This document shows, in pieces, positions 1 through 29,227 of a DNA stretch of 29,227 nucleotides. Source of the stretch: a virus. How positions within the stretch are numbered: position 1 is the first letter of the stretch; each line of letters starts with the position of its first letter. A program made the position numbers and the translations under genes. The DNA lies in IMG/VR virus record IMGVR_UViG_3300030103_000274, positions 1 to 29,227 of that record. The stretch is one strand, 5' to 3'. Below the pieces are notes generated by a model, which was not told the DNA's origin, did no database searches, and saw only the letters and a program-made list of their open reading frames with translations.

Positions 1-1494
1 TCATCTAGAGAGATTTTATCAATCAGAAGGAATTACTACGAAGATGACACAAAGAAAAAAAAGAGACAGTACTTTGTCCACTACAGGTACCTCCCCGGGT
101 TGGGCTTTTACGGTACAGGACTTATACACCTCATCGGGGGACTTGCCAAAAGCGCAACCTCAATCCTCAGACAGCTTATCGATGCCGGTACGTTGTCGAA
201 TTTGCCTGCTGGTCTTAAAGCTAGGGGTCTTCGTATCAAAGGTGATGATTCGCCTCTCATGCCGGGTGAGTTCCGTGACGTTGATGTCCCGGGTGGTGCC
301 ATCCGTGATGCTATTACTTTCATTCCTTACAAAGAACCGTCATCGGTATTGTACCAATTACTCGGAAACATCGTTGACGAAGGAAGAAGAATAGGGTCGG
401 TAGCCGATATACAGGTTGGGGACATTAACGCCCAAGCACCCGTAGGAACAACACTTGCCTTAATGGAAAGATCTATGAAGGTCATGTCTGGTGTACAAGC
501 TAGACTGCATGCAGCATTAAAGAACGAGTTAAGGTTGCTTGCTGCAGTTATCAGAGATTACATGGATGATACATACGCATACGAAATGGAAGGTGATTTC
601 TCAAGAACAAAAGATTTTGATGATCGCATAGACGTAATACCAGTTTCTGATCCTAATGCAGCAACAATGTCACAAAGAGTCATGCAGTATCAAGCTGCTT
701 TACAATTAGCACAGCAAGCACCGCAACTTTATGACATGGGTAAGTTACATAGACAGATGCTTGAGGTTCTGGGTATACAAGACGCAAGCTCAATCATTAA
801 GTTACCAGAAGATATTAAGCCTGCAGATCCAGTTACAGAAAACATGGCTATACTTAAACAGGAGCCAGTAAAAGCGTTTAAGTATCAAGATCATGAAGCC
901 CATATTAGAGTTCATTTAGCAGCAGCCAATGACCCAAAGTTAAAAGAAATTGTTGGGCAGTCACCATTTGCAGGAGCAATACAGGCGGCTTTATCAGCAC
1001 ATATAACAGAACATGTCGCATTTCAATATAGAAAAGAGATAGAGAAAAATCTTGGTGTTGCTATGCCTAATGAAGAAAAGCCATTACCAGAAGATACAGA
1101 AGAGGAATTATCTAGAGTCACTGCAGAAGCAGCAGAGAAATTATTAAGGGCAAATAATGCTGAAGCACAACAACAAGAAGCACAAAGGCAGCAGCAAGAT
1201 CCACTAACTCAAATACAACAAAGAGAGTTAGCTATAAAAGAACAAGAGCTTATGCATAAGAAACAGATGGATATAGCTAAGTTGGAGCTTGAAGCCCAGA
1301 AAGCGATGATGAATGATAAAAATCAAACCGAAAGATTGGAGTCTGAAAACAAGAGAGAGGGTGCGAGACTTGGTGTTGCCCTTGCAAAAAATTCTTCAGA
1401 CGCTCAAATTCAATCTGAAAAGATTAAAAATGACTCTGTGGCAGAAGGCACCAAAATAGCTATAGACCTAGCAAAAGAATTATCAAATGAGTAG
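1..1494 (+). CDS. Portal protein (5' end outside window)
   Basis: The frame is open from the first base, so the N-terminal part is missing; the TTG at 100 is internal and is not a start. The visible 497 residues contain LGFYGTGLIHLIGGLAKSA, followed by a block on drug-like family signature residues 'GLRIKGDD', 'DVDVPGGAIRD' and 'QAPVGTTLALMERSMKVMS', which I recognise from marine phage portal proteins. The last ~130 residues are Gln/Lys/Glu-rich and strongly helical, resembling the long C-terminal helical barrel of P22-type portals. The portal ring sits at one capsid vertex, admits DNA during packaging and carries the tail adaptors. It overlaps the next gene by ATGAGTAG. The first ~420 bases are richer in GC than the rest of the gene. 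Confidence 0.88.
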   Translation, partial: SSREILSIRRNYYEDDTKKKKRQYFVHYRYLPGLGFYGTGLIHLIGGLAKSATSILRQLIDAGTLSNLPAGLKARGLRIKGDDSPLMPGEFRDVDVPGGAIRDAITFIPYKEPSSVLYQLLGNIVDEGRRIGSVADIQVGDINAQAPVGTTLALMERSMKVMSGVQARLHAALKNELRLLAAVIRDYMDDTYAYEMEGDFSRTKDFDDRIDVIPVSDPNAATMSQRVMQYQAALQLAQQAPQLYDMGKLHRQMLEVLGIQDASSIIKLPEDIKPADPVTENMAILKQEPVKAFKYQDHEAHIRVHLAAANDPKLKEIVGQSPFAGAIQAALSAHITEHVAFQYRKEIEKNLGVAMPNEEKPLPEDTEEELSRVTAEAAEKLLRANNAEAQQQEAQRQQQDPLTQIQQRELAIKEQELMHKKQMDIAKLELEAQKAMMNDKNQTERLESENKREGARLGVALAKNSSDAQIQSEKIKNDSVAEGTKIAIDLAKELSNE

Positions 1495-1681
1495 AAATGA
1501 AACAATATACACATACATTATTAAAAAAGTGCAGGAAGAAATAGATGTTGTCTCTGACTATCTTTCATCCGGCAGACCTACTAATTTCGAGGAATATCAA
1601 AGACTTGTCGGAAAAATCGAAGGATTGTCCATCACCAGAGAACTGCTGCAGGAAGCTGAAAAAAGATTTATTGAAGATTAG
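1487..1681 (+). CDS. Small conserved phage protein next to portal
   Basis: A 64-residue, highly helical and charged protein whose ATG lies inside the portal stop region (8-base overlap), so translation is probably coupled. Residues around 'EEYQRLVGKIEGL' match a short family that commonly sits directly after the portal gene in podovirus-like marine phages; its role is unknown to me. There is no membrane segment or signal peptide. Its position suggests a head-assembly accessory role, but this rests on context only. Confidence 0.7.
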   Translation: MSRNETIYTYIIKKVQEEIDVVSDYLSSGRPTNFEEYQRLVGKIEGLSITRELLQEAEKRFIED

Positions 1682-1688
1682 GGGTTTT

Positions 1689-1705
1689 CAACTAGTCAAT
1701 AGTTG
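1689..1705. promoter_or_regulatory. Short inverted repeat before the co-chaperonin gene
   Basis: CAACTA and TAGTTG form a 6-bp dyad around a 5-base loop just after the stop of the 64-residue gene. There is no T-run behind it, so it is a poor terminator candidate. It lies in one of the few real gaps between genes, 27 bases ahead of the palindrome at 1716-1729. Confidence 0.25.
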
Positions 1706-1715
1706 TGTATATTTA

Positions 1716-1729
1716 AAATAACGTTATTT
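1716..1729. promoter_or_regulatory. 14-bp perfect palindrome, possible operator
   Basis: AAATAACGTTATTT is a perfect palindrome in the 106-base gap between 1681 and the ATG at 1788. A palindrome of this size in an otherwise gapless operon could be a protein-binding site controlling the co-chaperonin and head genes. I see no convincing -35/-10 pair at this point, so an operator role is only a suggestion. Confidence 0.25.
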
Positions 1730-1787
1730 CAGACGATTGAGTCTGCAAGGTTACGGTGAACCTAAATCGCTGCAAAAAGGACCAGAG

Positions 1788-2159
1788 ATGTACTCTGCAG
1801 AAAAAGTAGAACTAGACGAAGAAACTACTCGCAAACTACCTGAACCAAAAGGTTATAAATTATTAATAGCAATCCCAAAGCTAGAAGAAAAAACTGCAGG
1901 GGGTGTTATTATTCCAGATAAACTAAAAGGAATGGAACAAACCGCATCTATTATAGGATTGGTTATATCTGTAGGAAAAGCTGCATACAAAGATGCAGAC
2001 AAGTTTCCAGATGGACCTTACTGTAAAGAAGGTGATTTTGTTATATTCAGATCTTATTCTGGGACAAGATTTAAACTTAGAGGTGAAGAATTTAGATTAA
2101 TCAATGATGATACTGTAGAAGCAGTCGTTGATGATCCAAGAGAATATGCGAGGGCGTAA
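1788..2159 (+). CDS. groES: Phage GroES-like co-chaperonin (cpn10)
   Basis: The product caps a GroEL-type chaperonin ring and helps fold large phage proteins, as T4 gp31 does for its capsid protein. From the ATG at 1788 it is 123 residues. 'PKGYKLLIAIPKLEEKTAGG' followed by VIIP (residues ~20-43) matches the first beta strand and the mobile loop that binds GroEL; 'GDFVIFRSYSGTRFKLRGEE' matches the C-terminal beta barrel. I prefer 1788 because AAGGA lies 6 bases ahead; a TTG at 1737 would add 17 residues but has no clear ribosome-binding site. The stop overlaps the scaffold gene (TAATG). The position between portal and capsid genes supports a role in head protein folding. Confidence 0.88.
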   Translation: MYSAEKVELDEETTRKLPEPKGYKLLIAIPKLEEKTAGGVIIPDKLKGMEQTASIIGLVISVGKAAYKDADKFPDGPYCKEGDFVIFRSYSGTRFKLRGEEFRLINDDTVEAVVDDPREYARA

Positions 2160-3115
2160 TGGAAAATACAGCAGAAAAGATAGAGCAAGAAGTAAACTTA
2201 AATGTTAATGAAGATGTCGAGATAGAGGTTGTAGACGATACACCTGAACAAGACAGAAACAGACCTAAAAGGGCAGAAAACACAGAGCCTAATATACCTG
2301 ATGATGATGAAATAAATCATTACAAAGGTGATGTGCAAAAAAGAATTAAACAGCTCAAATATGAGTATCATGAAGAACGCAGACAAAAAGAAGAAGCAAA
2401 GCGTTTAAGTGACGAGGCGGTTACTGCCACACAAAGACTCATGGAAGAGAATAAAAAGTTAAGAAAAACCCTAGATGATGGTGAGGGTGTATTAGTTGAG
2501 CAAGCTAAAGGAAGAGTTGAGGCTCAATTAAATGAAGCAAAGAAAGAATACAAAGAGGCTTATGAAGCTGGAGATCCAGATAAGTTAATTGAAGCTCAAG
2601 AAAAATTAACCAGTATACAAAATGAAAAGTTTAGGGTTGAAAATTATAAACCCCCAGTAAGAGCAGAAGAGCCTGATGCGGCTCCTCCAACACAGGCTCC
2701 TGCTCAACCAAAGGTACAGGCGCCAACAGGCAAAGATAAAGAATGGCTTGAAGCTAATAATGATTGGTTTCAAAAAGAAGACCATGAAGATATGACAGGG
2801 TACGCAATGGGCGTACATCAAAAACTAGTAAAGGCAGGATTAAATCCAAAACTAGATACAGAAGAATATTATAAAAGAATTGACCAAGCTATGGAAAAAG
2901 CATTTCCAGAGCATTTCAATAAAGACAAGCAGACTGTTGAGACAGAAGAGGTAGAAGCACCTCAACGATCTGTTGGTTCCGTGGTTGCCCCGGTTAATCG
3001 AAGTGCAAAAAAGCCACGCAAAGTGCAGCTAACCTCCACCCAGATAGGACTCGCTAAACGTCTGGGAGTTACCCCTGAACAATATGCAGCGCAACTATTG
3101 AAGGAATCAATATAA
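2159..3115 (+). CDS. Putative capsid scaffolding protein
   Basis: A 318-residue, very acidic, low-hydrophobicity protein. The N-terminal ~50 residues are Glu/Asp-rich, residues ~60-160 are a predicted coiled coil rich in Lys/Glu/Gln, ~165-195 is a Pro/Ala/Gln linker, and the basic C-terminus contains 'LTSTQIGLAKRLGVTPEQYA', a helix-turn-helix-like end typical of scaffolds that bind coat protein. Charge, coiled coil, linker and position between portal and major capsid genes all fit an internal scaffold that is lost as the head matures. The start overlaps the co-chaperonin stop. No protease domain is visible. The function is inferred from composition and context. Confidence 0.72.
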   Translation: MENTAEKIEQEVNLNVNEDVEIEVVDDTPEQDRNRPKRAENTEPNIPDDDEINHYKGDVQKRIKQLKYEYHEERRQKEEAKRLSDEAVTATQRLMEENKKLRKTLDDGEGVLVEQAKGRVEAQLNEAKKEYKEAYEAGDPDKLIEAQEKLTSIQNEKFRVENYKPPVRAEEPDAAPPTQAPAQPKVQAPTGKDKEWLEANNDWFQKEDHEDMTGYAMGVHQKLVKAGLNPKLDTEEYYKRIDQAMEKAFPEHFNKDKQTVETEEVEAPQRSVGSVVAPVNRSAKKPRKVQLTSTQIGLAKRLGVTPEQYAAQLLKESI

Positions 3116-3546
3116 TGAACAGAGACTCACGCACAGAAAATACAAGAGAAAAGTCAGAACGTAAAGTTACATGGCAAAGGCCGTCAGCTTTACCTGATCC
3201 AAAGCCTCAAGATGGTGTAGAATTCAGATGGATTCGCACAGCATCTCTTGGACAGTCTGATATGACAAATGTGTCATCTAAATTTCGTGAAGGATGGGAA
3301 CCAGTAAAGTTAGAAGATCATCCTGAGTTGAAGATCATTTCTGACGTTGATTCTAAATTCAAAGGTAATGTAGAGGTTGGAGGATTGTTACTTTGCAAGA
3401 ACTCCACAGAAAACATGGAAGCCAGAAGAGACTATCAAAAAGAGCAGGCAAATTCACAAATGCAGGCTGTTGATAATAGTTTTATGAAGGAATCCGACCC
3501 CCGTATGCCAGTTCTCAGACCAGAGAAAAGCACACGCACTTCGTGA
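3115..3546 (+). CDS. Conserved head-region protein of unknown function
   Basis: A 143-residue hydrophilic protein starting in a TAATG overlap with the scaffold gene. The middle part, with 'FRWIRTASLGQSDMTNVSSK' and 'FREGWEPVKLEDHPE', is a pattern I associate with an uncharacterised family that precedes the capsid gene in marine phages; the C-terminal part is Gln/Met/Asp-rich with a basic end. There is no membrane segment. It may be a minor head protein or assembly factor, but nothing in the sequence names a biochemical role. Confidence 0.65.
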   Translation: MNRDSRTENTREKSERKVTWQRPSALPDPKPQDGVEFRWIRTASLGQSDMTNVSSKFREGWEPVKLEDHPELKIISDVDSKFKGNVEVGGLLLCKNSTENMEARRDYQKEQANSQMQAVDNSFMKESDPRMPVLRPEKSTRTS

Positions 3547-3576
3547 TTTAACTTTTAATTTAAGGGAGACAGTTAT

Positions 3577-4179
3577 ATGTCAGCTACAGCAGCCCCTTTT
3601 GGATTAAGACCGGTAGGCAACTTAAGTGGAACTTATAATAACGGGTTTCGTCAGTATCCTATTTTGTCAACAGAATCCACAAGGATATGTTTCGGTGATG
3701 TTGTTAAGTTAACAGATGCCGGATCAACAACAACTATCCAAAAGGATACAGGAACAACTTCTGCTACTCCTATTGGAATATTCTTAGGGTGCAGATTTAT
3801 TGACGTCAGCACTAAACAATTAACTTTCAGTCAGCAGTGGTCTGGTGCAGCTCATACAGAAGGTATGGCATATGTAGCAGATGATCCAAATATTCTGTTT
3901 GAAATTCAAGCAGACGGATCTGTTAATGATGATGACATTGCAGCAAACTGTGCATTAGTACAAGGTACATCAAGTGCAGCTTTAGGTATTTCTAGAGTTT
4001 CATTAGATATCAGTACAGCAGCTAACACAGCAGCATTGCCAATTAGAATCGTAGATTTTAAAGGTGGCTTTGATGGTGATGAAAAAGGTACTTCATTTCC
4101 AATAATGCTTTGTAAGTTTAATACAGGTCATCAACTTGGTATCGGTGTCGTTTCTGGTAACGCACCATCAGCAGCTTAA
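3577..4179 (+). CDS. Putative head decoration/structural protein
   Basis: A 200-residue protein behind a good ribosome-binding site (AAGGGAGA). The start 'MSATAAPFGLRPVGNLSGTY' and the beta-rich, Gly/Thr/Ser-rich body resemble a family of small virion proteins found immediately before the major capsid gene in podovirus-like marine phages. It lacks a coiled coil, membrane segment or catalytic signature. Its small size and location between scaffold and capsid suggest a decoration or cement protein; this is inference. Confidence 0.6.
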   Translation: MSATAAPFGLRPVGNLSGTYNNGFRQYPILSTESTRICFGDVVKLTDAGSTTTIQKDTGTTSATPIGIFLGCRFIDVSTKQLTFSQQWSGAAHTEGMAYVADDPNILFEIQADGSVNDDDIAANCALVQGTSSAALGISRVSLDISTAANTAALPIRIVDFKGGFDGDEKGTSFPIMLCKFNTGHQLGIGVVSGNAPSAA

Positions 4180-4194
4180 TAGGGAGATTGAATT

Positions 4195-5031
4195 ATGGCT
4201 ATATCAAGAGCGCAACTCCTTAAAGAGTTGTTACCGGGTTTAAACGCATTGTTTGGCTTGGAATACGAAAAGTATGAAGATGAACATACTCAAATATATG
4301 AAGTAGAAAATTCAGAGCGTAGCTTTGAAGAAGAAGTGAAGTTGTCAGGTTTTGGTGCAGCTCCTGTTAAGCAGGAAGGTGCGTCAATATCATATGACAC
4401 AGCACAAGAGTCCTTTACTTCAAGGTATAACCACGAAACTGTGGCTATGGGCTTTTCAATAACAGAAGAGGCAATGGAAGATAATCTTTATGATTCATTA
4501 TTAAATAATGGCTTTGATACATTTCAAAGTGGCGATGGTGTAACATTGTTTAACACAGCTCACCCAACAGTGGCTGGTGGTAGCAATAAGAATAGACTTA
4601 CAACAAACGCTGATTTGAACGAAACATCTCTTGAACAGATGGTAATTGACATTGCAGCTTTCGTAGACGAAAGAGGTTTGTTAATTGCAGCAAGACCAAG
4701 AAAGTTAATCGTTCCACCAGCTTTAATGTTTGTAGCTACTAGAATATTGCAATCAGAGCTTAGAACTGGAACAGCTGACAATGACACAAATGCATTAAGA
4801 TCTAATGGGTCTATCCCAGAGGGTTATTCTGTTAACCACTATTTAACAGATACTGATGCATTTTTCTTAACAACTGACGTTCCTAACGGAATGAAAATGT
4901 TTGTAAGAACACCAATGTCAACATCAATGGATGGAGATTTCAACACAGGTAACGTAAGATACAAAGCCCGTGAGAGATATTCATTTGGTGTGTCAGATCC
5001 TCTCGGTATGTTTGGTTCACCGGGAGCCTAA
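4195..5031 (+). CDS. Major capsid protein (Mu gpT-like family)
   Basis: At 278 residues this should form the icosahedral shell. Recognisable blocks are 'LKELLPGLNALFGLEYEKY' near the N-terminus, 'GFSITEEAMEDNLYDSL' at ~85-102, 'VDERGLLIAARPRKLIVPP' at ~158-178, 'IPEGYSVNHYLTDTDAFFLT' and a C-terminal 'GNVRYKARERYSFGVSDPLG', all typical of the marine branch of gpT-like head proteins. As I remember the family, a helix of about 24 residues (with a pattern like RYTKALARSM) follows 'NLYDSL'; here 'NLYDSL' runs straight into LNNGFDTF, so an internal in-frame segment seems missing. The ribosome-binding site is GGGAGA; a terminator follows the stop. Confidence 0.88.
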   Translation: MAISRAQLLKELLPGLNALFGLEYEKYEDEHTQIYEVENSERSFEEEVKLSGFGAAPVKQEGASISYDTAQESFTSRYNHETVAMGFSITEEAMEDNLYDSLLNNGFDTFQSGDGVTLFNTAHPTVAGGSNKNRLTTNADLNETSLEQMVIDIAAFVDERGLLIAARPRKLIVPPALMFVATRILQSELRTGTADNDTNALRSNGSIPEGYSVNHYLTDTDAFFLTTDVPNGMKMFVRTPMSTSMDGDFNTGNVRYKARERYSFGVSDPLGMFGSPGA

Positions 5032-5039
5032 ACCCCAAA

Positions 5040-5067
5040 GGGAGCCGTTCCTTTCCGGCTCCCTCTT
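5040..5067 (+). terminator. Hairpin terminator after the capsid gene
   Basis: GGGAGCCG (5040-5047) pairs perfectly with CGGCTCCC (5056-5063) around an 8-base pyrimidine-rich loop, and TCTT follows. It starts 8 bases after the capsid stop. The strong GC stem fits a factor-independent terminator or an mRNA-stabilising 3' hairpin; the U tract is short, so partial read-through into the downstream genes is likely. Confidence 0.7.
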
Positions 5068-5075
5068 AACAACCC

Positions 5076-5104
5076 TTGACAGTTACATAATGTAGCTGAC
5101 ATTT
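5076..5104 (+). promoter_or_regulatory. Possible internal promoter with dyad
   Basis: A perfect TTGACA box at 5076 is followed after 16 bases by GACATT, only a weak -10. Between them lies a 17-base dyad, AGTTACATAATGTAGCT (5081-5097), symmetric except for one position. Its location just after the terminator and before the next ribosome-binding site is where a new transcription start would be useful. The weak -10 leaves it uncertain; the dyad could instead be an operator or a small RNA hairpin. Confidence 0.35.
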
Positions 5105-5124
5105 GCCAAGACAAGGAGATTGAC

Positions 5125-5751
5125 ATGGCTAATACAACTTTCAACGGTCCAGTCCGTTCTGAGGGTGGCTTTACCACTATCAGCAAGAACGCTACAACTG
5201 GCGCAATCACCACACAATCAAGTATTAACTCTAGCGGATTCGCTTCTTTAGATGCTAATACTCTCTCTACAGAAGCAGGAACTGGTATCACTGGTGGCAC
5301 TGGAACTATATATAGAAGTTCTGTTATGAGACAGGGTGGAATTATCACAACAAGAATATTAATAGACTTAACAGGATTAAGATCAACAGCATCTGGCGAT
5401 ATTATAGGTGTTAATGGTACATCTAATGTTTGTCACATAGGACAGATCACAGCAGCACAAAACGGAACAATCATTGCTGGAAGCATGGAATGTTTTGAGG
5501 CGCCTGCAGGTGGTGATCCTGACATAAACGTACACTCTGCTACAGAAGGTACTGGTGTAGAAGATGGTGCTATTAGTAGTTTATCAGAAACATTATTAGT
5601 TAATGCAGGAGACGCAACATTAGGTAGTAAGGTTTATTTTACTGGTGTTCCTGCTGCAGATGAGTTTTTGTACTTAACATTAGGTGCGACAACAGATGCA
5701 GATTACACTGCTGGTAAGCTAGTAATTGAATTAATAGGCTACGAGGCTTAA
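5125..5751 (+). CDS. Putative virion structural protein
   Basis: A 208-residue beta-rich protein, Gly/Thr/Ala-rich, preceded by AAGGAG. The start 'MANTTFNGPVRSEGGFTTIS' and the following 'KNATTGAITT' are signatures of a family seen right after the capsid gene in many marine phages and presumed to be a virion component. No enzymatic motif, coiled coil or membrane segment is visible. It is the first gene after the terminator and possible promoter, and GGAGG in its 3' region serves the next gene. A head fibre or decoration role is plausible but unproven. Confidence 0.62.
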   Translation: MANTTFNGPVRSEGGFTTISKNATTGAITTQSSINSSGFASLDANTLSTEAGTGITGGTGTIYRSSVMRQGGIITTRILIDLTGLRSTASGDIIGVNGTSNVCHIGQITAAQNGTIIAGSMECFEAPAGGDPDINVHSATEGTGVEDGAISSLSETLLVNAGDATLGSKVYFTGVPAADEFLYLTLGATTDADYTAGKLVIELIGYEA

Positions 5752-5766
5752 TAACAGGAGGCATAA

Positions 5767-6051
5767 ATGGCAGGTCGATCAGACACAAAGTCATTTAACA
5801 TAGACCAAGGTGACAGTGCTGCTGTTCTAGGTCCAACAAGATCTAGAATAAGACAGGTTGTTATATTTGGTAACTCTGCTGGTGCATTTACAATTAAAGA
5901 TGGATCAGGTGGAGCAGATTTATTGGTTCAAAGTTTTCCTACAGGATTACATACATTGAACATACCAGATCAAGGTATACTAGCAGAGAACGGTGCTTTC
6001 GTTCATGCATTTACAGGTTCTGGCAATAAATTAACTGTGTTCTTGTCATAA
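5767..6051 (+). CDS. Small beta-rich structural-like protein
   Basis: A 94-residue protein with alternating hydrophobic/polar strands such as 'SRIRQVVIFGNSAGAFTIKD' and a Gly-rich C-terminal half. It has a strong ribosome-binding site (AGGAGG) 6 bases before ATG, suggesting high expression as for a virion component. The pattern recalls the small beta proteins at 15158 and 26311, though the match is at fold-pattern level only. No catalytic residues are recognisable. Confidence 0.55.
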   Translation: MAGRSDTKSFNIDQGDSAAVLGPTRSRIRQVVIFGNSAGAFTIKDGSGGADLLVQSFPTGLHTLNIPDQGILAENGAFVHAFTGSGNKLTVFLS

Positions 6052-6341
6052 TGGCTGCAAAAAAAGGGACCATGAAAGGTCACTCCATCGGAGGTGGGCA
6101 TAAACGGCCCACCAAATCTGGTGCTGGTATGACCAAAAAAGGTGTTGCAAAATACCGTAGAGATAATCCCGGATCTAAACTTAAAACAGCTGTAACAGGA
6201 AAAGTAAAACCCGGCAGTACTGCTGCAAAGAGGCGTAAGTCTTATTGTGCCAGATCTGCAGGTCAAATGAAAAAATTCCCTAAAGCAGCAAAAAATCCAA
6301 ATAGTCGTTTAAGACAAGCTAGAAGAAGGTGGAAATGTTAA
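6051..6341 (+). CDS. Basic conserved protein, RRKSYCARSAGQMKKFP motif
   Basis: A 96-residue, Lys/Arg-rich protein starting in a TAATG overlap. Residues 26-56 ('GMTKKGVAKYRRDNPGSKLK', then TAVTGKVKPGS) and 61-78 ('RRKSYCARSAGQMKKFPK') form a very conserved family that I know from cyanophages and other ocean viruses; the chain ends in RRRWKC. The two cysteines (C66, C96) are usual in the family. High positive charge suggests nucleic-acid contact, perhaps packaged with DNA, but the function is unknown. Confidence 0.72.
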   Translation: MAAKKGTMKGHSIGGGHKRPTKSGAGMTKKGVAKYRRDNPGSKLKTAVTGKVKPGSTAAKRRKSYCARSAGQMKKFPKAAKNPNSRLRQARRRWKC

Positions 6342-6553
6342 TGGAAAAAAATGTTCAGTCTTTGCAAATAGAATTTGCTGAATGGAAATCCAAACAAGAC
6401 TATCTTGTAAAGCATGTTGATGAATTAAGAGCAGACATGACAGATATTAAAAGGGCAGTCTTTCAAGCTAAATGGATGTTGATTGGTGCTTTAGCAGTAA
6501 TAGCCGTAACTAATACAGGGGCGGTAACAGAATTGTTAGCGTTACTTAAATAA
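6341..6553 (+). CDS. XhlA-like membrane protein (holin-associated)
   Basis: A 70-residue protein with an N-terminal amphipathic coiled coil (residues ~5-42) and one membrane segment near residues 45-59, the layout of XhlA-type haemolysin/holin accessory proteins. I start it at the ATG at 6341 (TAATG overlap with the upstream gene); a GTG at 6329 in the same frame would add four residues. XhlA-like proteins act with a holin and a lysozyme at the inner membrane; here the clear holin and lysozyme lie about 20 kb downstream, so another membrane role in the virion or during entry is possible. Confidence 0.5.
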   Translation: MEKNVQSLQIEFAEWKSKQDYLVKHVDELRADMTDIKRAVFQAKWMLIGALAVIAVTNTGAVTELLALLK

Positions 6554-6597
6554 TGATATCTAGAGCAACAATGAATAAACAACTGAAGGGGAATAAA

Positions 6598-7068
6598 ATG
6601 GCATTACCAAAACCAAGACCAAAAGCAAAGAAAAAGATAGGTGACGACTTAGTTTCTGGAATTAAAAGTTTCTTCACTGGTTCTAAGAAAAAAGTTCCTG
6701 ACAGTAAGAAAAGCCCTATTAGAAAACAAGCTGATGCCAAAAAAGCCAAAAAAGATAAATTAATTAAATCTCAAAAACAGTCTACAAAATTCATGGGTAA
6801 AAAAGCAGGTGCAACTGTTGATCCTAGAATTGTAAGAAAAGCCAAACCTAAAAAAGGCCCTGTAGTTACAAAAGAGCAGTTAAAAAAATCAGGATTGAGC
6901 CTTCGTGATTACATGAACTTTCAACAAGGTAAGACAAGAAAGAAAGGTCCTGTTGTTCCTAAAAGAGTTGCCCCATCAGCAGGTGCTGGTAATGTTAAAA
7001 CAGGTGACAAAAAAAGAAACGTAGCAGTTAAGAAAAGCTATGGTGGTTCTATGAAGAGGATGAAATAA
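6598..7068 (+). CDS. Lysine-rich basic protein (MALPKPRPK start)
   Basis: A 156-residue, extremely Lys-rich protein of low complexity. I choose the ATG at 6598 because AAGGGG stands 6-7 bases ahead; the ATG at 6553, in a TAATG overlap, would add 15 residues. The N-terminal 'MALPKPRPK' recurs as 'AMPKPRPK' inside the protein at 10591. It carries repeated 'KKGPVV' motifs and ends in 'YGGSMKRMK', a di-glycine/lysine motif shared with its neighbours. No fold is recognisable. It may bind DNA or be an internal virion protein; both are inference. Confidence 0.62.
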   Translation: MALPKPRPKAKKKIGDDLVSGIKSFFTGSKKKVPDSKKSPIRKQADAKKAKKDKLIKSQKQSTKFMGKKAGATVDPRIVRKAKPKKGPVVTKEQLKKSGLSLRDYMNFQQGKTRKKGPVVPKRVAPSAGAGNVKTGDKKRNVAVKKSYGGSMKRMK

Positions 7069-7069
7069 A

Positions 7070-7525
7070 ATGCCAATTAAAATTGTTGCTAAGAAAAATT
7101 CTAAAAAAGATCCGTTTAGAGCGGATAAAACTGAATCTTTAGATAAAGAATTTAGTAAAAGTGTTAGTAAAGCCAACAAAAAAGCTATGAAAAATGTAAA
7201 AAAGAAACCTGTAATAAAGAAAGGCATTGGCAAAATGCTAGAAACTATTTCTCCTGTTTATAGCATTATGAAGGGTAAAGGCCCCATATCTGAAATTGCT
7301 TCTTCTTTAGGCAGCAGTAGTCTTATTGGAAACTTTGCTCAGAGACAACAAGATAAAGCAAAAAAACGTAGAATGGCTATGGCTGGTGCTAATAAAATGG
7401 ATTCTTCAGCTGTTCCTCAAAGCAATAGAATGACACCTATGACACAGATGATGGCTGGAGGCCCAGTAAAAAGAAAAAGATCAATAGATGGATGTGCTAT
7501 GAGAGGCAAAACAAGAGCTGTATAA
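7070..7525 (+). CDS. Basic protein with KDPFRADKTESLDK block
   Basis: A 151-residue basic protein. Residues 13-46 form a block that recurs at 27 of 34 identical positions in the protein encoded at 10591, so the two share a module. Residues ~58-92 are less charged and could form one or two amphipathic helices. The C-terminus has MMAGGPVKRKRSIDG and then RGKT; the GGPV and SIDG..RGKT pieces are typical tails of marine phage proteins of unknown function. It starts one base after the upstream stop and ends in a TAATG overlap with the zinc-ribbon gene. Confidence 0.65.
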   Translation: MPIKIVAKKNSKKDPFRADKTESLDKEFSKSVSKANKKAMKNVKKKPVIKKGIGKMLETISPVYSIMKGKGPISEIASSLGSSSLIGNFAQRQQDKAKKRRMAMAGANKMDSSAVPQSNRMTPMTQMMAGGPVKRKRSIDGCAMRGKTRAV

Positions 7526-7680
7526 TGGTTGATAAAGCATGCCCTGTTTGCAAAACAGCAATAAAAGAGACAAAAGAAAAAACAGTTAAATGTATAACTT
7601 GTCAAGCTGTTATATCAGAAGATGTGCAGTGGCAAAGTAAATACGGTTATGAATGGGTAGAAGAAAATGCCAAGTCGTAA
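7525..7680 (+). CDS. Short zinc-ribbon protein
   Basis: A 51-residue protein from the ATG at 7525 (TAATG overlap). It has two Cys pairs, CPVC (C6, C9) and CITC (C23, C26), with a 13-residue spacing that fits a single zinc ribbon. An in-frame start further upstream is possible but would lie deep inside the previous gene. The aromatic C-terminal 'WQSKYGYEWVEE' is acidic, unlike the basic neighbours. It could mediate protein or nucleic-acid contacts; the target is unknown. Confidence 0.62.
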   Translation: MVDKACPVCKTAIKETKEKTVKCITCQAVISEDVQWQSKYGYEWVEENAKS

Positions 7681-7927
7681 TTATCGTGGTGAGTATGATA
7701 ACTACCACAAAAAACCTGACCAGAAGAAAAGAAGAGCTAGTAGGAACACAGCTAGGTCAACTATGAAAACTGCCGGTAAGGTTAAAAAGGGTGATGGTAA
7801 AGATGTTGCTCACAAGAATGGCAATCCTAAAGATAATAAAAGAAAAAATCTTACAGTAAAGCCTAAGTCAGTTAACAGATCTTTTGCCAGAACAAGTAAA
7901 GCAAAAAAAGTTAACAGGAGAGCTTAA
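7667..7927 (+). CDS. Basic HNH-like protein
   Basis: An 86-residue, Arg/Lys-rich protein overlapping the zinc-ribbon gene by 14 bases. Residues 41-64 ('KGDGKDVAHKNGNPKDNKRK', then NLTV) resemble the core of phage HNH nucleases, in which D-x-x-H-x-x-G-N is followed by N and NL; H49, N57 and N61 are kept. Family members I remember usually have VDH rather than VAH, so an acidic residue next to the histidine is absent and nuclease activity is doubtful. The N-terminal 'MPSRNYRGEYDNYHKKPDQK' is a typical start of this marine phage family. It may be a non-catalytic DNA-binding derivative. Confidence 0.6.
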   Translation: MPSRNYRGEYDNYHKKPDQKKRRASRNTARSTMKTAGKVKKGDGKDVAHKNGNPKDNKRKNLTVKPKSVNRSFARTSKAKKVNRRA

Positions 7928-8328
7928 TGAAAGTTACAAGACTAAAAAGTGGCGGTTTTCTGTCATCAGGTACTGATGCTGGTGATTTAAATATATTAAG
8001 AACTGCTAAAAATATAGATGATGGTTCGGGTATGAAAGCAGGTGGACCAGTAAAGGCCAAGCTAAAAAAAGTTATTACTGGTTTAAAAAAAGCATCTAAG
8101 TTACATGCAGGTCAGGCAAGGACATTAAGCACTATCAAGATGAAAGAGGGCGGAAAGACTAAAAGTAAAGTTAATGAAGCAGGTAACTATACAAAGCCCG
8201 GAATGAGAAAAAAAATATTTAACAGAATTAAGGCAGGCGGCAAGGGTGGTAGACCCGGTCAATGGTCTGCTCGTAAAGCGCAAATGATGGCTAAAGCCTA
8301 TAAGAAAGCAGGTGGCGGCTACAAATAA
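7927..8328 (+). CDS. Basic protein with NYTKPGMRK / GQWSARKAQ domain
   Basis: A 133-residue protein in a TAATG overlap with its upstream neighbour. The C-terminal half, with 'KSKVNEAGNYTKPGMRKKIF' and 'GGRPGQWSARKAQMMAKAYK', is a highly conserved basic domain found in many viruses of the ocean. The N-terminal half carries the di-glycine motifs SGGF, KAGGPVK and KEGGK, and the protein ends AGGGYK. High charge and no membrane segment suggest DNA or RNA contact in the particle or infected cell; the actual role is unknown. Confidence 0.7.
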   Translation: MKVTRLKSGGFLSSGTDAGDLNILRTAKNIDDGSGMKAGGPVKAKLKKVITGLKKASKLHAGQARTLSTIKMKEGGKTKSKVNEAGNYTKPGMRKKIFNRIKAGGKGGRPGQWSARKAQMMAKAYKKAGGGYK

Positions 8329-8341
8329 GGAATGATACATT

Positions 8342-8917
8342 ATGGACCCAGTTACTATATCTGTTGCAATGGGAGTTGCAAATAGCGCATTTAACGCTAT
8401 AAAATCCGGATTCGCAGCAGCAAGAGATATAGAGCAGATGAGTGGGGACATAGGTCGTTGGATGGGAGCTGTATCAGATATTGATAATGCAGAAAAACAA
8501 GCTAAAAATCCTCCCCTGTTTGGCAAATTGTTTAAAGCTGGGTCTATTGAAGAGGCAGCTCTCGCTGCTTATGCAGCCAAGAAGAAACTTGAGGAACAAA
8601 GGTACGAACTCAAGATGTTTTTGAATATGACTCATGGGCCACAGGCTTATGATGAATTGTTGCAGATGGAAGGGCAGATAAGAAAACAAAGACAACAAAC
8701 TATATACAAACAGCAACAAATGAGAAGGCAGATAGGTGAAGCTATTGTTTGGCTACTTGTTGCAGGTATAGTAGGTGGTTTTGCAATATTACTAGCATCC
8801 GTATGGACTAAAAGAGCAAAAGCAGATGGTTATATTTATAAGCCAAAGGAATACACAAAACAGCAAAAAGTATGGCAGGGTAAAACCAAAAAAAAAAATA
8901 TACAACTTGTAGATTAA
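8342..8917 (+). CDS. Helical membrane-anchored phage protein
   Basis: A 191-residue protein: helical Ala-rich N-terminus, a long Gln/Arg/Lys-rich coiled coil at ~75-130, one membrane segment at ~134-155 ('IVWLLVAGIVGGFAILLASV') and a basic tail. I recall related proteins in pelagic phages, always without a function. The layout would suit an internal virion protein that inserts in the host membrane during DNA entry or a cell-envelope protein; both are inference. It has a good distance (13 bases) from the preceding stop, with AAGGA as ribosome-binding site. Confidence 0.6.
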   Translation: MDPVTISVAMGVANSAFNAIKSGFAAARDIEQMSGDIGRWMGAVSDIDNAEKQAKNPPLFGKLFKAGSIEEAALAAYAAKKKLEEQRYELKMFLNMTHGPQAYDELLQMEGQIRKQRQQTIYKQQQMRRQIGEAIVWLLVAGIVGGFAILLASVWTKRAKADGYIYKPKEYTKQQKVWQGKTKKKNIQLVD

Positions 8918-8943
8918 AGAAAAGAATAAAATCTAGAACAGGT

Positions 8944-9102
8944 ATGATGGCTTGCATTTATATAGGTAATAATAAGACATATGAGCTAATGATTGAAAGT
9001 TGGTGTCCAAGACAGTATAAATGTGTTTACAACCCTTGGGGTAAAGAGCCTAATATAGATGATGTAATTAATTCTTTAAACAATGCGGTTAAAAACAAAT
9101 GA
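8944..9102 (+). CDS. Short Cys-containing protein
   Basis: A 52-residue reading frame begins with ATGATG at 8944 and ends in TGA at 9100-9102, sharing ATGA with the next gene. That overlap, repeated through this operon, and the fact that it fills an otherwise empty 180-base gap support translation. The product starts MMACIYIGNNKTYEL and contains WCPRQYKCVYNPWG; C4, C21 and C27 are too few for a clear zinc site. The ribosome-binding site is weak. The function is unknown. Confidence 0.6.
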   Translation: MMACIYIGNNKTYELMIESWCPRQYKCVYNPWGKEPNIDDVINSLNNAVKNK

Positions 9103-9308
9103 CAGATGATAAAAAAAAGATTGTTAATTTAGATATAGGTCAAAATAGTTTTGAGTTATCTTTAAGAATACTTGGTAATGAGTTTGTTGCTATAAAGATA
9201 GGCTCCACTAATTTTAGCGGTAAGTTAATAGCCGGTGGTATACTTTTACTCTTTTTTACGCTAGTATTGTTAGAAGGATTTGGCTTGAATGAGGTCTTAA
9301 AACAATGA
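9099..9308 (+). CDS. Small single-pass membrane protein
   Basis: A 69-residue protein with a hydrophilic N-terminal part and one membrane segment at ~44-61 ('AGGILLLFFTLVLLEGFG'). It shares ATGA overlaps with the genes on both sides, so it is translated with the EF-hand membrane protein that follows. A pair of small membrane proteins might act as holin/antiholin or as envelope modifiers, but nothing sequence-specific supports this. Confidence 0.6.
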   Translation: MTDDKKKIVNLDIGQNSFELSLRILGNEFVAIKIGSTNFSGKLIAGGILLLFFTLVLLEGFGLNEVLKQ

Positions 9309-9640
9309 CGCAAAAGAAGTTTGAAAAAGGTTCTAAGATTGCAGAGCAATTAGATATTGATAAGAATGGCACAATAACAGACGCAGAGTTCTTAATGAAA
9401 GAACGAATGATTTTGTTAGAGAATAGAGATAAGAAAGAAGACCAACAAAGATATATGGTTTGGTTTTCAGCATTGTCTGTTACTGTTTTTATAGTTGTTT
9501 TAATGTTTCCTATAATACCTCTTGATCGTGTAGATCATCTATCAAGTATTGCAAATACATGGGTATTAAGTAACATGGGCATAATCGGTAGCTTTATAGT
9601 TGGTAATCAACTAGCTAATAGAAAAACGGATGCCAAATAA
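9305..9640 (+). CDS. EF-hand membrane protein, holin-like
   Basis: A 111-residue protein with one complete EF-hand calcium loop at residues 17-28 (DIDKNGTITDAE): D17, D19, N21, T23, T25 and E28 occupy the six ligand positions. A charged helix follows and then two hydrophobic segments, ~51-72 and ~86-102. EF-hand proteins with two membrane segments are known in marine phages and have been suspected to be holins. Calcium binding would be on the side of the N-terminal domain. It overlaps the preceding gene by ATGA and ends directly at the next start. Confidence 0.65.
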   Translation: MTQKKFEKGSKIAEQLDIDKNGTITDAEFLMKERMILLENRDKKEDQQRYMVWFSALSVTVFIVVLMFPIIPLDRVDHLSSIANTWVLSNMGIIGSFIVGNQLANRKTDAK

Positions 9641-9904
9641 ATGGGTGGATTAAAAAAATCACAGAGGAGTTTGAAGGCTTGGGGTAAACAGAAATGGCGA
9701 ACTAAAAGTGGTAAACCTAGTACACAAGGGCCAAAGGCAACCGGTGAGCGTTACTTACCTGCGAAAGCAATTAAAGCTCTATCGCCCTCTGAATACGCCT
9801 CCTCTACGGCTGCTAAACGCAAAGCAACTAGAGCAGGTAAACAAGTGGCTAAACAACCCAAGAAGGTTGCAAGAAAGACGAGAGCTTATAGAAAGGTCAC
9901 ATAA
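9641..9904 (+). CDS. Basic conserved protein (KWRTKSGKPS family)
   Basis: An 87-residue Lys/Arg-rich protein whose ATG directly follows the upstream stop. The blocks 'LKAWGKQKWRTKSGKPSTQG' and 'GERYLPAKAIKALSPSEYAS' belong to a strongly conserved family that I know from many ocean viruses; the C-terminus is a basic tail with Lys-Lys/Arg pairs. GC is a little higher than in the surrounding genes, as is common for this conserved family. Nucleic-acid binding is probable from the charge; its role is unknown. Confidence 0.7.
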   Translation: MGGLKKSQRSLKAWGKQKWRTKSGKPSTQGPKATGERYLPAKAIKALSPSEYASSTAAKRKATRAGKQVAKQPKKVARKTRAYRKVT

Positions 9905-10588
9905 ATGGCAGTAGTAGTCCCAGATATACCAGATTTGTTTGAAGAGGCTTATCAAAGAGCAGGATTAGAACTTAGGACTGGTAATGATCTAAGAAACGCA
10001 AGACGTAGTTTTAACTTACTAACTATGGAATGGCAGAACAGAGGTTTAAATCTTTGGACTATAGAGGCTGGTACACAAGCCCTTACATCCGGCACAGCAA
10101 CGTATACGCTGCCAACAGACACGGTAGATCTAGTTGAGCATCAAATTAGAACTGGCACTGGCACAAGTCAAACAGACACAAACTTAACAAGAGTTAGTGT
10201 TTCAACATATGCACAGCAATCAGCAAAAAACTCTACTGGCAAACCCACACAAATCTTTATACAAAGACTAGCTGGTTCAACAACAGTTACATTATGGCCT
10301 GTGCCTGACAGTGCAGATACATATACATTGTCTTATTTTAGAATTGCAGGAATAGATGGGATATCATCTGGTATAGATGGTACAACTACATCATTTGTTC
10401 CACCAAGATTTGTTCCTTGCCTTGTTTCTGGATTAGCTTATTACATAGCTATGAAAAGACCAGAAGTTGCAAACAGAGTTGTTCCCCTCAAACAGGAATA
10501 TGAATTTCAGTTTGAACTAGCAGCAGGGGAAGACACAGAGAGTGCGTCTGCTAGATTTGTACCTTATGACACATTTTACGGAGCGTAA
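9905..10588 (+). CDS. Head-tail adaptor-like protein
   Basis: A 227-residue protein. The helical N-terminus with 'FEEAYQRAGLELRTGNDLRN' and 'ARRSFNLLTMEWQNRGLNLW' resembles the helical body of short-tail connector proteins (P22 gp4 / T7 gp11 type), followed by a beta domain ('GTATYTLPTDTVDLVEHQIR') and a C-terminal helix 'PEVANRVVPLKQEYEFQFEL'. Such proteins form a ring below the portal on which the tail is built. It directly follows the basic peptide gene. A second adaptor-like protein lies at 12578, so which one contacts the portal is open. Confidence 0.7.
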   Translation: MAVVVPDIPDLFEEAYQRAGLELRTGNDLRNARRSFNLLTMEWQNRGLNLWTIEAGTQALTSGTATYTLPTDTVDLVEHQIRTGTGTSQTDTNLTRVSVSTYAQQSAKNSTGKPTQIFIQRLAGSTTVTLWPVPDSADTYTLSYFRIAGIDGISSGIDGTTTSFVPPRFVPCLVSGLAYYIAMKRPEVANRVVPLKQEYEFQFELAAGEDTESASARFVPYDTFYGA

Positions 10589-10590
10589 TT

Positions 10591-11034
10591 ATGCCAATAG
10601 TTATTCAAGAAAAATTTAAAAATACAAATAAAAAAAAGCAGTCTAAAGGTGGTGGTGGAATGGACATAGGCTCTCCTAAAAAAACTACTACAAAAAAATT
10701 GGGAGGCAGTATGTATGTAAGAAAAACAAAACCTGCTGTAAAAGGTTATAAAAATGGTGGTAAGGTTGCAATGCCTAAACCAAGACCAAAGAAAGATCCA
10801 TTTAGAGCAGATAAAACAGAGTCATTAGATAAAAAATTTAGCGCAGGTGTGTCAGCAACTAATAGAAAAAATATGAAAAATGTTAAGAAAAAAGCTGGTG
10901 GCGGTAAATTAAAATCAGTTCCAGAAGGTAATAAAGGTTTAGGAAAATTACCCACACCTGTTAGAAATAAGATGGGTTACATGAAAAAAGGTGGAAAAGT
11001 TACAAAAAAAACCATTAAAAAAGGTGGTAAATAA
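10591..11034 (+). CDS. Basic protein with repeated GG motifs and KDPFRADK block
   Basis: A 147-residue Lys-rich protein. Residues 68-101 repeat, at 27 of 34 positions, the block at residues 13-46 of the protein at 7070, and both chains start MPI[KV]I. It carries at least six Lys-GG motifs (KGGGGMDI, KKLGGSMY, YKNGGKVAMPKPRPK, KKAGGGK, MKKGGKV, KKGGK). No globular domain is recognisable. It sits between adaptor and tail genes, suggesting an internal virion or assembly role; this is context only. It ends in TAATG with the next gene. Confidence 0.65.
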   Translation: MPIVIQEKFKNTNKKKQSKGGGGMDIGSPKKTTTKKLGGSMYVRKTKPAVKGYKNGGKVAMPKPRPKKDPFRADKTESLDKKFSAGVSATNRKNMKNVKKKAGGGKLKSVPEGNKGLGKLPTPVRNKMGYMKKGGKVTKKTIKKGGK

Positions 11035-11408
11035 TGGCTGATTATGAAAAAGAAAAAGCTAAAATAAAAAAGAAAAATAAACCTATGGATTTGTTAGGAG
11101 CGGGTCCAAGTCCGCTAAGAATACTAGCTAGACATATGGGGAATAAAGATAGAAAAAAAAAGATGAAGAAAGAACTTGATGCATTACCAATGAAAGTTGA
11201 TGATTTTCAAGAAAATCACGAAAGAAATAAAATAAAAAGTGATACTGAAGAGTTTGCAAAAAAAGTTAGAAAAAAAGTTGGGATCAAGGAACCAAAAACA
11301 AAAGGCATGAAATTTGAGACAGTCAAGCAAAAAGCTGTTGGTGGAGTTGTTAAGATGCGTGGTGGTGGAGCGGCCACTAGAGGAATTAACTTTAATAGAG
11401 GTTACTAA
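11034..11408 (+). CDS. Basic protein ending in GGGAATRG motif
   Basis: A 124-residue Lys-rich, helix-prone protein in a TAATG overlap with the previous gene. Residues ~20-45 contain 'GAGPSPLRILARHMGNKDRK'; the C-terminus VVKMRGGGAATRGINFNRGY is an end motif (GGGAA-K/T-R/G-G) that I know from several unrelated marine phage proteins. It belongs with the other di-glycine/lysine proteins of this region. The function is unknown; a small packaged or tail-assembly protein is possible. Confidence 0.6.
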   Translation: MADYEKEKAKIKKKNKPMDLLGAGPSPLRILARHMGNKDRKKKMKKELDALPMKVDDFQENHERNKIKSDTEEFAKKVRKKVGIKEPKTKGMKFETVKQKAVGGVVKMRGGGAATRGINFNRGY

Positions 11409-12056
11409 TTGTCGCAACTGATCTGCAATCTCCCTGCAATTCATGTATGGGTAAGAAAAGAATTCTTAAGAGATCATGAAGATGGTCACGGAGAGTTTGT
11501 TAAGGGTGTATGGATATCTTGTAAATCTATGCCGGGAAGAGCATTTTATTTTGAGACTTACTTGCCGGAATACGGGGCCATGTTTGACAAGCTGCCAATC
11601 AGTGCTTTTACATGGGAAAACAAAACCCCAGAACAAGATTTAAGTTTACCTAATTTACAGTTTTGGAATTGTATGGATTATGGGGTAGTTGCAATAGAAA
11701 AACAATTTATTGGATCTATGACATTTGAAGTAATGACCAGAAATGCAGGCACATTTAAAGGTAAGTACATAGCTACAATAGATAATTATCATTCAGATAT
11801 TAATTCTGTTGACTATAGTACAGCAGAAACACCTGCTGAACATAAGTCTCATAACTTAATAGAGCTTGAGAACGGTCAATTTGGTTTATATCCAAATAAT
11901 AGAATGAGGATATATGATAATAGTTTAACGCCAGACAAGCCCTTGATGCCTGACTTTAAAGTTAGTACAGTAGAATATGAGGTTGAAAGCGAAGATTATC
12001 TAGCAAGATACGGTGACAGTGATGATTATTTTTATAAAAGCAAGGATGAAAAATAA
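11409..12056 (+). CDS. Tail-region structural protein (HVWVRKEFLRDHEDGHGE family)
   Basis: A 215-residue protein that starts with TTG directly after the upstream stop. I accept this start because the first residues, 'MSQLICNLPAIHVWVRKEFL', are part of the conserved N-terminus. 'DHEDGHGEFVKGVWISCKSM', 'PGRAFYFETYLPEYGAMFDK' and 'LPISAFTW' are further family blocks. The family is common in marine phages next to tail adaptor genes, but its function is not known to me. The acidic, tyrosine-rich C-terminus (DDYFYK) differs from the basic genes upstream. Virion component or tail-assembly factor are both possible. Confidence 0.65.
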   Translation: MSQLICNLPAIHVWVRKEFLRDHEDGHGEFVKGVWISCKSMPGRAFYFETYLPEYGAMFDKLPISAFTWENKTPEQDLSLPNLQFWNCMDYGVVAIEKQFIGSMTFEVMTRNAGTFKGKYIATIDNYHSDINSVDYSTAETPAEHKSHNLIELENGQFGLYPNNRMRIYDNSLTPDKPLMPDFKVSTVEYEVESEDYLARYGDSDDYFYKSKDEK

Positions 12057-12577
12057 TGGCATATAGTAGTGGTAAATATGCTTATGGCATCTGTGACAGA
12101 ACTGGATTTAGATATAAGATAAAAGACCTTGTATTTGAGGTCGAGAATGGCGTTAGAACGGGCTTGAGGGTAGGTTATGATGTTATGGATAGAGATCACC
12201 CACAAAACTTCTTAGGCAGGCTTAAAATCGATGATACGCAGAGTTTGTTAGATGCAAGACCAGACAGATTAGAGCCTGCTACAGAAAGATTATTGCTTAT
12301 TGATCCATTCACAACTGCGGTAGCAGACAGTGGAAGCACTGTAATAACTGTTACAGAGAAGAGTCATGGTAGATCTACATCAGATAGAGTTAGGTTTAGA
12401 AACTGTGTAGGATTTGATGGAATTACATCAGCTAACTTTGAATTAGCTGAAGGATATGTTATAACTAAAACAACAGATGATGCTTACACAATAACTGTTT
12501 CTGCCTCGTCTACAACAGGATCTATAACTGGTGGTGGTGTATTTGTTACTGTCGGTCCAGTTACTTTGGAGGCTTAA
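12056..12577 (+). CDS. Putative tail structural protein (YGICDRTGFRYKIKDL family)
   Basis: A 173-residue protein in a TAATG overlap with the gene before. The N-terminal 'GKYAYGICDRTGFRYKIKDL' and 'GLRVGYDVMDRDHPQNFLGR' form a domain that I associate with marine phage tail regions; residues ~100-173 form a beta sandwich-like segment ('GSTVITVTEKSHG', 'TTDDAYTITVSASSTTG') like those in fibre and nozzle proteins. Enzymatic motifs are absent. The next gene begins immediately after the stop. A connector or nozzle accessory role is likely from context. Confidence 0.62.
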   Translation: MAYSSGKYAYGICDRTGFRYKIKDLVFEVENGVRTGLRVGYDVMDRDHPQNFLGRLKIDDTQSLLDARPDRLEPATERLLLIDPFTTAVADSGSTVITVTEKSHGRSTSDRVRFRNCVGFDGITSANFELAEGYVITKTTDDAYTITVSASSTTGSITGGGVFVTVGPVTLEA

Positions 12578-13225
12578 ATGAGCTTTACATTAGCGCAATT
12601 AAAAACTGCAATACAGGATTACACAGATAATTCAGAAACGTCTTTTGTGAGTCATTTACCTGATTTTATAAAAGCAGCAGAAGAAAGAATATTTAAGAAT
12701 GTAGATTTAGAAATATTTAGAAAAAATGTAACCACAGCTCTTACAACAAGCGATAAATTTCTAACTATACCATCAGATTATTTAGCATCATTTTCATTAC
12801 AAATAACAACATCTGGTAGTGAGGCATTTCTTTTACAAAAAGATGTCAACTTTTTACAAGAAGCCTATGATGCATCCTCATCCACAGCAACACCCAGATT
12901 CTATGCACAGTTTGATGCAAATAACTTTATTATTGCCCCTACCCCAAACTCTAATTATGCAATAGAATTACATTACTATTATAGACCAACTAGCTTAACA
13001 GCTGGTGCTGATAGTGCCACAACATGGTTAAGTACCAATGCACCATTTGCATTATTGTTTGGATCATTGGTAGATGCTTATATTTTTATGAAGGGTGAGG
13101 CTGATTTGATACAACAATATGAGAAAAGATTTATGGATCAATTAACAAGACTTAAAGATTACGGAGAGGCAAGAGAGAATACTGACGCTTACTCTGAGGG
13201 TCTACCAAGAGCGAAGAGAACATAG
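12578..13225 (+). CDS. SU10/T7 gp11-like tail adaptor protein
   Basis: A 215-residue protein with a helical N-terminus ('DFIKAAEERIFKNVDLEIFR'), a central beta part ('SDKFLTIPSDYLASFSLQIT') and C-terminal helices with 'LLFGSLVDAYIFMKGEADLI' and 'YEKRFMDQLTRLKDYGEARE'. This order is that of the adaptor proteins of short-tailed phages (SU10 adaptor, T7 gp11 relatives), which sit under the portal and bind the tail. It directly follows the preceding stop. Together with the protein at 9905 it suggests two adaptor rings, as in some podoviruses. Confidence 0.75.
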   Translation: MSFTLAQLKTAIQDYTDNSETSFVSHLPDFIKAAEERIFKNVDLEIFRKNVTTALTTSDKFLTIPSDYLASFSLQITTSGSEAFLLQKDVNFLQEAYDASSSTATPRFYAQFDANNFIIAPTPNSNYAIELHYYYRPTSLTAGADSATTWLSTNAPFALLFGSLVDAYIFMKGEADLIQQYEKRFMDQLTRLKDYGEARENTDAYSEGLPRAKRT

Positions 13226-13234
13226 GAGTAAAAT

Positions 13235-13666
13235 ATGGCAACAGCAAATGCAGCTACCAATTATCTTGAGAGAAGAATATTACATTTTTTATTTAAAAAT
13301 AACTCTCTTAGTTTTTCTAGTCCGGGAGATAGTATTTATGTAGGTCTTGCGACAGCAGTAAGTGCAGCAGAGACTGGATCAGTTACAGAGGCAAACTTTA
13401 CAAACTACGCAAGACAACAAGTTACAGCAGCAAACTGGACTACAATAGGTGCAGACTCAACAGATACACAAACTGCGAAGAACGCAGCCAACATAGAGTT
13501 TCCAGCGTCTGGTGGAACAAGTAACACAATAACACATGTGTTTATTGCAGATGCATCAAGTAGTGGGAATATACTTTTTGTAGGTGCTTTAGACGCTAGT
13601 AAAACAATAGCTAGTGGTGATATATTTAGAATTAATGCAGATAACTTAACCATAGAGTTAAAATAA
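13235..13666 (+). CDS. Tail-fibre-associated beta protein
   Basis: A 143-residue beta-rich protein with a ribosome-binding site TAGGAG that overlaps the upstream stop. The pattern 'FSSPGDSIYVGLATAV', 'NYARQQVTAANWTTIG' and 'TITHVFIADASSSGNILFVG' is typical for a family of small phage tail proteins found before fibre genes; it ends with a hydrophobic strand pair 'GDIFRINADNLTIELK'. It is probably a virion component at the base of a fibre. It overlaps the fibre gene by TAATG. Confidence 0.65.
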   Translation: MATANAATNYLERRILHFLFKNNSLSFSSPGDSIYVGLATAVSAAETGSVTEANFTNYARQQVTAANWTTIGADSTDTQTAKNAANIEFPASGGTSNTITHVFIADASSSGNILFVGALDASKTIASGDIFRINADNLTIELK

Positions 13667-15153
13667 TGGCGTTAGTGTTAAACGACAGAGTAAAAGAAAC
13701 CACAACCACAACTGGAACTGGTGCGTTAACATTGGCTGGTGCAGTTACTGGTTTTGAAACTTTTGGAACTGGTGTTGGTAATTCTAATACAACATATTAC
13801 GCAGTAACATTACCCGGATCAGCAGAGTTTGAAGTTGGTTTAGGTACACTTAACGGTGACTCAACCACTATAACAAGAACAACAGTTATAAGTAGTTCAA
13901 ATAGTGATAATGCAGTAAATTTCAGTGCAGGAACTAAAACTATATTTTGCACAATACCTGCATCAAAGTCAGTATTTCTAGACGGTAGCGGTAATACATC
14001 AGTTGGTGCAGATTTATCTGTTGGAGATGATCTTACAGTTGAAGGTGGTGTTATAGATCTTAAAAATACTGGTTCACAGTCTGAATTAAGATTATATTGT
14101 GAAAGTTCTAATGCACACTATGCTGCATTACAAGCACCAGCACATTCTGATTTTTCTGGTAATACAACATTAACATTACCTGCAACCACAGACACTATAG
14201 TTGCTAGAGCTACTACAGATACTTTAACAAATAAGACTTTAACAACACCTACAATTAATGGTGCAACTCTTGGGTCTGCTAACATAGCTACAGCAAGTAA
14301 TGGTAATATTAATCTTGCACCAAATGGAACTGGTAAAGTAGTTATTAAAGGTAATAATAATCAAGGTAAAATAGTATTAAATTGTGAGGCTAATAGTCAC
14401 GGACAAACGATTATAGCTGCACCACATTCTGAAAGTGCAAACAATGTTCTGACATTACCTAGCACTGGTGGTGATGCTAGATTAGTATCAACAGCTTCAA
14501 CTGCTACACTCACAAACAAAACATTAACATCACCAAAGATAAATGAAGATGTTGCTGTAACGTCTACTGCTACAGAAATAAACATACTTGATGGCGTAAC
14601 TGCTACAACAGCAGAACTAAATTATAGTGACACAGGTCAATCTGTAGGCACAGTCGTAGCAAGTAAGGTTGTTACAGTAGATGCAAATAAAGACGTATCA
14701 TCTTTTAGAAACATCACATTGACAGGTGAGCTTGATGCAGGATCATTAGATATTTCTGGAGATGCAGATATAGATGGCACATTAGAAGCGGATGCGATAA
14801 CAGTTGGAGGAACTGCTCTTAACACAGTAATTGCAGGTGTAACAGTAACTGATGCAACAAACTCTGCTCATGTTTTAGTAACAGATAACGAAAGTACTAA
14901 TGAGGAAAATCTCATTACTTTTGTAGAAGGTGCAACATCTAGCACTGGCAATGTTGGTTTGGAGATGGATGGTCATCTAACTTATAACCCAAGCAGTGGT
15001 ACAGTTACAGCAACAGTATTTAAAGGTAACATAGATGCTGTGGATGGTGACTTTGATGGTACATTGGAAGCAGATGCGATCACGGTAGGTGGTGCAACAT
15101 TAAGTTCAGTAATACAAGACGAGGCAACAGCTTTAGCAATAGCGTTAGGATAA
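13666..15153 (+). CDS. Tail fibre with TLTNKTLT repeats
   Basis: A 495-residue Thr/Ala/Gly/Asp-rich protein. The N-terminal ~100 residues start 'MALVLNDRVKETTTTTGTGA', an adaptor that I know from marine phage fibres; the shaft has repeated 'TDTLTNKTLTTPTINGATLG' and 'TATLTNKTLTSPKIN' segments, then 'TATEINILDGVTATTAELNY'. Towards the end 'DGTLEADAITVGG' occurs twice (about residues 369 and 465). No chaperone or catalytic domain is visible at the C-terminus, so the tip may be provided by other proteins of this region. It likely forms a trimeric beta fibre for host recognition. Confidence 0.8.
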   Translation: MALVLNDRVKETTTTTGTGALTLAGAVTGFETFGTGVGNSNTTYYAVTLPGSAEFEVGLGTLNGDSTTITRTTVISSSNSDNAVNFSAGTKTIFCTIPASKSVFLDGSGNTSVGADLSVGDDLTVEGGVIDLKNTGSQSELRLYCESSNAHYAALQAPAHSDFSGNTTLTLPATTDTIVARATTDTLTNKTLTTPTINGATLGSANIATASNGNINLAPNGTGKVVIKGNNNQGKIVLNCEANSHGQTIIAAPHSESANNVLTLPSTGGDARLVSTASTATLTNKTLTSPKINEDVAVTSTATEINILDGVTATTAELNYSDTGQSVGTVVASKVVTVDANKDVSSFRNITLTGELDAGSLDISGDADIDGTLEADAITVGGTALNTVIAGVTVTDATNSAHVLVTDNESTNEENLITFVEGATSSTGNVGLEMDGHLTYNPSSGTVTATVFKGNIDAVDGDFDGTLEADAITVGGATLSSVIQDEATALAIALG

Positions 15154-15157
15154 TAAT

Positions 15158-15526
15158 ATGGCGAACACATTTAAAGTAGTTACATTTGCAGCCGAGCCAA
15201 ATTCTTCGGGAACTCCGTATGTGGTTTATACAGTTGCAGCTAGTAAAACAACTATTATTCTTGGATTAACTTTAGCAAACATACATACTGCTCAAGTTAC
15301 AACTACAGTAAGATTAGTTAGTGATACTGCCAATAGAGCCGTAGCAAACAATACAGCAAATGGAACAAGTATAATTGTACAAAACGCTCCAATACCTGTT
15401 GGTGGTGCGTTAGAACTTATGTCTGGTAATAAATATGTTTTAGAAACAACAGATCAAATTACTGTGGATTGTAGCGTAGCTGATAAACTAAGTGGTACAT
15501 TAAGCATAATGGAGATCGATGTATAA
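15158..15526 (+). CDS. Small beta-sandwich virion protein
   Basis: A 122-residue beta-rich protein just after the fibre gene. 'ALELMSGNKYVLETTDQITV' followed by DCSVADKLSGTLSIMEI resembles the pattern of small phage proteins with an added 'PIPVGGALEL' strand; the product encoded at 26311 follows a similar order (strand, PxGxxLEL-like, L-x-SGE/GD-x-I, final VxSIQE/LSIMEI). Related proteins occur in many marine phages without known role. It may be a small decoration or fibre-base protein. It ends in TAATG with the next gene. Confidence 0.58.
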   Translation: MANTFKVVTFAAEPNSSGTPYVVYTVAASKTTIILGLTLANIHTAQVTTTVRLVSDTANRAVANNTANGTSIIVQNAPIPVGGALELMSGNKYVLETTDQITVDCSVADKLSGTLSIMEIDV

Positions 15527-15981
15527 TGCCTTATATTGGTAATCCAGCAGTTGATAGATTTGTAGTACCCAGAGCAGCTTCTGTTTATTCTGGTGATGGA
15601 TCAACGACTGCCTTTACATTAGAAGCTGGTGTAGGAAGTGATGAAGATATACTTGTGTCTGTAGATGGCGTAATACAAGAACCATCAGTAGGTTATGCTG
15701 TATCTAGTGGTACAACTTTAACATTTACTGCGGCACCATCTAATAACTCTGGTAATAATATTTTTGTTTATTATCTTCACAGAACAATAGGCACAGTTGC
15801 ACCTCCAGTTGAAAGTAGTGGCACTTACAAAGCTAGTGGTATATTTAGAACTAACGTACAGACTTTATCAGACGATATTACAATAACTGCATCAGAAAAT
15901 GCCAATGTTACAGGTCCAATAACTGTGGCAAGTAATAAGACTATTACTGTTGAAGATGGTGGAAGGTTGGTAATTGTATGA
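15526..15981 (+). CDS. Short tail fibre / fibre adaptor
   Basis: A 151-residue protein starting 'MPYIGNPAVDRFVVPRA', followed by a head-binding-like beta domain 'SVYSGDGSTTAFTLEAGVGS' and 'DILVSVDGVIQEPSVGYAVS'. The MPYIG start recurs in the 500-residue fibre at 19375. The C-terminal ~40 residues ('NANVTGPITVASNKTITVED') are a beta-helix-like stretch of the kind found in fibre shafts. It probably attaches a fibre to the tail, or is a short fibre by itself. It overlaps the first gene of the paralogous ladder by ATGA. Confidence 0.65.
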   Translation: MPYIGNPAVDRFVVPRAASVYSGDGSTTAFTLEAGVGSDEDILVSVDGVIQEPSVGYAVSSGTTLTFTAAPSNNSGNNIFVYYLHRTIGTVAPPVESSGTYKASGIFRTNVQTLSDDITITASENANVTGPITVASNKTITVEDGGRLVIV

Positions 15982-16469
15982 GTGAAATACGAGTTAACAA
16001 AATACAGGGTACAAGTGGTACTGATACTGCTATAACTTTAAGTGGTGCAAATGCTACAGTTGGTGGCACACTTGCAGTTACAGGTGTTCATACTATTGGT
16101 AATAATGCAGTTGTTACATCTGATGGCGGAGCAGTAACTTCTAATCTTGCTCAAGGTCAAGTAAAACAATGGGTTAGAACATCTACTGCCTCTGTAACAG
16201 TTGCAGATTCTTTTAACACAGCTTCCGTTACAGACTCAGGAGTTGGTTTGTATGCACCACAATTTACTAACAATATGGGCAATACTAATTATGCAGTTCT
16301 TTCATCATCAGACGATAAACAAGATGGTGGCAGTATATTTGTACATAATATTAACGATGCTGTGGATCAAGCCACTAGTGGTTATGGAACATCAAATAAA
16401 AAATATAGTTATGCTCTTGCTGATGGGAATCAAAACATAGCATCTTCTGCATTAGGAGACCTAGCATGA
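15978..16469 (+). CDS. Fibre tip protein, first of three paralogues
   Basis: A 163-residue protein. The N-terminal ~55 residues ('MSEIRVNKIQGTSGTDTAIT', then a shaft-like GGTLAVTG) are a fibre adaptor; the C-terminal domain starts near 'LAQGQVKQWV' and has 'VADSFNTASVTDSGVGLYAP' and 'QFTNNMGNTNYA'. This domain is repeated in the next two genes with the signature K-x-W, DSFN, TD-x-G, FTN-x-M-x-N and a C-terminal GDLA. It is a typical phage fibre tip. The GGAGACCTAGC coding for its end serves as ribosome-binding site of the next gene (ATGA overlap). Confidence 0.72.
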   Translation: MSEIRVNKIQGTSGTDTAITLSGANATVGGTLAVTGVHTIGNNAVVTSDGGAVTSNLAQGQVKQWVRTSTASVTVADSFNTASVTDSGVGLYAPQFTNNMGNTNYAVLSSSDDKQDGGSIFVHNINDAVDQATSGYGTSNKKYSYALADGNQNIASSALGDLA

Positions 16470-16909
16470 GTACAATTATTGTTGATACATTAACTGGAAA
16501 GTCCACTGCAACAACCATAACCATTGGCTCAACACCTGTAGTTAGTGCAAGCGCAAACTCTTTAACTATTAGAGGTGAGGGTTCAGCACAGACAAGTATT
16601 CAGCAAGGGTTACTTAAAGCATGGTGTAACTACAACCAAGCAAGTGTAAATGATAGCTTTAATGTTGGTTCTGTTACTGATAACGGAACTGGAGATTATG
16701 CAATAGTTTTTACTAATAATATGGCTAATATTAATTTTTCTGGTGGTGGACTTGGAGTTCACGATGCAGGTTCATACACTTCTTTTCAAACTTATGACCA
16801 TGATGACCCAGCACAAACTATAAGATTGACCATTAATATGCAAGGTGTAGACCAAAATAAACAAGATTCAGAACCAGTCTGCACTTTAATAGCAGGAGAC
16901 TTAGCATAA
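16466..16909 (+). CDS. Fibre tip protein, second of three paralogues
   Basis: A 147-residue protein. The N-terminal adaptor 'MSTIIVDTLTGKSTATTITI' differs from that of its neighbours, while residues ~48-147 are the shared tip domain: 'GLLKAWCNYNQASVNDSFNV', 'GSVTDNGTGDYAIVFTNNMA' and a C-terminal AGDLA. Having different adaptors with a common tip suggests that the three proteins occupy different places or compete in the fibre. The start overlaps the upstream stop by ATGA and the end overlaps the next gene by TAATG; GGAGACTTAGC again lies in the last codons. Confidence 0.72.
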   Translation: MSTIIVDTLTGKSTATTITIGSTPVVSASANSLTIRGEGSAQTSIQQGLLKAWCNYNQASVNDSFNVGSVTDNGTGDYAIVFTNNMANINFSGGGLGVHDAGSYTSFQTYDHDDPAQTIRLTINMQGVDQNKQDSEPVCTLIAGDLA

Positions 16910-17289
16910 TGGCAAACGGAACAATAGCATTTGATACATTATCAACAAGTGGGCAGATAAGTGGAACAGCTAAGTCTGTGGATACAGATTACTTGGCATA
17001 TGGTAGTTCCAAAGCATGGTGGAGTTCTAATGATGTTACTTTAAAAGATAGTTTTAATATTGGAAGTTTAACAGATGTTTCAGCATCAACTTATGATTTT
17101 AACTTTACTAATGCTATGGCAAATGATGATTATGCTTATCCTTGTGCCACTCTTAACACAACAGCAAATGATGTGTTGTTAACAACAGGTGTAGTCACTA
17201 CTAGAGTAAGACAAAAAGGTATTACATCTAATTCTGGTAGTGCTGTTGACACACAACCATCAGGTGCAGTAATAGGAGAACTAGCATGA
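16909..17289 (+). CDS. Fibre tip protein, third of three paralogues
   Basis: A 126-residue protein. 'MANGTIAFDTLSTSGQISGT' is a start that I recognise from pelagic phage fibre proteins; the tip domain follows with SSKAWWSS, 'LKDSFNIGSLTDVSASTYDF' and NFTNAMANDDYA, ending in IGELA. It is the shortest and most divergent copy, with the TDxGxGxY part changed to TDVSASTY. The end is coded by GGAGAACTAGC, which is the ribosome-binding site for the following gene (ATGA overlap). Confidence 0.7.
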   Translation: MANGTIAFDTLSTSGQISGTAKSVDTDYLAYGSSKAWWSSNDVTLKDSFNIGSLTDVSASTYDFNFTNAMANDDYAYPCATLNTTANDVLLTTGVVTTRVRQKGITSNSGSAVDTQPSGAVIGELA

Positions 17290-17774
17290 CAATAACTACA
17301 CCAGAATTTCAAGGTACACATCTTTGGGATAGATTGTGTTGGGCAAAAGAAAAGCTAGCGCCAGTAAGAACAGAATATTGTATTGTATGGGAAGATCCAG
17401 AAACACCCGATGAACCTGCAAAAGTTACACATCCTGATCCAAATTGGATGGCTTGTGCATTGCAGGGTGGTATTTTACCTCCAGTTGAGGCATACTGGGA
17501 GTTGAAGAAGGATGAGGCAAAACCAGATTTTGTTAAACATACAAGAGGGTATTTGCTTCACAACACAAAGCCTATTGAGGCAATGACAGAAGAACGAGCT
17601 ATAGAATATTTAATTATGAAAGATATTCCACAACATGTGTGGAGAGATTATGATAAAGCAAATAAACCTAGAATGGTTATTTGTACTAAACAACAGCTTC
17701 CTAGCACTAGAGTATGGCGAAATGCTTGGAAGATTAACGAAGAACTAACCATACAGAAAGAAAAGGTGGCTTAA
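17286..17774 (+). CDS. Fibre-region protein with LPSTRVWRNAW motif
   Basis: A 162-residue acidic/aromatic protein in an ATGA overlap with the fibre ladder. It does not look fibrous: it is Trp-rich with a mixed helix/strand pattern ('HLWDRLCWAKEKLAPVRTEY', 'AIEYLIMKDIPQHVWRDYDK'). Near the C-terminus residues 138-148 read LPSTRVWRNAW, matching VPSDRHFRNAW at residues 21-31 of the next product, a motif that I know from phage fibre-assembly-like proteins. It could be a fibre assembly chaperone or tail accessory protein; this is inference. Confidence 0.6.
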   Translation: MTITTPEFQGTHLWDRLCWAKEKLAPVRTEYCIVWEDPETPDEPAKVTHPDPNWMACALQGGILPPVEAYWELKKDEAKPDFVKHTRGYLLHNTKPIEAMTEERAIEYLIMKDIPQHVWRDYDKANKPRMVICTKQQLPSTRVWRNAWKINEELTIQKEKVA

Positions 17775-18146
17775 ATGGCAACAACAAACATAGTAGATAA
17801 AGATGGTAAATCTATTGCAGCATCAGATGCAACTGTGCCATCAGATAGACATTTTAGAAATGCTTGGACATTATCTGGATCAACAATAACTGAAGATGTA
17901 ACAGCAGCTAAAGTTATCTTTAAGGATAAAATTAGAGAAGTTAGAACTCCGTTATTAGCAGCAGAAGATGTTGTGTATATGAAAGCATTAGAAGAAAGTG
18001 ATAGCTCTGCTCAATCTGCAAGTGCAGCAACTAAGAAAAAGTTAAGAGACGCACCAGCAGCAAGTGCTATATCAAGTGCAGATACTATTGCTAAGTTAAA
18101 AGCAGCTTGGGATAAAGATTTGTTAGGCGATAGTCCTTACGCATAG
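17775..18146 (+). CDS. Fibre-assembly-like protein with FRNAW motif
   Basis: A 123-residue protein starting directly after the upstream stop. VPSDRHFRNAWTLSG is followed by a helical part with 'DVTAAKVIFKDKIREVRTPL' and 'LRDAPAASAI', an arrangement (FRNAW, then helices with D-x-x-K-A-K..IR..R..L) widely found in small proteins near phage fibre genes and thought to be related to fibre assembly. It is not beta-fibrous. The following ribosome-binding site TAGGAG is formed by its stop codon. Confidence 0.65.
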   Translation: MATTNIVDKDGKSIAASDATVPSDRHFRNAWTLSGSTITEDVTAAKVIFKDKIREVRTPLLAAEDVVYMKALEESDSSAQSASAATKKKLRDAPAASAISSADTIAKLKAAWDKDLLGDSPYA

Positions 18147-18155
18147 GAGAATTAG

Positions 18156-19061
18156 ATGGCATTAACAAAAATTACAGGCGAAGGTATAGGCACAACTAGT
18201 GGTGACTTAACTGTAGATGTTGCAGGAGACATTATCCTAGATGCAGATGGTGGAGACTTAATATTTAAAGATGGTGGCACTGAAATAGCTAGATTTTATC
18301 ATGCGTCTGAAAATTTTCAAATTAGAAGCGCTGTTTCTGACAAAGATATAATTTTTCAAGGAAATGATGGAGGTTCAGCAGGAACTGAAATTATGAGAAT
18401 TGATGTGTCTGAACGAAGATTAGGTCTTGGAACAGACTCACCTACAGAAAAACTTTCTATAGTTAATGGAAGTGGTGATGTTGCAATTAGAATACAAGGT
18501 AATACTCGTAGTTTTAAAATAGAACAAAATAATTATGGTTTAAGAATAAATGACTTAGATGCAGATAGTGAAAGATTTAGAATAGATGCCGCAGGTCTTG
18601 TCACAACACCACTTCAATCTTCTTTTTCAGCCGCACCTTCAGCCGACATAAATAATATAACAGGAGATGCTACTACAGCATCCCTTACAAATGTTGCTTA
18701 TACAGAGGCTTTTGATGTCAATGCTGATTTTAATCACGATGACGGAACTAACAGAGGTAAATTTACTGCTCCTGTGACAGGTAAATATTATTTAGGATAT
18801 ACAATTTGTTATTCTGGTATCACAAGTGCTTCAACTTCTGGAGTTCATGCGTTAGCTACATCTAATAGAACTTATAATAATAATTTTAATCCATATAATC
18901 ATGCAAATGTAGGGGTAAATGGTAATATAGTTTTTAGTGCAATATGTGATATGGATGCTAATGACACTGCTCATGTTACATTATATGTAAATGGTAATGG
19001 TGCAAAAGTAGTAGATATTCTAGCATCACAACATAAATTTTTTGGAATGTTAATAGGATAG
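18156..19061 (+). CDS. Tail fibre with C1q-like tip domain
   Basis: A 301-residue fibre. Residues 1-150 are shaft-like with 'GDIILDADGGDLIFKDGGTE', 'FQIRSAVSDKDIIFQGNDGG' and 'LGLGTDSPTEKLSIVNGSGD', common in marine phage fibres. Residues ~153-301 look like a C1q/TNF-type jelly roll: 'EAFDVNADFNHDDGTNRGKF' then TAPVTGKYYLGYTICYSG, a central 'FSAICDMDANDTAHVTLYVN' and a final HKFFGMLIG. C1q-like domains form compact trimers and are good candidates for receptor binding. No protease or lyase residues are visible. Confidence 0.78.
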   Translation: MALTKITGEGIGTTSGDLTVDVAGDIILDADGGDLIFKDGGTEIARFYHASENFQIRSAVSDKDIIFQGNDGGSAGTEIMRIDVSERRLGLGTDSPTEKLSIVNGSGDVAIRIQGNTRSFKIEQNNYGLRINDLDADSERFRIDAAGLVTTPLQSSFSAAPSADINNITGDATTASLTNVAYTEAFDVNADFNHDDGTNRGKFTAPVTGKYYLGYTICYSGITSASTSGVHALATSNRTYNNNFNPYNHANVGVNGNIVFSAICDMDANDTAHVTLYVNGNGAKVVDILASQHKFFGMLIG

Positions 19062-19070
19062 GGAAAAAAT

Positions 19071-19370
19071 ATGGCAAATCATACAAAAACAATAACAATA
19101 ACAGATGTTCAACAGAAAATTCTATCTAATGATTTGTACAATGATATATCAGATAATGCAGGGATAGATGCTTGGTTAGATGATGCAATAACAGGTAAAC
19201 TTAATAACTGTTGGAAAAGATTTAGGACAGAATGGACAGCTAAGTTGATGGCAGACGATAGTTTCACAGATGGAATACCATCTAATAAAGATGACTTTGT
19301 TGCACTTGTAACTGCAAGATCAGATTATAAAACAAGAAAACAAAAAGACGATGAAAATAAGATAGGATAA
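19071..19370 (+). CDS. Small fibre-adjacent protein
   Basis: A 99-residue, mostly helical, charged protein, 'MANHTKTITITDVQQKILSN' at the start, with several Trp and Lys in the middle ('GKLNNCWKRFRTEWTAKLMA'). Similar short proteins follow fibre genes in cyanophages and pelagic phages and are often assumed to help fibre assembly. The ribosome-binding site is AGGGA. There is no membrane segment. The function is inferred from context. Confidence 0.55.
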   Translation: MANHTKTITITDVQQKILSNDLYNDISDNAGIDAWLDDAITGKLNNCWKRFRTEWTAKLMADDSFTDGIPSNKDDFVALVTARSDYKTRKQKDDENKIG

Positions 19371-19374
19371 GCTA

Positions 19375-20877
19375 ATGCCCTATATTGGTGTCAGCCCTTT
19401 TAATGGGGTCAGAAAAAAACATACATACACTGCCACGGCTAGTCAGACCAGTTTTAGTGGTGCAGGAACTGAGGGTGTAACTTTAAGTTATAAAGACAGC
19501 ACTTTTGTTGATGTGTTCCAAAATGGTGTAAAGTTAGGTGAAGCAGATTATACATCTACAAGTGGTACAGCTATTGTTTTAGCTCAAAGTGCATCGGTAA
19601 ATGATTTAATAGAAGTTGTTGTTTATGATGTGTTTAGTGTAGCAGATACTGTAAGTAAAGCAGATGGTGGTACGTTTGATGGCAATGTTACTATGGGTGG
19701 CACACTTGATGTAACAGGCGTTGCAACTGCTACTACTTTTGAGCCAGATGGCGATACTGCTGCAGGAGACAATGCAGCGATTGGTTATACTGCCACTGAA
19801 GGACTTATACTTACAGGACAAGGATCTACTTCAGATGTAATAATTAAAAATGACGCAGATACTACAGTATGTTTTGTGCCAACGGGAACAGATGATTTAA
19901 AATTTAATGACAGCGCTGCAATTTTATTAGGAACAGACAGCGATATGCAAATCATACATGATGGCTCTAATTCTATAATATCTGATAATGGTACTGGAAA
20001 TTTAGTTTTGCGTTCAAATGCTTCTGCTGTTGAAATTGATTTTAATACTGATGAAACTTCTGCTTTATTCAATCATAATGGTTCAGTAGAACTTTATCAC
20101 GATAATACTAAACGATTTGAAACGACTTCTGGTGGAATAGACGTAACAGGCACTACTACAACAGATAACTTAACTGTAACGGCTTCTGCTGTAAATTTTA
20201 CTGTAGATCAAACTGCAAACAATCTTACTGCAACATTCAAGGGTGCAGGACTTGGTACAATGGAATTGATAGGCACATCAAGTGGTGGCTTTATTGATAT
20301 GACACAAGGTTCAAATGACTATGATGTAAGATTTGGTGGTAATAATAGTGGTGGATATATAGCAAATAATTCAGCAAGTTTTTCTATATCTGGATTAAGT
20401 GGTTTTACTGCTACTATTGTTGGTGCTTTATCTAAGTCATCAGGTTCTTTTAAAATAAGCCATCCTTTAGAATCTAAAAAAGACACACATCATTTATTTC
20501 ATTCATTTGTTGAAGGTCCACAATGCGATAATTTATATAGAGGTAAGATTGAATTATCTAATGGGTCTGCAACAGTAAACCTTGATACTAAATCTGGTAT
20601 GACTGATGGTACATTTGTTGCTCTTAATAGAGACGTACAATGTTTTACCACAAATGAAACGGGTTGGACTGCAATAAAAGGTTCTGTAAGTGGGAATGTA
20701 TTAACAATAACTGCACAAGATAGCTCTTGCACAGATACAATAAGTTGGTTGGTAATTGGTGAAAGACAAGATGATGAAATCAAAGCATCTAGTTTAACAG
20801 ATGATGATGGTAATTTAGTTGTAGAAAAACTTAAATCAGAAGCACCTGATGCAAATCAAAACTATGGAAATGTATAA
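19375..20877 (+). CDS. Large tail fibre with conserved HPL..HSFVEGP tip domain
   Basis: A 500-residue fibre. The N-terminus 'MPYIGVSPFNGVRKKHTYTA' and a beta domain with 'TFVDVFQNGVKLGEADYTST' form a tail-attachment part, as in the short protein at 15526. A shaft of short repeats ('GGTFDGNVTMGGTLDVTGVA', 'DSDMQIIHDGSNSIISDNGT', 'SVELYHDNTKRFETTSGGID') runs to ~350. Residues 354-470 form a distinct domain, with 'SGSFKISHPLESKKDTHHLF', HSFVEGPQCDNLYRGKIEL and SWLVIGERQDDEIK, which I know as the C-terminal part of various phage and bacterial fibre-like proteins. It may be an autoprocessing or receptor-binding tip; the catalytic state cannot be judged. Confidence 0.78.
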   Translation: MPYIGVSPFNGVRKKHTYTATASQTSFSGAGTEGVTLSYKDSTFVDVFQNGVKLGEADYTSTSGTAIVLAQSASVNDLIEVVVYDVFSVADTVSKADGGTFDGNVTMGGTLDVTGVATATTFEPDGDTAAGDNAAIGYTATEGLILTGQGSTSDVIIKNDADTTVCFVPTGTDDLKFNDSAAILLGTDSDMQIIHDGSNSIISDNGTGNLVLRSNASAVEIDFNTDETSALFNHNGSVELYHDNTKRFETTSGGIDVTGTTTTDNLTVTASAVNFTVDQTANNLTATFKGAGLGTMELIGTSSGGFIDMTQGSNDYDVRFGGNNSGGYIANNSASFSISGLSGFTATIVGALSKSSGSFKISHPLESKKDTHHLFHSFVEGPQCDNLYRGKIELSNGSATVNLDTKSGMTDGTFVALNRDVQCFTTNETGWTAIKGSVSGNVLTITAQDSSCTDTISWLVIGERQDDEIKASSLTDDDGNLVVEKLKSEAPDANQNYGNV

Positions 20878-21986
20878 TGACTAAAGCAGCAGAATTAGCA
20901 AAGATAGGTGATGTAGCCAATAGTGGTCAGTTATCTGGCAGACGCAATCTTTTTTATAATGGTAATTTTCAGTGTTGGCAAAGAAGCACCTCACAAACTG
21001 GATTAGGAGCATCTAGTGGTTACTTTACTGCTGATAGATGGAAAACAGATATTGGTGCTACATCTGCAGGAAGATTTACCATGAATAGAACAGCAGGTGA
21101 CCCTGATGGTTTTAATTATGGATTGGTTATAAATTGCACAACTACAGATACATCCATAGCGGCAGGAGAATTTTTGTTAGTTCAACAAAGATTTGAAGGA
21201 CAAGATTTACAACATTTAAAAAAGGGTACTTCAGGAGCAGAAACCACAACACTTTCTTTCTACGCAAAGGTTGTGGGAAGTGCTACAGATATCGTAGTTG
21301 AAGTTTTTGACAATGACAATTCAAGACACATATGTAAACTATTTACATTAACTACAGATTGGGTGAGATATTACTTTACAATACCGGGAGATACAACTGG
21401 TTCATTAGACCAAGATAATGCACAATCTATGACTGTATCTTTTTGTTTGCATAGTGGCTCTACTTATACAGGGGGTACTTTAGCTACAGATTGGGCAGCT
21501 AATAACAACTCAAATAGATTTGTAGGAGTTGATTCCATATTTGCTAGTACAAGTAACGAGTTTTATCTTGCTGGAGTCCAATGGGAAGTTAGTTCTCAAG
21601 CTACAAACTTCGAGCATCGATCAGCGGGTGAAGAACTAGCTTTGTGTCAGAGGTATTATTATCAATTTCAAGCAGCAACAAGTTTTATGAAAATAGGTCA
21701 TGGCAGAGCATATAATACTTCTAATACAACTTGTACTTATACTGTGCCAGTTCCTATGAGAGCTAGTCCAACAGGAGGTGTTTCTGCTGCGTCTGATGTT
21801 GGTGTAGCAGGATTGAGTGGTGGTGGCACTACAGGATTTACAACAAATAGTGAAAGAATGGATGACCTTGTGCGTTTTGCAGCGAATGTGACAAGAAGTG
21901 GTGCAGATATGTCAGCAGGGACAATTTATCAAGTTGAAGCAGATAATAACACAAACATGAAATTAACATTAGATGCGGAGTTATAG
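20877..21986 (+). CDS. Tail fibre with jelly-roll carbohydrate-binding-like domain
   Basis: A 369-residue protein in a TAATG overlap with the previous fibre gene. 'GRRNLFYNGNFQCWQRSTSQ' followed by TADRWKTDIG and 'TTLSFYAKVVGSATDIVVEV' fits the lectin-like jelly roll that many phage fibres use for sugar binding; 'EFYLAGVQWEVSSQATNFEH' and RSAGEELALCQRYYYQF are conserved at its end. The last ~100 residues are a second beta domain. Because it lacks a shaft, it could be a tip or capping protein for the upstream fibre. Confidence 0.75.
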   Translation: MTKAAELAKIGDVANSGQLSGRRNLFYNGNFQCWQRSTSQTGLGASSGYFTADRWKTDIGATSAGRFTMNRTAGDPDGFNYGLVINCTTTDTSIAAGEFLLVQQRFEGQDLQHLKKGTSGAETTTLSFYAKVVGSATDIVVEVFDNDNSRHICKLFTLTTDWVRYYFTIPGDTTGSLDQDNAQSMTVSFCLHSGSTYTGGTLATDWAANNNSNRFVGVDSIFASTSNEFYLAGVQWEVSSQATNFEHRSAGEELALCQRYYYQFQAATSFMKIGHGRAYNTSNTTCTYTVPVPMRASPTGGVSAASDVGVAGLSGGGTTGFTTNSERMDDLVRFAANVTRSGADMSAGTIYQVEADNNTNMKLTLDAEL

Positions 21987-21994
21987 AGGCTAAT

Positions 21995-22177
21995 ATGCAA
22001 GTAACAAATGCCAAATATTGGAAATATCCTTTAACTGGAAAAGTAACACATATTTATTGCACTATTGCAGGAAGAGAGTTTCAACAACAAGTGCCAATAG
22101 ATGAAGCAAATACAGATTATCAAAACATCAAAGCACAAGTAGACGCAGGAACTTTAACTATAGAGGATGCAGATTAA
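21995..22177 (+). CDS. Small conserved fibre-region protein
   Basis: A 60-residue protein, 'MQVTNAKYWKYPLTGKVTHI' then YCTIAGREFQQQVPIDEAN and a C-terminal QVDAGTLTIEDAD. The pattern is common in small proteins encoded behind phage fibre genes, where a short beta hairpin precedes a helix. It ends in a TAATG overlap with the next gene. The role is unknown; assembly or tip capping is possible. Confidence 0.6.
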   Translation: MQVTNAKYWKYPLTGKVTHIYCTIAGREFQQQVPIDEANTDYQNIKAQVDAGTLTIEDAD

Positions 22178-22410
22178 TGAGAACTGGACAACCAATACTT
22201 GTAACAGAAAATGAAGATGTAAAACAAAATGTTACGATGCACAATTCAAAACTCACACACATAATTGCACTTATAGATGAGGTTGAGTGTTTAAAAGGTG
22301 AGATAAGAACAAGTGGTACTGGACATATCTACACTACCATTAGTACTTTAGAAAATAGAATACAAAGACTAAGAAAAGAATTAGAAAAAGAAAACGAGGA
22401 TTATAATTAA
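22177..22410 (+). CDS. Small coiled-coil protein
   Basis: A 77-residue protein whose C-terminal part ('HIYTTISTLENRIQRLRKEL') is a heptad-rich coiled coil. GTGHIYTTISTLENRI is a pattern I know from uncharacterised marine phage proteins. It starts and ends in TAATG overlaps, between two fibre-region genes. No membrane segment is present, so it is not a typical spanin. It may trimerise or act as a chaperone. Confidence 0.55.
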   Translation: MRTGQPILVTENEDVKQNVTMHNSKLTHIIALIDEVECLKGEIRTSGTGHIYTTISTLENRIQRLRKELEKENEDYN

Positions 22411-22889
22411 TGCTAGGTCATGCCGCTATTGCTGAAACTGCTATTGCTGATGTAGGTGGTGTACTACAAGTAGCAAGCGCAGAAATGAGTGGCATAGCTT
22501 CTAAGACATCTGTTGGTGTTGGCATATTGGCTGGTGTAGCTGATTTAAGTGGTAACTTTACACAAACATCTACTGGTACATTTATAGGTATTACGTCTGC
22601 AGATATTAGTGCAAATTTTACACAAGCATCAGCAGCTAATAGATTAGACGTTTCTGAAATAGATATAAGCAGTAATTTTATACAAACAACAGATCTAACA
22701 TTAATAGCTATTACGTCAGCGACAGCAGATTTGAATTTTACAAAAACTAGTTCTGGGGATATAATGTTTATAGATGTTGTAACTAATGCTGCTACAGAGA
22801 ATTATACAGAAATTACACCTAGTGACACGGAGACATATACTGAAATTATACCTAGTGGCACAGAAACATACACAGAAATAGAGGGTTAA
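22410..22889 (+). CDS. Repeat protein, 20-residue and 11-residue periods
   Basis: A 159-residue protein starting 'MLGHAAIAETAIAD', a start known from marine phage proteins. From residue 25 to ~124 a 20-residue unit recurs five times; clear anchors are DLSGNF (45), DISANF (65), DISSNF (85) and TADLNF (105), exactly 20 apart. Residues 129-159 carry three copies of an 11-residue unit, TE-N/T-YTEI-x-PS. Alternating small and hydrophobic residues suggest a beta solenoid or fibre. It lies between fibre genes and is likely a fibre or fibre-shaft component. Confidence 0.65.
   Translation: MLGHAAIAETAIADVGGVLQVASAEMSGIASKTSVGVGILAGVADLSGNFTQTSTGTFIGITSADISANFTQASAANRLDVSEIDISSNFIQTTDLTLIAITSATADLNFTKTSSGDIMFIDVVTNAATENYTEITPSDTETYTEIIPSGTETYTEIEG
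22482..22886 (+). repeat. 60-base and 33-base in-frame tandem repeats
   Basis: Degenerate 60-base units (about 22482-22781) code for the 20-residue repeat and three 33-base units (22794-22886) for the 11-residue repeat. Copies differ mostly by synonymous and conservative changes, so they are selected at protein level; unit number could vary by slippage or unequal recombination. Confidence 0.6.
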
Positions 22890-22890
22890 T

Positions 22891-24159
22891 ATGGCAAGCA
22901 CATATACAACAAACAATGGCATAGAGAAAATTGGTTCTGGAGAACAGGCTGGAACTTGGGGTACAACTACAAATGCTAATTTAGATATTATAGATAAAGC
23001 TATTAATGGTGTTGAAGCTATTACATTATCAGGCACCTCTAAAACAATTACAACAACAGATGGTTCTGCGGCATCTGAGGGTGTTAATAAAGTATTTGTT
23101 TTTTCAGGATCACCGGGTGGAACATGCACAGTCACATTATCGCCAAATGACCAAGAAAAAGTTTATTTAATTAAAAATAGTTCAGATCAAACAGTTCTTA
23201 TAAGTCAAGGCAGTGGTGCAAACGCATCTTTAGCGGCTAATGAAACAGCTTGGGTTTTTAGTGATGGAGCAGGATCTGGTGCTGCTGTAACAAAACAAGA
23301 TGTATCATCTTCTCCTGCGGCCTTTACAGTTGGTACAAATTTAACTGTAACAGGTGATGCTTCTGTAGGTGATGATTTATCTTTAGCTTCTGATGGAGCT
23401 ATATTAAATTTTGGCGCAGATAGTGATGTAAGCCTTACACATGTTGCTGATACTGGTTTATTATTAAATAGCACAAGACAGTTACAGTTTAATGACTCTA
23501 CACAAAACATTAATGCACCAAATGCAACAACTTTAGATATAAATGCCACAGACGAAGTTGAAGTTAATGCAACCTTGATCGATGTAAATGGCAACTTAGA
23601 TGTATCTGGCACCTCAACATTAACAGGCAATGTAACTTTAGGCGGTCAACTCATCATGCCAGATGTTACTGATACTAAGATATTAATTGCAGATGGCACA
23701 AGCTATCAAGAACGCTCAGTAAGTGGCGATGTAACTATATCAAATACTGGCGTAGCAACAATAGCAAACAATGCAGTAGAAACTGCCATGATAGCCGATA
23801 ACCAAATAACTACTGCAAAACTAGCAGGAAGTGTTGCGGTTATAGGGATGAGTGCTAAAGTAACTGTTTCTGGAGGAAACCCAGCTATAACAGCTTCTGT
23901 AAATACTAGTGGAATAACAGATTCTGGAACAGGAGACTTTACTATTGCCATTGCTACAGATTATTCTGATGCAAATTATGCAGTATCAGCAACTACTTTT
24001 GATGATGACGGAACAAACAGAAACATAGGTGAGTTAACTGTAGATACACAGGCAGCAGATACTATATTAGTAAAATCTTTTAGACCAAGTGCTTCAGAAA
24101 ATTCAGCAAGAAGTTCTTTTGATCCTGATGGATTTTATGTAATGAGTAATGCTCAATAA
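22891..24159 (+). CDS. Tail fibre (YTTNNGIEKIGSGEQAGTWG start)
   Basis: A 422-residue fibre. 'YTTNNGIEKIGSGEQAGTWG' and TTTNANLDIIDKAINGV form a frequently seen N-terminal adaptor of marine phage fibres; the next ~80 residues are a beta domain ('KVYLIKNSSDQTVLISQGSG'). The shaft has 'GDASVGDDLSLASDGAILNF', 'DSTQNINAPNATTLDINATD' and 'LIDVNGNLDVSGTSTLTGNV'. The C-terminal part, 'ASVNTSGITDSGTGDFTIAI' and YSDANYAVSATTF, resembles the tip domain of the three paralogues at 15978-17289. It likely forms a trimer with its own tip. Confidence 0.78.
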   Translation: MASTYTTNNGIEKIGSGEQAGTWGTTTNANLDIIDKAINGVEAITLSGTSKTITTTDGSAASEGVNKVFVFSGSPGGTCTVTLSPNDQEKVYLIKNSSDQTVLISQGSGANASLAANETAWVFSDGAGSGAAVTKQDVSSSPAAFTVGTNLTVTGDASVGDDLSLASDGAILNFGADSDVSLTHVADTGLLLNSTRQLQFNDSTQNINAPNATTLDINATDEVEVNATLIDVNGNLDVSGTSTLTGNVTLGGQLIMPDVTDTKILIADGTSYQERSVSGDVTISNTGVATIANNAVETAMIADNQITTAKLAGSVAVIGMSAKVTVSGGNPAITASVNTSGITDSGTGDFTIAIATDYSDANYAVSATTFDDDGTNRNIGELTVDTQAADTILVKSFRPSASENSARSSFDPDGFYVMSNAQ

Positions 24160-24169
24160 AGGATAGCTT

Positions 24170-26311
24170 ATGCCCTTAAGTAAATTACAATTTAAATCAG
24201 GAATATCATCAGATATAACCGCTTATAGTAATGAAGGAGGTTTTATTGATGGAGACAAGATTAGATTTAGGTTTGGTTTTCCAGAAAAAATTGGTGGATG
24301 GGCAAAGGTTAGCTCTAATACATATCAAGGTAAAGCTAGAAGACTGCATAACTGGATAGCTTTAGATGGTTCTAATTATTTAGGTGTTGGAACACATTTA
24401 AAATACTATATCGAAGAAGGCACAACATTTAACGATATAACTCCAATTAGATCTACTATAACAAGCGGCATTACATTTACTACAGTTAATGGTTCTGCTG
24501 TAGTTACAGTAAATTTAACAAATCATGGAGCTAATGCTAATGATTTTGTAACTATATCTAATGCAGATACAGCTTTAGGTGGACTTGCAGCAAGTTTATT
24601 TAATACAGAGCATCAAATTGTTTCAGTTACCGATGCAAGTAAGTTTACTATTAATATAGGCTCTAATGCTGGTTCTGCGGCTACTGGAGCAGCAAAGAGT
24701 TCCGGAAGTGTTACTGCTGCATTTCAAATTAATACAGGCACAGACACTACTGTAGGAGGCACCGGATGGGGGGCAGGACAATTTGGTGGTTTAACTAATG
24801 GAGCTTTAACAACGCAATTAAATGAAGCATTAGATGATAGCGAGACTGCTATTGATGTAGATGATGAAACAGGAATTACGACAGCGGGAGATGTTATACT
24901 TGTTGGTGAAGAGCTTATGCTTGTAGCTGGAGATACAGATGATAATACTTTAAATGTAACAAGAGGTCACAGTGGCACAACGGCAGTAGCACATGATGAT
25001 GATACTACTGTTAGATTAGCGGTAGGTAACGCTATAACCACAGATGATTTTGTTGGATGGGGTAGTTCTGCATCAGTGACAGTTTCTGGTAATCAAATAA
25101 GATTGTGGTCACATGATAATTTTGGAGAAGATTTAATAATTAATGCTATTAATAATGGTATATTTTATTGGGATAGAACCAATGGTTTAGGTGCAAGAGC
25201 AGTTGAGTTAAGCACAATTAGCGGAACTAAAACAAGTGTACCACAGATCGCAAAACAGATTATGGTCTCTGATAGAGATAGGCATGTTATAGCTTTTGGT
25301 GCTGACGGATTAGGTGCGACAGCAACAGCAACACAGGGTGATGGAGTACAAGACCCTTTGTTAATTAGATTTAGCAGTCAAGAAAATCCTATTGATTGGT
25401 TTCCAACAACAAGAAACACAGCAGGTGATTTACGTTTAGGTGGAGGCTCTACATTTGTGCAGGCAGTTGAAACTAAACAGGAAATATTAGTTTTTACTAA
25501 TAAAACATTACATTCTATGAAATATATTGGACCGCCTTTTACATTCGGTACACAAGAACTTTCTAAAAATATAACAATAATGAGTCCTTTTTCAGCTATT
25601 ACTAATGGCGATGCGGTATATTGGATGGGTGTTGATACATTTTATGTGTATACCGGAGGTCAAACATCACAGTTGCCATGTACAATAAAAGACAAAGTAT
25701 TTTTAGACATTAACATAGCAGAAAAAGATAAAGTACATGTAGGTGTAAATTCTGAATTTAATGAGATTATTTGGTTTTATCCTACAGCAAATCAGGTAGA
25801 AACTGATGCTTATGTAATATATAATGTGCAAGAACAAGTTTGGTATAACGGTACATTGCCAAGAGATGCTTGGTTGGATAGAGGAATAAGATCTCTTCCT
25901 ATAGCAACAGGTTCTGCTTTATTATACAATCACGAAGTAGGATTTGATGATGACGGCAGTGCTATGACAGCATTTGTTGAATCTGCTCCTATGGCTTTAG
26001 GTCAAGGAGAAAGATTTGCATCATTAAGCACTATAATACCTGATGTAAATTTTGCAGGATCAACTGCAACTAATCCTAGTGTGAATTTTACAGTTAAAGC
26101 AAGAACTCACTCAGGCTCTGGTTTTACACAAACATCAGATGCAAAGTCTTCAGAAAGATCAGCCACAAGTCCTGTTGAGGCTTACACACAAAAGTTAGAT
26201 TTTAGAGTTAGGGGTAGAACATTTGCATTAAGAGTAGAGTCAACAACACTTGGCACTAAATTTAAATTAGGAACACCAATGGTCAATGTAGTACAAGACG
26301 GAAGAAGATAA
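24170..26311 (+). CDS. Large tail nozzle / DNA-stabilisation-like protein
   Basis: A 713-residue protein that is the largest in the window. 'LQFKSGISSDITAYSNEGGF', FRFGFPEKIGGWAKVSS, 'NWIALDGSNYLGVGTHLKYY' and 'IRLWSHDNFGEDLIINAINN' are signature blocks of a large family in ocean phages; 'DPLLIRFSSQENPIDWFPTT' and DAVYWMGVDTFYVYTGG lie in repeated blades that recall the beta-propeller of P22 gp10 / T7 gp12 tail nozzle proteins. It would seal the short tail and hold packaged DNA. Residues ~212-286 (LDDSETAIDVDDETGI and VTRGHSGTTAVAHDDDT) look like an inserted domain. The nozzle assignment is inference from size, blades and place. Confidence 0.72.
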   Translation: MPLSKLQFKSGISSDITAYSNEGGFIDGDKIRFRFGFPEKIGGWAKVSSNTYQGKARRLHNWIALDGSNYLGVGTHLKYYIEEGTTFNDITPIRSTITSGITFTTVNGSAVVTVNLTNHGANANDFVTISNADTALGGLAASLFNTEHQIVSVTDASKFTINIGSNAGSAATGAAKSSGSVTAAFQINTGTDTTVGGTGWGAGQFGGLTNGALTTQLNEALDDSETAIDVDDETGITTAGDVILVGEELMLVAGDTDDNTLNVTRGHSGTTAVAHDDDTTVRLAVGNAITTDDFVGWGSSASVTVSGNQIRLWSHDNFGEDLIINAINNGIFYWDRTNGLGARAVELSTISGTKTSVPQIAKQIMVSDRDRHVIAFGADGLGATATATQGDGVQDPLLIRFSSQENPIDWFPTTRNTAGDLRLGGGSTFVQAVETKQEILVFTNKTLHSMKYIGPPFTFGTQELSKNITIMSPFSAITNGDAVYWMGVDTFYVYTGGQTSQLPCTIKDKVFLDINIAEKDKVHVGVNSEFNEIIWFYPTANQVETDAYVIYNVQEQVWYNGTLPRDAWLDRGIRSLPIATGSALLYNHEVGFDDDGSAMTAFVESAPMALGQGERFASLSTIIPDVNFAGSTATNPSVNFTVKARTHSGSGFTQTSDAKSSERSATSPVEAYTQKLDFRVRGRTFALRVESTTLGTKFKLGTPMVNVVQDGRR

Positions 26312-26691
26312 TGTTAATAACAAGTATTCCACAATATGTACAAGGTTTAACAAATGCCAAAGTTGATTTAACGACAACTGATGCCACAACAGTCTACACT
26401 GTACCAACAGGGGCTGACTTTAATGCATCTGTTATAAGCTCTATAATAGTATCAGAAGATAGTGGTAATGCAGATACAATTACACTTACTATTACCAGTG
26501 GCAGTGATGTGTTTAGTTTGTTTAAAGTAAAAGCTGTTGCAGCTAATACAAGTATAGAACTATTAACTAGAGACTTAGTTTTACAAAGTGGAGAAATACT
26601 AAAAGCAACTGCAGCAACTGCAAATAGATTACATGTTGTAGTTAGTATTCAAGAGTTATCAATATTCAGAACACCACAGAGTGTTTTGTAG
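26311..26691 (+). CDS. Small beta-sandwich virion protein
   Basis: A 126-residue protein in a TAATG overlap with the nozzle-like gene. 'VYTVPTGADFNASVISSIIV' and 'GNADTITLTITSGSDVFSLF' are strand-rich; the second half has 'ANTSIELLTRDLVLQSGEIL' and a final HVVVSIQELSI. The order is like that of the product of 15158. Related small proteins follow the nozzle-like gene in marine phages. Probable virion component with unknown place. Confidence 0.6.
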   Translation: MLITSIPQYVQGLTNAKVDLTTTDATTVYTVPTGADFNASVISSIIVSEDSGNADTITLTITSGSDVFSLFKVKAVAANTSIELLTRDLVLQSGEILKATAATANRLHVVVSIQELSIFRTPQSVL

Positions 26692-26888
26692 TGACAGCAT
26701 TTATGTTGGCATGTTATTTAAATGGAGTTGCAGATGGACAAATATACTTTCGATCAGCTGCAGATTGCGTTACTTTTTCTAGATATTTAAGTAAGCAAGA
26801 GTATGATATGAAAGGTAAAACACAGGTTTATGATTGTATTTGTAAACTTGTACCATTAGTAAATGAAGAGAAAGTGAGGGTATATTAA
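26691..26888 (+). CDS. Small Cys-rich protein
   Basis: A 65-residue protein with a GTG start that overlaps the upstream TAG by one base. The N-terminal 'MTAFMLACYLNGVADGQIYF' could be a weak export or membrane segment; four cysteines (C8, C26, C49, C51) may form disulfides if exported. Related short Cys proteins precede the holin gene in marine phages. It may belong to the lysis group, perhaps acting in the periplasm, but this is speculative. Confidence 0.5.
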   Translation: MTAFMLACYLNGVADGQIYFRSAADCVTFSRYLSKQEYDMKGKTQVYDCICKLVPLVNEEKVRVY

Positions 26889-27283
26889 TGTTACAGGCTT
26901 TGATAGGACCAGTTACAGGGCTGCTAGATAAGTTTATACCTGACGCAGATCAAAAGGCTAAGTTGGCACACGAAATAGCTACTATGTCTGAAAGACATGC
27001 GCAGGAGGCTCTACTTGCCCAGTTAGAAATAAACAAAGCAGAAGCTGCAAGTGGCTCTATATTCAAAGGCGGATGGCGCCCAGCTGTTGGATGGGTGTGC
27101 GCGATTGCTTTTGCTTATCATTTTATACTTAAAGATCTAATTATATTTGGTGCATCATTTGCAGGTGCAACATTACCAGAATTGCCGGAATTTGATATGG
27201 GTACACTTTTAACGGTTCTTGGCGGCATGCTCGGAATCGGAGGACTTAGGACATATGAAAAGCAAAAAGGTTTAACAAAATGA
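26888..27283 (+). CDS. Holin of the 3TM (gene-transfer-agent type) family
   Basis: A 131-residue protein. The helical N-terminus ('MLQALIGPVTGLLDKFIPDA', 'HEIATMSERHAQEALLAQLE') is followed by 'IFKGGWRPAVGWVCAIAFAY' and hydrophobic segments at ~68-91 and ~104-119, and GGLRTYEKQKG at the end. The order and the GGWRP..GW and R-x-YEK motifs are those of the 3TM holin family described from gene transfer agents of alphaproteobacteria. It would permeabilise the inner membrane so that the cytoplasmic lysozyme at 27927 can reach the wall. Confidence 0.82.
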   Translation: MLQALIGPVTGLLDKFIPDADQKAKLAHEIATMSERHAQEALLAQLEINKAEAASGSIFKGGWRPAVGWVCAIAFAYHFILKDLIIFGASFAGATLPELPEFDMGTLLTVLGGMLGIGGLRTYEKQKGLTK

Positions 27284-27369
27284 TAGACTTAAGTAAATGT
27301 CCAGAATGTGGATTTGAATTACCAGATGGTGATTTTTGTCCTATTTGTAAAGTGCGGAGAAAAAAATGA
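27280..27369 (+). CDS. 29-residue zinc-ribbon peptide
   Basis: A short reading frame with ATGA overlaps on both sides (27280-27283 and 27366-27369). The peptide MIDLSKCPECGFELPDGD continues FCPICKVRRKK; CPEC (C7, C10) and CPIC (C20, C23) make a complete four-cysteine zinc ribbon with a 9-residue spacer and a basic tail. The precise coupling to neighbours and the intact metal site argue that it is a real gene. The function is unknown. Confidence 0.65.
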   Translation: MIDLSKCPECGFELPDGDFCPICKVRRKK

Positions 27370-27506
27370 GTTTATATAGAAATATACAAGCCAAGAGAAG
27401 AAGAATAGCCGCTGGTAGTGGTGAGAAGATGCGTAAAGCAGGTGCAAAGGGAGCGCCTACTAAAAAGAATTTTAAAAGAGCAAAGCAGACAGTTAAGAAA
27501 AAATAA
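27366..27506 (+). CDS. 46-residue basic peptide
   Basis: A short frame in ATGA and TAATG overlaps. 'MSLYRNIQAKRRRIAAGSGE' followed by KMRKAGAKGAPTKKNFKRAK is a very basic peptide of a family I know from many marine phages (IQ-K-R-x-R-I-x-x-GSGE-K-M-R). Its strong conservation in distant phages points to a specific role, possibly nucleic-acid binding, but none is known to me. Confidence 0.68.
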   Translation: MSLYRNIQAKRRRIAAGSGEKMRKAGAKGAPTKKNFKRAKQTVKKK

Positions 27507-27826
27507 TGTCAGATAGACTTTTTAGGATAAGAAGAAAAATGGCAAAGAAAAAAGATCCAAAAGTAGGAACAGGTAAAAAGCCAAAAGGTTCTGGTAGACG
27601 TTTATATACAGATGAGAATCCAAAAGATACAGTGGGTATTAAGTTTGCAACACCTGCAGATGCAAGGGCTACAGTTGCTAAAGTTAAGAAAGTTAGCAAA
27701 CCTTTTGCAAGAAAGATACAAATCTTGACTGTTGGAGAGCAAAGAGCAAAAGTTATGGGTAAGGCGGATGTAGCCAGTATATTTAAAAAAGGCAAAGAAA
27801 GTATTAGGAAAGCTAACAAGAAATGA
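27506..27826 (+). CDS. Basic conserved protein (KKDPKVGTGKKPKGSGRRLY family)
   Basis: A 106-residue Lys/Arg-rich protein. 'KKDPKVGTGKKPKGSGRRLY' and TDENPKDTVGIKFATPADAR, then 'KVSKPFARKIQILTVGEQRA', are hallmarks of a highly conserved family of marine phages. The ATG at 27506 lies in a TAATG overlap; an ATG at 27539 would give a product starting MAKKKDPK, which may be the usual family start. It is placed between holin and lysozyme genes. Role unknown; the positive charge suggests nucleic-acid binding. Confidence 0.7.
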   Translation: MSDRLFRIRRKMAKKKDPKVGTGKKPKGSGRRLYTDENPKDTVGIKFATPADARATVAKVKKVSKPFARKIQILTVGEQRAKVMGKADVASIFKKGKESIRKANKK

Positions 27827-27924
27827 TTTGGACATGGTTAAGATTATCAAAGTTTTTTAATAAGATAGGCAATTATTTTTATTACAAACATGTGCAATGT
27901 GTTAAAAGAAACCAAAGGAGATAG
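27823..27924 (+). CDS. 33-residue basic peptide
   Basis: A short frame from an ATGA overlap at 27823 to TAG at 27922-27924. The product MIWTWLRLSKFFNKIGNYF continues YYKHVQCVKRNQRR; an amphipathic, aromatic and basic helix of this kind is found in small proteins of related marine phages. It ends just before the lysozyme start, and its own last codons (AAGGAGA) supply the lysozyme's ribosome-binding site. It may associate with membrane; function unknown. Confidence 0.55.
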   Translation: MIWTWLRLSKFFNKIGNYFYYKHVQCVKRNQRR

Positions 27925-27926
27925 TC

Positions 27927-28373
27927 GTGGATATTGAGCAATTAAGATTAGAAATAGAAGCAGATGAGGGAAATGTAAATGAAATATACCTCGATCATTT
28001 AAAATTACCTACGCTAGGAATTGGTCACCTTATAAAAAAGACAGATCCAGAACATGGTATGCCTGTTGGTACACCGGTGAGCAGAAAGCGTGTAAATACT
28101 TGTTTTAATGAAGATATACAAGGAACTATAGAAGATTGCGAAAAGTTATATAAAGATTTTTACAAGTTACCAGAAGAAGTAAAATTAATATTATGCAATA
28201 TGATGTATAATCTGGGGTACACAAGGCTCTCAAAATTTAGTAAACTAAAGAAAGCTATAACTGAAAGTAACTGGGAAGAGGCATCAATGCAGATGCATCA
28301 GTCAAAGTGGAGAACACAAGTACCTAACAGAGCAGAAAGATTAATAAACAGAATGAAAGCAGTAGGAGCGTAG
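27927..28373 (+). CDS. T4-type lysozyme endolysin (GH24 muramidase)
   Basis: A 148-residue endolysin that cleaves the glycan of peptidoglycan. It uses a GTG start at 27927 with AAGGAGA 6 bases ahead. The catalytic triad of T4 lysozyme (E11, D20, T26) is conserved as E14, D23 and T29 with identical spacing in 'EADEGNVNEIYLDHLKLPTL', followed by GIGH; 'LILCNMMYNLGYTRLSKFSK' is the C-terminal lobe, and WRTQVPNRAERLI the family end. There is no signal peptide, so it needs the holin at 26888. Lysozymes of this size are usual for the family. Confidence 0.93.
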   Translation: MDIEQLRLEIEADEGNVNEIYLDHLKLPTLGIGHLIKKTDPEHGMPVGTPVSRKRVNTCFNEDIQGTIEDCEKLYKDFYKLPEEVKLILCNMMYNLGYTRLSKFSKLKKAITESNWEEASMQMHQSKWRTQVPNRAERLINRMKAVGA

Positions 28374-28374
28374 C

Positions 28375-29227
28375 ATGATAGGAACAATATTTAGTTTAGC
28401 TGCACCAGCTATATTAGGACCTCTAGGCTTTAGCCCTATGGTGGCAAGTGCCATAGGCGGTGGTATAGGCTCGCTGTTACAAGGTGGTGATACACAAGAC
28501 GCTTTGAGAGGCGCTGCTTTAGGAGGTCTTGGTGGTTACCTAGGTGGTCAACTTGGTGGCGGAGGATCTAGTGCATTTGGTACAAATCCAGCTGCACCAA
28601 CATTTGGTACAGGAAATCCAAATATAGCAGGTAAAATGTATGCAGGAATAGAAGGTTTACCTGCAGGTATGGATGCTAGTTCTCTAGGAACCATAGCGGG
28701 TCAACAAGCTGTTACACCGGGCTTTACTGATATGTTAACTAGACCAGAAGCAATAGGCGCTGGGTTAGGCGGTATGATGGCAGACTCAATGCAGATGCCA
28801 GAATATCAAAAGCCAAAAGAAGATGAAGAAATGCCAAGAGGTATGCCAATAAAGAACACATCAGTTTTTCCTGAAATGGGATATGATGCAGGCAAAGAAG
28901 GAGAATTTAATTACAGAATAGCTAAAAATTATGCAGAAGGTGGTGAAGTGGAAAGTGACATAACACCTATGGATATGGGGCTTGGTGGTATGACCGAAGG
29001 TGGTATGAATGATAAAGAGCTAATAAGTAGCGCCATAGATGTCATGCAAGGCGAAATACAAGACCCAGATCAACAAAAGGTTATATTAGGTCAATTTATA
29101 GCAGAGTTTGGTCAAGAGGCTTTACAAGATCTCATGCAAAGAGTTCAAGCTGGAGATATACCAACTGGTCAACAAGAAGGAGATGGTATGGTAGAGGGTG
29201 CTGGTGACGGCATGGCTGACATGATAC
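28375..29227 (+). CDS. Glycine-rich virion-like protein (3' end outside window)
   Basis: The frame starts at ATG 28375 behind AGGAG and stays open to the last base, giving 284 residues without stop. The first ~75 residues are hydrophobic and Gly-rich with glycine-zipper spacing ('GGGIGSLLQGGDTQDALRGA', 'ALGGLGGYLGGQLGGGGSSA'), as in membrane-active phage proteins. Then comes 'AKNYAEGGEVESDITPMDMG' and 'EIQDPDQQKVILGQFIAEFG', and an acidic Gly/Met part 'GDGMVEGAGDGMADMI' at the cut. I know this pattern from a widespread marine phage protein of unknown function, probably internal to the virion and perhaps involved in DNA ejection. Confidence 0.68.
   Translation, partial: MIGTIFSLAAPAILGPLGFSPMVASAIGGGIGSLLQGGDTQDALRGAALGGLGGYLGGQLGGGGSSAFGTNPAAPTFGTGNPNIAGKMYAGIEGLPAGMDASSLGTIAGQQAVTPGFTDMLTRPEAIGAGLGGMMADSMQMPEYQKPKEDEEMPRGMPIKNTSVFPEMGYDAGKEGEFNYRIAKNYAEGGEVESDITPMDMGLGGMTEGGMNDKELISSAIDVMQGEIQDPDQQKVILGQFIAEFGQEALQDLMQRVQAGDIPTGQQEGDGMVEGAGDGMADMI

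Follow-up and report, generated by a model that had tools for sequence, protein, structure and literature searches.

In phage T4, folding of the capsid protein gp23 requires gp31 (PMC3012670; PMC6318259), a phage-encoded lid with the GroES fold, as is CocO of phage RB49. Gp31 is without roof loops, and its slightly larger chamber is thought to suit the 56-kDa client (PMC6318259); according to a review of the T4 head, specificity may also depend on less obvious properties of the cage (PMC3012670). In the HTVC023P-type phages, GroES belongs to a core set of 13 genes, and its presence in this phage type is already known in the main (PMC9599517). HTVC023P, HTVC027P and CRP-901/902 carry a gene annotated as co-chaperone or co-chaperonin GroES in the same order, GroES to gpT-like capsid, as the locus described below. 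In Pseudoalteromonas phage B8b, too, a GroES is annotated, in front of the tape-measure gene; its authors suggested a connection with greater complexity of capsid or tail (PMC4294664), and GroES is listed among the genes of marine viral genomic islands (PMC6487183).

Here we analyzed a GroES-like gene in a 29,227-nt stretch of viral DNA, positions 1 to 29,227 of IMG/VR record IMGVR_UViG_3300030103_000274, referred to as the window. The window opens inside a portal gene, followed by a 64-aa ORF, GroES, a scaffold-like gene, genes for proteins of 143 and 200 aa, and a gpT-like capsid gene (Table 1). From GroES onward, this is the HTVC023P-type head cassette (GroES, scaffold-like, about 150 aa, about 200 aa, gpT-like capsid), and near relatives among those listed keep the same GroES-to-capsid order; many of the relatives listed also match the 64-aa ORF. 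An earlier note on this DNA had placed the GroES-like gene between portal and scaffold genes and overlapping the start of the latter. Both statements hold, with the 64-aa ORF standing after the portal and with an overlap of a single nucleotide between the GroES stop codon (2157–2159) and the scaffold-like ATG at 2159. The label "scaffold-like" refers to position and composition. The capsid product exceeds the PF10124 (Mu-like gpT) cut-off (36.7 bits vs 20.1). Window GroES is 42% identical to that of HTVC027P and 38% to that of HTVC023P, and the capsid proteins are 58–61% identical. The neighbors of gp31 are not head genes, unlike those of window GroES; B8b GroES also lies among structural genes, but ahead of the tape-measure gene rather than the capsid gene (PMC4294664). 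No GroEL match was found in the window record (29 kb, perhaps incomplete) or in any of 18 related records scanned, five of which are viral contigs and perhaps incomplete.

Table 1. Features of the head-gene region, in window positions.
Feature	Position	Strand	Evidence
Portal protein, C-terminal part (window starts inside gene)	1..1494	+	phrog_1216, E 7.7e-24, profile 333-616 of 714
64-aa ORF in the portal-GroES interval	1487..1681	+	no PHROG match; Pfam match sub-threshold only
GroES/Cpn10 co-chaperonin, 123 aa	1788-2159	+	PF00166, phrog_3188, AlphaFold2 model, GroES structure matches
Mobile loop core TAGGVIIP, residues 36-43	1893..1916	+	sequence; model confidence 62-63 over residues 31-50, consistent with a flexible loop
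Roof segment, residues 64-81, 18 aa, ends YCKE before GD	1977..2030	+	alignment of phage and bacterial GroES
Scaffold-like protein, 318 aa	2159..3115	+	phrog_28737 (unknown function), E 1.9e-25
143-aa cassette protein	3115..3546	+	phrog_36003, E 2.4e-29
200-aa protein immediately 5' of the capsid gene, decoration/head candidate	3577..4179	+	phrog_37556 (unknown function), E 2.2e-14
Major capsid protein, Mu gpT-like, 278 aa, internal deletion	4195..5031	+	PF10124, E 3.8e-9; phrog_371, E 3.4e-17
Point of 69-nt in-frame deletion, 23 aa of predicted spine helix	4493..4504	+	comparison with L022

Further along the window, eight small, strongly basic ORFs (24–34% K+R) lie among structural genes at 6051–11408, and the ORFs at 7070 and 10591 have a common repeated segment (KKDPFRADKTESLDK...). 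Two separate SU10-type adaptor proteins (PF24175) are encoded at 9905–10588 and 12578–13225 (E 2e-13 and 1.7e-26), and a likely lysis pair consists of a three-TM GTA-type holin (PF11351; 26888–27283) and a phage lysozyme (PF00959; 27927–28373).

By family and fold, window GroES is a true GroES-type co-chaperonin gene. The product matches Pfam Cpn10 (PF00166, E 2.5e-13, 50.3 bits vs a cut-off of 21.1), a family that also finds T4 gp31 (29.9 bits), and its PHROG match is co-chaperonin GroES; it falls below the NCBIfam GroES cut-offs (best 50 vs 136). An AlphaFold2 model built with 87 input sequences reached a pLDDT of 83.5, with the mobile loop stretch (residues 31–50) and the N-terminal ten residues being the least sure. 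Structure comparison of this model returned the GroES beta-barrel, with a Z of 9.5 to 8wuc (92 aligned residues, rmsd 2.9); the top rows among 989 aligned chains were Cpn10s, gp31 entries scored Z 7.9 and 7.1, and the first other proteins scored Z 6.4. Window GroES shares the Cpn10 domain, the barrel, a KTAGG-x-IIP loop and a similar roof length with bacterial GroES (SAR11, other Pseudomonadota, cyanobacteria), and differs in being extended at the N-terminus by some 15 residues (residues 1–3 of bacterial GroES align with model residue 17). A TTG start at 1737 is less likely, since AAGGA precedes the ATG at 1788 and the matches of the nearest relatives start at this methionine. The ORF is intact and under purifying selection: dN/dS was 0.060–0.074 in five of six comparisons and 0.21 against the sixth relative.

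The mobile loop of window GroES had been described in the earlier note as departing from a GGIVL form of bacterial GroES, as in other phage versions. Alignment with 67 bacterial GroES (9 loci and two batches of 29 new sequences, mostly Pseudomonadota and cyanobacteria) speaks against such a departure as a phage trait of this protein. The tripeptide after GG was III in 31 of the 67, IFI in 10, ILL in 9, and IVI, IVL and LYL in 4 each, among others; the two batches were best-scoring matches (at most 30 loci each), and the sample thus leans to canonical GroES. GroES of three SAR11 (Pelagibacteraceae) host genomes has KTAGGIIIP, sharing 10 of the 11 residues of EKTAGG-x-IIPD with window GroES. The exact VII form of the window occurred in none of the 67 bacterial sequences and in 19 of 290 phage sequences, which are more varied (IIK 31, VFM 25, ILK 24, VYM 19). 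These counts were taken from the alignment (67 + 290 rows), as a regular expression for the loop missed one of eight hosts and 91 of the 290 phage rows. The departure would fit some phage relatives better than the window phage. Window GroES itself has a GroEL-binding loop sequence, the absence of which would have counted against the earlier note, with the GG and hydrophobic tripeptide in place (TAGGVII). Many relatives have tripeptides uncommon in the bacterial sample (IIK, ILK), and binding to host GroEL may therefore not extend across the whole phage family.

Between two barrel strands lies the roof segment, with a length of 18 aa in most phage GroES (252 of 290), 17 aa in nearly all bacterial GroES (66 of 67) and 10 aa in gp31. 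Window GroES keeps all 18 residues, so the roof loop absence of the gp31 type does not occur here. The capsid protein of the intact relative L022 has a mass of 33.0 kDa and that of the window 30.6 kDa, as compared to 56 kDa for the gp31 client. With the full roof segment in place and a probable client of only about 33 kDa, enlargement of the cage by window GroES is unlikely; a larger cage seems to be neither made by roof loss nor needed here. At the roof edge, the motif [FYW]CxxGD is present in 234 of the 290 phage sequences and in none of the 67 bacterial ones, a difference that would suit a tuned lid lining. T4 gp31 contains FCxxGD, but none of seven other gp31 homologs does, and we regard the motif as a signature shared with gp31 as probably due to chance.

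The linkage between GroES and the capsid gene was assessed over loci seeded from either gene. Capsid seeds gave three sets, of 80, 61 and 79 loci (the last being 80 minus one repeated contig), with testable loci defined as having at least 3.5 kb upstream; 37, 14 and 38 loci were too short. GroES lay upstream of the capsid gene in 43/43 testable loci of the first set (best 80 of at least 600 candidates), 45/47 in bacterial and archaeal genome assemblies (all 61 confirmed) and 41/41 of the third set (again the best 80 of at least 600), at a median distance of 2.0–2.1 kb. In the opposite direction, two GroES-seeded sets, each the best 80 of at least 600 candidates, had the capsid gene downstream in 43/43 and 41/41 loci with at least 3.5 kb of downstream sequence (37 and 39 were too short). 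The best-80 sets lean towards close relatives, and the seed sets have contigs in common, so that the counts are not to be summed. The two genome contigs without GroES were set aside as losses, as they look like chimeric or cut contigs starting mid-cassette: one (L199) has a run of N and unrelated genes before a scaffold fragment, and the other (L190) has unrelated long ORFs before a shortened homolog of the 200-aa protein.

A search of 50,697 phage records (tblastn, E 1e-5, four capsid seeds) recovered 22 with this gpT-like capsid, 21 of which contain Cpn10. A whole-record Pfam scan found it in 13/13 records and in MW202604, and tblastn in seven more; MT836833, a 10.8-kb fragment with a capsid match of E 8e-8, had no Cpn10 match and is too short to count. 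Some of the 22 are almost duplicates of one another (three cyanophage records of 65,014 bp, four Caulobacter phages and two Manatee Spring records of 46,293 bp), and the set therefore represents fewer independent lineages. Cpn10 also matches at E 0.1 in each of 16 IMG/VR records, in 15 of them over the cut-off, but these had been pre-chosen for this head module and carry no weight as evidence. No Cpn10 match was obtained in four controls lacking this capsid (Mu, SU10, HTVC010P and HTVC019P). The window capsid matches the Mu-like gpT family, but the gpT capsid of Mu lies outside the family studied here and the Mu genome has no Cpn10 match; GroES is therefore not a trait of gpT capsids at large. 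The comparison of related phages with and without GroES suggested in the earlier note could thus be made only in part: all intact-looking carriers of this capsid have Cpn10, leaving no group without it inside the family, and the outside controls have no match.

In a sample of 90 of the 204 loci, the distances of GroES and capsid proteins correlate (r 0.855, as compared to a maximum of 0.222 under permutation). GroES diverges faster (mean distance 0.555 vs 0.328). GroES is part of an old head cassette with this capsid family. In CRP-902, GroES (gp61) stays near the capsid gene (gp57), with the portal away at gp78. Two phages have Cpn10 outside the cassette: the methanogen virus vir526 (L392:2827-3183), beside terminase and portal and about 6.5 kb from the capsid gene, and the spring-water phage MW202601 (L393:4700-5164), near an SSB gene. 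The vir526 Cpn10 groups with hosts (support 64), and a clade of hosts and MW202601 is not rejected (p 0.774); both have very long branches, and separate acquisitions are possible. The patterns in CRP-902, vir526 and MW202601 favor need over mere neighborhood, although not decisively, because these phages share the head module by descent.

We propose that window GroES caps host GroEL and is kept chiefly for folding the gpT-like, HK97-fold capsid protein of its lineage, a reading to which we assign a probability of roughly 0.57. Modeled here as a single chain, the protein would form a heptamer and bind GroEL of the host, no GroEL having been found in the phage record, and the capsid protein would be its main client. 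The cage is probably not enlarged, unlike that of gp31; a tuned cavity lining, or simply more lid, would be likelier. Consistent with this proposal are the Cpn10 family and fold, the host-like loop sequence, purifying selection, near-invariant co-occurrence with the capsid and mostly fixed placement. The earlier note had read dedicated folding of the capsid protein from gene position. A role of GroES in head assembly is supported by sequence comparison, because GroES and this capsid family co-occur almost without exception, and that part of the claim stands; the capsid protein as client is a likely candidate. Several observations weigh against the proposal. Co-occurrence in one lineage can reflect common descent of the head module, with which other head genes travel too, and in vir526 and MW202601 Cpn10 is located at a distance from the capsid gene. 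Phage GroES is also not confined to this capsid, as seen in Acinetobacter phage MD-2021a, in Listeria phage fragments and perhaps in B8b: window GroES matches 17 phage records, 15 with this capsid and two short (3–4 kb) Listeria phage fragments without it, and CRP-902 GroES matches 18, 16 with the capsid and two Acinetobacter phage MD-2021a records without. Finally, the window's own capsid is without most of the predicted spine helix.

GroES might instead serve another head protein (the scaffold-like protein or the portal, for example) or the late proteins collectively. Its one-nucleotide overlap with the scaffold-like start, the order conserved among the near relatives listed and the position of the vir526 Cpn10 beside terminase and portal would agree with this, but the portal of CRP-902 is far from GroES. 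Scaffold proteins are usually helical and need little folding help. The T4 precedent, for its part, points to the capsid protein (PMC3012670), and overall we consider a different head client unlikely.

A broader role is also conceivable, in which GroES acts as an auxiliary gene: more GroES would be on hand during infection for host and phage proteins alike, with no special client. The window loop is nearly that of SAR11 hosts, gp31 can replace GroES for all E. coli clients (PMC6318259), and GroES occurs in marine viral genomic islands as well (PMC6487183). Auxiliary genes of this kind tend to come and go, however, whereas GroES is mostly fixed in position and absent from no intact-looking carrier, and the pelagiphages HTVC010P and HTVC019P have no Cpn10 match. 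This makes a purely auxiliary function rather improbable.

The earlier note had further remarked that the capsid appears shortened and may depend on GroES. The shortening is real: the window capsid has 278 aa, as compared to 300–324 aa in 263 relatives kept as full length. L022 residues 101–123 (placements at 100–102 being equivalent) have no counterpart in the window, and this 23-aa deletion also sets the window capsid apart from those of the HTVC023P-type phages. A long helix spans residues 99–128 in the L022 capsid model, the best structure matches of which are mostly HK97-fold phage capsids and encapsulins (TM 0.44–0.60); the deletion would thus take away 23 of the roughly 30 residues that make up the predicted spine helix. 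When the PDB was searched by sequence with the capsid profile, three partial matches came back, each either of gpT type or named major capsid protein. Relatives sharing the deletion might have been lost through the full-length filter, and we therefore also examined, unfiltered, 308 related loci spanning the site (some from the same contig), none of which shares it; three with other length oddities, read individually, keep the helix. Three capsid contigs of one SAR86 MAG (LUQU01; L209, L216 and L217) have odd capsid gene lengths and are possibly assembly chimeras. A 7-nt direct repeat lies at the two deletion edges in L022, and two pattern scans of viral_contigs, from which the window's own record may be absent, found no deletion junction. 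Dependence of the shortened capsid on GroES was not borne out, because full-length relatives carry the same GroES and the deletion is private to the window. The reading frame is kept across the deletion, and elsewhere the gene is 80–100% identical to L022 (60-nt blocks), as expected if the short capsid were a working variant that depends on window GroES, but the loss of most of the predicted helix, the empty scans and the intact-capsid relatives with the same GroES make this very improbable; the shortening is probably a defective variant or an assembly fault.

A recent capture of a host GroES gene, the alternative that the earlier note had set against its own reading, is barely credible. Window GroES is 31–39% identical to GroES of eight hosts; identity rises to 48–50% with MinM2 and reaches 97% among viral contigs (best 80 of at least 600 candidates). 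In a 52-row tree, the eight hosts were separated from the 44 phage rows with an SH-aLRT of 96, and the window joined its nearest relative, L002 (SH-aLRT 99); the host–phage split persisted in a 58-row tree with longer branches, where its support was 14. The roof-edge motif, frequent in phage and absent from the bacterial sequences, likewise argues against capture. On the other side stand the SAR11-like loop and a forced clade of hosts and window, which cost 13.9 log units and is not rejected at 0.05 (AU p 0.082).

For the capsid-folding role proposed above, the present comparison adds a near-strict tie of GroES to one capsid family across distant hosts, together with a retained roof. We found no statement of a capsid–GroES linkage across this family in the literature searched, which left out most subscription papers and is not proof that the linkage is unpublished. 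In the records analyzed here, this capsid family can serve as a simple marker for the presence of a Cpn10 gene. A stronger and more doubtful version, which we put forward tentatively, is that the whole capsid family cannot fold without a virus-supplied co-chaperonin, despite a capsid protein small enough for an ordinary cage, and that the cases without GroES in the cassette (vir526 and MW202601) re-acquired Cpn10 from another source. If true, this would apply to a family spanning phages of SAR11, roseobacters, Caulobacter, Alcaligenes and cyanobacteria and a methanogen virus, and client specificity would lie in the lid lining rather than in cage size. T4 gp31 is explained partly by a larger cage for a 56-kDa client, and the marine phage lineage of the window provides the contrast case: a dedicated lid with a roof of normal length and a 33-kDa client would allow cage size and client tuning to be told apart as grounds on which a phage keeps a GroES gene.

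Follow-up and report, generated by a model that had tools for sequence, protein, structure and literature searches.

Why would a phage encode what looks like the same fiber tip three times in a row, and would it use the three copies together or choose among them? This question is raised by the stretch of DNA analyzed here (the window), a piece of 29,227 bases from the record of a marine phage, which holds a structural module with portal, head proteins, tail genes, a fiber cluster, holin, and lysozyme. A first-pass annotation had described three consecutive ORFs as paralogous tips on different adaptors, and had proposed either that a particle carries several specificities or that a tip is chosen by expression level. 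The three ORFs, which we call slots 1, A, and B (15978-16469, 16466-16909, and 16909-17289), were found as annotated, all on the + strand. They are chained to each other and to their neighbors: the preceding gene, 15526-15981, overlaps slot 1 by 4 nt, slot 1 overlaps slot A by 4 nt, slot A overlaps slot B by 1 nt, and slot B overlaps the gene starting at 17286 by 4 nt.

All three ORFs share a C-terminal domain of ~105 residues, each behind another N-terminal adaptor. The slot 1 protein (15978-16469, + strand) consists of adaptor G (residues 1-55) and a tip of the type we call DSFN (residues 56-163), the slot A protein (16466-16909, + strand) of a 43-residue adaptor (MST..DTLTGKSTATTITIGSTPVVSASANS..RGEGSAQT) and a DSFN tip at residues 44-147, and the slot B protein (16909-17289, + strand) of an adaptor of ~27 residues (MANGTIAFDTLSTSGQISGTAKSVDTD) and a DSFN tip at residues 28-126. 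As single sequences, the three tip ORFs were paired by phmmer among the window ORFs with E values of 4e-14, 4e-8, and 1.5e-9. An iterated family profile, which detects 256 domains in the window, in 80 related loci, and in two annotated phage records, matched slots 1, A, and B with i-E values of 2.7e-24, 1.5e-34, and 5.4e-20, each match spanning the domain up to the C-terminal residue. Chance similarity was ruled out: when every window ORF was shuffled 20 times and reversed once, the best E value was 0.08. Hence, the homology that the first-pass annotation had proposed to check by profile comparison was found (E of 5e-20 to 2e-34), and its motifs were present as described: KQW/KAW/KAW, DSFN in all three, TD, FTNNMGN/FTNNMAN/FTNAMAN, and a final GDLA/GDLA/GELA. 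The three ORFs also matched PHROG 11355, "tail fiber protein" (9.3e-11, 5.3e-14, and 7e-12). The adaptors, in turn, are different, as had been claimed. In profile-profile comparison, G of slot 1 and the slot A adaptor reached a probability of 19%, and the slot B adaptor was akin to none.

An AF2 model of the slot A protein is all-beta, with block-mean pLDDT values of 85 to 97 over residues 51-140 and a less certain adaptor (pLDDT 59-75). Searching the PDB with the tip fold yielded no match at an E value of ≤0.001, the best being the phiAB6 tailspike (E of 0.044), and the best solved chain matched by the tip sequence profile (A1) had an E value of 0.25. Among predicted viral proteins, 54 matched the tip model at an E value of ≤0.001, including cyanophage and other phage tail fibers.

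A related tip had also been assigned to the end of the fiber encoded at 22891-24159. This holds for the tip core, of which a diverged relative lies at residues 324-396 (23860-24078, + strand): the C terminus of the fiber matched a profile built without it (E of 1.9e-11), hhalign gave 97% over 48 columns, and PHROG 11355 was matched at 2.2e-5. However, the similarity spans about 50 to 70 columns only, and the last part of the fiber is unrelated and ends in SNAQ, so that the final motif and the end of the domain are absent.

What might the tips be attached to? Directly upstream lies a 151-aa protein (15526-15981, + strand; MPYIG...) with no tip of its own, which we call base 1. It matches PHROG 18673, a tail fiber family (1.2e-27), and resembles the T7 fiber N-domain of Pfam (PF03906; 4.5e-4, 20.4 bits, below the cut-off of 25.2). 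In a fold search, the top 14 PDB matches were nearly all podophage tail or fiber proteins, mostly the T7 gp17 N terminus, although they were weak (E of about 1e-2, prob 0.99 to 1.0; model pLDDT 73, pTM 0.44) and, as with the tip, did not reach an E value of ≤0.001. The last 55 residues of base 1 (residues 97-151; 15814-15978, + strand) form a module, hereafter the socket, that is also found at the C terminus of other bases preceding separate tip genes and at the end of long fibers (422 aa in Microcystis phage Mel-JY33, 527 aa in locus L067, and 533 aa in L070). The socket is absent from 12/12 fibers in which a second base is fused to a longer protein. Furthermore, where base 2 is a protein of ~152 aa, tips (slots D, E, and F) come next in 13/13 loci, while a fused base-2 fiber of 281 to 639 aa is followed by tips in 0/10. 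The window itself has a fused base 2 of 500 aa without socket or separate tips (19375-20877, + strand). This correlation suggests that the socket is the docking site of the tips, and the first-pass annotation had missed that the upstream gene 15526-15981 probably bears it. In two loci (L046 and L052), the fused base-2 fiber terminates in the DSFN tip domain itself, which shows the tip in a fiber-end position.

The arrangement was then compared across 80 IMG/VR loci obtained by scanning viral contigs with the slot A (middle) protein. With slot A as the query, the presence of this slot and, in part, its frequent DSFN tip are given by construction, but the order around it is not. This order is fixed: a base (~150 aa), slots 1, A, and B, homologs of the genes at 17286 and 17775, often a slot with a MALTK-type adaptor, and a second base. 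Slot B follows slot A in 67 loci, and further D-E-F triplets occur downstream. In 62/64 loci, slot 1, starting with ATG or GTG, overlaps the end of the base ORF, stop codon included, by 4 nt. Since start and stop codons overlap at -4 or -1 at nearly every junction, the three tips would be made together, giving a particle with several specificities. The proposed array of alternative tips on different adaptors is thus supported, and it keeps a fixed order behind a base. Of the two options proposed for its use, the coupling speaks for several specificities and, together with the slot-specific adaptors, against a choice by expression level. One could still imagine that all three tips are made and compete for one socket, at a ratio set by their translation levels; after all, the same domain ends all three proteins, and paralogues could share one site. 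Yet the adaptors are slot specific and largely dissimilar, that of slot B being akin to none, and they are 74 to 90% conserved within a slot, which is not expected of rivals for one site. In addition, two different triplets and three cultured phages all show the layout of a base plus three tips. We therefore give such a competition only a small chance of being right, and favor tips that each have a place of their own.

Conservation falls off sharply along these proteins. Within a slot, identity is 74 to 90% in the adaptors, 39 to 55% in the tip core (the first 49 tip residues), and 13 to 16% in the distal part (30% in the six-member slot G), and it returns to 91 to 100% in the last four residues. 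In near pairs, dN/dS is 0.10 for the adaptor, 0.21 for the core, and 0.23 for the distal part. The latter value indicates that the variety is old or derived from exchange rather than from recent diversifying point mutation, and it lacks the nonsynonymous excess in the variable part by which diversity-generating retroelements are recognized. No reverse transcriptase was found among the window ORFs scanned, the record being an incomplete fragment, and with a dN/dS of about 0.2, tip diversification by point hypermutation or a retroelement is improbable. The gradient also bears on whether these proteins are receptor-binding tips at all. A virion decoration or stalk protein that had simply been duplicated in tandem and had no receptor function, varying by drift or immune-like diversification, would fit the lack of a solved homologue and the fact that the PHROG name is annotation only. 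Such a protein would not be expected to have a nearly random distal half next to a conserved adaptor and core, with purifying dN/dS in near pairs, nor to be fused to the end of base 2 as in the two loci above. Moreover, the tips interchange with C1q-type tips, which Mizuno et al. count among the host-recognition genes of variable islands in marine phages (PMC3909814). A decoration or stalk protein is thus improbable, and we retain the reading of a putative receptor-binding tip.

If point mutation does not account for the variety, exchange might. Near-identical tips were found on different adaptors, which the first-pass annotation had missed and which, judged from the sequences, would represent cassette-like movement. 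Twelve clusters with ≥50% distal identity occupy two or more adaptors. For instance, the slot 1 tip of L005 and the slot A tip of L023 are 100% identical at the protein level on different adaptors, and the distal tip of window slot 1 is 97% identical to the slot D tip of L048, again on another adaptor; all such cases come from metagenomic contigs, and some could be mimicked by chimeric assembly. The shared DNA tract starts at a QG-x-x-K box or in its vicinity, a little before or after it in some pairs, and ends ≤2 nt from the stop codon in 7/8 pairs. Each copy of an exchanged tip nevertheless has the upstream and downstream neighbors that are right for its own slot, which speaks against chimeric assembly. 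On the tip tree, the slot label changes 58 times, compared to 92 at random and a minimum of 8, and part of these changes may be tree error. As the label is still informative, exchange appears frequent but not free. Alike tips were seen in 0/247 pairs from the same contig; because less than one was expected (52/18,728 across contigs), this says nothing about an avoidance of equal tips within one genome.

How could a tip be moved without disturbing the gene behind it? The final G-D/E-L-A had been taken as a signature of the tip. It is indeed present in all three proteins, but it overlaps the ribosome-binding site of the gene that follows and is therefore not simply a protein signature. In the window, an in-frame Shine-Dalgarno GGAG and the next ATG are read as the final GDLA of slot 1 (GGAG at 16455-16458; box 16455-16468, + strand) and of slot A (16895-16898; 16895-16911, + strand), and the GGAG and the ATG of gene 17286 as the final GELA of slot B (17275-17278; 17275-17288, + strand). 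The DNA behind this motif is GGAGAnnnnGCATGA or GGAGAnnnnGCATAATG. Among 192 terminal boxes, G is encoded by GGA in 189 (background, 33%) and A by GCA in 187 (background, 51%), and in 191 the ATG that follows is at -4 or -1. The distance from GGAG to this ATG is exactly 7 or 10 nt in 167/169 tip junctions, compared to 7/140 non-tip junctions with the same overlaps, and GGAG is kept even where the protein ends in GDLS, GDSA, GDIA, GDMA, GVSA, or GDQA. Conversely, the last and uncoupled tip of Mel-JY33 lacks GDLA. A purely protein motif was dropped in favor of a dual constraint after these codon and spacing tests, with the fused fiber of Dunaliella virus SI2 as a counterexample: it keeps GDLA with GGC in place of GGA, so that the peptide may matter too. 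The terminal box is therefore at least an expression signal, may in addition have a role for the protein, and, as far as the sequences tell, would let any tip work in any slot. In support of the expression signal, one tip (L070, around 5988) ends in GTLA but has a second copy of the box (GGAGACTTAGCATGA, CGGAGACTTAGCATGAGTGA) directly behind its stop codon, which looks like the trace of a frame change or of an imprecise exchange.

The number three invites a further explanation, namely, that slots 1, A, and B form one three-chain knob. Two triplets, as well as HMO-2011, Mel-JY33, and HTVC115P, have exactly three tips for each base, as a heterotrimeric tip would require. However, different folds mix within a triplet: in the Puniceispirillum phage HMO-2011, base 2 is followed by a DSFN, a C1q (PF00386; 4e-10), and a DSFN tip. 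By simple end-motif classes, 42 of 64 loci have a DSFN tip in slot 1, 10 an EIGG-type tip, and 12 a C1q-like or other tip, the latter two making up 22/64. Tips also move singly between slots. Because DSFN and C1q-type folds mix within a triplet, a single heterotrimer of all three is highly improbable, and separate, exchangeable tips remain the preferred reading. Loci with a non-DSFN tip in slot 1 often have an additional gene of ~93 to 107 aa between slot 1 and slot A (L026, L029, L032, L037, L039, L047, L049, L063, and L077). In Pfam searches of these ~100-aa genes, one matched XkdW (PF09636; 2.4e-13) and no other match exceeded the cut-off. Such a gene may be a chaperone traveling with the non-DSFN class.

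The two genes behind the triplet are conserved. The first (17286-17774, + strand), a candidate assembly factor without Pfam or PHROG match, is mostly 85 to 97% identical in relatives with differing tips and 72% identical to its HMO-2011 homolog. The second (17775-18146, + strand) matches PHROG 20196, of unknown function (1.5e-28), also has a homolog in HMO-2011, and, given its position, is a possible fiber-assembly chaperone. Next comes a MALTK-type slot (18156-19061, + strand) with a C1q-like tip (PF00386; E of 0.013, below the cut-off). In relatives, this adaptor class carries a DSFN tip in 8 ORFs and other tips in 4.

Taken together, we propose a split, modular fiber whose three cotranslated tips are exchangeable cassettes, a model that we regard as probable. 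The short base protein (15526-15981) would dock on the tail and end in the socket, and the tips of slots 1, A, and B would be translated directly after it from overlapping start and stop codons. The slot-specific adaptor probably sets the place of each tip, either on the socket or on a neighboring tip. The end domain, predicted to be beta-rich, would have a conserved core and a hypervariable distal half, the latter probably in contact with the host surface. It would be portable as a cassette running from the QG-x-x-K box to the terminal box, in which the following gene has both its ribosome-binding site and its start. With these boundaries, the operon could stay intact when a tip is transferred to a different slot or phage. 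The homology of the tips, the slot order, the coupling, the conservation gradient, the exchange, the overlap of the terminal box, and the socket correlation can be read directly from the sequences. From these, we infer docking via the adaptor, homotrimeric tips, binding to host receptors, and the presence of all three tips on the virion. The particle would then carry several tips at once, although we see the chances for and against simultaneous display of all three as about equal. That each fiber of these abundant marine phages bears three tips at once, and that a common pool of cassettes is shuffled among slots and phages, so that recombination and not hypermutation would produce a combinatorial repertoire for host recognition, is a more tentative extension, to which we give somewhat less than an even chance.

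Elsewhere in the window, the small, very basic ORFs 7070-7525 and 10591-11034 share KKDPFRADKTESLDK-F-S...KNVKKK (phmmer E of 5e-13), and other small Lys/Arg-rich ORFs lie amid the structural genes (6051, 6553, 7667, 7927, 9641, and 11034). These small basic ORFs perhaps encode DNA-binding internal virion proteins. Two further ORFs, 9905-10588 (2e-13) and 12578-13225 (1.7e-26), have the SU10 adaptor protein as their Pfam match and represent head-tail adaptor paralogues in one and the same tail. The gene at 11409-12056 is ~68 to 69% identical to a T4-like cyanophage gene annotated as "ferredoxin" (PHROG 3704; 2e-107), a T4-like relative that contrasts with the podovirus-like tail of the window. 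Since the gene is kept among structural genes, this label looks doubtful.

If the model is correct, it would explain how host recognition varies with a conserved tail in phages of the HMO-2011 type, in some pelagiphages, and in at least one cyanophage. Swapping of tips between connectors may be a way in which these phages vary the host cells they can recognize. Host range would then be a combination of a few identifiable cassettes, and the question would become testable for uncultured marine phages. The terminal box also holds a warning for annotation, in that a C-terminal GDLA lying over an expression signal should not, on its own, be taken for a protein motif.

Modular fibers with variable tips are known, and the HMO-2011 genes have already been annotated as fiber proteins; in the records of HMO-2011, Mel-JY33, and HTVC115P, the genes are labeled tail fiber or hypothetical protein. 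In the literature that we searched, whose results did not include the original HMO-2011 paper, we found no prior account of the ladder, no description of a cassette logic in HMO-2011, and none of a socket base with exactly three slot-specific, cotranslated, exchangeable tips and a built-in ribosome-binding site.

HMO-2011, a cultured SAR116 phage, likewise has two bases with three tips each in its tail module (gp41 to gp28). Its gp41 is 54% identical to base 1 of the window, five of its proteins belong to the DSFN tip family (gp40, gp37, gp34, gp32, and gp29), and its tip junctions show the same GDLA/GGAGAC as the window family. Its triplets are DSFN, EIGG-type, DSFN and DSFN, C1q, DSFN; unlike in the window, the middle tips thus belong to other classes (gp39, EIGG-type; gp31, C1q, PF00386 at 4e-10). 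Each triplet contains a small gene, and gp38 matches the tail-assembly chaperone family Phage_tail_APC (PF16778). In Mel-JY33, the long socket-ended fiber is followed by exactly three small DSFN tip genes that overlap or adjoin, the last of which is uncoupled. Pelagibacter phage HTVC115P has a base that likewise ends in the socket and exactly three small overlapping or adjacent tips of C1q/TNF character and no DSFN domain; in Pfam, one lies above the C1q cut-off, one just below the TNF cut-off, and one is without such a match.

Among the well-studied systems, the gp38-type adhesins of T-even phages such as T2 and PP01 are separately encoded, hypervariable tips at the fiber end, with one adhesin per fiber. 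The tips in the window are likewise separate and hypervariable, but there are three of them, on three adaptors. A gp38-like docking on the fiber end would be consistent with the socket correlation, the observation on which this comparison is based; the three tip ORFs gave no Pfam or PHROG match relating them to gp38. The Ralstonia podophage GP4 is described as having three types of tail fibers (J Mol Biol 2023, as cited in PMC10925440). ORF 13235-13666 of the window matches PF23140, "Podophage GP4 fiber I protein gp80" (2.7e-30; score of 105.8 with a cut-off of 27 bits), and PDB 8jou (1.1e-10). The likeness to GP4 consists in several kinds of fiber on one short tail, the tip ladder itself being without a match to a solved chain. 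Finally, the variable islands of marine phages described by Mizuno et al. include C1q-type genes among the host-recognition genes (PMC3909814). The passages of that paper covered by our search do not mention tandem tips, adaptors, or cassette junctions. As far as these passages go, the metaviromic islands and the loci studied here have in common hypervariable fiber C termini together with C1q-like genes.
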